Shown here: positions 1-64,000 of the stretch, piece after piece
Numbering within the stretch: the stretch's first letter is position 1
How the letters are laid out: each line of letters opens with the position of its first letter
Source of the DNA: a candidate division BRC1 bacterium HGW-BRC1-1
GTDB taxonomy: Bacteria > Sumerlaeota > Sumerlaeia > Sumerlaeales > Sumerlaeaceae
Assembly (NCBI GenBank): GCA_002842095.1
Contig: PHCB01000003.1
Span: forward strand, 62,001-126,000
Direction of reading: 5' to 3'
DNA: 64,000 nucleotides
Position numbers and translations under genes: made by a program
The notes under the pieces: generated by a model
Databases searched by the model: none
Seen by the model: only the letters and a program-made list of their open reading frames with translations
Told to the model about the DNA's origin: nothing

Positions 1-1
1 C

Positions 2-367
2 GAGCGCGCCGTGGTGGTGCTGAAGGATGAAACCGGCGACACGTTGCGGCTGGGGACGGTCCTCCCATGCGACCAGGATGTGTCGGTGAATCGTGTGGTT
101 TTGAAAGCCGTGTTGCGCGAGCACAAGGCTGTGCTGTGCAACGATGCCGAGGGCGATCCGCGGTTTCTGCAAACTGAGACGGTGCGCAAGGAAAACATCG
201 GGAGTCTGGCGGCGTATCCGTTGATGCGCGGGGACGTGGCGTGGGGTTTGATTTATCTGGATGTGCAGGGCCGCAAAGGTGCGTTTCGGCGCGACCAGTT
301 GTTGCTGATGCACTTCGCCGCAAGGTTGCTGAGCCTGTTGCATCTGGGGCAGAAATCGAAGGCGTAG
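2..367 (+). CDS. C-terminal part of a GAF-domain protein (5' end outside window)
   Basis: The reading frame is open from base 2 and its start lies before the window. The 121 visible residues look like the second half of a GAF domain: a short strand followed by DETGD, a helical stretch, then the typical closing strands around AAYPLMRGDVAWGLIYLDV and a final helix. GAF domains bind small ligands or mediate dimerisation, usually as sensory modules in front of kinase, FHA or regulator domains. No output domain follows; the protein ends about 30 residues after the last strand, so any effector domain must be N-terminal and out of view. Ligand and role cannot be told. Confidence 0.7.
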   Translation, partial: ERAVVVLKDETGDTLRLGTVLPCDQDVSVNRVVLKAVLREHKAVLCNDAEGDPRFLQTETVRKENIGSLAAYPLMRGDVAWGLIYLDVQGRKGAFRRDQLLLMHFAARLLSLLHLGQKSKA

Positions 368-383
368 TGGGCGGCGGGGAGTG

Positions 384-437
384 ATGGGAGTAATGGGACT
401 GATGGGACTTATAGGACCTGTATGAGCTATGGGTGAC
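384..437. repeat. 9-bp tandem repeat, ATGGGACNN type (six units)
   Basis: Six consecutive 9-base units starting at 384: ATGGGAGTA, ATGGGACTG, ATGGGACTT, ATAGGACCT, GTATGAGCT, ATGGGTGAC. The array lies between the GAF gene and the FKBP gene. The period and core resemble the ATGGACNNN arrays at 29099-29143 and 41404-41448. Confidence 0.7.
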
Positions 438-534
438 GCAGCTTTAACAGGCCACCGAAAAAGTTTCTCCTTTGCGGGTGTATTGGAACTTCCGGCGGTG
501 TAGGCCGCTCAATTATTAAGTGAGGAACTAATCA

Positions 535-996
535 ATGAAGTCACAAAACCTGTTCCGCGCGCTGGCGTTTGTTGTCTGCGTGGCTCCCGGTGCGGTGTTT
601 GCCGCAGAAACTTCCGCGACAGCCCCCATGGGCGCTGCTGAAACAACCATGACGCAGGTCGTGAAAACTAAGGGCGGCACCATCGTGGAAGACACCGTGG
701 TGGGCAAGGGCGCCGAGGCCAAAGTCGGCTCCATGGTGAAGGTGCATTACAAAGGCACGCTGAAGGACGGCACCGTTTTTGATTCGTCGTACAAGCGCGG
801 TGAGCCGATCGAACTGAAGCTTGGTTCGGGCATGGTCATCAAGGGCTGGGACGAAGGCATCGTGGGAATGAAGGTCGGCGGCAAGCGCACGCTGACGATT
901 CCTTATTCGCAGGCCTACGGCGAAGCCGGCCGTCCGCCGGTGATTCCGCAGAAGGCAGATCTGATTTTTGAAACGGAACTTGTGGAAGTAAAATAA
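535..996 (+). CDS. Secreted FKBP-type peptidyl-prolyl cis-trans isomerase
   Basis: 153 residues. Residues 1-22 form a signal peptide ending AVFA, so the enzyme should be exported to the periplasm. Residues about 62-153 are one complete FKBP domain: VHYKGTL, VFDSS, VIKGWDEGI, a YG pair and the closing hydrophobic strand IFETELVEV. The family catalyses isomerisation of Xaa-Pro bonds and commonly assists folding of exported proteins. The ATG at 535 is preceded by GAGG at 524-527, a good ribosome binding site. There is no FkpA-type N-terminal dimerisation domain; this is the minimal single-domain form. A GC-rich hairpin follows at 1026-1073. Confidence 0.93.
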   Translation: MKSQNLFRALAFVVCVAPGAVFAAETSATAPMGAAETTMTQVVKTKGGTIVEDTVVGKGAEAKVGSMVKVHYKGTLKDGTVFDSSYKRGEPIELKLGSGMVIKGWDEGIVGMKVGGKRTLTIPYSQAYGEAGRPPVIPQKADLIFETELVEVK

Positions 997-1025
997 CGCG
1001 GTCGGCTCCTCCGGGGTCGTTCGCC

Positions 1026-1073
1026 GGCGGGCAGACACGCTGGGGCTTCGGCCCGGTGCGGTGTCTGTCCGCC
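1026..1073 (+). terminator. GC-rich nested hairpin with a TTCG tetraloop, downstream of the FKBP gene
   Basis: The outer arms 1026-1038 and 1061-1073 pair over 13 positions with one G-T. Inside sits a second stem, GGGC-TTCG-GCCC at 1043-1054. No T-tract follows, so this is not a classic intrinsic terminator; it may block 3' exonucleases or act with Rho. Confidence 0.45.
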
Positions 1074-1235
1074 GCCATCGTCTGTGCTTCCGCCTTGGGC
1101 TTGACAGTCACCGGGTGTTTGGACGCTGGATGCTTGTTTGACTTGAATCGTGCGGCCGTTTCTCGCGGGATGCCTCCTTGGCATGCCGGCGCGGGGCGAT
1201 TCCGTGCGGTATAGCCGCGCGGTGGCAGGAGCTTG

Positions 1236-3083
1236 ATGTACAATAAATTTTTCGGTCTGGCCGAAGCGCCATTCAACATCACCCCGGATTCGCGTTTCCT
1301 GTTCCTGAGCGAACGGCATCAGGAAGCGATGAGTGCGTTGTTGTATGGCATCAAGGAACGCAAAGGGTTCATCCTGCTGACGGGTGAGATTGGCAGCGGG
1401 AAGACAACCGTATGCCGCGCGCTGGTGAACGAGCTGCGCAGCGAGGAAGTGCACCTGGCGCTGATCCTGAACCCCGACCTTTCCGAGCTGGAACTGCTCA
1501 AGGCCGTTAACGACGAGTTTCAGATCCCTTCGTACTACAATACGAAGAAGGGTCTCGTGGATGAACTGAACCGGTTTCTCATCGCCGAGAATCAGCGCGG
1601 GAGCAACGTTGCGCTGATCATCGACGAGGCGCAGACGCTTTCGCCCGAGTTGCTTGAGCAAATTCGTCTGCTGTCGAATCTCGAAACCGAAAGCGACAAG
1701 CTGATCCAGATCGTGTTGATCGGCCAGCCGGAACTGAAAGACACCATGGCGCTGCCGGAACTGGAGCAGTTGAACCAGCGGATCCAGGTGCGCTACCACA
1801 TTAAACCCCTCACGCTGGACGAGATGGAGCAGTACATCCGTCACCGGCTGTTCGTGGCGCGGGCGAAGGTGGATGTGGAGTTCACCGAGGCGGCCCTGCG
1901 CATGTGTTTCGAGTATACGGCGGGCGTGCCGCGCCGGGTGAACAGCGTGTGCGACCGCGCTCTGCTGGCCTGTTATGTGGCGGGGACGTATACGGTTGAC
2001 GAAAAAATTATGCAGAAGGCCGTGCAGGAAATTTCCGGCACCGGACCCAAGCCTGCGGTGAGAACATTAACGAAGCCCGCGGCGTCTTCGTTGCGCGAAC
2101 GGTTCTCGGGGCTTCTGACCAGCACGACCGCAATGCTTGGCGCGGCGGGCGTGGTGATCGTTCTGCTGGTGCTGGGCGGCGTGGCGCTGGGGGTGAGGCT
2201 GGCAAATGTTCAGGCGGTAGACAATGGCACGCCGCCACCGCCCCGGGCGGAGATGTTAACCCCGGAACCGTCGGACGACGAGACCTCGGCGGCGTTGGCT
2301 GCCCAGGATGCGGAAACCTCGCTGGCGGAGGCATCAACCACGTCAACGGTCACGGCATCCGCCGAGCCCACGGCGGCACCCACGCCGCCTCCGAATCTGG
2401 AGGAGCGCCGCCGGAACAACCCCAACTGGATGTGGGAGCGCAACGCGCCGCTGGTGCGGGTGAACAATCCCAAGTCGGTGTATCGCGCGGCGCAATTGAG
2501 CATGTTGAAAATCTGGGGGCTGGTGGTGGACCTGCGCGACCTCGCACGTTTGGGTGAAGATGTGGCCATCGATGGTCGCATCAGCAGCGAGCGTTGGAAA
2601 ATCTATCAGGCGCCTGTGCCGGGAACATTCAAACAAGCGTCGCGGCTGAACGTGCCGTTGATTGTTAAACTTAACAATCCGCGTCCCGATGAATCGCAGT
2701 TCGTGGTATTGCTGCGCACACAGGGCGACGTGGTGGACGTGGGCGATCCCGTGTGGGGGATGCGCACCTACAAGGGCGGCGACTTCACATCGCGGTGGGA
2801 GAGCGCCACGGCCTTGTTTCGCGACGTGAAGGGGTTGAAGGAAATCAAACGGGGCGAGAAGGACGAACGCGCCCGGGCCCTGCAGGTGTTCCTCAAGGAC
2901 AAGGGTTTCCTGACCGAAATAACCGGAATGCTGGATGCGAAAACAGCCGAGGGGATCCGTAAGTTTCAGGCATATTATGCCATGAAGGAGACGGGGCAGC
3001 TTGACGATCTTACGGTGATGGTGCTCAACAGCCGCATGATGCAGGACGGTCCGAAATTGAACGCCGCATACGATTTGAATTGA
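1236..3083 (+). CDS. gspA: GspA/ExeA-type AAA ATPase with peptidoglycan-binding domain
   Basis: 615 residues. The ATG at 1236 was chosen over the TTG at 1233 because CAGGAG ends at 1231 and the family begins MY-FFGL. The N-terminal AAA domain carries Walker A GEIGSGKT at residues 50-57 and Walker B LIIDEAQ ending near 133. A membrane segment lies near 295-320, followed by a Pro/Ala-rich linker and a C-terminal peptidoglycan-binding domain (about 540-605, the region of RALQVFLKDKGF). In Aeromonas, ExeA and ExeB remodel peptidoglycan so that the type II secretin can be placed in the outer membrane. A gspB-like gene follows 7 bp later, which supports this role; no other gsp genes are in the window. 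Confidence 0.88.
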   Translation: MYNKFFGLAEAPFNITPDSRFLFLSERHQEAMSALLYGIKERKGFILLTGEIGSGKTTVCRALVNELRSEEVHLALILNPDLSELELLKAVNDEFQIPSYYNTKKGLVDELNRFLIAENQRGSNVALIIDEAQTLSPELLEQIRLLSNLETESDKLIQIVLIGQPELKDTMALPELEQLNQRIQVRYHIKPLTLDEMEQYIRHRLFVARAKVDVEFTEAALRMCFEYTAGVPRRVNSVCDRALLACYVAGTYTVDEKIMQKAVQEISGTGPKPAVRTLTKPAASSLRERFSGLLTSTTAMLGAAGVVIVLLVLGGVALGVRLANVQAVDNGTPPPPRAEMLTPEPSDDETSAALAAQDAETSLAEASTTSTVTASAEPTAAPTPPPNLEERRRNNPNWMWERNAPLVRVNNPKSVYRAAQLSMLKIWGLVVDLRDLARLGEDVAIDGRISSERWKIYQAPVPGTFKQASRLNVPLIVKLNNPRPDESQFVVLLRTQGDVVDVGDPVWGMRTYKGGDFTSRWESATALFRDVKGLKEIKRGEKDERARALQVFLKDKGFLTEITGMLDAKTAEGIRKFQAYYAMKETGQLDDLTVMVLNSRMMQDGPKLNAAYDLN

Positions 3084-3090
3084 GACGACG

Positions 3091-3846
3091 GTGAGCACGA
3101 TTCTCGACGCGCTGCAGAAGGCCCGACGCGAGCGCCCCGCCGACACCGAGGGGTACGACGTTCTGGACCCCAAGCATGGCGCACCACGCCGCCGCAACCG
3201 CCGCACGATGTTGTGGGTGGTGGTGCTGACGATCGTGGCCACGATGGTGGTGCTGGGCCTGACCGGTGGTGCGCTGCTGCTGTTGCTTGACAGGCTGGAT
3301 ACGGCTACCGCGGCGAACGAAAGCACGGTACTGGTTGTGCCTCCGGCAGGTAACGAGGGCATGGTTGCCACGGCTGCCGTCACGCCTCCGGTCGGGGTGG
3401 TCACTCAACCTGTGCAGGTTGCTCAACCAACGGCGGTGATGCCGCTGGCAACAGAAATGCCGGGCAATACCGGCGCCGCCGAACTTCCCGTGGTGGGTCC
3501 GGAAAACTCTGCAACGCTACCCACGCCATTACCCTCGGCGATGGTGGGAGATCCGGGGGCTGCGCCAGTGGATTTGTTGCCCATGAGCGAACCGGCGGAG
3601 GTGCAGATGCAGACCGCGCCCCCGGCGCCAACCGCTACGGGCATACCATCCAGCGGGCGCTCACAGGACGGCATGACTTTGGGCTCGATTCTCATCGATG
3701 CAGAGGATCGCATCGCCACCATCAACGGGGTGCCTTTGCGCGAGGGCGAGTCCTACGAAGATTTCAAGGTGTTGCGGATCACCGCCACCAGCGTTCAGGT
3801 GCAGCGTGAGGGTAAGCCGGCGGTGACATTGCGGGCCGGGCGATGA
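3091..3846 (+). CDS. gspB: GspB/ExeB-like general secretion pathway protein B
   Basis: 251 residues, GTG start, 7 bp after gspA. The N-terminus STILDALQKARRER is typical of GspB; one transmembrane segment follows at about 40-66, then a long Pro/Ala/Val-rich periplasmic linker and a compact C-terminal domain (about 195-251, containing TINGVPLREGE) matching the T2SSB domain. The known partner of GspA, with which it forms an inner-membrane complex that helps assemble the secretin. The gene order gspA-gspB and the matching architecture make the call good; the linker is low-complexity and not informative. Confidence 0.85.
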   Translation: MSTILDALQKARRERPADTEGYDVLDPKHGAPRRRNRRTMLWVVVLTIVATMVVLGLTGGALLLLLDRLDTATAANESTVLVVPPAGNEGMVATAAVTPPVGVVTQPVQVAQPTAVMPLATEMPGNTGAAELPVVGPENSATLPTPLPSAMVGDPGAAPVDLLPMSEPAEVQMQTAPPAPTATGIPSSGRSQDGMTLGSILIDAEDRIATINGVPLREGESYEDFKVLRITATSVQVQREGKPAVTLRAGR

Positions 3847-3886
3847 CGCCACTCGCAGCAATTTTTTCTCGGAAGGACGGCCCGAC

Positions 3887-4528
3887 TTGATTGAGTATCT
3901 GCGCGGCACGCTGCTGAGCAAGACCCCCGACCACGTGGTGGTGGATGTGGGAGGCGTGGGCTATGGCGCCGATGTGCCGCACACCACCAGCGCGACGCTG
4001 GGCGAGGAGGGCGGGCCGGTTGAGCTGTTCATCCATTTCCATTTCACGGATCAGGCCATGCGGCTGTTTGGATTTGCGACCAGCGCCGAACGTGAAATTT
4101 TCATGACCTTCATCAGCATCTCCGGCATCGGGCCGCGCACGGCGCTGGGCATTCTGTCGGCCATCGATGCGGGAGCATTTGCCGTGGCGGTGGTGCGCGA
4201 GGATTACGCCACGCTGACCAAGCTGCCGGGCGTGGGGAAAAAAACCGCCGAGCGTCTGGTGGTGGAACTGCGCGACAAGCTGAAGGTATTCGCAGCCTCT
4301 GCCCGCGAGGGTGGCGGTGCAGACGGAGGGGCTGGTGGCGCCAGCGGTGCGTCGGGTCTGGGCGATGCGTCCGCGCCAAAGGCATTGCGCGAAACCGTGG
4401 CCGCGCTGGTTACGCTGGGTTGCAGACTCGCAGTCGCCGAGCGCGCAGCGCAGCGAGCCTTCGAAATTCTGGGCGAGGATGCGCAAGTGCCCGATCTGGT
4501 ACGCGAAGGCCTGAAGCACCGGTACTGA
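3887..4528 (+). CDS. ruvA: Holliday junction branch migration protein RuvA
   Basis: 213 residues, TTG start (IEYLRGTLL follows, as in other RuvA). Residues 1-62 form the OB-fold; two helix-hairpin-helix motifs are visible at about 76-92 (SISGIGPRTALGIL) and 111-127 (TKLPGVGKKTAERLV). A Gly/Ala-rich flexible linker (about 138-165) leads to C-terminal domain III, which binds RuvB. RuvA tetramers hold the four-way junction open while RuvB drives migration. Neither ruvB nor ruvC is adjacent; the gene sits 40 bp after gspB. The linker is longer than in E. coli RuvA, giving a slightly larger protein. Confidence 0.95.
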   Translation: MIEYLRGTLLSKTPDHVVVDVGGVGYGADVPHTTSATLGEEGGPVELFIHFHFTDQAMRLFGFATSAEREIFMTFISISGIGPRTALGILSAIDAGAFAVAVVREDYATLTKLPGVGKKTAERLVVELRDKLKVFAASAREGGGADGGAGGASGASGLGDASAPKALRETVAALVTLGCRLAVAERAAQRAFEILGEDAQVPDLVREGLKHRY

Positions 4529-4539
4529 CGGGAAGATTA

Positions 4540-5421
4540 CTACTGGTCATCCTCGGCGGGTTCCACGTGGATGACGACGTCCTTGATGCGGAGTTCGCTG
4601 CGCATGAGGCGCGTTTTCACGGCACCGCCGATGTCGTGACCTTCGGTTACCGTCAGGTCGCCGTCCACGTGCACATGCACGTCGGTGAGATAGGACACTC
4701 CGCTTTTGCGGACACGCACCTTTTCGATGCAACGCACCCCCGCCACTTGCGATGCACACTGGCGCACCTGTTCCACGATGGTCGGGCCCACGCTGCCATC
4801 CATAACTTCGTGCAGGGCTTCCCGGGCCAGGCGCACACCGTTAAAAACAATGATGGAACACGCCAGAAGGGCGGCCCAGTCATCGGCCGATTCCCAACCA
4901 TGGCCGCCAATCAGGGCTATGCAGATTCCAATGAAAGCGGCCCCCGAGGTTAAGGCATCGCTCATGTGGTGCCACGCATCACCGCGCACGGCCACGCTAT
5001 TCAGGTTGGTGCCGGTGCGCTCAACGACTCGTGAGATAACCAGCTTCGTTATGATGACCAACACAAGCACGGGCAGCGTGTACCACTCCGGCGGTATCTG
5101 GTCGCGCCGAATCTCCGCGATGGATTGCACCGCGATAAGGCCCGCGGCCGCAAGCAAGGCCATGGCCACCACGAGGCCTGCCAGGGATTCTGCCTTGCCA
5201 TGGCCGTAGGGGTGGCACGAATCGGGGGGAGTGGCGGCGATTCGAAGCCCGGTGTAGGTGACGAGGGAACTGAAAATGTCGGCGACACTTTCCACGCCGT
5301 CGGCCACCAGTGCGTAGCTGTTGCCGATGATGCCCGTGGTGATTTTCACGATGGCGAGAAAGGTGTTAAGTAACACCCCGGCCACGGTGATGCGCATTCC
5401 CTCTTTCAGCAGATTCTGCAT
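4540..5421 (-). CDS. Cation diffusion facilitator (CDF) metal exporter
   Basis: 293 residues with about six membrane helices and a C-terminal cytoplasmic ferredoxin-like domain (about 210-290). The transport-site signature in helix 2 reads VADGVESVADIF: E44 and D48 stand where E. coli YiiP has D45 and D49. The helix 5 pair is present as HHMSD. The loop HPYGHGKAESLAGL is strongly typical. CDF proteins export Zn, Cd, Fe or Mn in exchange for protons; the Glu at the first site residue prevents a confident metal assignment. No clear ribosome binding site precedes the ATG. Confidence 0.92.
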   Translation of the reverse strand: MQNLLKEGMRITVAGVLLNTFLAIVKITTGIIGNSYALVADGVESVADIFSSLVTYTGLRIAATPPDSCHPYGHGKAESLAGLVVAMALLAAAGLIAVQSIAEIRRDQIPPEWYTLPVLVLVIITKLVISRVVERTGTNLNSVAVRGDAWHHMSDALTSGAAFIGICIALIGGHGWESADDWAALLACSIIVFNGVRLAREALHEVMDGSVGPTIVEQVRQCASQVAGVRCIEKVRVRKSGVSYLTDVHVHVDGDLTVTEGHDIGGAVKTRLMRSELRIKDVVIHVEPAEDDQ

Positions 5422-5539
5422 GGTTCAGAAAGCAGGGGTGCAGAGGGGAAAAGCATCAAGGTGAAAAACATCATATGCCAATAGTCGCAGGTTCGCCCCT
5501 ACGATTCGTGGGTGAGGTCTGAAATGGGAAATGCGGCTG

Positions 5540-6643
5540 TTACCAGCCCTGCTCCTCGCGCAACTCTTGCAGCAGCGCGACTGCTTCCTCGCTTGTCGCA
5601 GGAGAATTGTCGGTGAGAATTCCGCGGGCAATGTTGCCGGCATTGGCGCGCAATGCGGCCAGGCGTTCATCGGCGTTCTCGTCCCGGGGGGCGGGAACGA
5701 TCACCATGCCTGCCATCTCGAGCACGCCCACTCCCTCGGCTTTCCAGTCGGTCCATGCCGCCGTGGTGCGGTGGTCGCTGTGGCGCAGGATAATTTCGAC
5801 CTGCAAATCCTGCGAGCCAGCGGGGCGGGATGCCACGAGGTTGGCGGTGGCTTTGCCGGGGGCGGTGGCTTTGTAAGCCATGATAAGGGACCCCGCGGTT
5901 GCTACCACTTCATCGGGAGAACCCTGCACGCGCACAACAGCGGCGGGATAATTCAGCATCGCCACGCTTGCGTGGGTGCCCGGTGCCGTGAAACGGGTCT
6001 CCTCGCGCGGAGTGGCCAGCATAACAGGCAGATCCCACCGCGAAAAAACCTGATAGTGATGGTGGGCGAGAATGGAGGCGCCGGCCCACATAACATCGCT
6101 GTTGCTGCAAGCGGTGGCGTCGGGGGCCAAATCGAGGAAAGCGGCCAGATCGGTCACCGAATTGCCGCTCATGCGCATGGGTTGGTGGGTCGCTTCCACC
6201 AATACGAAATGCGATTCGTGAAAAGGAAACGGCGTGTGCTGGATAAAGAAATCGCGGCCGGCCAGTTCGAAGTGGAACAGCCGCAGGAGTTCCTTGCCGG
6301 GGCGTTGGGTGTTGTGGGCGCACAGGGGGCAATCGTTGGCGGCCTGATCGCGCGCAAAACCCGAGGGGGGACTGACATAACGGGCACGGCTGCGATTGAT
6401 TTGAAGCTGGAGAGTGGGTTCGCCACAGACGGGTTTGATGTTAATAATTTCGTCATCATCCGCCCAGCCGGGAGGCAAGTACCCCGAGGTCTGGCACCAG
6501 GCATCGAGCAGATTGAGGGCGGCAGGCAGGCCGGAGATGCCCATCGCGTGGTTCAGGGCGGCCTGAATTTCATCGGCAGAATCTGCTCCAGATCCTGTCA
6601 GACCAGCATTTCGCAGAGCAGAGGTACCATCGTTATTGGCCAT
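5540..6643 (-). CDS. HIT/GalT-superfamily protein (DUF4922-like)
   Basis: 367 residues. Visible motifs are CPLC at 105-108 (a likely zinc knuckle half), FHESHFVLV at 142-150 and GASILAHHHYQVF, whose HHHYQ at 194-198 matches the histidine-triad-like H-x-H-x-Q active site of galactose-1-phosphate uridylyltransferases and GDP-hexose or Ap4A phosphorylases. Such enzymes form a covalent nucleotidyl-histidine intermediate. Substrate cannot be told: it is shorter than class II GalT and no galactose genes are nearby. The opposite strand has a slightly longer open frame, but only this strand shows family motifs. It diverges from lon across 189 bp and lacks an obvious ribosome binding site. Confidence 0.7.
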   Translation of the reverse strand: MANNDGTSALRNAGLTGSGADSADEIQAALNHAMGISGLPAALNLLDAWCQTSGYLPPGWADDDEIINIKPVCGEPTLQLQINRSRARYVSPPSGFARDQAANDCPLCAHNTQRPGKELLRLFHFELAGRDFFIQHTPFPFHESHFVLVEATHQPMRMSGNSVTDLAAFLDLAPDATACSNSDVMWAGASILAHHHYQVFSRWDLPVMLATPREETRFTAPGTHASVAMLNYPAAVVRVQGSPDEVVATAGSLIMAYKATAPGKATANLVASRPAGSQDLQVEIILRHSDHRTTAAWTDWKAEGVGVLEMAGMVIVPAPRDENADERLAALRANAGNIARGILTDNSPATSEEAVALLQELREEQGW

Positions 6644-6737
6644 ATCGAAAGCTGTTTATTTCAACCGTGAAATTATGTTCACCCTGCCGATCAGGATGCC
6701 GCTTCACGGGATTTCAATCACCTTTCGCTATGGCAAA

Positions 6738-6778
6738 ATATTTTTTCCGAGAAAAACGGCTTTTTTTCTCCGAAATAT
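6738..6778. promoter_or_regulatory. Imperfect AT-rich inverted repeat upstream of lon (operator candidate)
   Basis: Left part ATATTT...CGAGAAAAA and right part TTTTTCTCCGAAATAT are near-complements around a short CGGC centre. It lies between divergent genes, 55 bp before the lon start. It could be an operator or a hairpin; no regulator is identifiable. Confidence 0.35.
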
Positions 6779-6796
6779 GAGAGTTTTTCCATCAGT

Positions 6797-6827
6797 TTGA
6801 GCATGGAACCCCCAACAGTTGTATTAT
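6797..6827 (+). promoter_or_regulatory. Putative sigma-70 promoter of lon
   Basis: TTGAGC (6797-6802) and TATTAT (6822-6827) are 19 bp apart. The expected transcription start falls at or next to the lon ATG at 6833, and the only purine-rich stretch is one base before the ATG, so the message may be leaderless. Confidence 0.45.
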
Positions 6828-6832
6828 AAGGC

Positions 6833-9388
6833 ATGACCCCCTCCCCCAAATCGAGTGACAAGCCACGTTCACGCAGCAAACGCCAAACCGAGCCCGATGC
6901 CGATCTTCTGCCCGCTATTCCGCTGAAGGACATCGTTGTTTTCCCCGGCTGCATTGCGCCCCTTTTTGTGGTTCGGCCGCGCAGTCTGGCCGCGCTGGAT
7001 GCGGCGGTGAGTAACGACAAGCGCATTTTCCTCGTGGCGCAAAAGAGCGTCGATGTGGAATCCCCCGTCGACAAAGACTTGTTTGACGTGGGCACCATCG
7101 CCGAAGTGTTGCAGGTTTTGCGCATGCCCGATGGTGCCGCAAAGGTGTTGGTGGAGGGTCAGCAATTGGCCCGCGTTTTGGGATTCACCGACAATGACAA
7201 GGGGCTCACGGCCTTCGTCTCGCCGCTGGATGTGGACTACGAACCCTCGCGTAACATCGAGGCTCTGCGGCGGCTCATCATTAACCAGTTTGAAGAATAC
7301 GTGAAGATGTCGGACAAGGTTCCCGACGAGCTGTTTCTCTCCATCAAAAATTTCGACACACCGCTGCAAGTCGCCAACGCCATCGGTCATTATGCAGCGT
7401 TCAAGACGAAGGACAAGCAGTCGCTGCTGGAAACCACCGACGTGGAAAAGAAGCTGCGAAAACTGACCAAGTTGCTGAGCAACGAGAACGAGCTGCTCGA
7501 ACTCGAGGGCAGCATCATGAGTCAGGTGAAGAACCAGATCGGCAAAAGTCAGAAGGAGTATTTCCTCAACGAGCAGTTGAAGGTGATCGAGCGCGAGCTG
7601 GGCATCACCAATGAAGAGGATATCGAACTTCATGAGCTGATGGAGGATATGGAGAAATCCAAGATGTCGCAGGAGGCTCGCGAGAAGGTTCAGCGCGAGC
7701 TGGGCCGACTGATGAAGATGTCTCCCATGAGCCCCGAGGCAACGGTCAGCCGCACGTACATCGAATGGATTCTCGACCTGCCGTGGGGTGATTTCACGGA
7801 TGACCGCGCGATGACACTGGACATGGCCCAGGAGGTTCTCGACCGCGACCACTTCGGATTGACGAAGGTAAAGGATCGCATCATCGAGTATATCGCGGTC
7901 CATCGGTTGACGCGCCACGTGAAGGGTCCGATCCTTTGTCTGGTGGGCCCCCCCGGGGTGGGTAAGACCAGTCTGGCGCGCAGCGTGGCCGATTCCCTCG
8001 GACGCAAATTTGTGCGAATCAGTCTGGGTGGTGTTCGCGACGAGGCAGAGATTCGCGGCCACCGTCGCACCTACATCGGTTCGCTGCCGGGCAAGATTGT
8101 GCAGAGCATGAAGAAGGCGGGTAGCTGCAACCCGGTGTTCCTGCTGGATGAAGTGGACAAGATGAGCGCGGATTTCCGCGGCGATCCCGCCAGCGCGTTG
8201 CTCGAAGTGCTGGACCCCGAGCAGAACAAGACCTTCAGCGATCACTACCTCGAGATCGACTTCGATTTGTCGCAGGTGATGTTCATCACAACCGCAAACA
8301 CCATGGCGGGAATTCCGCATCCGCTGCTCGACCGCATGGAGTTGATCCGGCTGCCGGGTTACACCGAGGACGAAAAACTGGAAATCGCCGAGCGCTTCCT
8401 CGTGCCGAAGCAGACGCGCGAGAACGGACTGACACTCGACCACATCAGCTTCACGCGGAAGGCGCTGGAGACGATCATAAGCGGCTACACACGCGAGAGC
8501 GGCGTGCGTAGTCTGGAGCGCGAGATCGCCACCATCTGCCGTCGCGCTGCGAAGGAATTGGTGCAGGCGAACCCTGACATCGCGCCCACGCGCCCTGAAG
8601 AAGAGGAAGTGGTCGTCTCCACAAAGAAGCGTAAAAGCAAGGCAGACGATAAACCATTGACGGCCCGCGCCAAGGCGAAGGCCGCGAAGCAAGCTGCGGA
8701 GAAAGAGGCGAAAGCTGCGGCTGCGGCAGCGGCCATGCCCAAGCCGGAGATGGTGACGGTGACGCCGGAAAAAGTGCGCGCGCTGTTGGGCCCCATGAGA
8801 TTCAAGGACATGGAAATCACGCGTGAACCTGAAATAGGCGTGGTGACCGGTCTGGCCTGGACGGAGGTGGGCGGCGAATTGCTCCCCACGGAATCCACTG
8901 TCATGAAAGGCCGGGGGAATCTCGTGCTGACAGGCAAGCTGGGCGATGTGATGCAGGAGAGTGCGAAGGCGGCGTTAAGCTACATCCGCAGCCGCGTGAC
9001 AAAATTGAAACTTCCCGTGGATTTCCACAAGAACCTCGATATCCACGTACACATCCCCGAGGGGGCGATCCCGAAGGACGGCCCCAGCGCGGGCGTGACC
9101 CTGGCCACCAGCATGGTGAGCGCGCTGACGGATACACCCGTGCGGCAGGACATTGCCATGACGGGCGAAATTACATTGCGCGGCAAGGTACTGAAAATCG
9201 GCGGCTTGAAAGAGAAGGTTCTGGCGGCCCACCGTGCGCGGATCATGACTGTGATCATGCCCGAAGAAAACGCCGATGAGCTGGAAGAAATCAGCAAGAA
9301 GGTCCGCAAAGAGATGGAGTTCATCCAGGTGAAAACGCTGGATGAAGTTCTTGAAATCGCGTTGGTGAAGACCAAGCCGAAGAAGTAG
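6833..9388 (+). CDS. lon: ATP-dependent protease Lon
   Basis: 851 residues. N-terminal substrate-recognition domain about 25-230, a coiled-coil stretch to about 300, AAA domain with Walker A GPPGVGKT (372-379) and Walker B FLLDEVDKM (437-445), and the C-terminal protease domain with the Ser-Lys dyad S752 (PKDGPSAG) and K795, 43 residues apart as in E. coli (S679/K722). Lon degrades misfolded and specific regulatory proteins in the cytoplasm. Unusual: between the AAA lid and the protease domain (about 590-640) there is a Lys/Ala/Glu-rich insertion absent from classical Lon. The promoter sits so close to the ATG that the transcript may be leaderless. Confidence 0.97.
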   Translation: MTPSPKSSDKPRSRSKRQTEPDADLLPAIPLKDIVVFPGCIAPLFVVRPRSLAALDAAVSNDKRIFLVAQKSVDVESPVDKDLFDVGTIAEVLQVLRMPDGAAKVLVEGQQLARVLGFTDNDKGLTAFVSPLDVDYEPSRNIEALRRLIINQFEEYVKMSDKVPDELFLSIKNFDTPLQVANAIGHYAAFKTKDKQSLLETTDVEKKLRKLTKLLSNENELLELEGSIMSQVKNQIGKSQKEYFLNEQLKVIERELGITNEEDIELHELMEDMEKSKMSQEAREKVQRELGRLMKMSPMSPEATVSRTYIEWILDLPWGDFTDDRAMTLDMAQEVLDRDHFGLTKVKDRIIEYIAVHRLTRHVKGPILCLVGPPGVGKTSLARSVADSLGRKFVRISLGGVRDEAEIRGHRRTYIGSLPGKIVQSMKKAGSCNPVFLLDEVDKMSADFRGDPASALLEVLDPEQNKTFSDHYLEIDFDLSQVMFITTANTMAGIPHPLLDRMELIRLPGYTEDEKLEIAERFLVPKQTRENGLTLDHISFTRKALETIISGYTRESGVRSLEREIATICRRAAKELVQANPDIAPTRPEEEEVVVSTKKRKSKADDKPLTARAKAKAAKQAAEKEAKAAAAAAAMPKPEMVTVTPEKVRALLGPMRFKDMEITREPEIGVVTGLAWTEVGGELLPTESTVMKGRGNLVLTGKLGDVMQESAKAALSYIRSRVTKLKLPVDFHKNLDIHVHIPEGAIPKDGPSAGVTLATSMVSALTDTPVRQDIAMTGEITLRGKVLKIGGLKEKVLAAHRARIMTVIMPEENADELEEISKKVRKEMEFIQVKTLDEVLEIALVKTKPKK

Positions 9389-9390
9389 AT

Positions 9391-9420
9391 CCGCAGATTA
9401 CGCAGATGATCGCAGATTAA
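9391..9420. repeat. 10-bp tandem repeat, CGCAGATTAN type (three units)
   Basis: Three adjacent 10-base units, CCGCAGATTA, CGCAGATGAT and CGCAGATTAA, begin 2 bp after the lon stop codon. No other copy was seen in this window. Confidence 0.6.
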
Positions 9421-9590
9421 ATCAACGGCGAAGGTCGGGCTTGGCAAATTAGGGACCGCTAATGAACGCGAATTTCCCGTGTCCTCAGAGCGGGGATTTG
9501 TCGAGGGCTGAGGGTAATTGCGTATGCTGTCGATCCTTCCATAACCGCAGAGCAGGAATTTGCCGATGAAGTGCTCAAAGGTTTCTTAAT

Positions 9591-9710
9591 CCGACCCCTC
9601 CATGCCCACGGAGTGGGCATCGGCAAGTAGCCTGGCGGTGGAGGGAGCGCAGCGACCGGAACCCCAGGAACAGATCACGCAAACATCCCGCTCCGGAGGA
9701 GCGGCGCAAC
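9591..9710. repeat. REP-like structured intergenic element with two GGA-loop hairpins
   Basis: Two perfect hairpins share the same loop: ATGCCCAC-GGA-GTGGGCAT (9602-9620) and CCGCTCC-GGA-GGAGCGG (9688-9704). In addition CCCTCCA at 9596-9602 can pair with TGGAGGG at 9639-9645. This accounts for much of the 460-bp gap between lon and fabD; the rest of the gap shows no gene. No RAYT transposase is in the window. Confidence 0.5.
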
Positions 9711-9852
9711 GATCCGACAGTCCCATCCGGGTTTTCGAAAGCACTCCGGAAATCTGCCACATCATTTTTCCTTTGCCGCGCAGATAATAAATCCGTCTGA
9801 TAGTCCATCGGATATTTATTTCAGCGTTGCATTGGAAAGGGATTACTCTCAC

Positions 9853-10779
9853 ATGGCGGACACTTCGAGGGCGGCATTTGTATTTCCGGGGCAGGGAGCA
9901 CAGTTTGTGGGGATGGGAGCGGAACTTGCAGAGCATTCGGCTGCGGCTCGCGACCTGTTCTCCCAGACCAACGAAATTCTTGGTCGCGACCTTCTGAAGG
10001 TTATGCGCGAAGGCCCCGAGGAAGACCTCAAGCGCACAGAAAATACGCAACCAGCCGTGGTCGCTTTTTCAACCGCCTTGCTGAACGAAGTTACTGCCCG
10101 GGGAATTAAAGCGAGCGTGGTGGCCGGTCACAGTTTGGGAGAATACACGGCTCTCGTGGCGTCCGGTGTTTTGACCTTTGCCGAGGTGATGAAGCTTGTG
10201 GAGTTGCGCGGCAAACTGATGGGCCGCGCCGGTGATCAGGCTCCCGGTGGAATGGCCGCGGTGATGGGTCTGGCGGATGATAAGCTCGCGGAAATTTGCG
10301 AGCAAACACCGGGCATCGTGGTGGTTGCGAATTACAACTCTCCGGGTCAGACGGTCGTCTCGGGTGAGAACGCCGCCGTGGCGGCCGCATGTGAATCCTT
10401 CAAGGCGGCGGGGGCGAAACGCGCGTTGATGCTACCGGTTGCGGGAGCGTTTCACTCACCGCTTATGGCGCAGGCCAACGAGGAATTGATGGCCGCCATT
10501 GACGCGTTGGAGTTCCGCGAACCAGCCGTTGCCGTGGTGACAAACGTGGACGGGGCCGCTCACCAAAATTCCGGGGAAATCCGCTCGTTATTGAAGCGCC
10601 AGATGGTGAGTGGGGTGCACTGGACGAAGAGTGTCGAAACCATGCGGCAGTTGGGCGTGGGTCATTATATCGAGATAGGCCCGGGCAAGGTTCTGGCCGG
10701 CCTCATCAAGCGAATCGACAAAGAGGCACAAACTTCGGGCGTTGCCAGTTGGGAAGAATCTCAGGCGTTGAACGCCTGA
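9853..10779 (+). CDS. fabD: Malonyl-CoA:ACP transacylase FabD
   Basis: 308 residues from the ATG at 9853, preferred to an in-frame TTG at 9832 because AAAGGG (9836-9841) precedes it and the protein then begins close to the FVFPGQGAQ motif. The catalytic serine is S94 in AGHSLGEYTA and the histidine is H201 in GAFHSPLM, essentially the same numbers as E. coli FabD (S92/H201). It transfers malonyl from CoA to acyl carrier protein, the entry step of fatty-acid elongation. No acpP, fabH, fabF or fabG neighbours are present, so the usual fab cluster is not conserved here; a CapK-like ligase follows after 27 bp. Confidence 0.96.
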   Translation: MADTSRAAFVFPGQGAQFVGMGAELAEHSAAARDLFSQTNEILGRDLLKVMREGPEEDLKRTENTQPAVVAFSTALLNEVTARGIKASVVAGHSLGEYTALVASGVLTFAEVMKLVELRGKLMGRAGDQAPGGMAAVMGLADDKLAEICEQTPGIVVVANYNSPGQTVVSGENAAVAAACESFKAAGAKRALMLPVAGAFHSPLMAQANEELMAAIDALEFREPAVAVVTNVDGAAHQNSGEIRSLLKRQMVSGVHWTKSVETMRQLGVGHYIEIGPGKVLAGLIKRIDKEAQTSGVASWEESQALNA

Positions 10780-10806
10780 TCCACCACGGAAAGCGGATCT
10801 GAAAAA

Positions 10807-12150
10807 TTGATCAGAACGTTGAAAGCATTTATTTATGAAAATGTAGTGGCGCGGCGACGGGTGCGCGAGAGTGCGCCCCTCGAAAAAATTGCGGCGAGTT
10901 TCACGTCTGCCGATGTTCCGGTTGCTCTGGACGCCATTCTCTCCCACGCGGTGGCAAAGGTACCCTATTACCGCCGCATCGCCGAGGGGAAAAATCTCCC
11001 TGCGGGCAGCAAGCTATCCTTGCAGGATTTTCCCATTCTCACGCGCACCGATCTGCAGTCGAACTTCGATGCTTTGAAGAGCGATGACTCGGAAATGCGA
11101 AATTCGCGTAAAGATTCCACCGGCGGCAGTACGGGGCAACCGGTTATCTTTTTACAGGACAGCGCGCACCGCGCCTGGGTGCGCGCCAGCGAGGAATATC
11201 TTTTTCGCAATTGGTTTGGCATCGACCGCTCCCGCGATCCCAAAATAATTCTCTGGGGTTCTGCGGTCGATCTGCACAAAAGCAAAAATTGGATTATGAA
11301 AAAATGGATGCTGGCTTGCAGTAACACTTATCTGCTGAACGCGTTTCGCATGTCGCCGGAAATCTTGCGGGGATATGTGGCTGCATATAACCGCATCCGT
11401 CCGAAGCTGATAAAAGGCTATTCTGTCAGCGTGTACACGCTTTGCCGCTTCGTGCGGGATTACGGGTTAAAGCTGTCGCCGCCCCCCGTCGCGGTGTACA
11501 CCGCCGCCGATATGCTCTCCGCTGAGATGCGTGAAGTGATTGAGGGAGAGCTCGGGTGTCGGGTGACTGACATCTATGGTTCGAGGGAGGTCGGGCTGGC
11601 AGCTGCGCAATGCCCTCTGGGGAAATATCACATTTTGAACTTCATCTGCCACCTCGAAATCCTGCGTCCGGATGGCACGCCGGCCGCTCCGGGCGAGGAG
11701 GGGCGCATAGTCATCACCACGCTGCGCAACTATTCCATGCCCCTCATCCGTTATGAGATCGGTGACTTCGCCGTGGCGGGAGAGAAGTGCACCTGCGGCC
11801 TGGAGTCGTCATCGTTTGATTCGATCCGCGGACGAATGTTCGACTATTTCACCATGCCCGATGGGAATCTCATCGAGGGGGGGTACTTCACGAAACCAAT
11901 GTTCAACCGCCCCTGGGTGGAGGAGTTCCAGGTTCTTCAAACGAAGGTCGACGAGATAGAGTTGCATCTCAAGTTGCGCGGTAAGGTTCCTGCGAATGAG
12001 CGCGAGGAGATCATGGACCAGATGCAGAAAATCGCAGGGGCGAACATTCGGATCATCTGGATGGAAGTGGACGAGATTCCGCGCTCGCGACATGGCAAGT
12101 TGTTCTTCTGTCGCTCTCTGGTAACGAAATCATCTACCTCTGGCTCGTAG
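10807..12150 (+). CDS. CapK/PaaK-family AMP-forming ligase-like protein
   Basis: 447 residues of the adenylate-forming superfamily, phenylacetate-CoA ligase-like branch: STGGSTGQP at 104-112 (phosphate-binding loop), YTAADML, and DIYGSREVG at about 256-264. A Cys-containing segment (EKCTCG) lies near the end, as in many CapK-like proteins. Members near glycosyltransferase genes are usually annotated as coenzyme F390 synthetase or capsule biosynthesis protein CapK, with unknown acceptor. True phenylacetate catabolism is unlikely because no paa genes are nearby. The start is TTG at 10807 without a clear ribosome binding site, so the N-terminus is uncertain. Confidence 0.82.
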   Translation: MIRTLKAFIYENVVARRRVRESAPLEKIAASFTSADVPVALDAILSHAVAKVPYYRRIAEGKNLPAGSKLSLQDFPILTRTDLQSNFDALKSDDSEMRNSRKDSTGGSTGQPVIFLQDSAHRAWVRASEEYLFRNWFGIDRSRDPKIILWGSAVDLHKSKNWIMKKWMLACSNTYLLNAFRMSPEILRGYVAAYNRIRPKLIKGYSVSVYTLCRFVRDYGLKLSPPPVAVYTAADMLSAEMREVIEGELGCRVTDIYGSREVGLAAAQCPLGKYHILNFICHLEILRPDGTPAAPGEEGRIVITTLRNYSMPLIRYEIGDFAVAGEKCTCGLESSSFDSIRGRMFDYFTMPDGNLIEGGYFTKPMFNRPWVEEFQVLQTKVDEIELHLKLRGKVPANEREEIMDQMQKIAGANIRIIWMEVDEIPRSRHGKLFFCRSLVTKSSTSGS

Positions 12151-12201
12151 GTCGACCGGAAACCTTTGCAACGGGGTCGTGTGGCTGATAGGCCTCACCC
12201 C

Positions 12202-12834
12202 ATGATAATCCGCACAGTTGATTTCGCCAAGAGCGGCACGCGCCGCGAGCACTACCCGCAGGACGCCTTTCCGCAGGTGGCTTTTGTCGGGAGGTCGAAC
12301 GTGGGCAAGAGTTCGTTGCTCAATACGCTGTGCAACCGCAAGCGGCTGGCTCACGTTTCCAACACGCCGGGTCGCACCCAGTTGGTGAACTTTTTCAACG
12401 TGAACGGCGAATTGTATTTCGTGGATCTTCCCGGTTATGGTTTCGCCAAGGCACCCGGCAATGTGCGCGTAACGTGGGAAAAAATGATCATTAACTACCT
12501 CAAGGGCAACGCACGCCTGCGGCTTGTGATGGCGCTGTTCGACGCGCGGCGCACACCCACGGACGAGGATCTCGCATTGCTCGACTGGCTGGAACACTAC
12601 CAGTTGCCGTTCACGGCAGTGATGACCAAGGCAGATAAACTCACGCGCAACGGCCAGGCCCAGGCGTTGAAGGCTCTCACGAAATCTCTGGAGTCGCGAC
12701 ACCCGGTAGCAATTCATCTGTTCAGTTCGCAGACGCGCCAGGGCAAGGAAGCGATATTGGAAACCATCGGCGGGGTATTGAAGCCGGTGGAGGACGAGGC
12801 GTTGGACATGACGGACGATACCGACAGGCCATAG
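12202..12834 (+). CDS. engB: Ribosome biogenesis GTPase EngB/YsxC
   Basis: 210 residues from the ATG at 12202; an upstream in-frame TTG at 12166 would add 12 residues with no counterpart in the family. G-motifs are clear: G1 GRSNVGKS (30-37), G2 T55 within NTPGRTQ, G3 DLPG (75-78), G4 TKAD (142-145), and the SSQT G5-like stretch towards the end. EngB is an essential small GTPase for 50S subunit assembly. In many bacteria the gene adjoins lon; here it lies in the same stretch but is separated from lon by fabD and the CapK-like gene. Confidence 0.95.
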   Translation: MIIRTVDFAKSGTRREHYPQDAFPQVAFVGRSNVGKSSLLNTLCNRKRLAHVSNTPGRTQLVNFFNVNGELYFVDLPGYGFAKAPGNVRVTWEKMIINYLKGNARLRLVMALFDARRTPTDEDLALLDWLEHYQLPFTAVMTKADKLTRNGQAQALKALTKSLESRHPVAIHLFSSQTRQGKEAILETIGGVLKPVEDEALDMTDDTDRP

Positions 12835-12919
12835 AGTCTGAGGCAGGGGGAGTGGTTGCAGAGCCACCACGCGTTCCTTCTCGCTTGCAGGGTCGGGTTC
12901 GCCTCGCCACGATTTTTCC

Positions 12920-14065
12920 ATGTCTGATCTCACTCAAACACCCTTCGATGTGCGTGCCGAGTTTCCCATCACGGAACAGTATGCGTTCCTCAATCATGCG
13001 AGCGTGTCGCCCATTCCGCTCACCACCCAGACGGCCATAACCGAGTTCGCCCGCGACGCTGCGGAGGAAGGGCCGGCCAATTATGTCGGCTGGCTACACT
13101 CCATGGCTCTCACCCGTCAGGCGGCGGGTCAGGTGGTGGGTTGTGCGCCGGAGGACATCTGTTTCGTCAAGAGCACCAACCATGGCGCACTGATCGCGGC
13201 CAATTCCATCAATTGGCGCGAGGGGGACAACGTGGTGGGGTTGCAGCATGAATTTCCGGCCAACATGGTGCCGTGGCATAACCTGCGCGAGCGGGGCGTG
13301 GAATTTCGCACCGTGCCCGAGCGCGGGGATTACACCTACAGCATCGACGCCATCGCGGCGCAGATGGACTCGCGCACGCGTCTGCTGGCGGTGAGCTGGG
13401 TCGAGTATTCCACCGGGGTGCGCAACGATATCGCGGCGCTGGCACAGTTGTGTCGCGACCGTGGTGTGATATTTTTCATCGATGGTATTCAGGGTCTCGG
13501 AGTGATGCCGCTGAACGCCGAGGCGCTGGGTGCGGATTTCGTGACGGCCGACGGCCACAAGTGGATGCTGGCGCCTGAAGGTTGCGGCGTGCTGTATGTG
13601 CGGCGCGAGCGACTGGCCGAGATGAATCTGAGCATGACCGGCTGGTGCGGCCTGCGCAACCCGCAGGCGTACGACGACTACCTCCAGCCGGTGAAAGATA
13701 CGGCGGCGCGGTTCGAGGAAGGGTCGCACAACCTGCTGGCGATAACGGCCCTCGGTGCGAGCCTGCGTCTGCTTCTGGCGGCGAGTTTGGAAAAAGTGCA
13801 CGGTAGCGTGGAAGAGTTGGTGACGCGCACCATGGACGGCGTGCGCAGGTTGGGTTACACGGTCGCGACGCCCGCAGATCCCGCCCAACGCGCCGGCATC
13901 GTGAGTTTCACGCGCGAGGGCATGGACGTGGAAGCAGTGGCGCGCGGCCTGATGGCCGACCACAAAATCTCGATCGCGGGGCGGCGTGGATTTCTCCGCG
14001 TGTCGCCGCACTTTTATAATAACGAAGAAGAAATCGACCGTCTGCTGGAGGCGTTGCCGCGATGA
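12920..14065 (+). CDS. Class V aminotransferase (PLP-dependent, cysteine desulfurase/epimerase-like)
   Basis: 381 residues, fold type I. The PLP lysine is K214 in TADGHKWMLAPEG, with the cofactor-binding D188 and Q191 in FIDGIQG. The N-terminal YAFLNHASVSP motif is typical of the isopenicillin N epimerase-like and desulfurase-like subgroup. There is no catalytic-cysteine loop of the IscS type, so true Fe-S desulfurase activity is unlikely; the substrate is unknown. The following methyltransferase starts inside its stop codon (ATGA), indicating translational coupling and perhaps a shared small-molecule pathway. Confidence 0.85.
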   Translation: MSDLTQTPFDVRAEFPITEQYAFLNHASVSPIPLTTQTAITEFARDAAEEGPANYVGWLHSMALTRQAAGQVVGCAPEDICFVKSTNHGALIAANSINWREGDNVVGLQHEFPANMVPWHNLRERGVEFRTVPERGDYTYSIDAIAAQMDSRTRLLAVSWVEYSTGVRNDIAALAQLCRDRGVIFFIDGIQGLGVMPLNAEALGADFVTADGHKWMLAPEGCGVLYVRRERLAEMNLSMTGWCGLRNPQAYDDYLQPVKDTAARFEEGSHNLLAITALGASLRLLLAASLEKVHGSVEELVTRTMDGVRRLGYTVATPADPAQRAGIVSFTREGMDVEAVARGLMADHKISIAGRRGFLRVSPHFYNNEEEIDRLLEALPR

Positions 14066-15033
14066 GTGTGTCAGCGAGTACGGAAGCGCTGCGCCGGCGG
14101 GTGGCGGAGCTTCCCGGGACGAACCACAACGTGGAGGTGGCGCCGGGGGTGTGGACGGTTCCCGACCAGCCACCGGTGCTGGAGGACCCGCGTGTGCGCT
14201 GCATCGTGCGGGCGGTGCGCGAAGCCCTGGGCGGAAGCCTTGCGGGGGCGCGGGTTGCCGATCTGGGTTGTCTCGAGGGTGGCATCGCGCTGGCCTTCGC
14301 GCTGGAAGGTGCGGATGTTCTGGGCATTGAGGGGCGCGCCACCAACGTGGCAAAATGCCGGCTTCTGGAGGAATGTTTTTCGCTGCCGAATCTCGCCTTC
14401 GAGCAGGGTGATGCGCGGGATTTCCGTCCGGAAAAATACGGACAGTTCGACGCCGTGGTCGCCGCGGGGCTGTTGTACCATCTCGACGAACCCGTGGAGT
14501 TTACGCGCGAGGCGGCCCGCTGCGCCAGGCGCGTGATGGTGGTGGATACGCACTTCACGCCGGACACCGAGGAGGGCGTGGCCGCACTGGATACGATGCC
14601 ATTTTTCGATCTCTCGTGGAACCCACTCATGGAAGCCGGCGAGGTTTCCGCTGCCGGTGAAAAATTTCAAGGCCGCTGGTGGCGCGAATATGCCGAGGGT
14701 CTGGCCGAGGAGGATGTCGAGCGCCAGTTGTGGGCGTCGCTGAACAATCCCCGCAGCTTCTGGCTCACGCGCGCGAGCATTTACCGTCTGCTGACAACCT
14801 GCGGTTTTCAGGCCGTGGGTGAGCGTTTGGATTTTCTCGCTCCGAGTATGGATCTGGGGGCGCACATGCGCACGAAAAGCCGGTCGGTTTTTGTGGGCGT
14901 GCGCACCGATGGCGAAACGAGCGAGAGAATGTTGCGGCCCGAGGCTTCGCTGAAGGCATCGGTCCGGCGGTTTCGTGCGCTGGCGCGCACCAGTGGTTTG
15001 CGGCGTGCCGCGAAGGATTTGACGAAGACGTGA
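14062..15033 (+). CDS. Class I SAM-dependent methyltransferase
   Basis: 323 residues, overlapping the aminotransferase stop by 4 bp. The SAM-binding motif I is VADLGCLEGGIAL (65-77), followed by an acidic residue at the end of strand 2 (VLGIEGR) and AVVAAGLLYHLDEP as motif post-II. The N-terminal part and the LxLEGG variant resemble CmoB- and FkbM-like methyltransferases, but no tRNA-modification partner is present. The C-terminal 100 residues show no recognised domain. Substrate unknown; coupling to the aminotransferase suggests a joint biosynthetic role. Confidence 0.8.
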   Translation: MSVSASTEALRRRVAELPGTNHNVEVAPGVWTVPDQPPVLEDPRVRCIVRAVREALGGSLAGARVADLGCLEGGIALAFALEGADVLGIEGRATNVAKCRLLEECFSLPNLAFEQGDARDFRPEKYGQFDAVVAAGLLYHLDEPVEFTREAARCARRVMVVDTHFTPDTEEGVAALDTMPFFDLSWNPLMEAGEVSAAGEKFQGRWWREYAEGLAEEDVERQLWASLNNPRSFWLTRASIYRLLTTCGFQAVGERLDFLAPSMDLGAHMRTKSRSVFVGVRTDGETSERMLRPEASLKASVRRFRALARTSGLRRAAKDLTKT

Positions 15034-15037
15034 GCCG

Positions 15038-16693
15038 ATGGCGGACAGGCGCGGTTTCACGATGAAGGCGGCGCGCGAAGGCATCGCGGTGAAGCGTAAT
15101 GCAGTGGGTGTTTTCGCGCTGTTTCTCGCGCTGTATATCCTCACAGCCGGCGGGCATCTGTACTCGCCCGACGAAGAAATCATGTTTCGCACCACGGAGG
15201 CGCTGGCCACGCGGGGAACGCTGGCCATCGAACCGATCCGCGGGCCCGACGGCAGCACGTTCGCCTCGGCGGCGGGCAGCGACCGCCGCGAATACGCGCA
15301 GTACGGCGTGGGGAACAGCCTGCTGGCGGTTCCGCTGTTTGCCGTGGGGCAGTTGGCAACGCGATTTGTGAGCGACGAGACTGCATTGCGCCTGCTGGAC
15401 TTTCGAACCACCGGTCAGGCCATCCCCGATGAGGGCCCCGGTCGCGGTCACGCGCTGCTGCGGCGCTTCGCGGTGTCGTTTCAGGGCGCGCTGGTGGGTG
15501 CGGCAACCTGCGCGTTGTTGTTCGTGATGGTGTTGGGCATGGAACGCGACCGGCGGCGCTGGGAGGCGGTTCGCGATGCGGACATCGATCTTCCTGTGCG
15601 CGAACCAGTTGCCTCGCCCGCACAGGTGGCCTGGCTGACCACGCTTCTGTATGGCGCGGCCACCATGGCCTGGCCCCATGCCCGCACGTTTTTCAGCGAA
15701 CCGCCCGCCACGTTTTTCGTACTGCTGGCGTTTGCATTTGCGGCGGCTCCGGGGCGCCTGCGCGGCGTAACACCGATGGCGGCGCTGGGGGCGGGGGCGG
15801 CCTTCGCGGCTGCGCTGCTCACGCGGCTCGACTGCGCTTTCGTTTTCCCCGGACTCGTTCTATTTTTGCTGCTTCGCCACGGCGAGGCCTCGGCGGGCGG
15901 ATGTCTCGCTACAGCCCTTCGGCGGCCTGCAGCCGATATTTTCCGTGCAGCTTTCGCCCCGGCTTTCCTCGGGCGCGTCGCCGTTTTTGCCGCGCCGTTG
16001 CTGGTGACCGTGGGGATTGTGCTGGGTCTCAACCGGCTGCACTTTGGCGGTTGGTTTGCCAGCGCATACTCCGACCAACCCGAGGGGATCCAGTTCACCA
16101 CGCCCCTGGTGGCGGGGCTTTATGGTTTCCTGTTCAGCGTGGGCAAAAGCGTGTTTTTGTTTTCGCCCGCCTTGCTGCTGGGCATCGCCGGCTTTGGGCG
16201 ATTCGCTCGTCGCCATGCGGCTTTCGCGGCGGGCGTGGCGGCGGTTGTCCTGCTCAGTCTGCTCATCCATGCCCGCTGGCAGAACTGGGCCGGCGGATGG
16301 TGCTGGGGCCCGCGTCACATTTTCCTCGCGCATGTTTTTGCCGTGATTCCCGCAGCGGGATTTGTGGTGCGTTGGACCCGCGCGCGCGCAGTTACTTTTT
16401 TCGCGGTGATGATTCTCGGCGCGGGTGTGCAGCTTTATGGGTCGTCGCAAAATTTCATCGATTACTATGTGCTGTACTACCGAACGCCCGACACTACACC
16501 CAACGCCTGGGCCATGTATTCGGCCGAGGATGTCGCGCCCATGCGCTTGGTGGCGCCCATCAACGACACCATTTACGTGCCGCAAAACAGCCAGTGGGAG
16601 CGCTACTCCGAGATGGCGCAACTCGGCTACACAGACAACCTCTGGTTGCGTCTGATGAACCGCAGCAAGGTCAGCGAGCCCCGCGTCCGATGA
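15038..16693 (+). CDS. Polytopic membrane protein, probable lipid-carrier-dependent glycosyltransferase
   Basis: 551 residues with about ten hydrophobic helices. Shortly after the first helix comes HLYSPDEEIMFRTTEAL, which resembles the first-loop Asp-Glu of GT39/GT83 (PMT/ArnT-like) enzymes that use polyprenyl-phosphate sugars. The C-terminal part contains an extramembrane stretch rich in aromatic residues. Such proteins glycosylate surface lipids, glycans or proteins on the outer face of the inner membrane. The gene starts 4 bp after the methyltransferase, suggesting a three-gene operon. The first ATG is used; an alternative ATG at 15062 would shorten it by 8 residues. Confidence 0.65.
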   Translation: MADRRGFTMKAAREGIAVKRNAVGVFALFLALYILTAGGHLYSPDEEIMFRTTEALATRGTLAIEPIRGPDGSTFASAAGSDRREYAQYGVGNSLLAVPLFAVGQLATRFVSDETALRLLDFRTTGQAIPDEGPGRGHALLRRFAVSFQGALVGAATCALLFVMVLGMERDRRRWEAVRDADIDLPVREPVASPAQVAWLTTLLYGAATMAWPHARTFFSEPPATFFVLLAFAFAAAPGRLRGVTPMAALGAGAAFAAALLTRLDCAFVFPGLVLFLLLRHGEASAGGCLATALRRPAADIFRAAFAPAFLGRVAVFAAPLLVTVGIVLGLNRLHFGGWFASAYSDQPEGIQFTTPLVAGLYGFLFSVGKSVFLFSPALLLGIAGFGRFARRHAAFAAGVAAVVLLSLLIHARWQNWAGGWCWGPRHIFLAHVFAVIPAAGFVVRWTRARAVTFFAVMILGAGVQLYGSSQNFIDYYVLYYRTPDTTPNAWAMYSAEDVAPMRLVAPINDTIYVPQNSQWERYSEMAQLGYTDNLWLRLMNRSKVSEPRVR

Positions 16694-16784
16694 GCGCCCG
16701 GCGTGCAGCAGATTGCCCCGCACATTGTAGTTCGTCTGCAACCAATCCAATGACGACACAACTCTTACGCGCCGAGACAGCACC

Positions 16785-17615
16785 ATGAGCCGTTTTTCCA
16801 AACTGGAAACGGGTGATGGCATCGCGCCAAAAAGTGACGCACCGGCCATAGGCCAGCGGCGCGGAGGCGACCGGGCGGCGCGTAACGCTGCCCAGCAAAC
16901 CGACGATGTGGTTTATGACCACGCCTATTATCAGGCCGAGGGAGATCGTTTGTTTGCGCTCGGCTCCTTCGAGCAGGCGTTGCGCGTGTACTCGCGCGCC
17001 ATTCAATCTGAGGCCGCCCAGGTGAACCCGTGGGTGGGTCAGGTGCTCTGTTTGCTCATGATGGGCCAGGCGAAAGAAGCCATGGTTTGGGTGAAGCGGG
17101 CTTTGGAATTGTTCCCGGAGGAGGCCCGCGTGATTGCGTTGCAGGGCTCGACCTATGCGCATCAGGGCATGGTGCAGCGCGGGATTGGTTGCTCCGATGC
17201 CGCGCTGGCAAAAAATGGGTCAGACCCGCTGGTGTGGGTGTTGCGGGGCGAGGTGTTGTCGATGGCGGAAAACAGTAACGCGCAATTTTGTTTCGAGAAA
17301 GCGCTGGAGATGCGACCGTCTGGCGACGCGAGGATTCCCATGCTGATGGGTCAGTTGCTGTTCAAGCGACGCAAGTGGGCGCTGGCTGCTGAGTATCTCG
17401 CGACAGCCGTGGGAGAGGCCCCGCGCAACGAGGCTGCCTGGGTGGCGTTGGGCGAAGCGCGGGAGAAGCTCGGGGCCGATGAAGCGGCGTTCATGGCGTT
17501 CGAAACGGCGTTGCAGTTAAACCCCAACAACCAGGCCGCCGAGACCGGCAAAGCCCGCCTGAGCCACACGCCCATGTTGTTGCGTCTGGCGCGGCGTTTG
17601 TTCGGCAAGGGATAG
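16785..17615 (+). CDS. Tetratricopeptide-repeat protein
   Basis: 276 residues with about five or six TPR-like helical repeats from residue 45 on (for example the segment around LFALGSFEQALRVYSRAIQ and the later LGADEAAFMAFETALQLNP). No signal peptide or membrane segment, so cytoplasmic. TPRs act as protein-interaction scaffolds; the partner is not evident. It follows the membrane glycosyltransferase-like gene by 91 bp and precedes coaE. Confidence 0.8.
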   Translation: MSRFSKLETGDGIAPKSDAPAIGQRRGGDRAARNAAQQTDDVVYDHAYYQAEGDRLFALGSFEQALRVYSRAIQSEAAQVNPWVGQVLCLLMMGQAKEAMVWVKRALELFPEEARVIALQGSTYAHQGMVQRGIGCSDAALAKNGSDPLVWVLRGEVLSMAENSNAQFCFEKALEMRPSGDARIPMLMGQLLFKRRKWALAAEYLATAVGEAPRNEAAWVALGEAREKLGADEAAFMAFETALQLNPNNQAAETGKARLSHTPMLLRLARRLFGKG

Positions 17616-17779
17616 TCCCCCGGGCGTTTGGTGGTGTGACTTGGGTGCTCCGAACTTCTTCTTGAAAATAATCCCCCGCCGGGGTGTACATCACATTGCT
17701 GTATCGCAACTTCCTCGATTTACCCACCCGCAACACTCTTCCCTAAAGATCGCTTAATTCCCCCAATCTTGCGTTTATT

Positions 17780-18379
17780 GTGATCATTGGTCTGACCGGT
17801 TCCCTTGGCAGTGGCAAAACCACCGTTGCTCATATGTTTGAGAAAATGGGTGGGGCTATTGTTATTGATGCCGACGCGATAGCCCGGAAGGTGCAGGAAC
17901 CCGGTGGTTCGGCTTTCGAGGAGATTGTACAGGCTTTTGGTCCGGAAGTGGTTCTGCCCGACGGCAGCGGTCTGGATCGGCGGAAGTTGGCAGCAGAGGT
18001 TTTTTCAAGCGTCGAAAAACTGGCGCGTCTCAACGCCATCGTGCACCCCCGGGTGCGCGAAGAGGAAATGCGATTGTTGGCTCTCCACGGCGGCGAGAAG
18101 CTGGTGGTGTTGAACGTGGCGTTGTTGCTGGAAAACACCATGAACGAACTGGTTGATCGCGTGGTTGTGGTAACGGTTTCCGAGGCGAAGCGTCGCGAGC
18201 GTTTGTTTGAACGCAGCGGCATGTCGCCCGAAGAAGTTGAGCGCCGGCTTGCGGCGCAGATGCCGCAGGAGGAAAAAGTGCGGCGCGCAGATGATGTGAT
18301 TGATAACGATTCGGGTCTTGAAGCGACCCGGCAGCAGGTCAGGGACCTGTTAAAAAATTGGGGCATGGACCCTCGGTGA
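17780..18379 (+). CDS. coaE: Dephospho-CoA kinase CoaE
   Basis: 199 residues, GTG start ([14 protein letters not shown] follows). The P-loop GSLGSGKT is at 7-14, DADAIARKV contains the conserved Asp that binds the substrate, and the HPRVREEE region matches the CoaE fold. It phosphorylates the 3'-hydroxyl of dephospho-CoA in the last step of coenzyme A synthesis. The next gene is rho, 130 bp away; coaE and rho are neighbours in several bacterial groups. Confidence 0.95.
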
Positions 18380-18509
18380 TGAACCGGGGAGCCAATTCGC
18401 TCCCTTCCATTCGATGGAAAATTTTCGCCGCGAGGGTCGCGACGAACCATGTGTTTTGAATCACCAAAAAGCAGCAGGCAGACCAAGCAAGGAAAAGGAC
18501 ACGCATACC

Positions 18510-19760
18510 GTGGACGTTGAACAACTGAAGAAAAGCACCATGAACGATTTGGCCGAGATGGCGAAAGAGTTCAACATCGAGGGCTACTCCAATCTCCGCA
18601 AACAGGACCTGATCTTCAAAATCCTGCAGGCCGACTCCGAGCGCGAAGGCAATATTTACGGTGAGGGCGTGCTGGAAATCCTGCCCGATGGTTTCGGTTT
18701 TCTCCGCTCGCAGGCCTACAATTATCTGCCCGGTCCGGACGACATTTACGTCTCCCCGTCGCAGATCCGCCGCTTCAGTCTGCGCAAAGGCGACTACATC
18801 TCCGGGCAAATCCGGTCCCCCAAAGAGAGCGAACGCTACTTCGCGCTGCTCAAGCTGGACCACATTAACAATGAGCTGCCGGAAGAAGCGCGTAACAAAA
18901 CGATTTTCGACAACCTGACGCCGCTTTATCCGCAGAAAAGTTTGAAGCTGGAAACCACCCCCAAGGTGCTGACCACCCGCGTGCTCGACCTGATGGTGCC
19001 CATCGGCATGGGTCAGCGGGCGCTCATCGTGGCCCCGCCGCGCACCGGCAAGACGGTCATCCTGCAGCAGATCGCCAACGCCATTTCCATCAACCACCCC
19101 GAGGTCAGCCTCATTGTGTTGCTCATCGATGAGCGCCCCGAGGAAGTGACCGACATGGAGCGCAGTGTGAAGGGCGAGGTTGTCAGTTCCACGTTCGACG
19201 AGCCCGCCGACCGCCACGTTCAGGTGGCCGAGATGGTCATCGAGAAGGCCAAGCGCATGGTGGAATACGGCAAGGAAGTCGTCATTCTGCTCGACTCCAT
19301 TACCCGCCTAGCCCGCGCCTACAACACGGTGTGCCCGCCCAGCGGACGCATCATGACGGGCGGTCTGGATACCAATGCGCTGCAACGGCCCAAGCGGTTC
19401 TTCGGCGCGGCGCGTAACATCGAGGAGGGCGGCAGCCTCACCATCATCGCCACGGCCCTCATCGACACCGGTAGCCGCATGGACGATGTGATTTTCGAAG
19501 AGTTCAAGGGCACGGGTAATTGTGAAGTGAACCTCGACCGCAAGCTGGCCGACCGTCGCATCTTCCCGAGCATCGATCTGCTGCGCAGCGGCACCCGCAA
19601 GGAAGAGCTGCTGCTGACCGACAAGGTGCTGCAGCGCGTGTGGCTGTTGCGCAAGGTGCTTACCGAGATGAGCCCCGTGGAAGCCATGGAGTTCGTGCTG
19701 GAGCGTTTGCGTAAAAACGACACCAACCAGGAATTCCTCGACAACATGGGCGCGCGGTAA
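18510..19760 (+). CDS. rho: Transcription termination factor Rho
   Basis: 416 residues from GTG 18510, which has AAGGAAAAGGA (18489-18499) upstream; the ATG at 18414 would add 32 residues unlike any Rho N-terminus. N-terminal Rho-N helix bundle about 1-45 ([20 protein letters not shown]), cold-shock-like RNA-binding domain with RNP1 DGFGFLR (60-66), then the RecA-like hexameric ATPase with Walker A APPRTGKT (175-182), and the arginine-finger region. Rho unwinds RNA-DNA hybrids to end transcription. Length agrees with E. coli Rho (419). The gene itself ends at a strong intrinsic terminator. Confidence 0.97.
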
Positions 19761-19793
19761 TTTCGCGAGGCCGGTTTTAAGGATTTAAGTTTT

Positions 19794-19837
19794 GAAAAAA
19801 ACGCCTTTGCCCGCCATCTGGGTAAAGGTGTTTTTTT
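19794..19837. terminator. Bidirectional intrinsic terminator between rho and the ClC gene
   Basis: A 12-bp stem (19801-19812 with 19820-19831, two G-T pairs) around a 7-base loop is preceded by an A-run (19794-19800) and followed by a T-run (19831-19837). It can therefore terminate rho on the plus strand and the convergent channel gene on the minus strand. Confidence 0.88.
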
Positions 19838-19862
19838 GTGGGTGGTCAGGTCGCCGGCTCTT

Positions 19863-19897
19863 GCTTTTCTTTGCGGCTTCGCGTCTTTGCGTCAAAG
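19863..19897. repeat. GCAAAGAN repeat, reverse orientation (copy 1)
   Basis: On the minus strand this reads CTTTGACGCAAAGACGC and continues with further GCAAAG units: a short 8-bp-period array of the family also found at 21871, 22041, 38613, 43061, 43459 and 59264. It lies 15 bp downstream of the ClC channel stop codon. Confidence 0.75.
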
Positions 19898-19911
19898 TTT
19901 TGCACCCGCTA

Positions 19912-21759
19912 CTACTCCATCTGTATCCCGCAGATGGCGTTGGCCAGTTCTTCGCGCGTGATGAAACCGGCGAACGGAGCCTTCGGGCCGCGCCCGTGGA
20001 AGACGGGCACGGCGTCGCCGCCCAGTCGCCGCATCAGCAGAAACGCTTCAACCAAACTGTCCGTCGGTTCCAGCGCACCGCGCACGGGTGTGGCCAGTTC
20101 GCTGGCAATCATGAGGTCGCCCATTTCGGGCGACAGCAGCCCCGATTTTATGTCGCTGAGCGCCACCATGCCAATCAGCTTGCCCGACGCCGGCACCACC
20201 GGCAGCACGTCCAGTCCGCTGTCGGCAAACTTGTGCAACACATCGCGCAGGCGTTCGTCGCCGCGCAGGATCGGCGGGCGAATCATGGCGTCGGCCACCG
20301 TCAGCCCCGACAACGCGGTGGCCGTGCGGGCGAGGTCGGGGTCGAAGCCCGCGCCGAGAAGCGTGACCGTGTAAATGGACGGTGTGCGCAGGAGTGCCGT
20401 AACGACTGATGATGCGGCGATGGCGATCAGCGCGGCCAGCACCACCTCGTAGCTGCCGCCGGTGATGTCGAACAGGATCAACGTGCCGGTGATGGGAGCT
20501 TGAAAGACGCCGGCAATCATTGCGGCCATGGCGGCCAGCGGAAAAGCTCGCAAGGTGATGGCGGTTTCGGGTCCGGCCACCCAACCACACAGGTGAGCAA
20601 ACGCGCCCCCCAGAGCCGCGCCGATGAACAGGCTCGGTGCGAAACTTCCGCCCGGCGCGCCGGTGCCCAGCGTCAGGCTGGTGGCCAGAATTTTAGCGAA
20701 CACCAACAACCAAAGCAGAGGTGACAGATCTTTGAGATGCACGACGTTATTGATGAATTCGTAACCCTCGCCGCGCACGTCGGGGAAGGCCAGCGCCATC
20801 AGACCCACCAGCAGGCCACCCGCAGCGGGAGCATACCAGCGTCCGCGCAATATGGCGGGCATATGCTTCGTTGTCAGATGAACTGACTTAATGAACGCCA
20901 CCGAGGCCAGTCCGCACAGAATACCCAGGATCAGAAACAGCGGTAGCTCGGTCAGCGAAGCGTGCTCGCTCCACATGCCACCGAAAGCCGGCGCCTGACC
21001 GAAAAAAATGCGCGACATGGCTCCGCCCGCCACGGCAGCCAACACGGCGGCGGCGGCGGTGGAGAGACCAAAATCTTTGAGAATGATTTCGAGGGCGAAA
21101 AACACGCCGCCCAACGGTGCATTAAAAATGGCCGCAATGGCACCCGCAATGCCGCAGCCCACCAGCACCGGTTGCTCGCGTTTACGTAGGTGGGCGATGG
21201 GAACAAAAGCCTGCCCCACGCCCGCACCCAACTCGGCAATGGGCCCCTCGGGACCGGCGCTGCCGCCGCTGGCAATGACCAGCATCGAGAGGAGCGACTT
21301 GGCCCCGTAGCGTTTGTGAAACTTGGCGACGTTGCCCGTGGTGACCGATCGGATGATTGCGGGCACGCCGTGACTCTCGCCGCCCAGGTGCATGGTGTGG
21401 ATCAGCAATCCGGCCAACCCCGCGCCGGCGGCCGGCACGAGCACCGTGAGGATGACACCCAGCCAGAAGGGGAGCCCGCTTGCTGCCGGGTCGAGCCAGT
21501 CCGCGCCCACCATGACAATATAACGATAGCCGCACGCGACCAGTCCACCGGCGATACCAACGGGTACGGCCAGCAGCATGATGCGCTGGCGCTCGCCCAT
21601 GTTGCGCCAGCCGCGCACCAGCCAAAGGCCGGGGGTGGTCCAGCGCCACGCCTCACGGGCGGGCGGGGGCGTCTTCTCCGCGGCGGGCTCTGTTCCACCG
21701 GCTAAGGCGGGGCCTTCAGAGCTCAAACTTGGGCCCGAGCAATTTCTAAAATCCTGCAA
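19912..21759 (-). CDS. ClC-family chloride channel/antiporter with CBS domains
   Basis: About 615 residues with roughly ten to twelve membrane helices, the selectivity-filter motif GGSAGPEGPIAE (containing the gating-glutamate GxEGP loop) and, at the C-terminus, two CBS domains (SVVTALLRTP onwards) that usually bind adenine nucleotides. ClC proteins conduct chloride or exchange it for protons in the inner membrane. The frame is open up to 21900, but its first residues (MRLCIFASK) are translated intergenic repeat. Possible starts are TTG 21759, TTG 21732 or ATG 21600, none with a good ribosome binding site; I use 21759 provisionally. An upstream mini-frame with a good ribosome binding site lies at 21723-21812. 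Confidence 0.9.
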   Translation of the reverse strand: MQDFRNCSGPSLSSEGPALAGGTEPAAEKTPPPAREAWRWTTPGLWLVRGWRNMGERQRIMLLAVPVGIAGGLVACGYRYIVMVGADWLDPAASGLPFWLGVILTVLVPAAGAGLAGLLIHTMHLGGESHGVPAIIRSVTTGNVAKFHKRYGAKSLLSMLVIASGGSAGPEGPIAELGAGVGQAFVPIAHLRKREQPVLVGCGIAGAIAAIFNAPLGGVFFALEIILKDFGLSTAAAAVLAAVAGGAMSRIFFGQAPAFGGMWSEHASLTELPLFLILGILCGLASVAFIKSVHLTTKHMPAILRGRWYAPAAGGLLVGLMALAFPDVRGEGYEFINNVVHLKDLSPLLWLLVFAKILATSLTLGTGAPGGSFAPSLFIGAALGGAFAHLCGWVAGPETAITLRAFPLAAMAAMIAGVFQAPITGTLILFDITGGSYEVVLAALIAIAASSVVTALLRTPSIYTVTLLGAGFDPDLARTATALSGLTVADAMIRPPILRGDERLRDVLHKFADSGLDVLPVVPASGKLIGMVALSDIKSGLLSPEMGDLMIASELATPVRGALEPTDSLVEAFLLMRRLGGDAVPVFHGRGPKAPFAGFITREELANAICGIQME

Positions 21760-21870
21760 ACCAATCGGGCCCCAACGGATCGAAGGAGGCTGCGATTGGG
21801 TCTGGCTACCATGGGGGTTTTCTCCGTTAGAAAGAAACTGAGTATGGTGGAAACTACCGGAAAACACCAG

Positions 21871-21950
21871 AAGCTTTGACGCAAAGATGCAAAGACGCAA
21901 AGAAAAGCTGAGGTAAAATTTTGACGAGAAGATGCAAAGAAAGCAAAGAA
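21871..21950. repeat. GCAAAGAN repeat, forward orientation (copy 2, double array)
   Basis: A first array, TTTGACGCAAAGATGC with two more GCAAAGA units, ends near 21908; a second, degenerate one, GACGAGAAGATGCAAAGAAA, runs to about 21950. Together with copy 3 (22041-22073, opposite orientation) it forms an inverted pair around a very AT-rich 90-bp core. The remaining part of the 21760-22133 gap holds no gene that I can support. Confidence 0.75.
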
Positions 21951-22040
21951 GATAAATTAATATAAAGATTTAATGAAAAGTTATATGTTTATAACATGAG
22001 ATATATTGCGCATGGTTTTCGTGCGAAAGTATTCGCGTCT

Positions 22041-22073
22041 GCTTTTCTTTGCGTCTTTGCGTCAGGATTTTAA
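22041..22073. repeat. GCAAAGAN repeat, reverse orientation (copy 3)
   Basis: GCTTTTCTTTGCGTCTTTGC followed by GTCAGGATTTTAA. It is the inverted partner of copy 2 and ends about 60 bp before a glycosyltransferase gene. The tail TCAGGATTTT recurs at 43580. Confidence 0.75.
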
Positions 22074-22133
22074 TCCCCCGACTGAAATGATTGGCATTCT
22101 CTCCCGCATTCCCCGTTAGATGCGCGAGCCCTC

Positions 22134-23255
22134 ATGAACATTCTTCTTCTCAACAGCGCGCGAAAATTTATCGGTGAAGCGGCCCACTGCCTTGCGTTGG
22201 CGCGCGAGTTCTCGGTGCGGGGGCATCGCGTGTGGCTTGGTGTGCGAAGCGGGTTCGAGTTGGAAGAACGCGCCCGCGAGGAAGCCCATTGCACAGTGAT
22301 TCCCTTCACGTTCAGCGGGAGCTTTTCGCCATCCTCAGATGCCCGCGACGTGCTCGCCTTGCGGCGATTGATTCGCACCGAAGCCATCGACGTGGTCCAT
22401 TGCCACCGTGGCAAGGACCACTGGCTTGCGGCTGCGGCGCTGATGTTTTTCCCCAAGCCTCCGCCCACGGTGCGCACGCGCCACGTGGTCGTGCCCATGG
22501 CCACGCACGTGTTCAACCGTTGGTTGCTGGGCCGAAGAACCAGTCGTGTGATTGCGGTCTCGAAGCAGGCCGCCGCGGGTCTGGGACCCATGTGCGACCT
22601 TTTGGGTGACCGGCTGCGCGTCATATACTCTGCCGCAGACACGCAAAAGTTTCACCCCGACCAGCGCAGTGCCGCCTGTCGAGCAGAAATGGGCGTGGCC
22701 GCCAACGAGTTGTTGGTGGGTCTTGTGGCCCGGCTGCAAAACATCAAAGGGCAGCGCCAGTTTCTGGAGGCTGCCGCGCTGCTGGCTCCCCGCTTTCCTC
22801 AAACGAAGTTTCTCGTGGCGGGTCGGGGAAATGATGAACGCATCGCGCGGTTGCGCCAGATGGCCGCAAGCGCCGGCATTGCCGATCGCGTAATCTTTGT
22901 CGGATGGCTCGACGACGTGGCGGCGGCCATTGCATCGCTGGATGTGAGCGTGGTCGCCTCGCTGGGCAGCGAGGGTTCGAGCCGCATCTCGTATGAATCC
23001 ATGGCGTCGGGCACGGCGCTGGTGGCCACCACCGTGGGCTGCATCCCCGAGATAACCCGCGACGGCGAAACGGCTCTCCTCGTGCTCCCCGCCGATTCTA
23101 CCGCGCTGGCCCAGGCCATCGGGCGATTGCTCGAAAACGCCGAATTGCGTGCAGACCTCGCGGCCAGCGCTCTCGATTATGTGCGCGCCCATCACTCCAT
23201 GGGCCGCTGGGTGAACGACACGCTGGCCGTGTACGAAGAGGCTCTGGGCCGATGA
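22134..23255 (+). CDS. GT4-family glycosyltransferase
   Basis: 373 residues with the GT-B layout. N-terminal domain begins MNILLLNSARKFIG; the C-terminal domain (about 180-360) carries VGLVARLQNIKGQ and the sugar-nucleotide E-x7-E region, here GSEGSSRISYESMASGTALVA, which contains the usual catalytic glutamates spacing. Such enzymes retain stereochemistry and add hexoses in LPS, capsule or exopolysaccharide assembly at the cytoplasmic face. The next GT4 gene starts within its stop codon (ATGA), so the two are translationally coupled and probably act in succession on one glycan. No signal peptide. Confidence 0.88.
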   Translation: MNILLLNSARKFIGEAAHCLALAREFSVRGHRVWLGVRSGFELEERAREEAHCTVIPFTFSGSFSPSSDARDVLALRRLIRTEAIDVVHCHRGKDHWLAAAALMFFPKPPPTVRTRHVVVPMATHVFNRWLLGRRTSRVIAVSKQAAAGLGPMCDLLGDRLRVIYSAADTQKFHPDQRSAACRAEMGVAANELLVGLVARLQNIKGQRQFLEAAALLAPRFPQTKFLVAGRGNDERIARLRQMAASAGIADRVIFVGWLDDVAAAIASLDVSVVASLGSEGSSRISYESMASGTALVATTVGCIPEITRDGETALLVLPADSTALAQAIGRLLENAELRADLAASALDYVRAHHSMGRWVNDTLAVYEEALGR

Positions 23256-24382
23256 CCGCTGCCGACCGCCCGCGCGTGCTTCACGTGTACAAAGATTACT
23301 ATCCTCCCGTGATGGGCGGCATTGAAACGACCATCAATCTCATGGCCCGGGGGACGCTGGATGCCTTTGAGCCTAGTGTGCTCGTGTGCGCCGGGGACGG
23401 CGATCCCGGTGTGGTCTTGATTGATGGCGTGCGTGTGCGGCGCATCAAGGAATGGCGGCGCGTTTCGGGTGCGCCCGTGGCTCCCGAGTTCGTCACGGCG
23501 CTGCGCGAGGAGGCCGCCCGCGCCGACATCATCCATCTGCACCACCCCAACCCCACGGGCGATGTGGCGTTGCTCCTTTCGGGCGCGAAAAACCCCGCCG
23601 TGATGACGTATCATTCCGACATCGTGCGCCAGCGTTTCAGTCGCATCCTTTTCGCCCCCGTGCAGCATTGGTCCATGCGCCGCTGCGCCGTCATCATGCC
23701 CACGTCGCCGCAATATCTGGAGAGCAGTCCCTGGTTGCGGTGTTATCGCGAAAAATGCGAGGTGGTTCCCCTCGGCATCGACCTGGATCGGTTCAACAAA
23801 ACGCCCGCCATCGAGGAAGCGCGCAATGCATTGCGTCGGGCGAATCCGGGCAAGCTCATCGTTTTCGTGGGACGGTTGCGCTACTATAAGGGCCTCGAGT
23901 TTCTGCTGAAGGCCATGGTGGGGTTGCATGCCACGTTACTCATCGGTGGCACGGGTACCGACGAAGAGCGCCTGCGGAGCATTGCTGTCGGGATGAACAA
24001 CGTCCGATTTCTCGGTGACCTGACCGAGGAGCAGCTTGTGGCGCTGCTGCACGCGGCGGATATTTTCTGCATGCCATCGCATCTGCGCAGCGAGGCTTTC
24101 GGCCTCAGCATGGTGGAAGCCATGGCGTGCGCAAAGCCGGTGGTCAGTGCGCGGCTTGATACCGGCGTCTGTTTTGTAAATCGCGACGGAGTGAGCGGCG
24201 TGAACGTGGAGCCGGCCTCGCCCCCCGCGCTGCACGATGCCCTGGGCAAACTTCTGCAAGACAACGCCCTGCGGGCGCGCCTGGCCCATGGTGCCGTCTC
24301 CCGCGCCCAGGCGCGGTTCTCCGCCGAGGACATGTGCGACGCCTTGAAAAGTGTGTACCGCAGGGTGCTCGAAGGGGCTTGA
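23252..24382 (+). CDS. GT4-family glycosyltransferase
   Basis: 376 residues, overlapping the previous gene by 4 bp. It opens with LHVYKDYYPPVMGGIETTI, a hallmark of GT4 enzymes such as mannosyltransferases PimB/WbdC-like; the C-terminal domain has VFVGRLRYYKGLEFLLKA and the donor-binding stretch SEAFGLSMVEAMACAKPVV with the two conserved glutamates. Likely uses a nucleotide sugar to extend a surface glycan. Acceptor and linkage cannot be inferred; no polymerase, flippase or LPS core genes are nearby. Confidence 0.9.
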   Translation: MTAADRPRVLHVYKDYYPPVMGGIETTINLMARGTLDAFEPSVLVCAGDGDPGVVLIDGVRVRRIKEWRRVSGAPVAPEFVTALREEAARADIIHLHHPNPTGDVALLLSGAKNPAVMTYHSDIVRQRFSRILFAPVQHWSMRRCAVIMPTSPQYLESSPWLRCYREKCEVVPLGIDLDRFNKTPAIEEARNALRRANPGKLIVFVGRLRYYKGLEFLLKAMVGLHATLLIGGTGTDEERLRSIAVGMNNVRFLGDLTEEQLVALLHAADIFCMPSHLRSEAFGLSMVEAMACAKPVVSARLDTGVCFVNRDGVSGVNVEPASPPALHDALGKLLQDNALRARLAHGAVSRAQARFSAEDMCDALKSVYRRVLEGA

Positions 24383-24437
24383 ATACCATCACGGACGCTG
24401 CATAGGTTCCCTCAAATATCAGGAGGCATTAAACGTC

Positions 24438-24761
24438 ATGGCCATGTTTGGTTTTTATAAGAAGGACGACCCCGCCGCCGACGAGGCCGGGCAGGTTGAC
24501 GCCGGGGCTGACACCGCCGCCCCCTCCAACGAGGACGCGCAGGCTTTTGAAGAAGTTACCCGCATCATCGCCGAGATTCGCCCGTTTTTGCAGGCTGACG
24601 GCGGTGACGTGGAATTGCTGAAGATGGAAGACGGCATTGTTTTCGTGCGCCTCGTGGGTTCCTGCGTGGGATGCCCCAGCTCCCTCATGACGCTGAAACA
24701 TGGCGTTGAGGCGCGCCTGAAGGAATCCGTGCCTGCGGTCAAGTCTGTGGAAATGGTCTGA
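24438..24761 (+). CDS. NifU C-terminal-domain (Nfu-type) iron-sulfur cluster protein
   Basis: 107 residues from ATG 24438, preceded by AGGAGG at 24421-24426; upstream in-frame codons overlap the preceding glycosyltransferase. The last 70 residues are one NifU_C domain with [11 protein letters not shown] and the cluster-binding CVGC at 76-79. Nfu proteins carry or transfer [4Fe-4S] clusters to client enzymes. The N-terminal 35 residues are a disordered acidic/Ala-rich tail. No isc or suf genes are adjacent. Confidence 0.93.
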
Positions 24762-24775
24762 GGGTCGGACCCGCA

Positions 24776-25834
24776 GTGACTGCGCCCGCTCCATCGGTGG
24801 CGCCAGTGGATGCCGGCAACGGCGCGCCATTGCTTGCTCTGAACGATCTGCGCACGTATTTCCATACCGACGAAGGCATCGCCAGGGCGGTTGATGGCGT
24901 TACGCTCGCCATGAAGGCGGGCGAAACCCTTGGCGTGGTGGGCGAGTCCGGTAGTGGCAAGTCGGTTATGTCCCTCTCCATTTTGCGGCTGATAGCATCG
25001 CCGCCGGGGCGCATCGAGGAGGGGAGCGCCATCTCCTATCGGGGCACCGACCTGCTGGCCCTCAGCGAGCGCGAAATGCGTAGCATTCGCGGCAACCGCA
25101 TCAGCATGATATTTCAGGAACCGATGACGTCGCTGAACCCCGTCTTCACCGTGGGCTATCAGGTGGCAGAGGTTTTCGAGGTTCATCAACGTCTGGGCCG
25201 GCGCGAAGCGTGGTCCGAGGCGGTGCGAATGCTGGAACTGGTTCGGATTCCCAGCCCCGTCAAGCGCGCCCACGATTACCCCCACCAGATGAGCGGGGGG
25301 ATGCGCCAGCGCGTTATGATCGCCATGGCGCTGGCCTGCAACCCCGACCTGCTGATTGCCGATGAACCGACCACCGCCCTGGATGTGACCGTGCAGGCGC
25401 AGATCCTGAACCTGATGGACGAACTGAAGGCCACCCACGGTTCCTCGGTGCTGTTGATCACCCACGATCTCGGCGTTATTGCCGAGACCTGCGACAGGGT
25501 TTGCGTCATGTACGCCGGTCAGATCGTCGAGCACGCCCCGGTTACAACGCTGTTTGACCACCCGCGGCACCCTTACACCCACGGCTTATTGAGAAGCATC
25601 CCCAGAATAGATGACATCCGGGGGCAGAAAAGTCTTTACTCCATCGACGGAAGTGTTCCTGATCCAACAGTATTTCCGACGGGATGCAGGTTTCATCCCC
25701 GCTGCCCCCTGGCAACGGACGAATGCAAACAGGCAATCCCACCGCCCTTTGAAGTTTCACCCGATCACACGGTCCGCTGCTTCCACTGGAAGGAGATCGG
25801 GCCACCAAACGAATATCAATCGGACGGTGTGTAA
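24776..25834 (+). CDS. Oligopeptide/dipeptide ABC transporter ATP-binding protein (OppD/DppD type)
   Basis: 352 residues, GTG start. Walker A GESGSGKS is at 56-63, the signature is MSGGMRQR and Walker B LLIADEPT; the C-terminal 60 residues form the oligo/HPY extension with the Cys-rich segment [10 protein letters not shown] characteristic of Opp/Dpp ATPases. In the usual arrangement it pairs with OppF and two permeases plus a binding protein. None of these is in the window, so it is an orphan here; the partner genes must lie elsewhere. It is 14 bp after the Nfu gene. Confidence 0.9.
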
Positions 25835-25920
25835 CCCTATCCCATGCTTTGTTGTTTAAATCTTCAGGAATTCTCCATCGGGATGGGGCAAGCACAGAAT
25901 TCAGTACCCAAGGTAAACCC

Positions 25921-27291
25921 ATGAAAGCTTGGTTAGTCGTTCTTGCCGGAGCCGTGTTGACGGCCATGGTAACTCTTCCCCGCCCCCCCGAGGCGCAGCG
26001 TGCTGCCCTTATTTCCCCCGGGCCCAGCCAGACGCTTGCGTCGCTTGAGGTGCAGCGCATCTCATCCTCGCAGGGATTTGCGGCGCGCTCGCCCATTTCC
26101 GCCTTCTCTTCGGCCCACAAGCCGTTGGACGGTATCCGGATCTGCATTGATCCCGGCCACGGCGGCCAAGCCATGTCTAAAACCCACTACACCGGTGGCA
26201 CCATTGGTGTCGCTACAGGCCAGACCGAAGGCGACGTGAACCTGCGCGTCTCGCTCTGCTTGAAGCATTATCTCGAGGCAGCCGGCGCGACGGTTATTAT
26301 GACGCGTCTCAGCGATCAACGCTGTCAGGACGATTGCAACAAGACCCCCGAACTGGACTTCCGCAGCCGTCTGGCAAACGTGAAAAACGCCGATCTGTTC
26401 ATCAGCGTTCATCATAATGAAGCCTCCAATTCCTCGGCCAATCACGCCGTGATGTTCTATCCTGGCGGCATGGCAAGCGCCGTTTCTCTGGCAGACAACG
26501 TTGGCTCGGCCGTTGGCAAATACATGGGCCTCGAGTTCATCGGTTCCAAGCCGGGTGACTACCGTGTGCTCGACGGCATTCGCATGCCGGGCATTATCGT
26601 CGAGGCGAGCTTCATGAGCAACCACGCGGAAGATCAGCGTCTGGCCTCCATCGCCTACAACAAACTTGAAGCCAAGGCCATCGCCACGGGCATTCTGAAT
26701 TACGTGAAACTGACCAAGGGTCGGCAGGTGGACTTCAACGCCATCTTCGCCCCCATCGACGAGAACGCAGGCACGGCCCAGGCCATCGCCGACGCATCCT
26801 TCGTGCGCAAGCAGGTCATCGAGCGCCGCTCTTTGTTCGGCGTGCAGTATGAAGAAGTCACCTACGACGCCGCCGGCAAGGTCATCGCCAGCCGCCAGGT
26901 GGGTGGCAGCAGCCTTTCGAGCCGCGTAAGCAAGGGCAAGACCACCGTGGCGAAGTCGTCGAGCAAGAAGTCGTCGAGCAAGAAAGTGGCTTCCGTGTCC
27001 AAGTCGAGCAAGTCGGTTTCGTCTTCGTCAAAATCGTCGAAGTCTTCGAAATCGGATGAAAAGAAATCGACCGCCAAGAGCAGTTCCAAATCCTCCGGAT
27101 CGAGCAAATCTTCATCCTCCAGCAAGAGCACCGCGAAATCCTCGTCGTCCTCCAGCAAGAGTAGCTCAAGTGCTTCAGCCTCGAAATCTTCGTCGGGCAA
27201 ATCAGGCGTGGTAATCAAACAAGTCTCGACACCCGTGCTTAAAATTAAAAGCCCCGACAGCAAAAAAGAAGTCGCTTCCTCGAAGAAGTAA
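25921..27291 (+). CDS. N-acetylmuramoyl-L-alanine amidase (Amidase_3) with Ser/Lys-rich tail
   Basis: 456 residues from ATG 25921; the earlier in-frame codons add 24 residues before the signal peptide (MKAWLVVLAGAVLTAMV). The zinc amidase domain (about 72-270) shows the ligands H80 in DPGHGG, E103 in QTEGDVNL and H164 in SVHHN, and the catalytic Glu in IIVEASFMSN. It cleaves the amide bond between MurNAc and the stem peptide in the cell wall. Residues about 340-445 are almost only Ser and Lys with Ala/Val, a low-complexity cationic tail that could bind anionic cell-wall or DNA surfaces; no SPOR or LysM domain replaces it. An intrinsic terminator follows. Confidence 0.9.
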   Translation: MKAWLVVLAGAVLTAMVTLPRPPEAQRAALISPGPSQTLASLEVQRISSSQGFAARSPISAFSSAHKPLDGIRICIDPGHGGQAMSKTHYTGGTIGVATGQTEGDVNLRVSLCLKHYLEAAGATVIMTRLSDQRCQDDCNKTPELDFRSRLANVKNADLFISVHHNEASNSSANHAVMFYPGGMASAVSLADNVGSAVGKYMGLEFIGSKPGDYRVLDGIRMPGIIVEASFMSNHAEDQRLASIAYNKLEAKAIATGILNYVKLTKGRQVDFNAIFAPIDENAGTAQAIADASFVRKQVIERRSLFGVQYEEVTYDAAGKVIASRQVGGSSLSSRVSKGKTTVAKSSSKKSSSKKVASVSKSSKSVSSSSKSSKSSKSDEKKSTAKSSSKSSGSSKSSSSSKSTAKSSSSSSKSSSSASASKSSSGKSGVVIKQVSTPVLKIKSPDSKKEVASSKK

Positions 27292-27309
27292 CTCGGTTGC
27301 AGCAAATTT

Positions 27310-27349
27310 AAAGCCCTGACCATCCAAGTGATGGATCAGGGCTTTTTTT
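27310..27349 (+). terminator. Intrinsic terminator after the amidase gene
   Basis: AAAGCCCTGACCATC and GATGGATCAGGGCTTT pair with one bulge around a short loop, followed by seven T. Good intrinsic terminator for the plus strand. Confidence 0.85.
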
Positions 27350-27375
27350 GTTGAGCAGGGGTTGCGTGCGGTTTG

Positions 27376-27406
27376 GATTTTCCCGGGGTTCGCCCCTGCG
27401 AAAATC
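27376..27406. terminator. Hairpin at the 3' end of the FAD oxidoreductase gene
   Basis: Outer arms GATTTTC and GAAAATC enclose GGGG-TTCG-CCCC. It starts 5 bp beyond the stop of the minus-strand gene. There is no T-run on that strand, so termination activity is uncertain. Confidence 0.4.
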
Positions 27407-27410
27407 TCTG

Positions 27411-28991
27411 TTACAATGCCCTCAGTTCCGGCCAGTTACGTTCGATACCCTGTGCGTCGACCAATGCCTGGAAGTCCGCCAGCAGGGCTGGTTGTTCCCG
27501 CACGGCCTGCGGTTCCACGCCGCGGTCCAGCGCGAAGGCCGCTAATAAACCCGCCGCCTCGCCGATGTTCCATTCCACGGGATGCAACCGGTAACAGCCG
27601 TTGGTCAGGTGGGTCGAGCCGATGTTCTTGCACGCTGGCAGCAGGTTCTTTACGCGCACGGGCACCAGCGCGCCCAGCGGAATCTGGAACGGATGGGCGG
27701 AAAGATCGATGTAGTTATTCCCCGCCGTGGACGGGTGAAGGTCGATGCGGTACGCGCCCACACCCACACTGTCTTCAAACTGCGTGGCCGGTTTGCCACC
27801 CAGCGCATCTTTTCCCACGTGGTTTTCCGTAACCGTGAACATGGCCTTGATGCGTCGCGCCTCGCGCACATACACCGCTTTCGCCATGCCATCCTTTGTG
27901 CCCAGCAGGTCGCCGCGCAGGAACAAGCCGGGGTAACCCGTGCCGCCGTCGTGGCGGGGGGCCTCCGTCTGCATCCAGTAAAACAGCGCCATGGACAACT
28001 CGCGCGATTCCTCCAGATAAACGGCGACCTCGTCCTCGGGCCGGTCGATAATGTTGTTTTCCCAGTAGTCATTCTGCGGCCAGTTGACTATCGTCGCATC
28101 GAACGGCATCGTGCCGGGCTCGTGATTCGCCGCGCAGACTATCTGGCGGTAAAGCCACATGGAGAACTCGCCCTTCGCCGCCAGCATGTTCACCGTCACG
28201 GAATTCAAAACCGGGCTCATGCGCTTCCAACTCACCAGCGGGCCGCCCCATTCGGGCGTGAGCTGGGGCACGTAGTCGCGCCACTTTTCATAATTCTTGG
28301 GCCGGTCGATCACGCGGTTGCTTCCCTCGTCGTTCGACATGGCGAAACACCAGGTGATACCCTGCACGTTGTCGGGCTGGGCCGGGCCCTCCACGGCGTT
28401 GGCCTCACCGGTGTCGTCGCGGCTTTCGGCGCCGCTCACATATTCCACATCGGCCATGGCCAGCAGATCGCCCAGTTCCGTCGCATCGATAATCATGGGC
28501 GCGGTCAGTTCATGGGTTTCGCCCGTCGCCAGATCGCGGAAGGTGATACTCGTCACACGATCGCCCTCGCTGGTGGCCGACAGCGGCCTCCATTGCAGGC
28601 GCACATCCAGCCGCCCCGCGGAGATGTGCGGAGCCAGCATCGCCTCGATCACCGCCAGCGCCACACGCGGTTCATGGCAAAGGGCCGATACCGCACCCGC
28701 CCCCGGATTCAAATACTGTTCCGCCCGTGCCGCCGCGGTGAGCGAATAATGATCGCTGTAGTACCGGCGCACCAGATCGCGAAACCGCCGGTAACGCGCG
28801 GTGCACCCAAACTTCTCGATCCACGGATGCTCGTCGGGAGGCACCGCCTGGCTGGTAAGCTGCCCGCCCACCCAGTCGGTTTCCTCAGTCATCAGGACGC
28901 GCTTGCCCATGGAAGCCGCTGCCATGGCCGCAGCGCAACCCCCCGTGCCGCCACCCACTATAAGAACTTCCACGTTAAACTTGACCGACAT
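27411..28991 (-). CDS. FAD-dependent oxidoreductase (FAD_oxidored, PF12831-like)
   Basis: 526 residues. The N-terminal Rossmann FAD site is VLIVGGGTGGCAAAMAAA (9-26), followed by MTEETDWVGGQLTSQAVP, a strong signature of this family, common in Lentisphaerae, Planctomycetes and Sumerlaeota genomes. Near the end LLPACKNIGSTHLTNGCYRLHPVEWNIG closes the FAD site. The reaction is unknown; many relatives are near sugar-catabolism genes. GAGGTG just before the ATG is the ribosome binding site. A second, longer open frame exists on the opposite strand but shows no motif. Confidence 0.9.
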   Translation of the reverse strand: MSVKFNVEVLIVGGGTGGCAAAMAAASMGKRVLMTEETDWVGGQLTSQAVPPDEHPWIEKFGCTARYRRFRDLVRRYYSDHYSLTAAARAEQYLNPGAGAVSALCHEPRVALAVIEAMLAPHISAGRLDVRLQWRPLSATSEGDRVTSITFRDLATGETHELTAPMIIDATELGDLLAMADVEYVSGAESRDDTGEANAVEGPAQPDNVQGITWCFAMSNDEGSNRVIDRPKNYEKWRDYVPQLTPEWGGPLVSWKRMSPVLNSVTVNMLAAKGEFSMWLYRQIVCAANHEPGTMPFDATIVNWPQNDYWENNIIDRPEDEVAVYLEESRELSMALFYWMQTEAPRHDGGTGYPGLFLRGDLLGTKDGMAKAVYVREARRIKAMFTVTENHVGKDALGGKPATQFEDSVGVGAYRIDLHPSTAGNNYIDLSAHPFQIPLGALVPVRVKNLLPACKNIGSTHLTNGCYRLHPVEWNIGEAAGLLAAFALDRGVEPQAVREQPALLADFQALVDAQGIERNWPELRAL

Positions 28992-29297
28992 TTACGCACC
29001 TCAACTCAATTTTCGCGGATTCATGACCGCCTCAACGGCCAAGCGCAACCCATTCTTGCGTTCAATCGAAGCCCATGTTTTTCAATCGGAGCAACGCGTC
29101 CATCCAGTCCATAAAGTCCATGTCGTCCATAACGTCCATCCCCACCCCCAATTGGGCAAATCACGACATTGTAGTTCAAATCGACTATTTCGTCCGGAAC
29201 CATCCAATTTTCCATCATCCCGGAAGTAGTGTTTTGTCAGCACCTGCTAACATTATTACCAGAGACTAACATTGCGACGCTCGCACCAAGGTGAAAC
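28992..29297. other. 306-bp divergent intergenic region
   Basis: Separates the divergent oxidoreductase and dehydrogenase genes. Apart from the 9-bp array at 29099-29143 it has no gene and no promoter I can place with confidence. Confidence 0.4.
29099..29143. repeat. 9-bp tandem repeat, GTCCATNNN (five perfect units)
   Basis: Five back-to-back units GTCCAT plus three variable bases: CCA, AAA, GTC, AAC, CCC. On the minus strand the unit reads NNNATGGAC, as in the array at 41404-41448. The six-base core is unchanged in all units while the other three positions vary. Confidence 0.85.
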
Positions 29298-30314
29298 ATG
29301 AACGTATCTGAGGTTGTTTTTGACGGCGGCACCGCTGAATTGCGGCCGGGCGAACTGCCCGACCTCCCTCCGCGGCACGTCCGCGTGCGCGTGAAATTCA
29401 GCGCCATCAGCGCCGGCACGGAACTCGGCATGAAGCACGCCTCGGGCGAGAAGCAGTTGCTCATCAGGCCGGGCTATCAGGCCTGCGGCGTTGTTGAAGC
29501 CATTGCCCCCGATTGCGAATTGGACCTCGCCCCCGGCGATTGGGTGGCATGTTACGGCGCGCCTTATACCCACCATGCCGCGCTGCTCAATGTGCCGCGC
29601 AATCTGGTGGCCAAACTGCCCGCCGGTGTGAAACCGATGCACGCCGCCTTTGGCGCGCTGGGCACCATCGCGCTCCACGCCTTCCGAGTGGCCCATCTTT
29701 CCCTTGGTGAAACCGCAGCCGTGGTGGGCCTTGGTGCCCTCGGAAACATCACCGCCCAGCTTTGCGCCGCTGCGGGTTGCCGCACCGCGACGCTCGACCA
29801 CCTCGAAACCCGCCGCGCCGCCGCCATGGCTTGCGGCCTGTCAGTTTCGGCCGACATGGATGCCCTGCGGGCCGAGGTTGGGCGCATCTCCGACGGTGCC
29901 GGTGCCGACGCCATTTTTCTGGCCGTGGGCAACGCCAGCGAAGAGCTACTGACCGACGCCGTGAACCTCCTCTGCCATCGTGGACGTGTGGTGCTCGTCG
30001 GCACGGGCACACCGGCGCTGCCCCGCGAGCCGATGTTCTCGAAGGAAGCCACCATCGTGGTCAGCCGCGCAGGAGGGCCGGGGCGCTACGACCCAACCTA
30101 CGAAGCCGGGGGCGTGGATTATCCCCACGGGCTCGTGCGCTGGACCGAGGGGCGCAACCTTGCGGAATTCGTCCGACTGCTGGATCGCGGCGCCGTGGCC
30201 ATCGAGCCGCTCATCAGCGACGTGATGCCCCCCTCCGAGGCGGCCAACGCTTACGAACTTCTGATTTCTGAACCCGAAAAACATGTGGGAGTCGTCTTCG
30301 CATGGCCCGATTGA
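29298..30314 (+). CDS. Medium-chain zinc-type dehydrogenase (alcohol/polyol dehydrogenase-like)
   Basis: 338 residues. It has the MDR two-domain layout: catalytic domain with FSAISAGTELGMKHASGEK and LAPGDWVACYGAPYTHHA, and a Rossmann domain with AVVGLGALGNITAQL (about 146-160). The usual zinc-binding Cys of the active site (GxGC) is not evident, placing it near bacteriochlorophyllide- or crotonyl-reductase-like branches of unknown substrate. The next gene, a metal-binding lipoprotein, starts 12 bp before its stop. Confidence 0.8.
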   Translation: MNVSEVVFDGGTAELRPGELPDLPPRHVRVRVKFSAISAGTELGMKHASGEKQLLIRPGYQACGVVEAIAPDCELDLAPGDWVACYGAPYTHHAALLNVPRNLVAKLPAGVKPMHAAFGALGTIALHAFRVAHLSLGETAAVVGLGALGNITAQLCAAAGCRTATLDHLETRRAAAMACGLSVSADMDALRAEVGRISDGAGADAIFLAVGNASEELLTDAVNLLCHRGRVVLVGTGTPALPREPMFSKEATIVVSRAGGPGRYDPTYEAGGVDYPHGLVRWTEGRNLAEFVRLLDRGAVAIEPLISDVMPPSEAANAYELLISEPEKHVGVVFAWPD

Positions 30315-31255
30315 TTCTGCGCTGGACCATCGGTCTCCTGATCGCTGCCACCGGCATCACCGGCTGCAAACCCCATCAGGGTCCGCCCCCGCGCCAGCCG
30401 GGTGAAAAGCTCAATGTGGTGGCCACCACCGGCATGATAGCCGACGCGGCCAACGCCGTGGGCGGAGACTTTGTGAAGGTGACCGGTCTCATGCGGCCCG
30501 GCGTGGATCCGCACATGTACAAACCCTCCGAGGGCGACGTGCGGCGTCTGGCCGAGGCGAATGTGGTGATGTACAACGGCCTTCACCTGGAGGCGCGACT
30601 GGGCGACGTGCTCGAGCGCATGGGCGACCGCATCAAGACCGTCGCCGTGGGCGATGCCATTCCCGCGGATCGTCTCATCGAACCGCCCGATGGTGGACAG
30701 GCTCACGATCCGCACATCTGGTTCGACGTGGATCTCTGGGGCCTCGTGGTGGGACGCGTGCAGGAAACACTGATGGAAGCGATCCCCGAACACGCCGACG
30801 AGATTCGCGCCCAGGGCGAGGCCTACCGCGCCAAACTGGCGGAGCTGGACCAATACACCCGCGAAAAAATTGCCACCATCCCCCGCGAGAAACGCGTCCT
30901 CATCTCAGCCCACGACGCATTCTTTTATTTCAGCCGCGCTTACGATATCGAGGTGCGCGGGCTTCAAGGCATAAATACCGCCGCCGAAGCGGGCGCCCGC
31001 GATGTGGATGACCTCGCGGCCTTCATCGCCGGGCAGCGTATCCCCGCCATCTTCGTCGAGACGTCCGTTCCCAAACGCAACATCGAGGCGGTCATCGAAG
31101 CGGTGCGCGCCCGCGGCCATGAAATCCACATTGGTGGAGAACTGTTTTCCGATTCCATGGGCGCTGTCGGCACCACCGAGGGAACCTACCTCGGCATGGT
31201 GCGGCACAACGTGGACACCATCACACAAGCACTTGCGGGAGGAACCGCGCATTGA
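30302..31255 (+). CDS. Metal ABC transporter substrate-binding lipoprotein (ZnuA/TroA family)
   Basis: 317 residues. The signal peptide ends with a lipobox and C22 (GITGC), so the protein should be lipid-anchored. It has the cluster A-I fold with candidate metal ligands H71 (VDPHMYKP), H138 (HDPHIWFD), a His in the SAHDAF segment and the Asp of LFSDSMG, the pattern of Mn/Zn-binding TroA and PsaA proteins. It captures Mn, Zn or Fe outside the inner membrane and hands it to the permeases encoded downstream. It is the first gene of a four-gene operon (30302-34317) with each gene touching or overlapping the next. Confidence 0.93.
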
Positions 31256-32055
31256 GTCTCACGCCCCCAAACCCCAACCTGGCCATCGAAATTAACGATC
31301 TAACCGTGGCGTATCACGAAAAACCCGTCCTTTGGGACGTCGACCTTCATGTTCCCGCAGGCGTGTTGATGGCCATCGTCGGCCCCAACGGTGCCGGCAA
31401 AAGCACGCTCATCAAGGCGGCTCTCGGACTTGTGAAAGCCGCAGCGGGCGATGTGCTCATCTTCGGGCGCCCCTATCCCGAGCAACGCCGCCGGGTGGCT
31501 TACGTGCCCCAGCGCGGGTCGGTCGATTGGGATTTCCCCACTACGGTGATAGACGTGGTAACCATGGGCCGCTACGGTGCGCTGGGCTGGCTCAAGCGCC
31601 CCGGTGCCCGCGAGCACGCCGAAGCCATGGCTGCGCTGGAGCAGCTTGGCATGCAGGATTTCGCCGACCGCCAGATCAGCCAGTTGTCCGGCGGCCAGCA
31701 GCAGCGGGTCTTTCTCGCCCGGGCGTTGTCGCAACAGGCCGATGTTTACTTCATGGACGAGCCCCTGCAGGGGGTCGACGCCACCACCGAACACGCCATC
31801 ATGCAACTACTGCGCTCGCTCCGCTCGCAGGGAAAAACCGTGGTCGTGGTGCATCATGATCTGGAAACCGTCGAGGAATATTTCGACTGGGTGACGATGC
31901 TCAACGTCCGCCGCATCGCGTCCGGGCCGGTGTCCGAGGTGTTCACGCGCGCCAACCTGCGCATCGCCTACGGCGGCCGGTCGGCCCTGGGTGCCGAGGC
32001 GCTGGAGCGCGACGAAATCCGCGACGCGAAACCCGCCGCGCCGATCGTGCCGTGA
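31252..32055 (+). CDS. Metal ABC transporter ATP-binding protein (ZnuC/TroB family)
   Basis: 267 residues, TTG start overlapping the previous stop by 4 bp. Walker [10 protein letters not shown] is at 44-52, the signature [15 protein letters not shown] follows, and Walker [24 protein letters not shown] is the typical Q-loop region of Mn/Zn/Fe importers. The protein drives import through the two permeases encoded next. Length is usual for the family. Confidence 0.95.
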
Positions 32056-32068
32056 CGGAAAATCCACG

Positions 32069-33208
32069 ATGATTTTCGGCTTAAACCATACACTCCTCAC
32101 CGTCGCCTTCGGCAGCGCATCACTGGGTGCGGTGGCCGGTGCCCTCGGATGCTTCGCCGTGCTGCGCCGCCAGAGCCTGCTGGGCGACGCGGTCAGTCAC
32201 GCCGCCCTGCCCGGCATCGCCCTCGCTTTCATTCTCACGCAAAGCAAAGAGCCCCTCACCCTTTTTCTGGGCGCCCTCATCGCGGGCTGCCTCGGTGCCA
32301 TCGTTGTGATGAACGTCGTCGCCACCACGCGCGTCAAATCCGACTCCGCTCTGGGGATCGTCCTCTCGGTGTTTTTCGGCGCGGGTCTTGTGCTGCTCAC
32401 CTTCAGTCAACGCCAGCCGGGTGCCAGCCAGGCCGGGCTCGATCGTTTCCTGTTTGGTCAGGCCGCCACGCTGCTCAACCGTGATCTCTGGTTCATGGCC
32501 ATCGCGGGAGCGGTGGTGCTGACAACACTGGTCGTATTCTGGAAAGAGTTCAAACTTCTCGCCTTCGACCCGGTCTATGCATCCAGCCTCGGTTTTCCGG
32601 TGCGCGCTCTCGAAGTCCTTCTCACGGCCCTCATCGTGGCCGCCATTGTGCTGGGCTTGCAAACCGTCGGCGTTGTGTTGATGAGCGCTCTCGTTGTGGC
32701 CCCCGCCGCGGCGGCCCGGCAATGGACCAACCGCCTCAGCACGATGGTTGTCCTCGGTGCCGTTGCGGGTGCGGTGGCCGGCGTGCTGGGCGCCCTCACC
32801 AGCAGCACCTTCGAGCGCGTACCCGCCGGACCCGCCATCGTCCTTTTTGCCGCCGTTATTACGATCTTCTCGTTTCTCTTCGCTCCCGGCCGGGGGCTTG
32901 TGTGGCAAACCATCAACATGCGAAGTCGACACAAAAGCCTGCGGGCCGATGCGCTGCTGGTCAACATGCTCGACATGGAAGAGCAACACGCCCACGACAA
33001 CCCCGAGCACGCTCACTCCACCCGCGCCCTGAAAGCGGCGGCGTCCGTAACCGGAGCCTTCGACGTGAGAGGCTCGCTGGAAAACCTGAACCGTCGTGGA
33101 CTGGTAACCAAACTGCCCGATGACCGCTGGAAACTGAGCACCACCGGCACGGAGCACGCATCCGAACTGACCCGCGGAGAGAACATCGGAGGTACGCCCA
33201 CGTCATGA
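32069..33208 (+). CDS. Metal ABC transporter permease 1 (ABC-3 family) with C-terminal winged-helix-like tail
   Basis: 379 residues from ATG 32069, 13 bp after the ATPase; the longer frame from 31991 is not needed. Residues 1-280 are an ABC-3 permease with about eight to nine helices and the conserved cytoplasmic SLLGDAVSHAALPG near 37-50. Unusual: about 100 further residues follow, with a His/Asp/Glu cluster (MEEQHAHDNPEHAHS, 303-317) and a segment RRGLVTKLPDDRWKLSTTG (342-360) that has the pattern of a winged-helix recognition helix and wing. In ordinary ABC-3 permeases the chain ends soon after the last helix. Function of the tail is inferred, not shown. Confidence 0.92.
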   Translation: MIFGLNHTLLTVAFGSASLGAVAGALGCFAVLRRQSLLGDAVSHAALPGIALAFILTQSKEPLTLFLGALIAGCLGAIVVMNVVATTRVKSDSALGIVLSVFFGAGLVLLTFSQRQPGASQAGLDRFLFGQAATLLNRDLWFMAIAGAVVLTTLVVFWKEFKLLAFDPVYASSLGFPVRALEVLLTALIVAAIVLGLQTVGVVLMSALVVAPAAAARQWTNRLSTMVVLGAVAGAVAGVLGALTSSTFERVPAGPAIVLFAAVITIFSFLFAPGRGLVWQTINMRSRHKSLRADALLVNMLDMEEQHAHDNPEHAHSTRALKAAASVTGAFDVRGSLENLNRRGLVTKLPDDRWKLSTTGTEHASELTRGENIGGTPTS

Positions 33209-34317
33209 CATCCATGCAACTCGAAATCATGCTCATCGCCGCCGTAAGCGCGGTGGCTTGCGCCCTGCCGGGAGTATTTCTGGTGCTGCGCCGCATGGCC
33301 CTCATGAGCGACGCCATCAGCCACGTGGTGCTTCTCGGCATCATCGTCGCCTTCTTCTTCACCGGCGACCTCTCCTCGCCCTGGCTGCTCGTGGGCGCCA
33401 CCGCCACGGGCGTGCTGACGGTGTTTCTGGTGGAGATGGTTACCGCCACGCGCCTCGTGAAGGAGGACGCCGCCATTGGCCTCGTCTTCCCCGCACTGTT
33501 CAGCATCGCTGTCATTCTGGTGTCGCGCTATGCGGGCAACGTCCACATCGACACCGACGCCGTTCTCATGGGCGAGCTGGCTTTTGCCCCGTTCGATCGC
33601 GTGGTCGTGGGCGGCTACGACATCGGCTCGCGGTCGCTGGTGAAGATGGTCATCATCCTCGCGCTGAACGCGAGCCTGTTGCTCGTCTTCTACAAGGAAC
33701 TGAAGATAGCCACCTTCGATCCGCTGCTTGCGGTCAGCCTCGGTTTCCCCGTGGCGGCGCTGCACTACGGACTCATGACACTGGTCAGCGTAACCGCCGT
33801 GGGCGCGTTCGACGCCGTGGGAAGCGTGCTGGTGGTGGGCCTGATGGTTGGCCCCGCGGCGACGGCGTATCTGCTTACCGACCGCCTGAGCCGCATGATC
33901 ATGTGGAGCGCGGGCATCGGCGTGGTGGCCGCTGTGGGTGGGTACTGGCTGGCGTATCTGATGGATGCGAGCATCGCGGGATGCATCACCACCATGCTGG
34001 GCATCATTTTTGGAGCCGCTCACATTGGCGCACCGGACCGGGGCATCATCGCCATGGCCCGCCGCCGTGCCCGTCAGCGTGTGGAATTCGCGCAGCGCAT
34101 GCTGGTCATCCACCTGTTCAACCACGAAGACAGCCCCGAAGCCGCCACGGAAAACCGCGTCGATCACCTCGGCGAACACCTCCGCTGGCGCGCCGGCCAC
34201 ATCGAACGCATCGTAGACTCCGCCCGCCGCAGAAAGCTGATTCAGGAACAAAACGGCTCCCTGACCCTGACCGACGAAGGCCGCACCGTGGCGAAGGAAT
34301 CGCTACAGTTCAGCTGA
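33205..34317 (+). CDS. Metal ABC transporter permease 2 (ABC-3 family) with C-terminal winged-helix-like tail
   Basis: 370 residues, start overlapping the previous stop by 4 bp. Residues 1-275 are a second ABC-3 permease (LMSDAISHVVLLG near 33-45). From about 290 the chain turns hydrophilic and contains IHLFNHED, then HLRWRAGHIERIVDSARRRK followed by LIQEQNGSLTLTDEGRTVA, which has the helix-wing layout of DtxR/MarR-type DNA-binding domains. Together with the first permease this gives two different permeases with related tails in one transporter. The tail might sense metal or bind DNA or a partner; this is inference. Confidence 0.92.
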   Translation: MTSMQLEIMLIAAVSAVACALPGVFLVLRRMALMSDAISHVVLLGIIVAFFFTGDLSSPWLLVGATATGVLTVFLVEMVTATRLVKEDAAIGLVFPALFSIAVILVSRYAGNVHIDTDAVLMGELAFAPFDRVVVGGYDIGSRSLVKMVIILALNASLLLVFYKELKIATFDPLLAVSLGFPVAALHYGLMTLVSVTAVGAFDAVGSVLVVGLMVGPAATAYLLTDRLSRMIMWSAGIGVVAAVGGYWLAYLMDASIAGCITTMLGIIFGAAHIGAPDRGIIAMARRRARQRVEFAQRMLVIHLFNHEDSPEAATENRVDHLGEHLRWRAGHIERIVDSARRRKLIQEQNGSLTLTDEGRTVAKESLQFS

Positions 34318-34894
34318 CCGGGACGCCGGATAAAGGAGCACGGACATTCCTGCCCGTGGCGGTGTTTAGAGCGTTTTCGATTCAAATGATTACAGACTCG
34401 TGGTGCACTGGGATGTCGAATTGTGACCGCCCATCCTTGTGGTAGGTGGCTACCACGGCATCGCCCGGGCACCCGATTCTACTGCCTCCCACTTGCCCAC
34501 TTCCTGGCTGATGGCAACTCCGGTGTGCAACCGGTGTGCAACCGGTGTGCAAGCGGTGTGCAAGCGGTGCAACCAGCGCGCAATCGGCAGGCCATTATCT
34601 ATTGGGCGGTCTGCATCCGGCCTCCATGCAGCCTCCAGTTTGCCCTGCACACACAGTCGCCCCGAACCCAATGCTCCAACTATTTCGAGATTGAAGGATA
34701 TGTTAACACTTACATCAAAACCGCTTTAGCGCATATCCAACGCATTGGAAAACCCGTTCTCCACTGGTTTGGAGCGCCGCCATCCATCGACCTTCAGGGC
34801 ATCCTCCGGGATGATTGGCAGGCACAACGCTTCTCGCCGCAAGCGAAACGGTTTCTTCGGCGTGATCGGTTCTGCTCCCACTACGCGGTCACTC
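34318..34894. other. 577-bp intergenic stretch with no supported gene
   Basis: Between the metal permease and the first pseudopilin. It holds the 11-bp tandem array at 34521-34573. A 176-codon plus-strand frame (34423-34953) crosses the array and runs into the pseudopilin, with Cys/Arg/His-rich composition unlike the neighbours, so I do not call it a gene. Confidence 0.5.
34521..34573. repeat. 11-bp tandem repeat CGGTGTGCAA[C/G]
   Basis: Units: CGGTGTGCAAC twice, CGGTGTGCAAG twice, then a shortened CGGTGCAAC. One base per helical turn short of a full 10.5, so the units face one side of the DNA. Function unknown. Confidence 0.85.
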
Positions 34895-35533
34895 TTACGG
34901 CTGCGGATAACCGGACAAACAGATTTCCGACCGGATCATGTCGCCTGTGCTGAAGGTTCCGTTTGTGGCGTCGTAGGGCCTGAAAACCGAAGAATAGGGA
35001 TAATTGAACGGTGGTTGTGTGGCAGGGCTGTGATAACCTTGTGGACCCATGGTCCCATCGGGGCCGGCCATTTGTACTCGATAGCCACCTACGTCGGCAC
35101 GCACCGCGCTGAGGAAATGTGACGGGGTTGGATTACCTGTATACATGGGGAATTCGGCTCCCCAGGTGGAGCCGGTGGATATGTATCGCATGTCGCACAT
35201 CTGCTCGAAGAGGGGATTTGATGCCCGGCGAAATGGATCCGGTACACGGTGGGTCGGCAGATATGCCACGGGGGTCGAGATTGTGTAGGGCAAATACCAG
35301 TATGAAAATTGAATGGAAGCAGGGAGATATGCGTTCACTCCATCATAGGGATATTTCCCGTAATCGGTCGCATAGGACTCCAGCGCCGTGGCCACCCTTC
35401 GCATGTCGGCGTGGGCCGACGCCACCTTTGTGCGCAGGATGGAGTCGTTTCTCTGGGAGATACCAATGGCCGCAATGATGGCGACCATCATCAGGGAAAT
35501 CATCAAATCGAAAAGTGTAAACCCTCGTTTCAT
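34895..35533 (-). CDS. Type II secretion/type IV pilin-like pseudopilin (major-type prepilin)
   Basis: 212 residues from ATG 35533, which has AGGTGA eight bases upstream. The prepilin signature is KRG-FTLFDLMISLMMVAIIAAIG: processing after the Gly would leave Phe at +1, and position +5 is Asp instead of the almost invariant Glu. After the hydrophobic helix comes an Ala/Arg helix and then a Tyr/Pro-rich globular domain ending YDATNGTFSTGDMIRSE. That last motif recurs, slightly varied, in the second pseudopilin at 40746. Such proteins form the periplasmic pseudopilus of secretion systems; the role of this one is unknown. Confidence 0.85.
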   Translation of the reverse strand: MKRGFTLFDLMISLMMVAIIAAIGISQRNDSILRTKVASAHADMRRVATALESYATDYGKYPYDGVNAYLPASIQFSYWYLPYTISTPVAYLPTHRVPDPFRRASNPLFEQMCDMRYISTGSTWGAEFPMYTGNPTPSHFLSAVRADVGGYRVQMAGPDGTMGPQGYHSPATQPPFNYPYSSVFRPYDATNGTFSTGDMIRSEICLSGYPQP

Positions 35534-35736
35534 TGCGTTCACCTGTTTGAGGGAGCATGGTCACTCAGTTGAATCCTGCTATTGACTTCCCACTGCGCAG
35601 GGTGCAATTGCAACCATAAACATTCAATCGGATGATTGTACGCGCGCCGGAGTTCTGGTTCGCAAAGTGCACGAACCCGTGAGTGGTCGACATAACAGAT
35701 GGCACGGTTGAGACAACCGGAGAGGCGGAATTACAG

Positions 35737-37086
35737 ATGAGGACCGAGATTTCTAACATCATCGTAACAACGTTGTTGGTGATTGCTCCCGGTTTGATGA
35801 GTGCCGCATCTCCGCCGGCTTTATTGTTTGCCGATACCAGCGGCACCTCGCGATCAGAAGCGCAGATCAGCGCGGCGGAGGGGGGCGCGGGTAACTGGGG
35901 CGTGCTGTGGACCAGCAATGCACCCGTGGGCATCGACGTGGGCATTCTTTTCCAGCGTTCGACCAATGACGGGGTGACGTGGTCGGCACCGCTGGACGTA
36001 AGTCTCGCGGGTGTGAATCCGACAGACACAGGCACCAATCCGATGCTTGCCACCGACGGCGGAAACACGTGGGTGGCAGCCTGGGATGCAACAGAGGATG
36101 CGGGTTCGGGCATGCAAACTCTGCGCAAGATTTTCGTCACACGCTCCGCCGACGGTGGCGCCAACTGGGCAACTCCGGTGGCCGTGAGCGAGGAACTGCC
36201 TTTCAACACGCGCTCTAATTACGAACCCTGCATCGGCACCGATGGCGCAGGCGTTTGGGTGGTGGTGTGGGAAGGCCGGGGAACCGGTCCGTTGATTAAC
36301 GAGCGTGATTCCGACCTCATATTTGCACGTTCAACGGACAACGGAGCCACGTGGTCGGCACCCGCTGTGCTGAATAGCAATGCGGCTACCGACACGAAGC
36401 AGGACCAGCGTCCGCGTTTGGCCACGGACAAGGCGGGCAAATGGATGGTGGCATGGATGGCGTACGGCACCAACGAAATGACCGTGCCCTATTCTCCGGC
36501 GAGCGATATCTACGTGGCGCGTTCCGCGGATAACGGCGCGACGTGGCAGGCCCCCATGTTGGTCAGCACGACCGGGGTACCAACGGATCGGACATTTGAC
36601 AATTACCCGGCAATCGTGTTTGCCGGCAGCGCAAAGTGGGCTGTGGCGTGGGATTCCACCGAAACAACACCGCCCCTGGTGCAGCCGGGCAGTCGCGTGT
36701 GGGCAAGCCGGTCCACCGATGACGGCGACACGTTCAGCGCGCCGGTGTGTGTGCAGCCGGGCACGGATTATATCGCCGCAACGCACGTGCAGGCAACCGT
36801 GGCAGGCAGCAGTTTGGTTCTTACGTGGGACGAAGCAGCGGCCAGCGATCCTCAGCCGCGGCTGAAGGGATCGTTTTCGTATGACGCGGGTGCAACGTGG
36901 ACCGCTCCGGGGCTGCTGACGAGTGATCCGGCCGGCGGTGGAACCCGCCCCGTGCCAGCGGGTGCGGCCGCGTCGGGACGCACGCTGGTCGCATGGCCGA
37001 CAGGCAGCGACAGCAGAGCCGGTGACTACTATCACATGTTCCTGGACGCAACCACGGCCGGCATCAACGATTGGATGCTGTGGTAG
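35737..37086 (+). CDS. Secreted Asp-box (BNR) repeat protein, sialidase-like
   Basis: 449 residues from ATG 35737; the longer frame from 35683 puts 18 residues in front of the signal peptide. Signal peptide about 1-25 (ending GLMSA). The rest is a beta-propeller built around Asp-box motifs: NDGVTWSAP, SADGGANWATP, STDNGATWSAP, SADNGATWQAP, STDDGDTFSAP, SYDAGATWTAP. Asp-boxes occur in sialidases and many other propeller proteins. The Arg triad, Tyr and Glu of sialidase catalysis cannot be identified with confidence, so activity is unproven. It stands alone, followed by a hairpin at 37150. Confidence 0.8.
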   Translation: MRTEISNIIVTTLLVIAPGLMSAASPPALLFADTSGTSRSEAQISAAEGGAGNWGVLWTSNAPVGIDVGILFQRSTNDGVTWSAPLDVSLAGVNPTDTGTNPMLATDGGNTWVAAWDATEDAGSGMQTLRKIFVTRSADGGANWATPVAVSEELPFNTRSNYEPCIGTDGAGVWVVVWEGRGTGPLINERDSDLIFARSTDNGATWSAPAVLNSNAATDTKQDQRPRLATDKAGKWMVAWMAYGTNEMTVPYSPASDIYVARSADNGATWQAPMLVSTTGVPTDRTFDNYPAIVFAGSAKWAVAWDSTETTPPLVQPGSRVWASRSTDDGDTFSAPVCVQPGTDYIAATHVQATVAGSSLVLTWDEAAASDPQPRLKGSFSYDAGATWTAPGLLTSDPAGGGTRPVPAGAAASGRTLVAWPTGSDSRAGDYYHMFLDATTAGINDWMLW

Positions 37087-37391
37087 GGTAGCGCGCGATC
37101 GGTTTGAATTTACCGCGCTGTAAATCATCGCGAGGTTTGTTTGTTGGTGGGGCGGACCTATGTGTCCGCCCTTTCAGCAGACAGGGCTCATGGTTTACAA
37201 AACAAGCGCATTACCGCCGGAAAGTGCTGAAGGTTCGTATAATCAGATTCCGCCATCCCTCCGGCGTGGGATGATTTGTTTCCGGCCCGTTTTCAGCCGT
37301 TTTCGTCCCATGCCTGTTTTCCCTTGAGTTTCCCTCCCATCCCTTTGAGAACTGTTTTCCGACTCACCAAAGCACTCTGGAGGTTACAGGG
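37087..37391. other. 305-bp intergenic stretch
   Basis: Contains the hairpin at 37150-37174, then GC-moderate sequence without repeats. No promoter for the next gene can be placed. Its last bases hold GGAGGT (37379-37384), the ribosome binding site of the gene at 37392. Confidence 0.4.
37150..37174 (+). terminator. Hairpin GGGCGGAC-CTATGT-GTCCGCCC-TTT
   Basis: A perfect 8-bp stem (37150-37157 with 37164-37171), six-base loop, three T after it. It may end transcription of the Asp-box gene. The unit GGGCGGACNNNNNNGTCCGCCC also has the look of a dispersed hairpin repeat. Confidence 0.55.
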
Positions 37392-38516
37392 ATGAGGAAA
37401 CTCCTCCTCGCAGGATTGACGCTGGCTGCAGCGTCCCTGGCAGTTGGCCAGGAAACGCAAGTCAGCAGCAACCCCGCGCACACTGTGGGCAACTACTCGG
37501 CGTATCGTTACGAGAGTTGCGCGGCACCGTGTCCGCCGGGAGATATCAACGCGGCCATTCCCCTCGTGGAATCCAAGCGCGTGCTGGATGAACTCGTCGA
37601 GTCGTCCTTCACAAGCAAGAACGTGGAAGAATGGACGAACCTCGCCCTTTACGCCGTAAAGGATCTCAACAAGGATGACGTAGCTGTCACGTTCGTCGAG
37701 CTTTGCCGCGAAAGCGGTGGCCCGCCCCATTTCGGCCATCTCTACGGCAACGAACCCTTCTACGCTTCCAGCGTGGCCAAGCTGTTTTGGGCCACGGCGC
37801 TCTACAACACGCTGGCGCAGAACAACCTCGAGTTGAGCCTGCCTCTTCGCAAAGACGTGGGAGCCATGCTGCATCTCGATGACCACGACGCCACGAACCG
37901 TGTGGTGGATTTTGTGACGGCCACCGAGAGCGGAGCCGAGCTGCCCAAGGCAGACTTCTTCGCCTTCGCGAAAAAACGCGGCTACACCAACTGGATGTTC
38001 CGCTGCATCGGGTTCCAGAACTTCAACGTGAACCAGAAAATGTGGCCGTGCGATCCGTTCGGACGCGACCTGCAATTGCTGGGGCTGCGGTTGAACCAGA
38101 ACTTCGAGAACTCGAACCGCGTAACATCCAATCACGCCGCGGCGCTGATGTATCTGTTGCGTGAAAACGCCATCGCGTCGCAACGCGCAAGCTGCGACAT
38201 CATGCAGAACATCGAACGCAGCGTGCCCCAAAAGAAGATCGGCAACCTGCAAGGGATCGCCGACGGTCTGCCCCCGGGCAGCAAGCTTTGGAGCATGCAA
38301 GGCTACACGGCCAGCAACTTCAACGAAGTGGCCCTCGTAACCCTGCCCAACCACAAGCAATACATCCTGTCGGTTATGACCCGCTACCCGGGCACCTATC
38401 CGACCACCTTCATTATGGAGTTGAGCCGCATCGTGGCCCATCGCCAGATGACCCGCACCGGCGACGACACGCCCTCCGATGGCGGCCTCCTGGCCCGCCC
38501 CCGCTCAGGCGAGTAA
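37392..38516 (+). CDS. Secreted serine hydrolase of the class A beta-lactamase fold, catalytic motifs altered
   Basis: 374 residues, with GGAGGT in front of the ATG. Signal peptide about 1-19. The region FYASSVAKLFW holds S127-x-x-K130, the nucleophile motif of beta-lactamases and penicillin-binding proteins (PF13354-like context). MLHLDDHDATNRVVDFV aligns with the SDN loop, which reads DDH here, and GSKLWSMQGYT takes the place of the KTG motif. The fold is therefore likely, but two of three catalytic motifs are missing, so beta-lactam hydrolysis is doubtful. Seven or so Cys (for example the CAAPC pair) could form disulfides. Function unknown. A perfect terminator follows. Confidence 0.7.
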   Translation: MRKLLLAGLTLAAASLAVGQETQVSSNPAHTVGNYSAYRYESCAAPCPPGDINAAIPLVESKRVLDELVESSFTSKNVEEWTNLALYAVKDLNKDDVAVTFVELCRESGGPPHFGHLYGNEPFYASSVAKLFWATALYNTLAQNNLELSLPLRKDVGAMLHLDDHDATNRVVDFVTATESGAELPKADFFAFAKKRGYTNWMFRCIGFQNFNVNQKMWPCDPFGRDLQLLGLRLNQNFENSNRVTSNHAAALMYLLRENAIASQRASCDIMQNIERSVPQKKIGNLQGIADGLPPGSKLWSMQGYTASNFNEVALVTLPNHKQYILSVMTRYPGTYPTTFIMELSRIVAHRQMTRTGDDTPSDGGLLARPRSGE

Positions 38517-38553
38517 CCACCACCGGTCAACAGACCAACGACCCAAATAGTAA

Positions 38554-38599
38554 CCGCCCGGAGTTTCGGAAACAAACCGAAACTCCGGGCGGATTTTTT
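38554..38599 (+). terminator. Strong intrinsic terminator
   Basis: A perfect 16-bp stem (38554-38569 with 38577-38592) around AAACAAA, then one A and six T. The clearest terminator in the window. Confidence 0.93.
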
Positions 38600-38612
38600 A
38601 TATAATCTCTTT

Positions 38613-38650
38613 TGCTTCTCTTTGCGCTCTTTGCGCCTTTGCGTCTAAGC
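38613..38650. repeat. GCAAAGAN repeat, reverse orientation (copy 4)
   Basis: Reads CTCTTTGCGCTCTTTGCGCC and continues CTTTGCGTCTAAGC. It overlaps the last codons of the DAHP synthase gene, so the repeat supplies the C-terminal residues of that protein. Confidence 0.75.
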
Positions 38651-39709
38651 TTTTCCCGCCATCCGGTCCGCCAGACCCTTCCACATATCCACGATCAGCT
38701 CCTCGGTTTTCTCCCAACCCAGGCAGGGGTCGGTTACCGATACGCCGTACGTCATCTTGGCGGGATCCGCGTTCAGCTTCTGGTTACCCTCGCACAGATG
38801 GCTTTCGAGCATCACGCCCATCAGGTCGCGGTTGCCTTCCCTCACCTGGCGCAACACGTCGCGGCACACGCGTTCCTGCCGCTTGAATTCCTTGCACGTG
38901 TTCGCGTGGCTGCAGTCCACCATGATGCGCCGCTCCAGTCCCGCCTGCTCCATCATCTGCGCGGCGTCTTCCACCATGTCGGCGTAGTAGTTCGGACCAC
39001 TCCGTCCGCCGCGCAGGATCAGGTGCCCCAGCGGGTTTCCCTTCGTGTGCACCACGCAGGTGCTGCCGTCGTCGTCGATGCCCAGAAACGTGTGCTTGCT
39101 GCGCGACGACAACATCGCGTCGATGGCCGTCTGGATGCTGCCGTCCGTGCCATTCTTGAAACCCACGGGCATCGACACACCGCTCGACATCTGCCGGTGG
39201 GTCTGGCTCTCCGTCGTGCGTGCGCCGATGGATGCCCACGTAATCAGTCCCGCGATATACTGCGGCGTGATCGGGTCCAGCAGTTCCGTGCCGGCCGGAA
39301 GTCCCATCTCGTTCACGCGCATCAAAATCCGTCGCGCCACCTTCAAGCCCGTTTCCATGTCGAACGTGCCATCCAGGCGCGGGTCGTTGATGAGCCCCTT
39401 CCACCCGATGGTAGTGCGTGGTTTCTCAAAATAAATCCGCATGACAATCAGCACTCGGTCGGCGACCCGGTCGCTCAGCGCCTTCAGGCGCCCGGCATAT
39501 TCATAGGCGGCCTTCTCGTCGTGGATGCTGCACGGCCCCACCACCACCAACATGCGGGCGTCTTCGCCGCGCAGGATGCGCGCCACCGCCTCGCGTCCTG
39601 CTGCCACTGTCTCCAGCGCTGCTTCTGTGTCGGGGAGTTGCGCCACAATTTCGCGCGGCGGCACGAGCGAATCGAAACGCTCGATGTTCAGATTCTGCGT
39701 ATTTTTCAT
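38645..39709 (-). CDS. 3-deoxy-7-phosphoheptulonate (DAHP) synthase, class I
   Basis: 354 residues, the AroF/AroG/AroH type. Motifs: VVGPCSIHD (about 55-63), LMRVNEMGLPAGTELLDP, IGARTTESQTHRQMSSG and DCSHANTCKEF, which supplies metal-binding residues. It joins phosphoenolpyruvate and erythrose-4-phosphate as the first step of the shikimate pathway. Which of the three paralogue types (feedback by Phe, Tyr or Trp) cannot be read off. The gene has no Shine-Dalgarno sequence; TTATAT ends 9 bases before the ATG, so its transcript may also be leaderless. Confidence 0.95.
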   Translation of the reverse strand: MKNTQNLNIERFDSLVPPREIVAQLPDTEAALETVAAGREAVARILRGEDARMLVVVGPCSIHDEKAAYEYAGRLKALSDRVADRVLIVMRIYFEKPRTTIGWKGLINDPRLDGTFDMETGLKVARRILMRVNEMGLPAGTELLDPITPQYIAGLITWASIGARTTESQTHRQMSSGVSMPVGFKNGTDGSIQTAIDAMLSSRSKHTFLGIDDDGSTCVVHTKGNPLGHLILRGGRSGPNYYADMVEDAAQMMEQAGLERRIMVDCSHANTCKEFKRQERVCRDVLRQVREGNRDLMGVMLESHLCEGNQKLNADPAKMTYGVSVTDPCLGWEKTEELIVDMWKGLADRMAGKA

Positions 39710-39888
39710 GATGGAAGATATAACGGCACAAGCGCGCCAAATGTTTATAGAAACTTCTTCATCCTCTTAAAATATTTCCCCCTCAAAGGCGTTGACCACC
39801 GCCCCTGAACATCGCACGTTGCACCCGACTTCAAAAAATATCGCGTGCTTTACGCCCGCTGCCCACTGCCAAGGAGCCTTCCGCAATC

Positions 39889-40707
39889 ATGGAAATCATC
39901 ATCGTAGCTGACGCCCAGCAAATGTCCGAAATGGCCGCCGGTATCATCCGCGACCAAATCTTGGTGAAACCCGACTGCGTGCTGGGCCTCGCCACGGGAA
40001 GCACCCCCGAGGCCACGTACAAGCGCCTCGTGCGCCACCACACCGAGGACGGCCTCGACTTCTCGCAGGTAACGACGTTCAACCTCGACGAATACCTCGG
40101 CCTGCCCCCCACCCACGAGCAAAGCTACCACACGTTCATGCAGGACCGCCTCTTCAACCACGTAAACGTCGACCCCACCCGCGTGCACGTGCCCAAGGGT
40201 ATGAGCGCCGACCCCGAGGCGTTCGCGTCGTGGTATGAAGACGAGATCGAGGCGTCCGGCGGTATCGACCTCCAACTACTCGGCATCGGGGGCGACGGCC
40301 ACATCGGTTTCAACGAGCCGGGCAGCTCGCTGTCCAGCCGCACCCGCGTAAAGACCCTCACCAAACAAACCATCGAGGACAACGCCCGCCTCTTCTTCGG
40401 CGAGGGCCAGGAACACCTTGTGCCACGCTTCTCCATCACCATGGGCGTCGCCACCATCCTCGATGCCCAGCGCATTCTGCTGCTGGCCGCCGGAGCCCAG
40501 AAAGCCCCCATCTGCCAGAAGTTCATCGAGGGCCCCGTCACCTCCATGGTCACCGCCAGCGCCCTGCAACTGCACCCCGCCGTAACAGTGATTCTCGACG
40601 AAGCCGCCGCATCAAAACTGGAGCATCGCGGCTATTACAAATGGGTGCAGGAGCAGAAAAAAGAGGAGTACCCGGCAGCCCTGCGGCGCATTGCCCAGGC
40701 CCTGTGA
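39889..40707 (+). CDS. nagB: Glucosamine-6-phosphate deaminase NagB
   Basis: 272 residues. Motifs: LGLATGSTPEATY, FNLDEYLGLPP with the catalytic Asp, and GIGGDGHIGFNEPG. It converts glucosamine-6-phosphate into fructose-6-phosphate and ammonia, feeding amino sugars to glycolysis. AAGGAG about 14 bases before the ATG serves as ribosome binding site. It has no nagA or transporter neighbours. The length matches the E. coli enzyme (266); the C-terminal extension of some eukaryotic forms is absent. Confidence 0.96.
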   Translation: MEIIIVADAQQMSEMAAGIIRDQILVKPDCVLGLATGSTPEATYKRLVRHHTEDGLDFSQVTTFNLDEYLGLPPTHEQSYHTFMQDRLFNHVNVDPTRVHVPKGMSADPEAFASWYEDEIEASGGIDLQLLGIGGDGHIGFNEPGSSLSSRTRVKTLTKQTIEDNARLFFGEGQEHLVPRFSITMGVATILDAQRILLLAAGAQKAPICQKFIEGPVTSMVTASALQLHPAVTVILDEAAASKLEHRGYYKWVQEQKKEEYPAALRRIAQAL

Positions 40708-40745
40708 ACCGCAGGGGCGTCGGGCGAAGGGGCGGGCCCGGCCTG

Positions 40746-41357
40746 TTACTTCGCCTGAAAGTCGCTCAGACGGAAGAGGTCGCCGTTGCTGATGGTGCCG
40801 TTGGTGGTGTCGTATTCGATGTAACGGAAAAAGGCCTCATTCACCTTCGCGCCATCGGCGCTGAAAAGCTGGGGTGAGTAGCCGGGGTAGAAACGAAGGG
40901 CCTGATTGTCGGGCTCGTAGTTATCCGTATCGTCATTGTCGCTGCCGGCACCAGGGTTGTCGGTGGAATAGGTGTCGATGTCGATGTCGGGCCCGTTGCT
41001 GGCGATGACATAACGCGACGGGTGGTCGATGGGCATGGCGCCGTAGCGATAGTACCGCTGGCGTTGGAACCCTCCACCGCTGGATTGCTGCAGCCGGAAG
41101 ACGTCCCGCGGGACGCTGCTCATGTACTGGATGGGCGTGGTAATGGTGTTGAGGCGGGTGAAAATGTCGGGGTACCCGTTATAATCGACGTGGTATTGCT
41201 CGAGGGCGGTGGTCATGGTGCGCATGTCGGCCTTTGCACGTGAAACCTTGCTGCGTACCTGCGCCTCCATGAAGTTGGGCACGGCAATGGCCGCGAGGAT
41301 GGCGATAATGGCCACCACGATGAGGAGTTCGATGAGGGTGAAGCCTTTGCGAAACAT
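40746..41357 (-). CDS. Type II secretion/type IV pilin-like pseudopilin with TNGT signature
   Basis: 203 residues from ATG 41357; the longer frame from 41429 runs into the ATGGAC array and codes an unlikely Ser/Pro/His stretch. Prepilin signature RKG-FTLIELLIVVAIIAILAAIAVPNF with the normal Glu at +5. The C-terminal domain is Tyr/Asp-rich (a run DSDNDDTDNYEPD-like) and ends EYDTTNGTISNGDLFRLSDF, close to the end of the pseudopilin at 34895. Convergent with nagB. Structural part of a pseudopilus or a pilin-like surface protein. Confidence 0.9.
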   Translation of the reverse strand: MFRKGFTLIELLIVVAIIAILAAIAVPNFMEAQVRSKVSRAKADMRTMTTALEQYHVDYNGYPDIFTRLNTITTPIQYMSSVPRDVFRLQQSSGGGFQRQRYYRYGAMPIDHPSRYVIASNGPDIDIDTYSTDNPGAGSDNDDTDNYEPDNQALRFYPGYSPQLFSADGAKVNEAFFRYIEYDTTNGTISNGDLFRLSDFQAK

Positions 41358-41403
41358 TGGGAAGGTGCTCCTGTGGGGGGGATGGGGTTGGGGGTGGGGC
41401 GGG

Positions 41404-41448
41404 ATGGACGAAATGGACGATATGGACACTATGGACGCAATGGACCAT
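41404..41448. repeat. 9-bp tandem repeat ATGGACNNN (five perfect units)
   Basis: Units ATGGAC followed by GAA, GAT, ACT, GCA, CAT. It begins 47 bp before the start codon of the minus-strand pseudopilin. Same core and period as 29099-29143 in the other orientation. Confidence 0.85.
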
Positions 41449-41486
41449 GGTGGCGGGATGGGGTTGTGGGGCCGTGGCAGAATTAA

Positions 41487-42044
41487 TTATCTGCCGGGCT
41501 GCTGGCCACCACCACCGCCGGGTTGCTGACCGCCGCCGGGGCCACCGCGTCCGCCGCCGCGCTGGGGGCGTTTGGCGCGGTAGCGTTCGTATTCTTCTTT
41601 TCCGAGAGCTGCTTTAACTTTCTGGTCGCGCTGCGCGCGCTGGGTGCCCATGAACTCGCGGATCTTTTCGCGCTGTTCGGGGGTTGCAATTTCCTCGAAC
41701 CCGCCCATGCGTCCGGGGCCCATACCTGTTCCGGAAGTGGCCCGGTCGCGCCACGCACCGCGGGTGGTGTTGGGGTCGCGGTTCTCCATGCGCTTGCGCA
41801 TTTCTTCCATACCTTTTTCCATGGCGGCGACCTGCGTGGTGGAAAAATCGGCATAAGCGGCGGCGGTCTTCATGAGATCGCGCATTTCAGCCGGGTCGGG
41901 ACGCTGGAATTCTTCGGTTTGCCCGTTGTTGGCCTTGGCTCCGGGCGTAACATTCTTGGCCCGTTGATAAGTCCAGCCACCCGCGGCAATGATTACCAGG
42001 CCGATGACAGCCATTTTAAGTCCGTTGTGGTTGTTGTCACTCAT
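41487..42044 (-). CDS. Single-pass membrane protein with Gly-rich tail (Spy/CpxP-like helical region)
   Basis: 185 residues. One membrane helix at about 9-25, then a Glu/Arg/Met-rich helical domain with two helix pairs (for example EMRDLMKTAAAYADFSTTQ and ATPEQREKIREFMGTQRAQR), reminiscent of LTxxQ/Spy-type periplasmic proteins. The last 30 residues are Gly/Gln/Arg-rich. GAGGAA nine bases before the ATG is the ribosome binding site. Function unknown; it lies between the pseudopilin and rph. Confidence 0.6.
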   Translation of the reverse strand: MSDNNHNGLKMAVIGLVIIAAGGWTYQRAKNVTPGAKANNGQTEEFQRPDPAEMRDLMKTAAAYADFSTTQVAAMEKGMEEMRKRMENRDPNTTRGAWRDRATSGTGMGPGRMGGFEEIATPEQREKIREFMGTQRAQRDQKVKAALGKEEYERYRAKRPQRGGGRGGPGGGQQPGGGGGQQPGR

Positions 42045-42301
42045 GTCGCTATTTCCTCAATGTGATGATTTCTCTAAAGGGAAAGAGGATGAGCAAATGT
42101 CGCGCCGAGGGGTGTGGGTTCGGAAACGCAATGTAATCAGAGTCTTGCGAAATCCTGTCCATGATAGATGGTTCGTTCAGGTGCGACGATGTACGTTTCG
42201 GTACAATTAGAGACGGACCGGTGTGGATTCCCGCAATGAGGCTTGCATGACCCGCCCCACTGCTGGCGAATGCTTTCCAAACAAACTATCTGATTTCGAA
42301 T

Positions 42302-43042
42302 ATGAAAGCGAGCTTGCCCCCCATGCGCATTGACGGACGCGCCACCGACGAAAAACGACCCGTGATCATCACGCCGGGTTACGCAAAATACGCCGAGGGC
42401 AGCGCCCTCGTGGAGGTGGGCGAAACGCGCGTGCTGTGTACCGCCACCGTGGAAAACAGGGTGCCGCCCTTCCTGCGCGACCAGGCCCAGGGATGGGTGA
42501 CGGCGGAATACGCCATGCTGCCGCGCTCGAGCAAGCAACGCATCACGCGCGAAGTGACCAAGGGCCACCCGGGGGGGCGGACGTATGAGATCCAGCGCCT
42601 GATCGGGCGCAGCCTGCGCTGTGTGACGGATATGCGCCGGCTGGGTGAGCGCACCATCACGGTGGATTGCGACGTGATTCAAGCCGACGGCGGAACACGC
42701 ACGGCGGCCATCACCGGTGGATTTGTGGCGCTGGCTCTGGCCGTGAAAAAGATGCGCGCCGATGCGCTCATTGGCGCCGGGGTGCTGACAGATTTTCTCG
42801 CCGCCACCAGCGTGGGAATGGTGGAGGGGCGCCCGGTGCTGGACCTTAACTACGCCGAGGATTCTCAGGCCGAGGTGGACATGAACCTGATCATGACGGG
42901 CAGCGGCAAGTTCGTGGAGCTACAGGGCACCGCCGAGCGCCAGCCCTTCGATGACGAAGCCCTCATGGAAATGCTGCGGCTGGGGCGTCTGGGCGCGCAG
43001 CAATTGATAGGCATGCAGCGAGAGATTCTGGGGGACTTGTAA
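42302..43042 (+). CDS. rph: Ribonuclease PH
   Basis: 246 residues; an internal ATG at 42323 would give the MRIDGR start seen in many RNase PH. Motifs: [44 protein letters not shown] (phosphate and active site). It is a phosphorolytic 3'-5' exoribonuclease that trims tRNA 3' ends. No rdgB or other usual neighbour is present. The 3' end is followed by the GCAAAGAN repeat at 43061. Confidence 0.95.
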
Positions 43043-43060
43043 GTCGGGATAAATGCCCCA

Positions 43061-43089
43061 ACACAAAGACACGAAGACACAAAGAAAGT
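43061..43089. repeat. GCAAAGAN-family repeat, CACAAAGA variant (copy 5)
   Basis: ACACAAAGACACGAAGACAC followed by AAAGAAA. Same sub-variant (CACAAAGA) as the first part of copy 6 at 43459; together they bracket the zinc-ribbon gene as direct repeats. Confidence 0.7.
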
Positions 43090-43094
43090 TTTAG

Positions 43095-43424
43095 TTAGAA
43101 CAACAGTCTTATCTGACCGAACGCCTGGCGGAACATTTCGCTGGGGTCGCTGGTGCCCAACCAGAAATATAACGCACCATAGATGACTGCTACCAGAATG
43201 GCCACAGTGATGGCATATTTGATCAGTGCAGTGATACTTATGCGGGACTTGCCGAAGCCGAGGGTTTGCACGCGCTGTTGAAACTCGCGGAACTGCTCGA
43301 TGCATAGCTCGCTGCAGAACACGCCTTCGTCCACCTGCATGCGGCATTCCTGGCAGATGGGCATGTGACATCGCTTGCAGCGCACGCTGGCCACACGCAC
43401 CGGATGGTTTTTACATTTGTCCAA
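43095..43424 (-). CDS. Small zinc-ribbon (B-box-like) protein with one membrane helix
   Basis: 109 residues from TTG 43424, preceded by AAGGAG eight bases upstream; the apparent ATG start at 43469 is in the repeat. CKNHPVRVASVRCKRCHMPIC is followed by a further Cys pair and C-x3-C (EGVFCSELC), giving a two-zinc B-box/FYVE-like ribbon at about 3-45. A membrane helix lies near 70-92 (TVAILVAVIYGALYFW). Proteins of this shape are widespread and of unknown function. It sits between two direct copies of the CACAAAGA repeat. Confidence 0.75.
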   Translation of the reverse strand: MDKCKNHPVRVASVRCKRCHMPICQECRMQVDEGVFCSELCIEQFREFQQRVQTLGFGKSRISITALIKYAITVAILVAVIYGALYFWLGTSDPSEMFRQAFGQIRLLF

Positions 43425-43458
43425 TTTCCTCGCTCCTTTCAGCGTGTAAAAACTATAA

Positions 43459-43513
43459 CACAAAGACACAAAGAAAACAAAGAAGAGCTTTGACGCAAAG
43501 ACGCAAAGAAAAG
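43459..43513. repeat. GCAAAGAN repeat, forward orientation (copy 6, left arm)
   Basis: Begins with the CACAAAGA variant and continues TTTGACGCAAAGACGCAAAG plus AAAAGCC. Forms an inverted pair with 43551-43592 around a 37-bp AT-rich core. Confidence 0.78.
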
Positions 43514-43550
43514 CCTTATATTAATAGCAATGCTTAATAATCCCTTAATG

Positions 43551-43592
43551 TTTTTCCTTTGCGCTCTTTGCGCCTTGGCGTCAGGATTTTTT
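43551..43592. repeat. GCAAAGAN repeat, reverse orientation (copy 6, right arm)
   Basis: TTTTTCCTTTGCGCTCTTTG, then CGCCTTGGCGTCAGGATTTTTT. It shares TCAGGATTTT with copy 3 at 22062. It ends just before the ndk stop codon. Confidence 0.78.
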
Positions 43593-43593
43593 C

Positions 43594-44013
43594 CTACCCT
43601 ATCAGTTCATCTTCTTTGAAGAAGTTCGCTATTTCCACCTGAGCCCGGGCGGGGGAGTCGCTGCCGTGGATGATGTTTTGGGTGGTTGAGAAGGCGAAGT
43701 CTCCGCGGATGGTGCCCGGGACTGCTTCCGTGTGTTTGGTTTTGCCCATCATGGTGCGGGTCATTTCCACCACGTCGTCGCCTTCCACCACCATGGCCAC
43801 GATGGGGCCGCTGAGGATGAACTCTTCCAGCCCCGGATAAAAGGGCTTGTTGACGTGCTCCTCATAATGGCGATGCGCGAGGTCGCGGTTCATGCGCAGC
43901 ATCTTCAAGCCAACGAGGCGAAGCCCGCGATGCTCAAGGCGTGAGATAACCTCGCCGACGAGGCCCCGGCGGACGCCGTCGGGTTTGATAAAAAGTAGTG
44001 TGCGTTCTTTCAC
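43594..44013 (-). CDS. ndk: Nucleoside diphosphate kinase
   Basis: 139 residues, the standard size. Motifs: TLLFIKPDGVRRGLVG at the N-terminus and the active-site NIIHGSDS with the phosphorylated histidine H116. It uses ATP to convert NDPs into NTPs. On the minus strand, divergent from proA across 175 bp. Confidence 0.97.
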   Translation of the reverse strand: MKERTLLFIKPDGVRRGLVGEVISRLEHRGLRLVGLKMLRMNRDLAHRHYEEHVNKPFYPGLEEFILSGPIVAMVVEGDDVVEMTRTMMGKTKHTEAVPGTIRGDFAFSTTQNIIHGSDSPARAQVEIANFFKEDELIG

Positions 44014-44188
44014 GTGTGGAGGTCTTCCCTTTTAATTTGATCTTCGGTTGTGCTGGACGAGGCACCCCCCGTCTCACAAGAGAAAAAATCATCCTCCCCG
44101 CTCGCTCGACGTTTGTCACTTGAAACAACACGTGCGGCAACCTTGTATCTTTGGGCGAAGGCCGACTTCTGCGGATCAAAGGAAACCC

Positions 44189-45487
44189 ATGACCGGCACA
44201 GCCAAGAACGTCACCCCCGCTCCCGAGAATGACCAGACCGCCAGCCTGATGCTGCAGATGGGCCGGCGCGCCCGCGAGGCTGCGGCAAAGCTCGCGGTTC
44301 TTCCGCCGTCGGTAAAGAACCGTGCGCTGGAGGCCATGGCCGATGCCTTCGAGGCCCACGCAGCGGAGATCAGCACCGAGAACGACAAGGATCTCGCTGC
44401 CGGGCGCGACAAGGGCCTGAGCGTGGCGATGCTCGATCGCCTGACCCTGAACGACAAACGCATTGCCGCCATGGCCGACGCCCTGCGCCAGGTGGCCCGC
44501 CTCGACGATCCCGTGGGCGAGTTCATCGAAATGAAAACGCGCCCCAATGGAATTCGCGTGGCGCGCATGCGTTCGCCCATCGGCGTGATCGGCATTATTT
44601 ATGAGTCGCGCCCCAACGTCACCGCCGACGCCGGTGCCCTGTGCCTGAAGAGCGGCAACGCCGTCATCCTGCGCGGTGGTAGCGAGGCGTTTCACTCGAA
44701 CACCATTCTGGCGCGCCTGATGGAGGATGCCGGACGCGAAGCGGGGCTGCCCCCCCACGGTGTGCAACTGGTTCCCACCACCGACCGCGCCGCCGTGCGC
44801 GAACTGTTGCGCCTGAACAAACACGTGGACCTCATCATCCCCCGCGGTGGCAAGAGCCTCATCGAAATGGTGGTGGAAAACTCGACGATTCCCGTCATCA
44901 AGCACTACGATGGCAACTGCCATGTGTTTGTGGATGCTCTGGCAGAACCCCAGATGGCGCTGAAGATAATCATGAACGCCAAGTGCTCGCGCCCGGGCGT
45001 GTGCAATGCCATGGAAAGTCTGCTGGTGCATGAAGCGGTGGCTGAATCGTTCCTGCCCCTGTTGGGCGAGGAGCTGCAAAAGGCCGGCGTGGAGTTGCGC
45101 GGCGACCCAACCATTTGCCGCATTCTTCCATGGGCCAAACCGGCCACCGACGAGGACCACCGCGAGGAGTTTCTTGGCCTTGTGATGAGCGCAGCCGTGG
45201 TGGCCGACGTGGATGCCGCCGCCGCGTGGATCAACGAGCACAGCTCGCACCACACCGATGCCATCGTGACGAACGACCACACCGCAGCCATGCGATTCCT
45301 CAACAGCGTGGACTCGGCCTGCGTTCTGGTGAACGCCTCCACGCGCTTCGCCGACGGCGGCGAGTTCGGCATGGGTTGCGAAATCGGCATTTCCACCGAC
45401 AAGCTGCACGCACGCGGTCCCATGGGGTTGCGCGAACTGACCACCACCAAGTTCGTGGTGCTGGGCGACGGGCAGGTGCGCGAATAA
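44189..45487 (+). CDS. proA: Gamma-glutamyl phosphate reductase
   Basis: 432 residues from ATG 44189, preceded by AAAGGA at about 44177; the longer frame from 44048 adds 47 residues of non-family sequence. Motifs: IGVIGIIYESRPNVT, KSGNAVILRGG, PRGGKSLI, and the catalytic Cys in the RPGVCNAMES segment. It reduces gamma-glutamyl phosphate to glutamate semialdehyde in proline synthesis. No proB is next to it; the following gene is a TPR protein. Confidence 0.96.
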   Translation: MTGTAKNVTPAPENDQTASLMLQMGRRAREAAAKLAVLPPSVKNRALEAMADAFEAHAAEISTENDKDLAAGRDKGLSVAMLDRLTLNDKRIAAMADALRQVARLDDPVGEFIEMKTRPNGIRVARMRSPIGVIGIIYESRPNVTADAGALCLKSGNAVILRGGSEAFHSNTILARLMEDAGREAGLPPHGVQLVPTTDRAAVRELLRLNKHVDLIIPRGGKSLIEMVVENSTIPVIKHYDGNCHVFVDALAEPQMALKIIMNAKCSRPGVCNAMESLLVHEAVAESFLPLLGEELQKAGVELRGDPTICRILPWAKPATDEDHREEFLGLVMSAAVVADVDAAAAWINEHSSHHTDAIVTNDHTAAMRFLNSVDSACVLVNASTRFADGGEFGMGCEIGISTDKLHARGPMGLRELTTTKFVVLGDGQVRE

Positions 45488-45651
45488 CGCACGAAACTCC
45501 CCGCCGCTGCCAACGAATGCGCTGGATTATTGTCCAACCCTCAAGCCATCATGAAACCATGACTGGTGCCGTCTGCGGAAGTTATCCCGCAAGGCGCCTC
45601 AGGCCCCGTGAAGCGTCAATCAACATCATGCCATAAAGAGGTGAGCACATC

Positions 45652-46149
45652 ATGACAGACGAGCAGAACGATCAAGGCATGGAACTCAAATTCAACCTCG
45701 CCAATCTGGACGCGTACATTTCTCTCAGCGAAAAGTCCGCATCCGAAGGGCGCAACGCTGAGTCCATTAATATGATGCGCGAGGGCGTGGACCGTTTTCC
45801 CGACGAGGCCAAGGGGCAGTACGCCATGGCCATGGCGCTGATGAGTGGCCTGAAAGCCGACCTTGCCCGCGACGTACTGTGGGAATCCCTCAGCGATGAG
45901 GAGAGCCTTGCCGAGCGGGCGCAGGACGCGCTGCAGGCGGCCATTGGCCTCGACCCGAACATGTGGCAGGCATACCGCAGCCTCGGCACGTTGCTGGCCG
46001 TGCGCGGACGCATTCGCAAAGCCCTCGAGGTTTGGCGGGAAAGCCTTGTGTTGAATCCCGACCAACCAGACCTGGAGCAGGACATCAAAATGTACGCGGA
46101 GCGCGAGAATTCCGATTCGACCGACGACGAGGTTCCGCCCCGCCAGTGA
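45652..46149 (+). CDS. TPR-like hypothetical protein
   Basis: 165 residues with about three TPR-like helix pairs (for example IGLDPNMWQAYRSLGTLLAV and KALEVWRESLVLNPDQPDL), and acidic ends. Starts at an ATG preceded by AGAGGTGAG. Soluble, probably a cytoplasmic scaffold. Precedes a glycosyltransferase by 24 bp, maybe in one operon. Confidence 0.7.
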   Translation: MTDEQNDQGMELKFNLANLDAYISLSEKSASEGRNAESINMMREGVDRFPDEAKGQYAMAMALMSGLKADLARDVLWESLSDEESLAERAQDALQAAIGLDPNMWQAYRSLGTLLAVRGRIRKALEVWRESLVLNPDQPDLEQDIKMYAERENSDSTDDEVPPRQ

Positions 46150-46173
46150 TCATCCGCGCAGGGCTGCGCCGCC

Positions 46174-47307
46174 ATGGCGTTTGATATTATCTGCCTGAGC
46201 CACCTCGCCTTCGAGGTGACGCTGTTTCAACGTCCCCAGCACCTGATGGTCCGGCTGGCAGAGCGCGGCCACCGGGTGTTGTATTGTGGGTGCGTGGGGA
46301 CGCGCCGCACGAAGGAAATCCGGCGTCAGCCCCAGGGCACCGTGGCGCCTGCCCGTCTGGCAGTCACACATCTGCCCTATCATCCGCTCACGCGTCACCT
46401 CGAAACACCCCGGCGCATGCTCACCGCTTCCAGCATCCGCCGCTCCGCAACCGAACTTTTTGCACCCGAGGAAAACCCGCGACTGCTGTGGTTGTACCAC
46501 CCCGGCCTGCTGCCGTTGGCCCAGCGCCTGGGCGGGGGACGCGTGGTGTTCGACATGATGGATCGCTTCCGGTCCTTCACCTCGTCTCCGGCCGACACCC
46601 ACGAGCAGGAGCGCCGCGTGGTGAGGTCCGCCGACCAGCTTTTCTCCGGCGGACGTTCCCTTCACCGCGCTTGCGAAAAACTGCTCGGTGGCGGCGCAGC
46701 GCGGCCACCGCTTTGTTTCCCCAGCGGCGTTGACCTTCTCCACTTTCGCTCGGCGTTGAGCGATGAAACCAGCGTGCCTCCCGAACTTGCCCGTCTGCCC
46801 GGACCTGTGTTTGGTTACATCGGTGCGGTGGATGAGCGCATCGACTGGCTGGCTCTTCGCGCCCTTGCCACGGCGCAGCCCAACGGCAGCGTGGTACTGA
46901 TCGGGCCGGTCCTGGCCCCCGATCTTCCGGCCATGCCTCCCAATGTGCACATCCTTGGCGCGCGACCTTACAGCACCCTGCCGGGTTGGCTGAAGGGATT
47001 CGACGTGGCGCTCATTCCGTTCCGCATCACCGAGTTGGTGACCCACGTCTCACCCACCAAGACCCCCGAATACCTTGCCGCGGGCTGCATGGTGGTGAGT
47101 ACCGCAGTGCCCGACGTAAAGGCCGATTGGGGCGACGTGGTTATGGTGACCCAAACCCCAACACAATTTGCAGAGGCATGCGCAGCCGCCGTAGCCGAAC
47201 CCACGCAGCCCGAAGCACTCAGCAATTTGACCTCCCAACGCGCCCGCACGTGGGAGCAGATCGCCGCCGAGATGGAGCAGGCGCTGGAAGAAATCGTGGC
47301 ACGATGA
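46174..47307 (+). CDS. Glycosyltransferase (GT-B; TuaH/WbaZ-like)
   Basis: 377 residues of the GT4/GT1-type fold. The N-terminus DIICLSHLAFEVTLFQRPQHL is typical of teichuronic-acid-like and UDP-galactopyranose-like transferases; the C-terminal domain has YIGAVDERIDWLAL and the donor-site motif THVSPTKTPEYLAAGCMVV with a conserved Glu. It probably builds a surface polysaccharide. The glnE start overlaps its stop by 4 bp. Confidence 0.85.
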   Translation: MAFDIICLSHLAFEVTLFQRPQHLMVRLAERGHRVLYCGCVGTRRTKEIRRQPQGTVAPARLAVTHLPYHPLTRHLETPRRMLTASSIRRSATELFAPEENPRLLWLYHPGLLPLAQRLGGGRVVFDMMDRFRSFTSSPADTHEQERRVVRSADQLFSGGRSLHRACEKLLGGGAARPPLCFPSGVDLLHFRSALSDETSVPPELARLPGPVFGYIGAVDERIDWLALRALATAQPNGSVVLIGPVLAPDLPAMPPNVHILGARPYSTLPGWLKGFDVALIPFRITELVTHVSPTKTPEYLAAGCMVVSTAVPDVKADWGDVVMVTQTPTQFAEACAAAVAEPTQPEALSNLTSQRARTWEQIAAEMEQALEEIVAR

Positions 47308-50300
47308 GCGACCCCTCACCGCCCCATTTCGCGTCCGATTCACCCGCCACTGTTAGTTTGAATTGCATCCTGCAAATTGCCGAAAGCGCGGGGCTGGCCG
47401 ACCTTGACGCGTTTGGCGCAAAAATCACCGTGTCTGCCTACGAAACCGCCGACCCGGAAACCGCCGTCAACCGCCTCGAACAATTTCTCGCGTCCACATC
47501 GGACCCCAAGCCCATCCTTCGCGAACTGGAGACTCAGCCCGACGCCCGTCTCGTGTTGCTGACGCTGCTGGCAAACTCGCGCTTTTTTACGGACGTGCTC
47601 ATGCGCCAGCCGGAAATGTTTCTCTGGCTGCTTCACGAGGGCGACCTCCACATGTCGCGGCTGTTGTCCCACTACCGCCGCGAAGTGCGCCGAACCATGG
47701 CCGCTCACCCCGACAGCACGGAACTGCGCCGTGTGTTGTCGCGCATGCGCCGCCGCGAGATGGTGCGCATCGGGCTGCGCGACATCTTGAACCTCGGCAC
47801 CGTCGAGGAAACCACCCGCGAGATTTCCGAACTGGCCCAGGCCCTCACCGCCGCCGCCGCCGAAACCGCCTACGCCGAGATGACCGCCCGCTATGGCGAG
47901 CCGATGACCGAGCCATCGCCATCGAACCCCGCACGGCCCTGCGGCATGTGCGTGCTGGGCATGGGCAAGCTGGGCGGTCGCGAACTCAATTTTTCTTCCG
48001 ACATCGATCTCATTTTTATTTACGACGAGGAGGGCCAGACCACCGGTCTGCTGCCCGATGGCCGCCGCACGGCACCACAATCCAACCACGTTTTTTTCAC
48101 ACGCATGGGCGAGGCGATCGTCAAATTTCTCTCCGGACGCGACACCGAGGCGCAACTCTATCGCGTGGACATGCGCCTGCGCCCCGAGGGCAAGAGCGGC
48201 CCCCTCGCGCGCTCTCTCGATTCCTTCCTGAACTACCTGCGCCAGCAGGCCCGCGACTGGGAACGCCTCGCATATCTGAAGGCGCGCGTGCTGACCGGCC
48301 CCGCCACGCTGGCCGAGCGGATCTATCGCTTCACGCAGGAATTCGTTTTCTCCGAAACCGACCCCGCTCTCATCGTGCGCGAGGTGGAGCGCCTGAAGGA
48401 GATGATCGATCGCGAGGTCACCAACAGCGATGTGTACCATCGCGAAGTGAAGCGCGGTTATGGCGGCATCCGCGAGATCGAGTTTGTCGTGTTCGCCATG
48501 CAGATCATCTATGGACGCATGCACCGTGCGCTGCGGGCGCGAAATATTTTCGTCGCCATCGAACGCCTGCGTGAGGTGAACCTGCTGCCCGAGGCCGACG
48601 CCAACTTTCTGCTGGAGGCGTACTCGCACCTGCGCGAGGTGGAGCACTGCCTGCAAATGGAGGGGGAGGCGCAGACCCACCTGTTGCCCGAGCCCGGCCC
48701 GCAGTTGGATCTCGTGGCGCGCAAATGCGGCTTCACCAACGGCGCAGACCTTATGTCTCACCACGAGGCCATCGCGAACCGTGTGCACGAACACTTCACC
48801 CAATTTTTTCAGCATGACACGGAGGCCGTCGAGCGGCTGTCGCGCGAATTGCTGGCGGTGCTCAACCCCGAAACTCCCGAGGAGGAAGCGACGGCGCTCC
48901 TCGCAAGGCACGGTCTCGGGGAGGTTCGCGATCTCCGCCTGCTGCGCGACCTGGCCTACGGCACGCGCGAGATTTTCATCAGCGCGGAGGGCCAACGCTC
49001 CTTCGAGCAGATGCTGCCGTCGCTGTTGCGCCTCACGCGCGAGTCGCCAAACCCCACCGCCGTGCTGCCGCTGCTGCACTCGTTCATGCTGGCCATCAAG
49101 GGGATCACCTACTACTACGAACTGGTTGCGCAGCACCCCGACATCCTGCGGTTGCTCGTGCGTCTGTTCGGGTCGAGTCCGGTCTTCGGACGCGTTCTCA
49201 TTGCCCACCCGGAATTTTTCGACGCCATCATTTCATCGCGTCTCGTTTACGAGCCGGGCCCGCCGGAGGAACAGGCCGGGCGTCTGAGCGCGGCGGTGGG
49301 CGCGGCCCGCGCCATGGATCGCCGCCTGGTGCTGCTGCGGCGGGCCGTGCGATTTGAGGAACTTCTCATCGCAGTGCGCCACCTGCTGGATCTCGCGCCG
49401 CTGCCGGCAACCCTCGCGGCCCTCGCCCGCGCTGCCGACGCCGCTCTCGCCACCGCCCTGCCCCTCGCCGCCGAACGTACGGTTGATCGCTTTTCGCCGG
49501 GACTCGAGCGCCCCGCTCTGCGCGCCGCTTGCGACGAACTCATGCAACGCGCCCGCACACAGTTTACGGTCATCGCGCTGGGCAAGTATGGCGGCGGCGA
49601 ACTCAATTTTCTCGGCGATCTCGATGTGGTTTTTGTTTTCGACGAAACCGACGAATCTCCCTTCCGGGGCAATTCAGCCACGAAAACCTGGACCACCCTT
49701 GCCCACGACATCACCGCTGTGCTGGGCGAAAATGTGCAGGGCGGACGCGCCTACGCCATCGACACGCGGCTGCGCCCCCACGGACGCAACTCGCCCCTGG
49801 CCACTGCGTTCGGGAGCTACCTGACTTATCTGACCGAGGAAGCGGAAATCTGGGAATTGCAGACTTTCCTCCGTGCACGCCACGCGTGGGGAAATGCCGC
49901 CCTTACCAGCGCCCTGCGCGATGCCGCCGCACGCCGCCGCGAAGACCTCGACACCCAAAACATCGCGGACGAAATGCGCACCATGCGTCGGCGTCTCGAA
50001 GAAAGCGTAGCCAACGCCGATGCGGACCGGGGCGAATTCAAACGTTCTCCGGGTGGCCTCGTCGATATCGAATTTGCCCTGCAATACCTCGGCCTTACCG
50101 GTGCCTTGACGGACGCCCAAACCCGGGGCAGCTATTTCGATGCCCTCGCGGCGGCGAGCGATTCCGACTCCGAGGCATTCGCATCGCTGGCGGCATTGGA
50201 TCCCCCCTACAGCGCGCTGCGCGCGGCCGAAACCGCCGTGCGCCTCGTGCGCGGCGTGGGCGAAAGTGTGCCGCCAGTCGCCCCCGAAGACTTGCGGGCT

Positions 50301-50405
50301 GTGGAGCATCTGTTGCAGATCAAAGACGGAACGCTGCTTGCCCATCTCGCCCAAATTCGCGCGCAGGTGCGCGAGCACCTCGGCAAAATCTCAACCCGAA
50401 TTTGA
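47304..50405 (+). CDS. glnE: Bifunctional glutamine synthetase adenylyltransferase/deadenylylase
   Basis: 1033 residues from ATG 47304 (overlapping the previous TGA); the frame is open further upstream but that part lies inside the glycosyltransferase gene. Two nucleotidyltransferase domains are clear: GMGKLGGRELNFSSDIDLIF (N-terminal, about residue 220) and ALGKYGGGELNFLGDLDVVF (C-terminal, about 765), each with the two catalytic Asp. GlnE adds or removes AMP on glutamine synthetase under control of PII. No glnA or glnB is in the window. Length is slightly more than E. coli GlnE (946). Confidence 0.95.
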   Translation: MSDPSPPHFASDSPATVSLNCILQIAESAGLADLDAFGAKITVSAYETADPETAVNRLEQFLASTSDPKPILRELETQPDARLVLLTLLANSRFFTDVLMRQPEMFLWLLHEGDLHMSRLLSHYRREVRRTMAAHPDSTELRRVLSRMRRREMVRIGLRDILNLGTVEETTREISELAQALTAAAAETAYAEMTARYGEPMTEPSPSNPARPCGMCVLGMGKLGGRELNFSSDIDLIFIYDEEGQTTGLLPDGRRTAPQSNHVFFTRMGEAIVKFLSGRDTEAQLYRVDMRLRPEGKSGPLARSLDSFLNYLRQQARDWERLAYLKARVLTGPATLAERIYRFTQEFVFSETDPALIVREVERLKEMIDREVTNSDVYHREVKRGYGGIREIEFVVFAMQIIYGRMHRALRARNIFVAIERLREVNLLPEADANFLLEAYSHLREVEHCLQMEGEAQTHLLPEPGPQLDLVARKCGFTNGADLMSHHEAIANRVHEHFTQFFQHDTEAVERLSRELLAVLNPETPEEEATALLARHGLGEVRDLRLLRDLAYGTREIFISAEGQRSFEQMLPSLLRLTRESPNPTAVLPLLHSFMLAIKGITYYYELVAQHPDILRLLVRLFGSSPVFGRVLIAHPEFFDAIISSRLVYEPGPPEEQAGRLSAAVGAARAMDRRLVLLRRAVRFEELLIAVRHLLDLAPLPATLAALARAADAALATALPLAAERTVDRFSPGLERPALRAACDELMQRARTQFTVIALGKYGGGELNFLGDLDVVFVFDETDESPFRGNSATKTWTTLAHDITAVLGENVQGGRAYAIDTRLRPHGRNSPLATAFGSYLTYLTEEAEIWELQTFLRARHAWGNAALTSALRDAAARRREDLDTQNIADEMRTMRRRLEESVANADADRGEFKRSPGGLVDIEFALQYLGLTGALTDAQTRGSYFDALAAASDSDSEAFASLAALDPPYSALRAAETAVRLVRGVGESVPPVAPEDLRAVEHLLQIKDGTLLAHLAQIRAQVREHLGKISTRI

Positions 50406-50495
50406 AACCCCGGTCACCGCAAGTTCCGTCCCCCTATCTTTCGACCAGTTTTCCCTTGATCAGGTACGTCCCAAGCCCCCATCAATAGGCACGAC

Positions 50496-51215
50496 ATGAG
50501 CCAATCCACCGTTAAAAACGCCGAGTACTCCGAGTTTGTTCTGCGCCGCCTGCACTCCCTTACGGGGGTCGTGCCGCTGTCGGCCTTTATCGCGTTCCAC
50601 TTCTTTGCCAACTCTTTCTCCACTGTTGGCGCGGGTCCCTTCAACAAGATCGTGGATGGCTTGCGCAGCATGCCCTTCCTCATCGCCATCGAGTGGGGCG
50701 CCCTCTTCGCTCCCTTCCTCTTCCACATGTTCTACGGTTTGTGGATTGTCTTCCGTGGCTCGTCGAACATGAAGCGCGAACCCTTCGTTCGCAACTTCTC
50801 CTACGTGGCCCAGCGCGTCACGGCGCTCATCATGTTCGTGTTCATCATCACGCACGTCATCAGTATGAAGTATATCGTCATCCCCGAACACAACTACCCC
50901 ATCGGGGCCGACTACTACGCCGCGCTGCGCGATCACTTCCGCAACCCCTACGTTTACTGGTGGTACGTGGTTGCCGTGGCGGCGACGGTCTTCCACCTCG
51001 CCAACGGCATCTGCACCTTCGCCATGACGTGGGGCATAACCATCGGCCGCAACGCACAGCGCATCACCGCCATGGCCATGGCGGGAGTCGGCGTGGTCCT
51101 GTTCTTCATAGCCCTGTCATCGATGAATGGCTTCCTAAAAGAACCCACCCCCGAACACCCCACCGGCGCCCCGGAAGCGGCTCTGGTGATGGCAGCGCCA
51201 ACCACCGCCCCCTGA
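50496..51215 (+). CDS. sdhC: Succinate dehydrogenase/fumarate reductase cytochrome b558 subunit (SdhC-like)
   Basis: 239 residues with five membrane helices, the form found in di-haem b558 complexes. Haem-ligand histidines are visible in RRLHSLTG, AFHFFANSF, LFHMFYGLW, ITHVISMK and VFHLANGI. It anchors the succinate:quinone oxidoreductase and carries electrons to menaquinone or quinone. Normally sdhA and sdhB follow directly; here the next gene is a methyltransferase, so this copy is separate from the rest of the complex. Confidence 0.9.
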   Translation: MSQSTVKNAEYSEFVLRRLHSLTGVVPLSAFIAFHFFANSFSTVGAGPFNKIVDGLRSMPFLIAIEWGALFAPFLFHMFYGLWIVFRGSSNMKREPFVRNFSYVAQRVTALIMFVFIITHVISMKYIVIPEHNYPIGADYYAALRDHFRNPYVYWWYVVAVAATVFHLANGICTFAMTWGITIGRNAQRITAMAMAGVGVVLFFIALSSMNGFLKEPTPEHPTGAPEAALVMAAPTTAP

Positions 51216-51234
51216 TCAACTGCGACCGCTCGGT

Positions 51235-51900
51235 ATGAACTTCATAGCGTTCGCTATCGTGATGATGATTGTTGTTTTCTTAACGTGGCGCTTCGCGTCG
51301 CGCCGCCAATCTTTGCCTTGTCCCGTATGGCTGCGTTGGATGGTGGAACTGGATAACCCGTTCACCAAGACGAACAGGGCCGAGGTTATTGTTGGCCTCC
51401 TCGACCTCCAGCCAGGTATGATGGTGCTCGATGTCGGTTGCGGGCCAGGGCGCCTCGCCGTTCCTCTCGGCAAAGCGGTAGCCCCCACTGGCGAAGTCGT
51501 GGCCATGGACATCCAACCGGGCATGCTCGCCCGCGCTCGGGCAAAGGCGCAGGCCGCGGGAGTGGACAACATTCGCTTCATGGAAGCCGGTGCCGGCGAG
51601 GGCAAGGCGGGGTACGGGCAATTCGACCGCGTATTGATGGTGACTGTGCTGGGGGAAATCCCCGACCGCGAAGGCGCGCTGGCAGAAGTTTACAATGCCC
51701 TGAAGCCCGGCGGTTTGCTCTCGGTCACAGAAGTAATCTTCGACCCCCATTTTCAGCGTCGCTCCACGCTGACCGCAATGGCAGAACATTCTGGCCTTCG
51801 GTCCAAAGCATTTTATGGCCATGCCCTTGCCTATACGCAACACTTCGAGAAACCTGCGGTTTCCTGCGTTTCCGACAACCCCGAAGGGCCGCAGGAATAA
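51235..51900 (+). CDS. SAM-dependent methyltransferase
   Basis: 221 residues. One hydrophobic stretch at 1-15 may be a membrane anchor. Motif I is VLDVGCGPGRLAVPLG (about 62-77), followed by VVAMDIQPGML and the post-II stretch DRVLMVTVLGEIPDREG. The pattern resembles ubiquinone/menaquinone- or phospholipid N-methyltransferases (UbiE/PmtA-like), but no biosynthetic partner is nearby. Begins 19 bp after sdhC and may be in its operon. Confidence 0.82.
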   Translation: MNFIAFAIVMMIVVFLTWRFASRRQSLPCPVWLRWMVELDNPFTKTNRAEVIVGLLDLQPGMMVLDVGCGPGRLAVPLGKAVAPTGEVVAMDIQPGMLARARAKAQAAGVDNIRFMEAGAGEGKAGYGQFDRVLMVTVLGEIPDREGALAEVYNALKPGGLLSVTEVIFDPHFQRRSTLTAMAEHSGLRSKAFYGHALAYTQHFEKPAVSCVSDNPEGPQE

Positions 51901-51966
51901 GAACCCACGTTATTATCGAGGTCTGAATTGTAACCAAACCGATTTGGGCTGCGGGCTTCCCGTGCG

Positions 51967-51995
51967 ATTGCACGTGCAATAACGCAAAAATGCGT
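51967..51995. promoter_or_regulatory. 14-bp perfect palindrome ATTGCACGTGCAAT with adjacent inverted repeat
   Basis: Perfect palindrome at 51967-51980, with the central CG typical of LacI-type operators, and ACGCA-AAAA-TGCGT at 51982-51995. It lies about 90 bp upstream of the 911-residue lipoprotein gene; both an operator and a hairpin are possible. Confidence 0.4.
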
Positions 51996-52068
51996 ATCGC
52001 CTGTCATCCGATGGCCGATGCATTACGTCTTATGGTTTAGATTCAGCGACCATCAGGGAACGTAAATT

Positions 52069-54804
52069 ATGAAACATCACGGCACTTCATCGTTTGGGAT
52101 TTTGGCAGCGGTCTGTGTGGCGTGCATCGGGTTGGGGGGTTGCAACAACCGGACGGATGATAGCGAAACTTCCGCAAGCCAATCCCCTCGGCCCACGCGC
52201 AACACTGCCTCCTCACGTTCCGGGGCATCCAACGCTCCCCGACTCGTCGCCGCCACAACCCGTTCTACTCCCAAGGGAACGCCGGACAAGGTTGTGATTG
52301 CAGGTAAGGTAACCGACACCGATGGAGTTCCCATCGCAACCACCGTTACCTTGGTGCTTAATACAAGGATGTTGCGGCCCGGTGGTACGCAGGAAATCAA
52401 GACCACATCCGTCACCGCGGGGTTGGACGGAACCTACCGTTTCGAGATCGATTCAGCGGGGAGCGCCTCGTTGAAGGTGTCGGCAACCGGCTTTCTTACA
52501 AAGGTGGGGGAGATCTTCACCGAATCGGGCAAAATGTCACCCCCGTTGGTTATCGTTGGCGATTTTGCCCTCCAGCGTGGCAGCGAAATTTCGGGCCGCG
52601 TGGTAGACACCGCAGGTACGACGCTGAGCGCAGAGTTGAACGTCAGCTGGTCAGACTTCATCCCACCAAACCACACGGGGGGGAAAATGACTACCTTCAA
52701 CTCTCTCGTATGCAATGGCATCGCCACGACCGAAGACGGGTTCAGGCTGTTTACCCAACCCGGCGAGGTATTGGTCACCGTTTCGGCGCTTGGATTCGCA
52801 ACCACACAGAAAACTATCACCGCGCCTGCCGAGGGCGTGGAGATCCGTCTCGGCGACGGCGCTCTGGTCGAAGGTGTGGTGCTGAAATTCGGCAGCCGCG
52901 AGTCGGTCTCCAGCGCCACCGTGAAGCTTGTACAGCAGGACACGCAATGGCCACCCCGCCGGCTGACGGAATCCCAAGCTGTTACCGATGCCACGGGTGC
53001 TTTCCGCTTCGCGGGCTTGACGAACGAGACATTTGAACTATCCGCCCAAGGGGAAAAATTGTATGCATGGACGAGACCGCCTGCCATTTCCAGCGTGACC
53101 ATAGCGGACAGCGCCGGTAAGTCGGGTTTGGAATTGTTCGTGTTCCCCGGCTACACTATGTCGGGCCGCGTGACCGAAAAAGACACCGGCGTGCCGATCG
53201 GCGGCGTCGAACTAACGCACCAAAGCCTTACGAATTCGACAGCCATAAGCGATGCTGAGGGCAAGTATCGCCTGTTCCCCGTCCTTTTTGGAAGCATTAC
53301 CGCCCGCAAGGAAGGCTATCGCGTGGATGACGCAGCCTCGGCACAAACCAGATTGAACCGGTCAGGCAACTCGGGCGCATCCACGGTCGACATACTGCCG
53401 GCTGATCAGTTGGAGTTTAACCGCGACTTCGTAATGGCCGAGAACATCACCGTGTCGGGCCGGGTTACACGAAGCAACGGAGACCTCATCCCCGGCGCGA
53501 CGGTTTCCATCTCGTCATCGATTTCGTCCGGACAGGAGGATGAAGTCAAACCCGTGAAAAATGACGGCACATTCAGCCTTGGGGCACTTCCCAATACTCA
53601 GGTGCATGTAATCGCATCAGCACCGGGCCATGCAAAGAAAGCTACCGAGGTCATCGCCATCGGCGACCAATCCGTGACGGGTATCGCCATTGTGATGGAC
53701 GCCGGAGGCACCCTGGGTGGCGTGGTGGTGGACCCCGACGGCAACCCGGCACCCGACGCCGAGGTGACCGCCATGATGTTCGTGCAATTCAAGATGATGG
53801 GAGTGGGCGAAAACCTTGGCATCAGCAAAACCGATGCGGAGGGGCGCTTCGCATTTTTCAACATGCCGCCTGATGGCACTATCCTGAACGCAAAAAAGGA
53901 AGGTGCCATTGATTCTGGATATACGTCGCCCCTTACCGTGGCCGAAGGCGCGATTCGTAACGATCTGCGCCTCGAATTACGCAAGCCTCACTTCATCGGC
54001 GGACGCGTGGTGGACACAAACAAGAAGCCGGTCCACGGAGCTCTCTTGGAATTCAATGGTGATTCCTCGGGGACGGGCCACCAAGCGCACGCCTACTCGG
54101 GCGAGGATGGTAGGTACCGCGTAGACAATCTGCCCGAAGCTGTTTATCAAATTACATGCGTTCCCCCTACGGACATCCCCGGCGATCCCGTTGACAAATT
54201 TAAGGTCGCTGTTGACCGAGACAATGTGAATTTCACCCTGGGCAAGGAAGACTTTTTTAAAACCACCACCATCTGCGAGGTGTTGGACCACAAGTCGCGG
54301 AAGCCGATTGTGGACTTCAAGGTGTCTCCCATGCAGGACGTCGTAAGGAACAAGTCCGACAAGCCCGGGGAGTTCCGCGTCGTTGGCAAAAACGCGCAGT
54401 ATAGCCTGACCGTGTCCGCTCCGGGATACCAGCCACTTACGCAACAGTTCTCGACCAGCATGTTTCTCCCCTGGACCAAGCACGTCGAGTTCCTGCTCGG
54501 GTCCGGCGGCGGAACGGTCATCGGGCGTGTGGTTCGTAAGTCTGATAAGTCGCCCATCTCGGGTGCCAGATTGATGCTCATGGCAGCCAGCAACGGTATC
54601 CCCAATCCCGACGATATCCGCGAAACCATGCGCAATGCGGTCTCCATGGCAGACGGACAGTTTGTCTTCGAGAACGCGCCGACTGGCCCCATGCAGATTG
54701 AAGTGCAGGGAGGCAATGGGACGTCCTCGGCCCTAAAGATTGTTACCGTGGAACACGACAAGGTGGCCGACACCGGCGACATCGTAATCGGCACCGGCGA
54801 CTGA
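52069..54804 (+). CDS. Large lipoprotein with carboxypeptidase-regulatory-like repeats
   Basis: 911 residues. Signal peptide with lipobox GLGGC (C25). The rest is composed of about eight CarboxypepD_reg-like (transthyretin-fold) repeats recognised by the recurrent phrase ISGRVVDTAGT, MSGRVTEKDTG, VSGRVTRSNGD, IGGRVVDTNKK and VIGRVVRKSDK, each followed by a hydrophobic strand and YRxxxLP-like ends. Such modules bind surfaces or peptides and are common in outer-membrane or extracellular proteins of FCB/PVC-like bacteria. No catalytic domain is visible. A palindrome lies 90 bp upstream. Confidence 0.85.
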   Translation: MKHHGTSSFGILAAVCVACIGLGGCNNRTDDSETSASQSPRPTRNTASSRSGASNAPRLVAATTRSTPKGTPDKVVIAGKVTDTDGVPIATTVTLVLNTRMLRPGGTQEIKTTSVTAGLDGTYRFEIDSAGSASLKVSATGFLTKVGEIFTESGKMSPPLVIVGDFALQRGSEISGRVVDTAGTTLSAELNVSWSDFIPPNHTGGKMTTFNSLVCNGIATTEDGFRLFTQPGEVLVTVSALGFATTQKTITAPAEGVEIRLGDGALVEGVVLKFGSRESVSSATVKLVQQDTQWPPRRLTESQAVTDATGAFRFAGLTNETFELSAQGEKLYAWTRPPAISSVTIADSAGKSGLELFVFPGYTMSGRVTEKDTGVPIGGVELTHQSLTNSTAISDAEGKYRLFPVLFGSITARKEGYRVDDAASAQTRLNRSGNSGASTVDILPADQLEFNRDFVMAENITVSGRVTRSNGDLIPGATVSISSSISSGQEDEVKPVKNDGTFSLGALPNTQVHVIASAPGHAKKATEVIAIGDQSVTGIAIVMDAGGTLGGVVVDPDGNPAPDAEVTAMMFVQFKMMGVGENLGISKTDAEGRFAFFNMPPDGTILNAKKEGAIDSGYTSPLTVAEGAIRNDLRLELRKPHFIGGRVVDTNKKPVHGALLEFNGDSSGTGHQAHAYSGEDGRYRVDNLPEAVYQITCVPPTDIPGDPVDKFKVAVDRDNVNFTLGKEDFFKTTTICEVLDHKSRKPIVDFKVSPMQDVVRNKSDKPGEFRVVGKNAQYSLTVSAPGYQPLTQQFSTSMFLPWTKHVEFLLGSGGGTVIGRVVRKSDKSPISGARLMLMAASNGIPNPDDIRETMRNAVSMADGQFVFENAPTGPMQIEVQGGNGTSSALKIVTVEHDKVADTGDIVIGTGD

Positions 54805-54827
54805 CTTGGCGCGGCTGCGCCTCGCCG

Positions 54828-55944
54828 TTACTCCACCTCGTGTTTGCCCATTTGGCTGCGGAGGTAGGCTTCTATGAACATGTCGATGTCGCCGTCCATT
54901 ACTTCGGAGATGTTGCTGGTTTCGGCGTTGGTTCTCAGGTCTTTTACCATCTGGTAGGGTTGGAAGACGTAGCTGCGGATTTGTGATCCCCAGCCTATTT
55001 CTTTTTTCTCGCCGGCTTTGATGGCGGCTTCGGCGTCCTGGATTTCTTTGTAGTGCTGGTAGAGGCGCGCGCGCAGTTGCTTCATGGCCATTTCTTTGTT
55101 CTGGCCCTGGCTGCGTTCGTTCTGGCACTGGGTGACGATGTTTGTTGGCAAGTGGGTGAGGCGCACGGCGCTGTCGGTTACGTTGACGTGCTGGCCGCCC
55201 TTGCCGCCGGCGCGGTAGGTGTCGACGCGCAGGTCCTTCTCGTTGATCTCCACGTGGATGCTGTCGTCGATGTCGGGGTAGGCGTACACGCTGGCGAAGC
55301 TGGTGTGGCGGCGTTTGGCGGAGTCGAACGGCGAGATGCGCACGAGGCGGTGCACGCCGTTTTCCGCCGACAAATATCCGAATGCGTATTCGCCGGTGAT
55401 GAGCAGGGTGGCGCGGGTGATGCCGGCCACGTCGCCCTCTTGCAAATCGGTGAGGCTGACTTTGAAACCGCTGCGCTCGGCCCAGCGGGTGTACATGCGC
55501 ATGAGCATGCTGGCCCAGTCGCAGCTTTCGGTGCCGCCGGCCCCGGCGTGCACGATGAGGTAGGCGTTGTTCGCCGCGTCGGGGTCGTTGAGCATGCTTT
55601 TCAGTTCGAGGGAATCGATCGTCTCTTCCATGCGCGTGGCCTGCGCTTCCAGATCGGCTTCCATGGCTTCGTCGCGGGCGTCGGCCTTCATCATCTCGGC
55701 CATTTCGAGGGCGTCGTTGTTATCGCGCTCGAGGGTTTCCCAGGGCTCCGCAAGGCGCTGGATATTCTTGAGCTTCTTCATGTGGGCCTGGGCGCGCATG
55801 CCGTCGTTCCAGAAGCCTTCAACGGAGCTTTCTGCTTCGAGGCGGTCGGCCTCGGAGCGTTTGCCTGCTACGTCAAAGATGCTCCTTGGACTGCAGGATG
55901 CGCTGGCGCAATTCGGTCAGCCGGGCTATTGTGTCTTGAAGCAT
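54828..55944 (-). CDS. prfB: Peptide chain release factor 2 (programmed +1 frameshift)
   Basis: The gene consists of two frames. A 23-codon ORF from ATG 55944 (MLQDTIARLTELRQRILQSK...) ends CTT TGA at 55878-55873; a +1 shift there continues as DVAGKRSEADRLEAES and enters the long frame to 54828, giving about 371 residues, like E. coli RF2 (365). The SPF tripeptide (recognition of UGA) is in VRISPFDSAKR and the GGQ motif in RAGGKGGQHVN. RF2 releases the peptide at UAA and UGA, and limits its own synthesis through the frameshift. A start at the internal ATG 55799 would lose the first domain. Confidence 0.95.
55872..55887 (-). other. RF2 programmed +1 frameshift signal
   Basis: The minus strand reads AAG GAG CAT CTT TGA C: an internal Shine-Dalgarno-like AAGGAG, three bases, then the slippery CTT and the in-frame TGA followed by C. 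It is the canonical arrangement (in E. coli AGGGGG TAT CTT TGA C). Confidence 0.95.
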
Positions 55945-56064
55945 GAGGTCTCCCCGATGGTTGTTGGAGTAAATGGGATCGCGATGGAGTAAAATGGCGC
56001 AAGCGGTAAATTTGTTTGAGTGTGAAAGCGGCGTGGATAATCGACGCCACCACGACGGGAGCGG

Positions 56065-56685
56065 ATGATGGACTGGAGCGAAATGGCGGGGTTGTGGTCG
56101 CTGCCGTTGATCGCGGCTTTCAACGGCTGGTTCACGACCTATGTGGGCATCCGCATGTTGTTTCGTCCGCGACGGCCGGTGCGAATTCTGGGGTTCAGCT
56201 ATCAGGCGCCGCTGCCCAAGCGGCAGGCCGAGATAGCGCTGCGGGTGGGGGCCATCGTGGAGGAGGAGTTGCTCAACTATGCCGACCTGCGCGATGAAGT
56301 GGTGACGGCGGAATTTCAGGCGCAGTTGGTGCGCACGGTGTATCGCGAAACAATGGCAGCGTTGCGGCAGAAACGCGACCGGCTGCCCTCGCTCACGCGC
56401 CCGCTGATAGCCGACACGGTGTTGCGCAAGGTGAGCCGCCTGATGGCGCGGGAGGTGGAGGCGCGGCTTCCGGACCTGGTGGAGCAGTCATTTGCGCTGA
56501 TGGCGGAAAATGTCTCCATCGAGGGGCTGGTGTCGCGCAAGGTGGCGGCGTTCGAACTGGAGAAACTGGAGGAGGTGGTGCTGTCGCTGGCGAAACGCGA
56601 GTTGCGTATGATCGAGCTTTTCTGTGGCGGCATGGGGTTTGTCATCGGACTGGTGCAGATGTTGATCATGGGGTGGGTCGGATGA
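56065..56685 (+). CDS. DUF445 family membrane protein
   Basis: 206 residues. N-terminal hydrophobic helix with WSLPLIAAFNGWFTTYVGIRMLFRPRRP, a long amphipathic, coiled-coil-like middle and a C-terminal membrane helix (MIELFCGGMGFVIGLVQMLI). The layout and the YVGIRMLFRP motif match DUF445 (YheB-like), here the shorter form. Function unknown; probably an inner-membrane protein with a cytoplasmic or periplasmic coiled coil. It is followed by a response regulator. Confidence 0.8.
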   Translation: MMDWSEMAGLWSLPLIAAFNGWFTTYVGIRMLFRPRRPVRILGFSYQAPLPKRQAEIALRVGAIVEEELLNYADLRDEVVTAEFQAQLVRTVYRETMAALRQKRDRLPSLTRPLIADTVLRKVSRLMAREVEARLPDLVEQSFALMAENVSIEGLVSRKVAAFELEKLEEVVLSLAKRELRMIELFCGGMGFVIGLVQMLIMGWVG

Positions 56686-56743
56686 AGGGTCGGTTATTCG
56701 ATGCTTGCCAAAGGGGGCGCGCGCAGACTGAGGTGATGCCTTC

Positions 56744-57205
56744 ATGACAACGAAAACCGACAACTCTGAGGGAGCCGTCAATAAGGTCGGACCCCGCATT
56801 CTGGCGCTGGACGATGACGCGGATGCGTTGCGGATCATCGGCTTGATGTTGAAGTCTGCCGGCTACGAGGTGAGCGCGCTGCGGCATCCGGAAAAACTGG
56901 CGGCGGCCCTGGCGTCGGAATCTCCCGCGCTTGTGGTGACCGACATTATGATGCCCGGTGTTACGGGGGAGATGGTGTACCGTCAAATCCGGGCGACGGT
57001 GGGGCGGCTCATGCCGATTATCGTGAGCAGTGGGACGAAGCTGCGTTTCCGCGCCCCCCACGATCCACTCTTGGCGTTTTGTCCGAAACCGGTGATGATG
57101 TCCCAATTGTTGACGACGGTGAACAACCTGCTGGAGGAAGCCGCCTGGGCGCGGAAACAACAGGAGGAGTCGCAGGGCGAGGCGAATGATTCTGACTGGG
57201 ACTGA
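56744..57205 (+). CDS. Single-domain response regulator
   Basis: 153 residues, one receiver domain: acidic pocket ALDDDADAL (D23-D25), phospho-acceptor D67 in VVTDIMMPG, switch Ser near 96 in IIVSSG and K115 in FCPKPV. There is no output domain; it has a short acidic/Glu-rich tail. A histidine kinase is not nearby, so it may act in phosphorelay or by protein contact (CheY-like). Confidence 0.92.
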   Translation: MTTKTDNSEGAVNKVGPRILALDDDADALRIIGLMLKSAGYEVSALRHPEKLAAALASESPALVVTDIMMPGVTGEMVYRQIRATVGRLMPIIVSSGTKLRFRAPHDPLLAFCPKPVMMSQLLTTVNNLLEEAAWARKQQEESQGEANDSDWD

Positions 57206-57459
57206 ATTGCGGAATACGCTTTGTTGCCGATGGGCAGGCGACCGCGGGGGGCGGCGGTCCCACATCTGACTGGCGTGACTGGCACAGGGGGGTGGCACCT
57301 CTGGGGAAAAAGTTTCTGTCACGAGAGGATCGGTCAAGCCGTCACGGAATATCGGCGGCGCAAATCTTTACGTTTAATCTGTTGATAGCATTGATTCGGC
57401 GCGCTGACAGAACCGCTTCGGGGTGGAGTTCGGCGTACGCCTCAGGAGATAATTTCACC

Positions 57460-58410
57460 ATGATTCGTTTCCCATCGTTCCATCGTTTTGCACTTCTTTC
57501 ATCCGCATCTCTGTTGGTGGCACTGGGCGGTGCGCGTTCCGCTGCGGCCCAGACCCCTGTAACCATCGAGGCCGTGACGCCGGTGGCCGAGGCTCCCAAA
57601 GCGGACCCTTCTGGTGTGGAGATGAGCGGCTTCCTGGTGATCACACCAGAGCGACAGACCTTTAACGACGATGAGACGAAAGCCGAATTGAAAGTTGGCG
57701 CAGTGGCCGACGCGGTGAAGGCCGAGTACGAAAAGCTGACGGCAGACAAGCTGCCGGGTCAGAAAACCTTCGCGGTGATTCAGGGTGAATTGAACGCCGA
57801 CAAATCGCTGGATATTACGGGCTTCTCGTCCATGGCGCTGGATCGCCCGCGCAAGGTGGCAACGGCGGTGCGAATTGAGGCGACCCAACCCGGCAAGGCT
57901 GGGCGCGTGATTGGCACGGTGAACGGCAAAGACGATGTTTTTTCCGATGCAGGTTTCAAGGGTTGGGTGGTGGATGAAGGCCGCACGGTGTTGTTCAGCG
58001 CACCGGGCGAGGGTGGCTACGAGGGCGAAGGTCAGACACTGATGAAGGTTGCGTTGACCTGCGACTGCAAGGCGAAGCCCGTGGTCAGCGAACCCCAGCG
58101 CATCGACAATGTGCGCGAGGTGATGGACAAGAGCGAGCGCCCGTTGTGGGTGATGGAATTGTCCGATGGTGGCGCGGGTATTGGCCACGTGACCGTGGTG
58201 GACCCCACCCGCAATCTGGTGATTTTGCGCAAGTCCGGCGTGAAGGTGTTGGACATCGCCGACGGCCAGATGAAGCTGGGCGTGTATGAGGGCGAAGCCG
58301 CGTGGTCAGATCTGGCGGCGGGCAAAACAGTGGAGCCGGCGAAGCGTGAAGCGGTGGATCTGGCCCGTGCCCGGAAAACGGCGATCCCGAATGTGAGCGG
58401 CAAGAAGTAA
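57460..58410 (+). CDS. Secreted protein of unknown function
   Basis: 316 residues from ATG 57460 with AGGAG upstream; the frame is open from 57292 but the first 56 codons precede the signal peptide (about 1-30, ending SAAA). Mature region is rich in beta strands, Lys/Glu/Asp and contains repeated hydrophobic turns such as VMELSDGGAGIGHVTVVDPT. No family recognised; a single CDC pair is present near the middle. Convergent with the ThuA gene. Confidence 0.7.
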   Translation: MIRFPSFHRFALLSSASLLVALGGARSAAAQTPVTIEAVTPVAEAPKADPSGVEMSGFLVITPERQTFNDDETKAELKVGAVADAVKAEYEKLTADKLPGQKTFAVIQGELNADKSLDITGFSSMALDRPRKVATAVRIEATQPGKAGRVIGTVNGKDDVFSDAGFKGWVVDEGRTVLFSAPGEGGYEGEGQTLMKVALTCDCKAKPVVSEPQRIDNVREVMDKSERPLWVMELSDGGAGIGHVTVVDPTRNLVILRKSGVKVLDIADGQMKLGVYEGEAAWSDLAAGKTVEPAKREAVDLARARKTAIPNVSGKK

Positions 58411-58457
58411 CAGCAACCTCTGTCCAGGAACGCCAATCTCCCGAGTCTGACTCGAAA

Positions 58458-59243
58458 CTATTTCTCCGGCGGCGGCGGGGCGGCGTTGCCCATGGCCGAG
58501 GTGTCGATGGGGCGCTCGGGGATGGTTTCGCGCGGATCCATTTGATGGCACTCGTGGGGAGCCAGAATGCGCGGCGCGGCCCAGTGGACTGCATTGGCCA
58601 GCACGCGGCGAATTTGCGGATGATAATAAACGGGATACGTTTCGTGGCCGGGGCTGAAATAAAAGATTCGTCCGTGCCCGCGTTCCCAACAGCAACCGCT
58701 GCGGAAGACTTCGCCCCCCTCGAACCATGAGATGAAGATCAGCTTGTCCGGGGTGGGAATGTCGAAGCGTTCGCCGTACATTTCCGAGTTGGGCATTTCG
58801 ATGAACGGCCCGATACCGGCGGTTATGGGGTGACCCGGCTCGATGTTCCAGAGGCGCTCGCGTTCGTCGGCCACGCGCCAGTCGAGGGCGCAGGATGTCC
58901 CCATCAGGGTGCGAAAGATTTTTGAGAAGTGCCCGGAGTGCAACACGATGAGACCCATCCCCTCCAGCACGCGCTTCTGCACGCGCGCCACCACATCGTC
59001 GCTCACTTCGTGGTGGGCCATGTGGCCCCACCACAGCAGCACGTCGCAGGCCGCCAGGGCCTCCTCGGTCAAGCCGTGCTCGGGTTCATCCAGCGTGGCC
59101 GTGGTCACTTCCAGATCGGGATATTCGCGCAACCCCGCAGCGATGGCGCCGTGGATGCCGTCGGGATAGATCTTGCCGATCCATTCGATCTGCTGCTCGT
59201 GGCGGTACTCGTTCCAGACCTTAACGCGGACGGGTTGGTTCAT
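58458..59243 (-). CDS. ThuA-domain protein (trehalose-utilization type)
   Basis: 261 residues from ATG 59243; the frame is open to 59291 but that extension translates the GCAAAGAN repeat and begins MRLCIFASK, the same string as the false start of the ClC gene. ThuA fold of the class I glutamine amidotransferase-like superfamily: [43 protein letters not shown]-like end. Members convert or bind trehalose/related sugars; many from PVC and related phyla have no proven activity. The usual nucleophile Cys is not evident. Confidence 0.88.
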
Positions 59244-59263
59244 GGTTATCCTCGGGTAAAAAA

Positions 59264-59307
59264 ACTTCGACGCAAAAATGCAAAGCCGCAAAGAAAACGC
59301 AAAGAAG
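59264..59307. repeat. GCAAAGAN repeat, forward orientation (copy 7)
   Basis: CTTCGACGCAAAAATGCAAA followed by GCCGCAAAGAAAACGCAAAG. It lies in the 87-bp gap between the LplT-Aas fusion (which ends at 59331) and the ThuA start. Confidence 0.72.
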
Positions 59308-59330
59308 AATTCATCAGCGGGGCTTCACGA

Positions 59331-62300
59331 TCACTGCTCCAGCTTCATGGCCACTTCGCGAACTTTGCGGAAATCGGTTTTGCCGGTACCCAGGACGGGG
59401 ATAGCCTCCACGCGGTGGAAGGCATCGCGACGGGGTATCCACAAATTGGGCAGCCCTGCGGAGGGAAGCCGTTCGAGCACTGCCGCGAGACGCTCGTCGT
59501 CCACCGTGTGCAGCACCACCAGTCGCTCGCCCTTGCGATCGTCGGGAATACCCGTCACAGCAAACACACGCTGTGTGGTCTCGGCCAGATCGTGTAACAC
59601 GTCTTCGATTTTGATGTGGGGCACCATCTCGCCGCCGATCTTCGAGAAGCGCGACAGGCGGTCGGTGATGGTGAGGAACCCGTCCTCATCCAGCGATGCG
59701 ATGTCGCCGGTTATGTACCATCCGTCGTGCATCACCTCGCGGGTCTTCTCCTCCATGCCGAGGTAGCCCAGCATTACGTTGGGCCCGCGCACCAGCAACA
59801 TTCCCGCGGTTCCATCGGGTAGTGGGGCGAACGTGTCGGGGTCGAGGATGCGCACTCCCACGCCGGGCAGCGGGTGGCCGATGTGGGCGCGCTTTCCGCC
59901 CACCTGATAGAACCCGCGGGCGCGATAGCCGATCACGTTGATGGCGATACCGGGCGAGCATTCCGTGGTGCCATACGCTTCGTGGGGTCGGATACCAAAT
60001 CGATCCTCGAAGGCGACTGCGATGCGTTCGGGCAGCTTTTCGGCGCCCACCATCACGTAGCGCAGGCTGCCAAAGTTGCCCGGTTCCACGCGGCGGATGT
60101 ACGCCTGCAAGAACGTGGGTGTGGCCACAAGAAGCGTTGCGCCGTGCTGCGCCACCATGCTGCCGATGGTGCGGGAATCGAGGGGGTTGGGGTAATAAAT
60201 CACGCCGATCCCCTGGAGCATGGGGAACCACAATGTGCCGGTGAAGCCGAAGGAATGGAAGAAGGGAAGCACGCCCATCAGTCGGTCATTCGGCTCAACA
60301 TTCATCGGCTGGGCCAGACCCTGCACGTTGCTCAGCACGTTGTAGTGGCTGAGAATAACGCCCTTGGGGTCTCCCGTGCTGCCGCTGCTGAAGATGACCG
60401 TCGCGATGTCGTCGATGGTCACGCGACGGCGACTACCCAAAGCACGCTCGATGGCCCGAGCCGGATACACCGCCGCGGCAAACGCCGCAAAGATGCGCAC
60501 CGATCCCGACGCTTCGGGTATCAGATCCTCCAGCAAGAGCACCCCCGGCGGGGCCTGCAACCGGGCCTTTTCGAGGAAGGCTGCCGACGTGACGACGGTG
60601 CGAATCGAGCAGCGCGAGATACACGCCGCCATGCCCTCGGGGGAGAGCGTGTAATTCAAGTTAACTGGAGTTTTCCCGGCGAGCATGGCGGCAAAATTCA
60701 CGCACGCTCCGGCGATGGATGGCGGTAGCAGGATGCCCACCATGTCATCGTCCTTCCATCGGTTGCGTAGCAACCGACCCAGCACGAGGGTGCGCACCAG
60801 CACGTTGAAACTACTGGCGCGGCCCGAGATGGGGTCGGCCATGGCGAAGCGGGTGGGGTGTCGCCGGGCGGCAGAAATCAGTTCGCGATGAAGCGGCCGC
60901 ATATCCGGACGGCGTGCATCGAAGGCCTCGGCGGAAAGCTCCTGCACGGCGCGGCGGATGTCGCGGGCCGGGCTGTCGGGCGCCATGGCCTTCCCGTAGG
61001 TAACCGTTATCGGATACGGAATGCGATGGGGCCATTTCCAGATGAAGCGGCCCTTCTCGAAACTAAAGATGGAACCCCAGACGCGATCGAGATGGATGGG
61101 AATAATGGGCGCCGTATTACCGCGCATGATGCGCTCGAACCCGCGCCGGAAGGGAAGCATGAAGCCGGTGCGTGTGATCTCGCCCTCGGGGAAGATGCAC
61201 ACCACTTCGCCGTTGCGAACCGCCTCGGCGGCGGTGCGAAGCGCGAGGATCATGGCGCGCGGGCCCATCTCTGCGTCGATCGGTATGGCGTGGGTGATGC
61301 GCGCGATGGGGCGGATGAGCGGATGTTTATAGTAGTCGGAGTGCATGATGAAGCGCACATGGCGATCGGTGGAGGCGGTGATGAAGAGCGCGTCGGCGAA
61401 TGACATGTGGTTGGAAACAAATAGCGCGCCACCGTGGGCCGGCACATTGGCGCGTCCCAATATGCGGATGCGGTACACCGTGGAAGTGAGCAACCACAGC
61501 GCGAGGCGCAACACGGCGTCGGGCAATATCCACAAAAGATAAGCAGCCACCACGGCGATCATCAAGCCGAGCACGAGAAAGACGTTTTGGGAGCTGAGCC
61601 CCAACGTCGTGAAACCGAGGAAAAGAAAACCGGCGGAGAGCGTGGAGGCGTTCGTGAGGAAGTAGGCCATCCCCTGTACGCCGCCCTTGTTGGCGGGGTC
61701 GGGGCGGTGTTGCACGAGACTCTGCACCGGCACGAGGAAGAACCCGCCGCCCAGCCCGAGGATGGTAAGGGCAAACACCGTGGACCAAAGCGTGGCGCCA
61801 TCGGCGGCGAGGTACAGGCTCGAGCCGACCATTGCCAGAGCGCCCAGGGGGATGAAGCCGACCTCGATTTTTCCACGCGACATAACGCCCGCGAGATAGC
61901 TGCCGCCACCGATGCCGACCATCACGCCCAGCCGCAGATAGGCCAGTTCGGTGGCTTGCTCCCCGGTGATGCCGAGGACGTGCTTGGCGTAGATGATGAC
62001 GTTCTGGTAAATGATCGCGCCGGCAAACCAGAAGAAAGCGTTGCCGATCACCGCCAGCCAGAGAACGCGGTCGGCGCGGGCGTATTTGAGATAATGCCAG
62101 ATCTGCCCCACCACGTTGACTGAGATGCGCCGCTCCGGCGCGGAAGCCGGCACGCGCGTGATGCCCAGCGAGAGCAGCGCTCCGATGACGGAGAGCACCA
62201 GCAGCGGAATGATGGCGGCGGGCAGGTGGTTTTGAAAATGTTTGAAGAGATAAATGCCCGCGATGGTGCCGCCCATGATGGCGGCAAAAACGGTCAACTC

Positions 62301-62768
62301 GATGACACCGTTGGCCCAGGAGAGCCGCCGCGTGGGGACAATCTCGGGGATGACGCCGTACTTGGCCGGACCAAAAATACCGGCCCGAATGCCCATGAGG
62401 CCCAGCACCATCAGCGAAACCCAGAACATGCCGGTGTAAAGCGCGGCGGCGGCGGCCACCATGATTAAAATTTCGAAGAACTTCACCACCACGCAAATGG
62501 TGCGCTTGCTGAACTTGTCGGCAAACTGGCCCCCGAAGGGAGAGGAGAGCATGAACGGGAGCGTGAAAATGATGAGAACGAAAGAGACATTCGCATCGGC
62601 GGCGGCGGTGGCCGCAGCACCGAAAATGGCCATCTGGACGAGAAGGTTCTCGTAGGCGTTGTCGTTGAAGGAGGCCTGAAACTGAGCAGCTACCAGCGCC
62701 CAGAATCCACGGGGAGTTTCGACGGTTTCGGAGTCGTGTGAAGCAGCGTGGTGTTCAGATTGGTTCAT
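59331..62768 (-). CDS. LplT-PlsC-Aas triple fusion (lysophospholipid transporter/acyltransferase/acyl-ACP synthetase)
   Basis: 1145 residues in three parts. (1) About 20-420: an MFS transporter with twelve helices, LplT-like, for inward flipping of lysophospholipids. (2) About 430-620: PlsC-like acyltransferase with the HX4D motif H454...D459 (NHMSFAD) and FPEGEITRTG. (3) About 640-1140: adenylate-forming acyl-ACP synthetase with SSGSTGDPKG near 795, YGTTECSP, and the D-R-LSRF-K segment. In E. coli the first is a separate gene (lplT) and the latter two form Aas; here all three are one chain. It re-acylates lysophospholipids taken up from the outer leaflet. No signal for a start other than the listed ATG. 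Confidence 0.93.
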   Translation of the reverse strand: MNQSEHHAASHDSETVETPRGFWALVAAQFQASFNDNAYENLLVQMAIFGAAATAAADANVSFVLIIFTLPFMLSSPFGGQFADKFSKRTICVVVKFFEILIMVAAAAALYTGMFWVSLMVLGLMGIRAGIFGPAKYGVIPEIVPTRRLSWANGVIELTVFAAIMGGTIAGIYLFKHFQNHLPAAIIPLLVLSVIGALLSLGITRVPASAPERRISVNVVGQIWHYLKYARADRVLWLAVIGNAFFWFAGAIIYQNVIIYAKHVLGITGEQATELAYLRLGVMVGIGGGSYLAGVMSRGKIEVGFIPLGALAMVGSSLYLAADGATLWSTVFALTILGLGGGFFLVPVQSLVQHRPDPANKGGVQGMAYFLTNASTLSAGFLFLGFTTLGLSSQNVFLVLGLMIAVVAAYLLWILPDAVLRLALWLLTSTVYRIRILGRANVPAHGGALFVSNHMSFADALFITASTDRHVRFIMHSDYYKHPLIRPIARITHAIPIDAEMGPRAMILALRTAAEAVRNGEVVCIFPEGEITRTGFMLPFRRGFERIMRGNTAPIIPIHLDRVWGSIFSFEKGRFIWKWPHRIPYPITVTYGKAMAPDSPARDIRRAVQELSAEAFDARRPDMRPLHRELISAARRHPTRFAMADPISGRASSFNVLVRTLVLGRLLRNRWKDDDMVGILLPPSIAGACVNFAAMLAGKTPVNLNYTLSPEGMAACISRCSIRTVVTSAAFLEKARLQAPPGVLLLEDLIPEASGSVRIFAAFAAAVYPARAIERALGSRRRVTIDDIATVIFSSGSTGDPKGVILSHYNVLSNVQGLAQPMNVEPNDRLMGVLPFFHSFGFTGTLWFPMLQGIGVIYYPNPLDSRTIGSMVAQHGATLLVATPTFLQAYIRRVEPGNFGSLRYVMVGAEKLPERIAVAFEDRFGIRPHEAYGTTECSPGIAINVIGYRARGFYQVGGKRAHIGHPLPGVGVRILDPDTFAPLPDGTAGMLLVRGPNVMLGYLGMEEKTREVMHDGWYITGDIASLDEDGFLTITDRLSRFSKIGGEMVPHIKIEDVLHDLAETTQRVFAVTGIPDDRKGERLVVLHTVDDERLAAVLERLPSAGLPNLWIPRRDAFHRVEAIPVLGTGKTDFRKVREVAMKLEQ

Positions 62769-62888
62769 GGGAACGAGAATGTGGAGAAATCCAAGGGGCT
62801 TGGCAATGGCGTAGTGAGGGAACGGAAAAACAAAAAATACCGGGTCGACTCGTGAAATCGCCCTTCAACCTTCTCCGGACAAGAATTC

Positions 62889-62918
62889 TTGACCTGAGCT
62901 GATTCCGAATTCTACTTA
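62889..62918 (+). promoter_or_regulatory. Candidate sigma-70 promoter (distal) of the phosphodiester glycosidase gene
   Basis: TTGACC at 62889-62894 and TACTTA at 62913-62918, with an 18-bp spacer. It sits between two GAATTC sites. Moderate match only. Confidence 0.3.
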
Positions 62919-63018
62919 ATCTCCGTCTGATCATTTCGCGCGAGACGCATCCTGGCAACAGGTACGTTTGCGGTTTCGGGAAAAAGCCGTCTGCGATTTT
63001 CTGCCAGACACATTTTAT

Positions 63019-63024
63019 TATAAT
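63019..63024 (+). promoter_or_regulatory. Perfect -10 box (TATAAT) upstream of the phosphodiester glycosidase gene
   Basis: TATAAT at 63019-63024, 46 bp before the ATG; the -35 region is weak. The predicted leader includes a hairpin CGCGGG-GCGA-CCCGCG (63038-63053) ending just before the purine-rich GGAAAGAAG. Confidence 0.5.
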
Positions 63025-63037
63025 ACGAGCCGCCTCT

Positions 63038-63053
63038 CGCGGGGCGACCCGCG
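63038..63053 (+). promoter_or_regulatory. GNRA-loop hairpin in the 5' leader
   Basis: CGCGGG-GCGA-CCCGCG is a perfect 6-bp stem with a GNRA tetraloop, 17 bases before the start codon and directly before the ribosome binding site. It may stabilise the message or affect translation. Confidence 0.5.
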
Positions 63054-63070
63054 GGAAAGAAGATCGTTCC

Positions 63071-64000
63071 ATGCTGCACCAACACTTTTATAAATCCCTC
63101 ACATCGGCAATTCGTGTGGGGGCTTTGCTCTCCCTCCTTGTCGCCCCGGCCCTGGCCGAAGACTTAAATACCGTCGATTGGTTTGAACGCGAGGTAGGCA
63201 ACGGCGTTGTCTGGCGGTATTATCGCTTCGACAGCTTGTTTGGTTCCAAGCAGAGCATCACTTACATCGAAGCCGATCTCGGAAACCCTGCCGTTTCGGT
63301 AGAGTTCCCCTATCTGGCTGCAAGCCGTCAGGCTACCAGCTCCATGATACCAGGGCAGTTCCCCAATGCCGTGGCCGGTTGCAACGGCACATACTTTGAT
63401 ACGGCCGCCGGTGGTGGCGGACACCGCTCCTATCTGCGTATTAACAATACGGAAATCCCCTGGGTCGAACCACGCTTCAGCGGCTGGGGCTGGGATTCCG
63501 GCATCGCCAAAACCGCCGCCGACGCAGTGAGCATCGTCACCAGGCCGGGAACCGCTGGAGGAACCGGATGGACACCGGATGTTACTCATCCCGACATTCT
63601 GTCCTGCGGTCCTCAGTTGATAAAGGCCTCTGTCATCGACAGTTCCTATCTCACTGGCATCGGCTCGCACTGCACCGGACGCCACCCGCGTACTGCGGCG
63701 GGCATCACTTCCACCAACAAACTGATCCTCGTGGTGGCCGATGGCCGCACCGATGATGCCGCCGGCATGACCTGCGTGGAAACTGGCCAGTTGCTTGAAA
63801 TGCTGGGCGTTACCGACGGGTTCAACCTCGACGGCGGCGGCTCCAGCACGATCTGGGCAAAGGGCGAGCCGTATAGTGGTGTGGTAAATTATCCCAGCGA
63901 CAACGGGGCATACGATCACCTCGGTCAGCGTTCCTGCAGCAACGCCATCGCCGTCGTCTCATCGGCGGCCACACCGGTGGCCCGCGACGCTCGCGTCAAC
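63071..64000 (+). CDS. Secreted phosphodiester glycosidase (NAGPA-like), 3' end outside window
   Basis: The frame is open from ATG 63071 to the window end (310 codons). Signal peptide about 1-29 (LLSLLVAPALA). The NAGPA domain (PF09992-like) is seen in HPRTAAGITSTNKLILVVADGR and in FNLDGGGSSTIW, its best signature. Such enzymes hydrolyse phosphodiester bonds between sugars and polyprenyl or glycerol phosphates; bacterial members often process cell-wall or exopolysaccharide glycans. The part seen contains six Cys. An ATG with the weak site GGAAAGAAG is used. Confidence 0.9.
   Translation, partial: MLHQHFYKSLTSAIRVGALLSLLVAPALAEDLNTVDWFEREVGNGVVWRYYRFDSLFGSKQSITYIEADLGNPAVSVEFPYLAASRQATSSMIPGQFPNAVAGCNGTYFDTAAGGGGHRSYLRINNTEIPWVEPRFSGWGWDSGIAKTAADAVSIVTRPGTAGGTGWTPDVTHPDILSCGPQLIKASVIDSSYLTGIGSHCTGRHPRTAAGITSTNKLILVVADGRTDDAAGMTCVETGQLLEMLGVTDGFNLDGGGSSTIWAKGEPYSGVVNYPSDNGAYDHLGQRSCSNAIAVVSSAATPVARDARVN

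Follow-up and report, generated by a model that had tools for sequence, protein, structure and literature searches.

Regulation of Mn/Fe/Zn ABC importers is usually ascribed to transcription, through MntR, Fur or Zur, and to our knowledge direct control of these importers by protein-level feedback is hardly documented. Among other ABC importers, MetNI and ModBC carry unrelated extra domains, which sit on the ATPase. Trans-inhibition by these domains is established (PMC10710835). A permease with an added domain is found in Chlamydia trachomatis, where YtgC-YtgR (CT069, in the ytgABCD operon, of the order SBP-ATPase-permease-permease) joins an ABC-3 permease to a cytoplasmic, C-terminal DtxR-derived domain. 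YtgR is reported to be a DtxR-like repressor that is released by cleavage and binds DNA in the presence of iron (PMC5599777; PMC7755916), and permease-repressor fusions of this kind have been reported in 11 phyla (PMC5599777). In our search of the open literature, a winged-helix tail on ABC-3 permeases was described only in the YtgR papers. A second close system is troABCDR of Treponema, with the order troA-B-C-D(-R).

The window analysed here, a 64,000-nucleotide stretch of DNA from a candidate division BRC1 bacterium, contains a forward-strand operon at 30302-34317 with the same order of genes. The first encodes an SBP (30302..31255), a metal-binding lipoprotein of the ZnuA/TroA family (PF01297, E 5.9e-77) whose nearest solved relative is TroA (1toa, E 4.5e-90) and in which the DPH, DPH, AHD and FSD ligand motifs (His/His/His/Asp) align. 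It is followed by an ABC ATPase of the Mn/Fe type (31252..32055, PF00005) that starts at a TTG codon; its nearest models, each matched under its cut-off, are also of the Mn/Fe type and include the manganese/iron ATPase model NF011630 (E 1.2e-71, under the curated cut-off of that model). Two permeases complete the operon: permease 1 of 379 aa (32069..33208; PF00950 over residues 8-271, E 1.3e-70) and permease 2 of 370 aa (33205..34317; PF00950 over residues 7-270, E 7.1e-46), the second overlapping the first by 4 bases. Both belong to the ABC-3 family, scoring 238 and 157 bits against a PF00950 cut-off of 20.1. A sequence-only reading of the same DNA had described an operon for a lipoprotein, an ATPase and two ABC-3 permeases, and had placed these genes correctly. 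Given the SBP-ATPase-two-permease order and the TroA-like ligand motifs, the operon is a TroABCD-type metal importer. The resemblance to Treponema extends to some relatives, where a DtxR gene immediately follows permease 2, in the place of troR. Upstream, a dehydrogenase-like gene (29298..30314, forward strand) runs 13 bases into the start of the SBP gene; it is possibly the first gene of the importer transcript, with an uncertain role. An ORF at 25849-27291 begins with a part resembling an N-acetylmuramoyl-L-alanine amidase and continues into a long Ser/Lys-rich C-terminal stretch.

Each permease continues well beyond the end of the Pfam ABC-3 domain (residues 271 and 270), by about 107 residues in permease 1 and about 95 in permease 2. 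Tail 1 spans residues 273-379 (32885..33205, forward strand) and tail 2 residues 276-370 (34030..34314, forward strand). By comparison, the other clear ABC-3 permease of the same genome (G000:C2, locus L002) stops just past the final helix, and the solved PsaC and ZnuB chains likewise lack a tail. Arg-rich stretches directly follow the last helix in both permeases, and the positive-inside rule, together with the number of helices that follow the coupling helix in permeases like BtuC, places the tails in the cytoplasm. The AlphaFold2 models (pLDDT 82.5 for tail 1 and 90.6 for tail 2) support a winged-helix fold for both: each begins with a long helix, goes on through further short helices to a two-stranded wing, and closes with a helix. 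The predicted recognition helix and wing occupy residues 333-356 of tail 1 (33065..33136, forward strand), modelled as a helix and then two strands, and residues 329-356 of tail 2 (34189..34272, forward strand). In VIA-align, E. coli MntR (2h09) was the top match of tail 2 (Z 12.5, rmsd 2.1 over 85 residues) and, tied with 1stz, the joint top match of tail 1 (Z 10.6, rmsd 2.8 over 93 residues), with many MarR and PadR chains close behind in both cases; Foldseek with the tail models gave zero matches past E 0.001. The tails and their recognition-helix and wing patterns, proposed from the sequence alone, are supported by these models, and structure prediction with profile search pointed to a winged helix of DtxR/MntR kinship for both tails.

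The profile searches point to the same family. Among solved sequences, the tail 2 profile matched IdeR and DtxR best (best E 0.0012, IdeR) and the tail 1 profile matched Deinococcus MntR DR2539 (E 0.0053), E-values that are weak singly but mutually consistent; profiles of 48 rows did not sharpen these PDB matches. For all this kinship in fold and profile, hmmscan gave no match of PF01325 itself to the tails. The matches of tail 2 to PF24409, PF25213 and PF09821 all fell under cut-off and were used only as a hint of a wHTH. Membership of the MarR family was considered and rejected: MarR chains lie near DtxR in the fold searches, but the sequence profiles lead mainly to DtxR.

Further evidence of descent comes from nine other genomes of the class (G017, G021, G023, G029, G032-G034, G036 and G037), where each of the two permeases has a tail some 150-165 residues long. 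In the members scanned, and also by genome search, these long tails consist of a wHTH followed by PF02742, the metal-binding/dimerisation domain of DtxR. PF02742 had no hmmscan match in the permeases of the window, whose short tails end where it would start. Profile alignment (hhalign) joined short tail 1 to the N-terminal part of long tail 1 (E 1.9e-16), short tail 2 to long tail 2 (E 3.8e-6) and to long tail 1 (E 3.8e-9), and the two tails to each other (E 2.8e-10). In a tree of the membrane part, the short-tailed permeases 1 came together as a single group (SH-aLRT 96), as did the short-tailed permeases 2 (SH-aLRT 99), with the long-tailed permeases alongside. Because this was a rapid tree, midpoint-rooted and with some long branches, the direction of change, loss rather than gain of PF02742, is only a probable one. 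Tree, conservation and neighbouring genes together fit one old clade with short tails on both permeases. Two genomes (G031 and G047) have a tail on only one permease. In some long tails (L046:8508-8939, L054:7540-7950 and L047:2938-3381) the middle of the HTH is absent while PF02742-like sequence is kept, so that even among the long tails some may not bind DNA.

The locus can now be set against the known systems. The window and the long-tailed pairs are alike in having DtxR-derived tails on both permeases, whereas in YtgC-YtgR only YtgC carries the domain; PF02742 is kept in the long tails and absent from both tails of the window. A complete DtxR-like repressor on the permease chain, as in YtgC-YtgR, is therefore found in the long-tailed relatives, and the window has the wHTH half only. 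Similarly, the tails share the winged-helix fold of the DtxR, MntR and IdeR repressors (PF01325 plus PF02742), E. coli MntR being the best solved match, but they lack the metal-binding/dimerisation domain, and the positions at which DtxR contacts DNA are replaced. The Chlamydia precedent had been overlooked in the sequence-only reading, and the present tails add a variant to the permease-repressor fusions known through YtgR.

Could the tails nevertheless act as transcription repressors, either cleaved off as reported for YtgR or still attached to the membrane, the two tails forming a winged-helix heterodimer on operon DNA? Their homology to the DtxR DNA-binding domain, the YtgC-YtgR precedent and the fusions reported in 11 phyla (PMC5599777) speak for this reading. 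The residues that would touch DNA speak against it. The IdeR alignment of tail 2 allowed us to place on it the DNA-touching positions of DtxR and IdeR. Those at residues 329, 331, 332 and 334 of tail 2 are variable or Phe: the equivalent of DtxR T40 is F332, a Phe in 115 of 120 sequences (96%), and the equivalent of S42 has an entropy of 3.3 bits, against 0.7 in the DtxR genes neighbouring such operons. These neighbouring genes are 76-88% conserved at three aligned contact positions, and 88% at the S54/T56 positions. The surface is also less basic than that of DtxR, with a mean net charge of -1.7 over residues 295-366 of tail 2 compared with +2.1 for the DtxR HTH.

Separate regulators are also common. 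Of the 80 named operons, 29 have a DtxR gene on the same strand, as a rule in front of the SBP gene and sometimes after permease 2, and the operons in G005 and G054 also have one alongside; PF02742 proteins occur in 14 of 15 short-tailed genomes scanned, and the genome of the window has a gene for a 151-aa MntR-like protein on contig C12. A DtxR gene adjoins 31 of 88 short-tailed operons and 0 of 8 long-tailed ones (p = 0.05, with few long operons and relatedness ignored), a preference that is no more than suggestive. On the other side, four genomes of Sumerlaeia whose two permeases both have short tails (G001, G002, G004 and G007, 80-96% complete) yielded zero PF02742 proteins, and there regulation could still lie with the tails. 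Because the DtxR contact positions are lost from the tails but kept in the DtxR genes next to these operons, and because separate DtxR genes are common beside the operons, a DNA-binding role is unlikely; with the metal-binding/dimerisation half absent as well, we consider a YtgR-like repressor quite unlikely.

What the tails have kept is a set of putative metal ligands. In tail 1, a His/Asp cluster at residues 306-317 (QHAHDNPEHAHS; 32984..33019, forward strand) follows an almost invariant family pattern, QH-x-D-x2-H-x-H; over 87 sequences, H307 and H316 are each conserved at 99% and H314 at 74%. Tail 2 has a His/Glu cluster (H303, H307, E308, E316, H321 and H325; 34111..34179, forward strand) in which H303, H307 and E316 are identical in 120 of 120 sequences, with H321 in 109, E308 in 103 and H325 in 94. 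The commonest substitute at H325 is Glu (14/120), which would still be able to bind metal. This cluster, on helices 1-2 of tail 2, is new compared with the repressor ancestor. Other conserved positions stand beside the histidines, namely Trp/Phe and Arg residues (W328, in 119/120, F295 and R287). The cluster in tail 1 had been pointed out before, as His/Asp/Glu, and is both real and conserved; that of tail 2, the more conserved of the two, had not been listed. As for the earlier suggestion that the tails are metal sensors or DNA-binding modules, the invariant residues of tail 2 and H307 and H316 of tail 1 make the first half plausible, while the lost contacts and the separate DtxR genes count against the second.

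Since the metal half of the repressor has been lost and two His and one Glu are fixed in 120 relatives, the tails probably serve as an integral sensor or control domain of the pump, not as a gene switch. We propose that they are a metal-responsive control domain of the importer, acting by trans-inhibition and derived from a fused DtxR/MntR by way of its DNA-binding half, and we give this reading a probability of about 50%. A DtxR/MntR-type repressor would have become fused to the permeases, its DNA-binding half giving rise to both tails as PF02742 disappeared. The two tails would lie side by side beneath the permease pair, adjoining the ATPases, and would take up the imported metal when its cytoplasmic level is high; once loaded, they would brake transport, as in MetNI and ModBC, with transcription left to a separate DtxR/MntR. 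The proposed logic is that of an ABC importer with an additional domain in the cytoplasm, whose function is shown for MetNI and ModBC; for the tails our analysis establishes their presence, fold, ancestry, co-occurrence and conservation, and we infer metal binding, tail-tail contact and inhibition. If this is correct, a conserved sensor-like domain on these permeases, spread over about a dozen phyla and perhaps present in Treponema TroD, would offer a testable route to direct feedback, and the tails would be a clear example of a DNA-binding domain that lost its DNA role yet was kept for another.

The same clusters might instead serve metal-receiving domains that take the ion leaving the pore and pass it on, as a chaperone or a sink, with no part in regulation. 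The position of the His/Asp-rich cluster of tail 1 directly after the last helix, and the fixed cluster of tail 2, would suit such a task. However, a sink needs no whole winged helix, and the long-tailed relatives have the architecture of a sensor, and we regard this explanation as very unlikely.

The proposed control domain is widely distributed. A scan of 84,980 species genomes found at least 562 relatives of permease 2, and the best 80 of these match over the tail too. The record names of these 80 include Sumerlaeaceae, Chloroflexi and other Chloroflexota, Poribacteria, Rhodothermia, Bacteroidetes, Zixiibacteriota and KSB1, and further Dadabacteria, Thermodesulfobacteriota, Deltaproteobacteria, Krumholzibacteriia, Gemmatimonadetes, Calditrichia and Actinomycetota, so that full-length tails turn up again among relatives belonging to about a dozen phyla. 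Because a ranking by full-length match puts tailed copies at an advantage, we repeated the search using just the membrane part. In Chloroflexota, the phylum of G070, 151 genomes were drawn evenly, and 32 of them contained a close permease 2, in every case in an open frame of at least 367 aa. Reading 34 loci (30 from these Chloroflexota genomes and 4 from the phylum of G054) gave tail 2 in 34/34 and tail 1 in 23/34. This figure and the recurrence across phyla exclude chance as the source of the tails. The sequence-only reading had allowed that tails of such length might be usual in the family and unconserved; within this sub-family they are indeed the norm, yet strongly conserved. The distribution may extend to Treponema, where TroD has 366/367 aa and TroC 304/298 aa (PMC2628430): judged by these lengths, TroD may carry tail 2, and TroC is too short for tail 1.

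The two tails differ in how firmly they are held. Where tail 1 is missing, permease 1 mostly stops 24-39 residues past the last helix. Mapped on the tree (loci L173-L202 and the 80 named loci), the presence of tail 1 requires at least 7 changes; it has been lost repeatedly while tail 2 stays. Because the transporter persists through these losses, a mechanism that uses both tails is not always needed. This bears on the main rival to a control domain, that the tails are assembly or coupling domains, holding the two permeases together or docking the ATPases, with His and Glu as structural residues rather than ligands. Such a role would account for the usual co-occurrence of both tails across phyla, short or long together, and for the conservation of W328, F295 and R287. 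Yet permease 1 is retained in the 11 of 34 loci from which tail 1 is gone, solved PsaC and ZnuB assemble without tails, and fixed His/Glu at i, i+4 spacing is commoner in metal sites; we find this explanation unlikely. That the tails are decaying, functionless remnants of a fused repressor would agree with the loss of PF02742 and the repeated loss of tail 1, but it is scarcely credible given that some residues are fixed in 120/120 sequences, drawn from about a dozen phyla, and that tail 2 is kept in 34/34 loci of the less biased sample.

The broader claim, that these importers form a widespread new class in which the DtxR DNA-binding half has become a metal sensor, a heterodimeric pair carried by the two permeases and acting directly to shut the pump, we put forward tentatively, as a possibility with the odds against it. 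A link between the tails was sought in H325 of tail 2, which is kept as His in 6 of 19 sequences without tail 1, where Glu often replaces it, versus 88 of 101 with it; as covariation this was set aside, a sign test on the tree, with few independent pairs, being not significant. In two Poribacteria loci (L117:3840-6143 and L126:3840-6143), the tailed permease pair has no recognised SBP or ATPase gene adjoining it.
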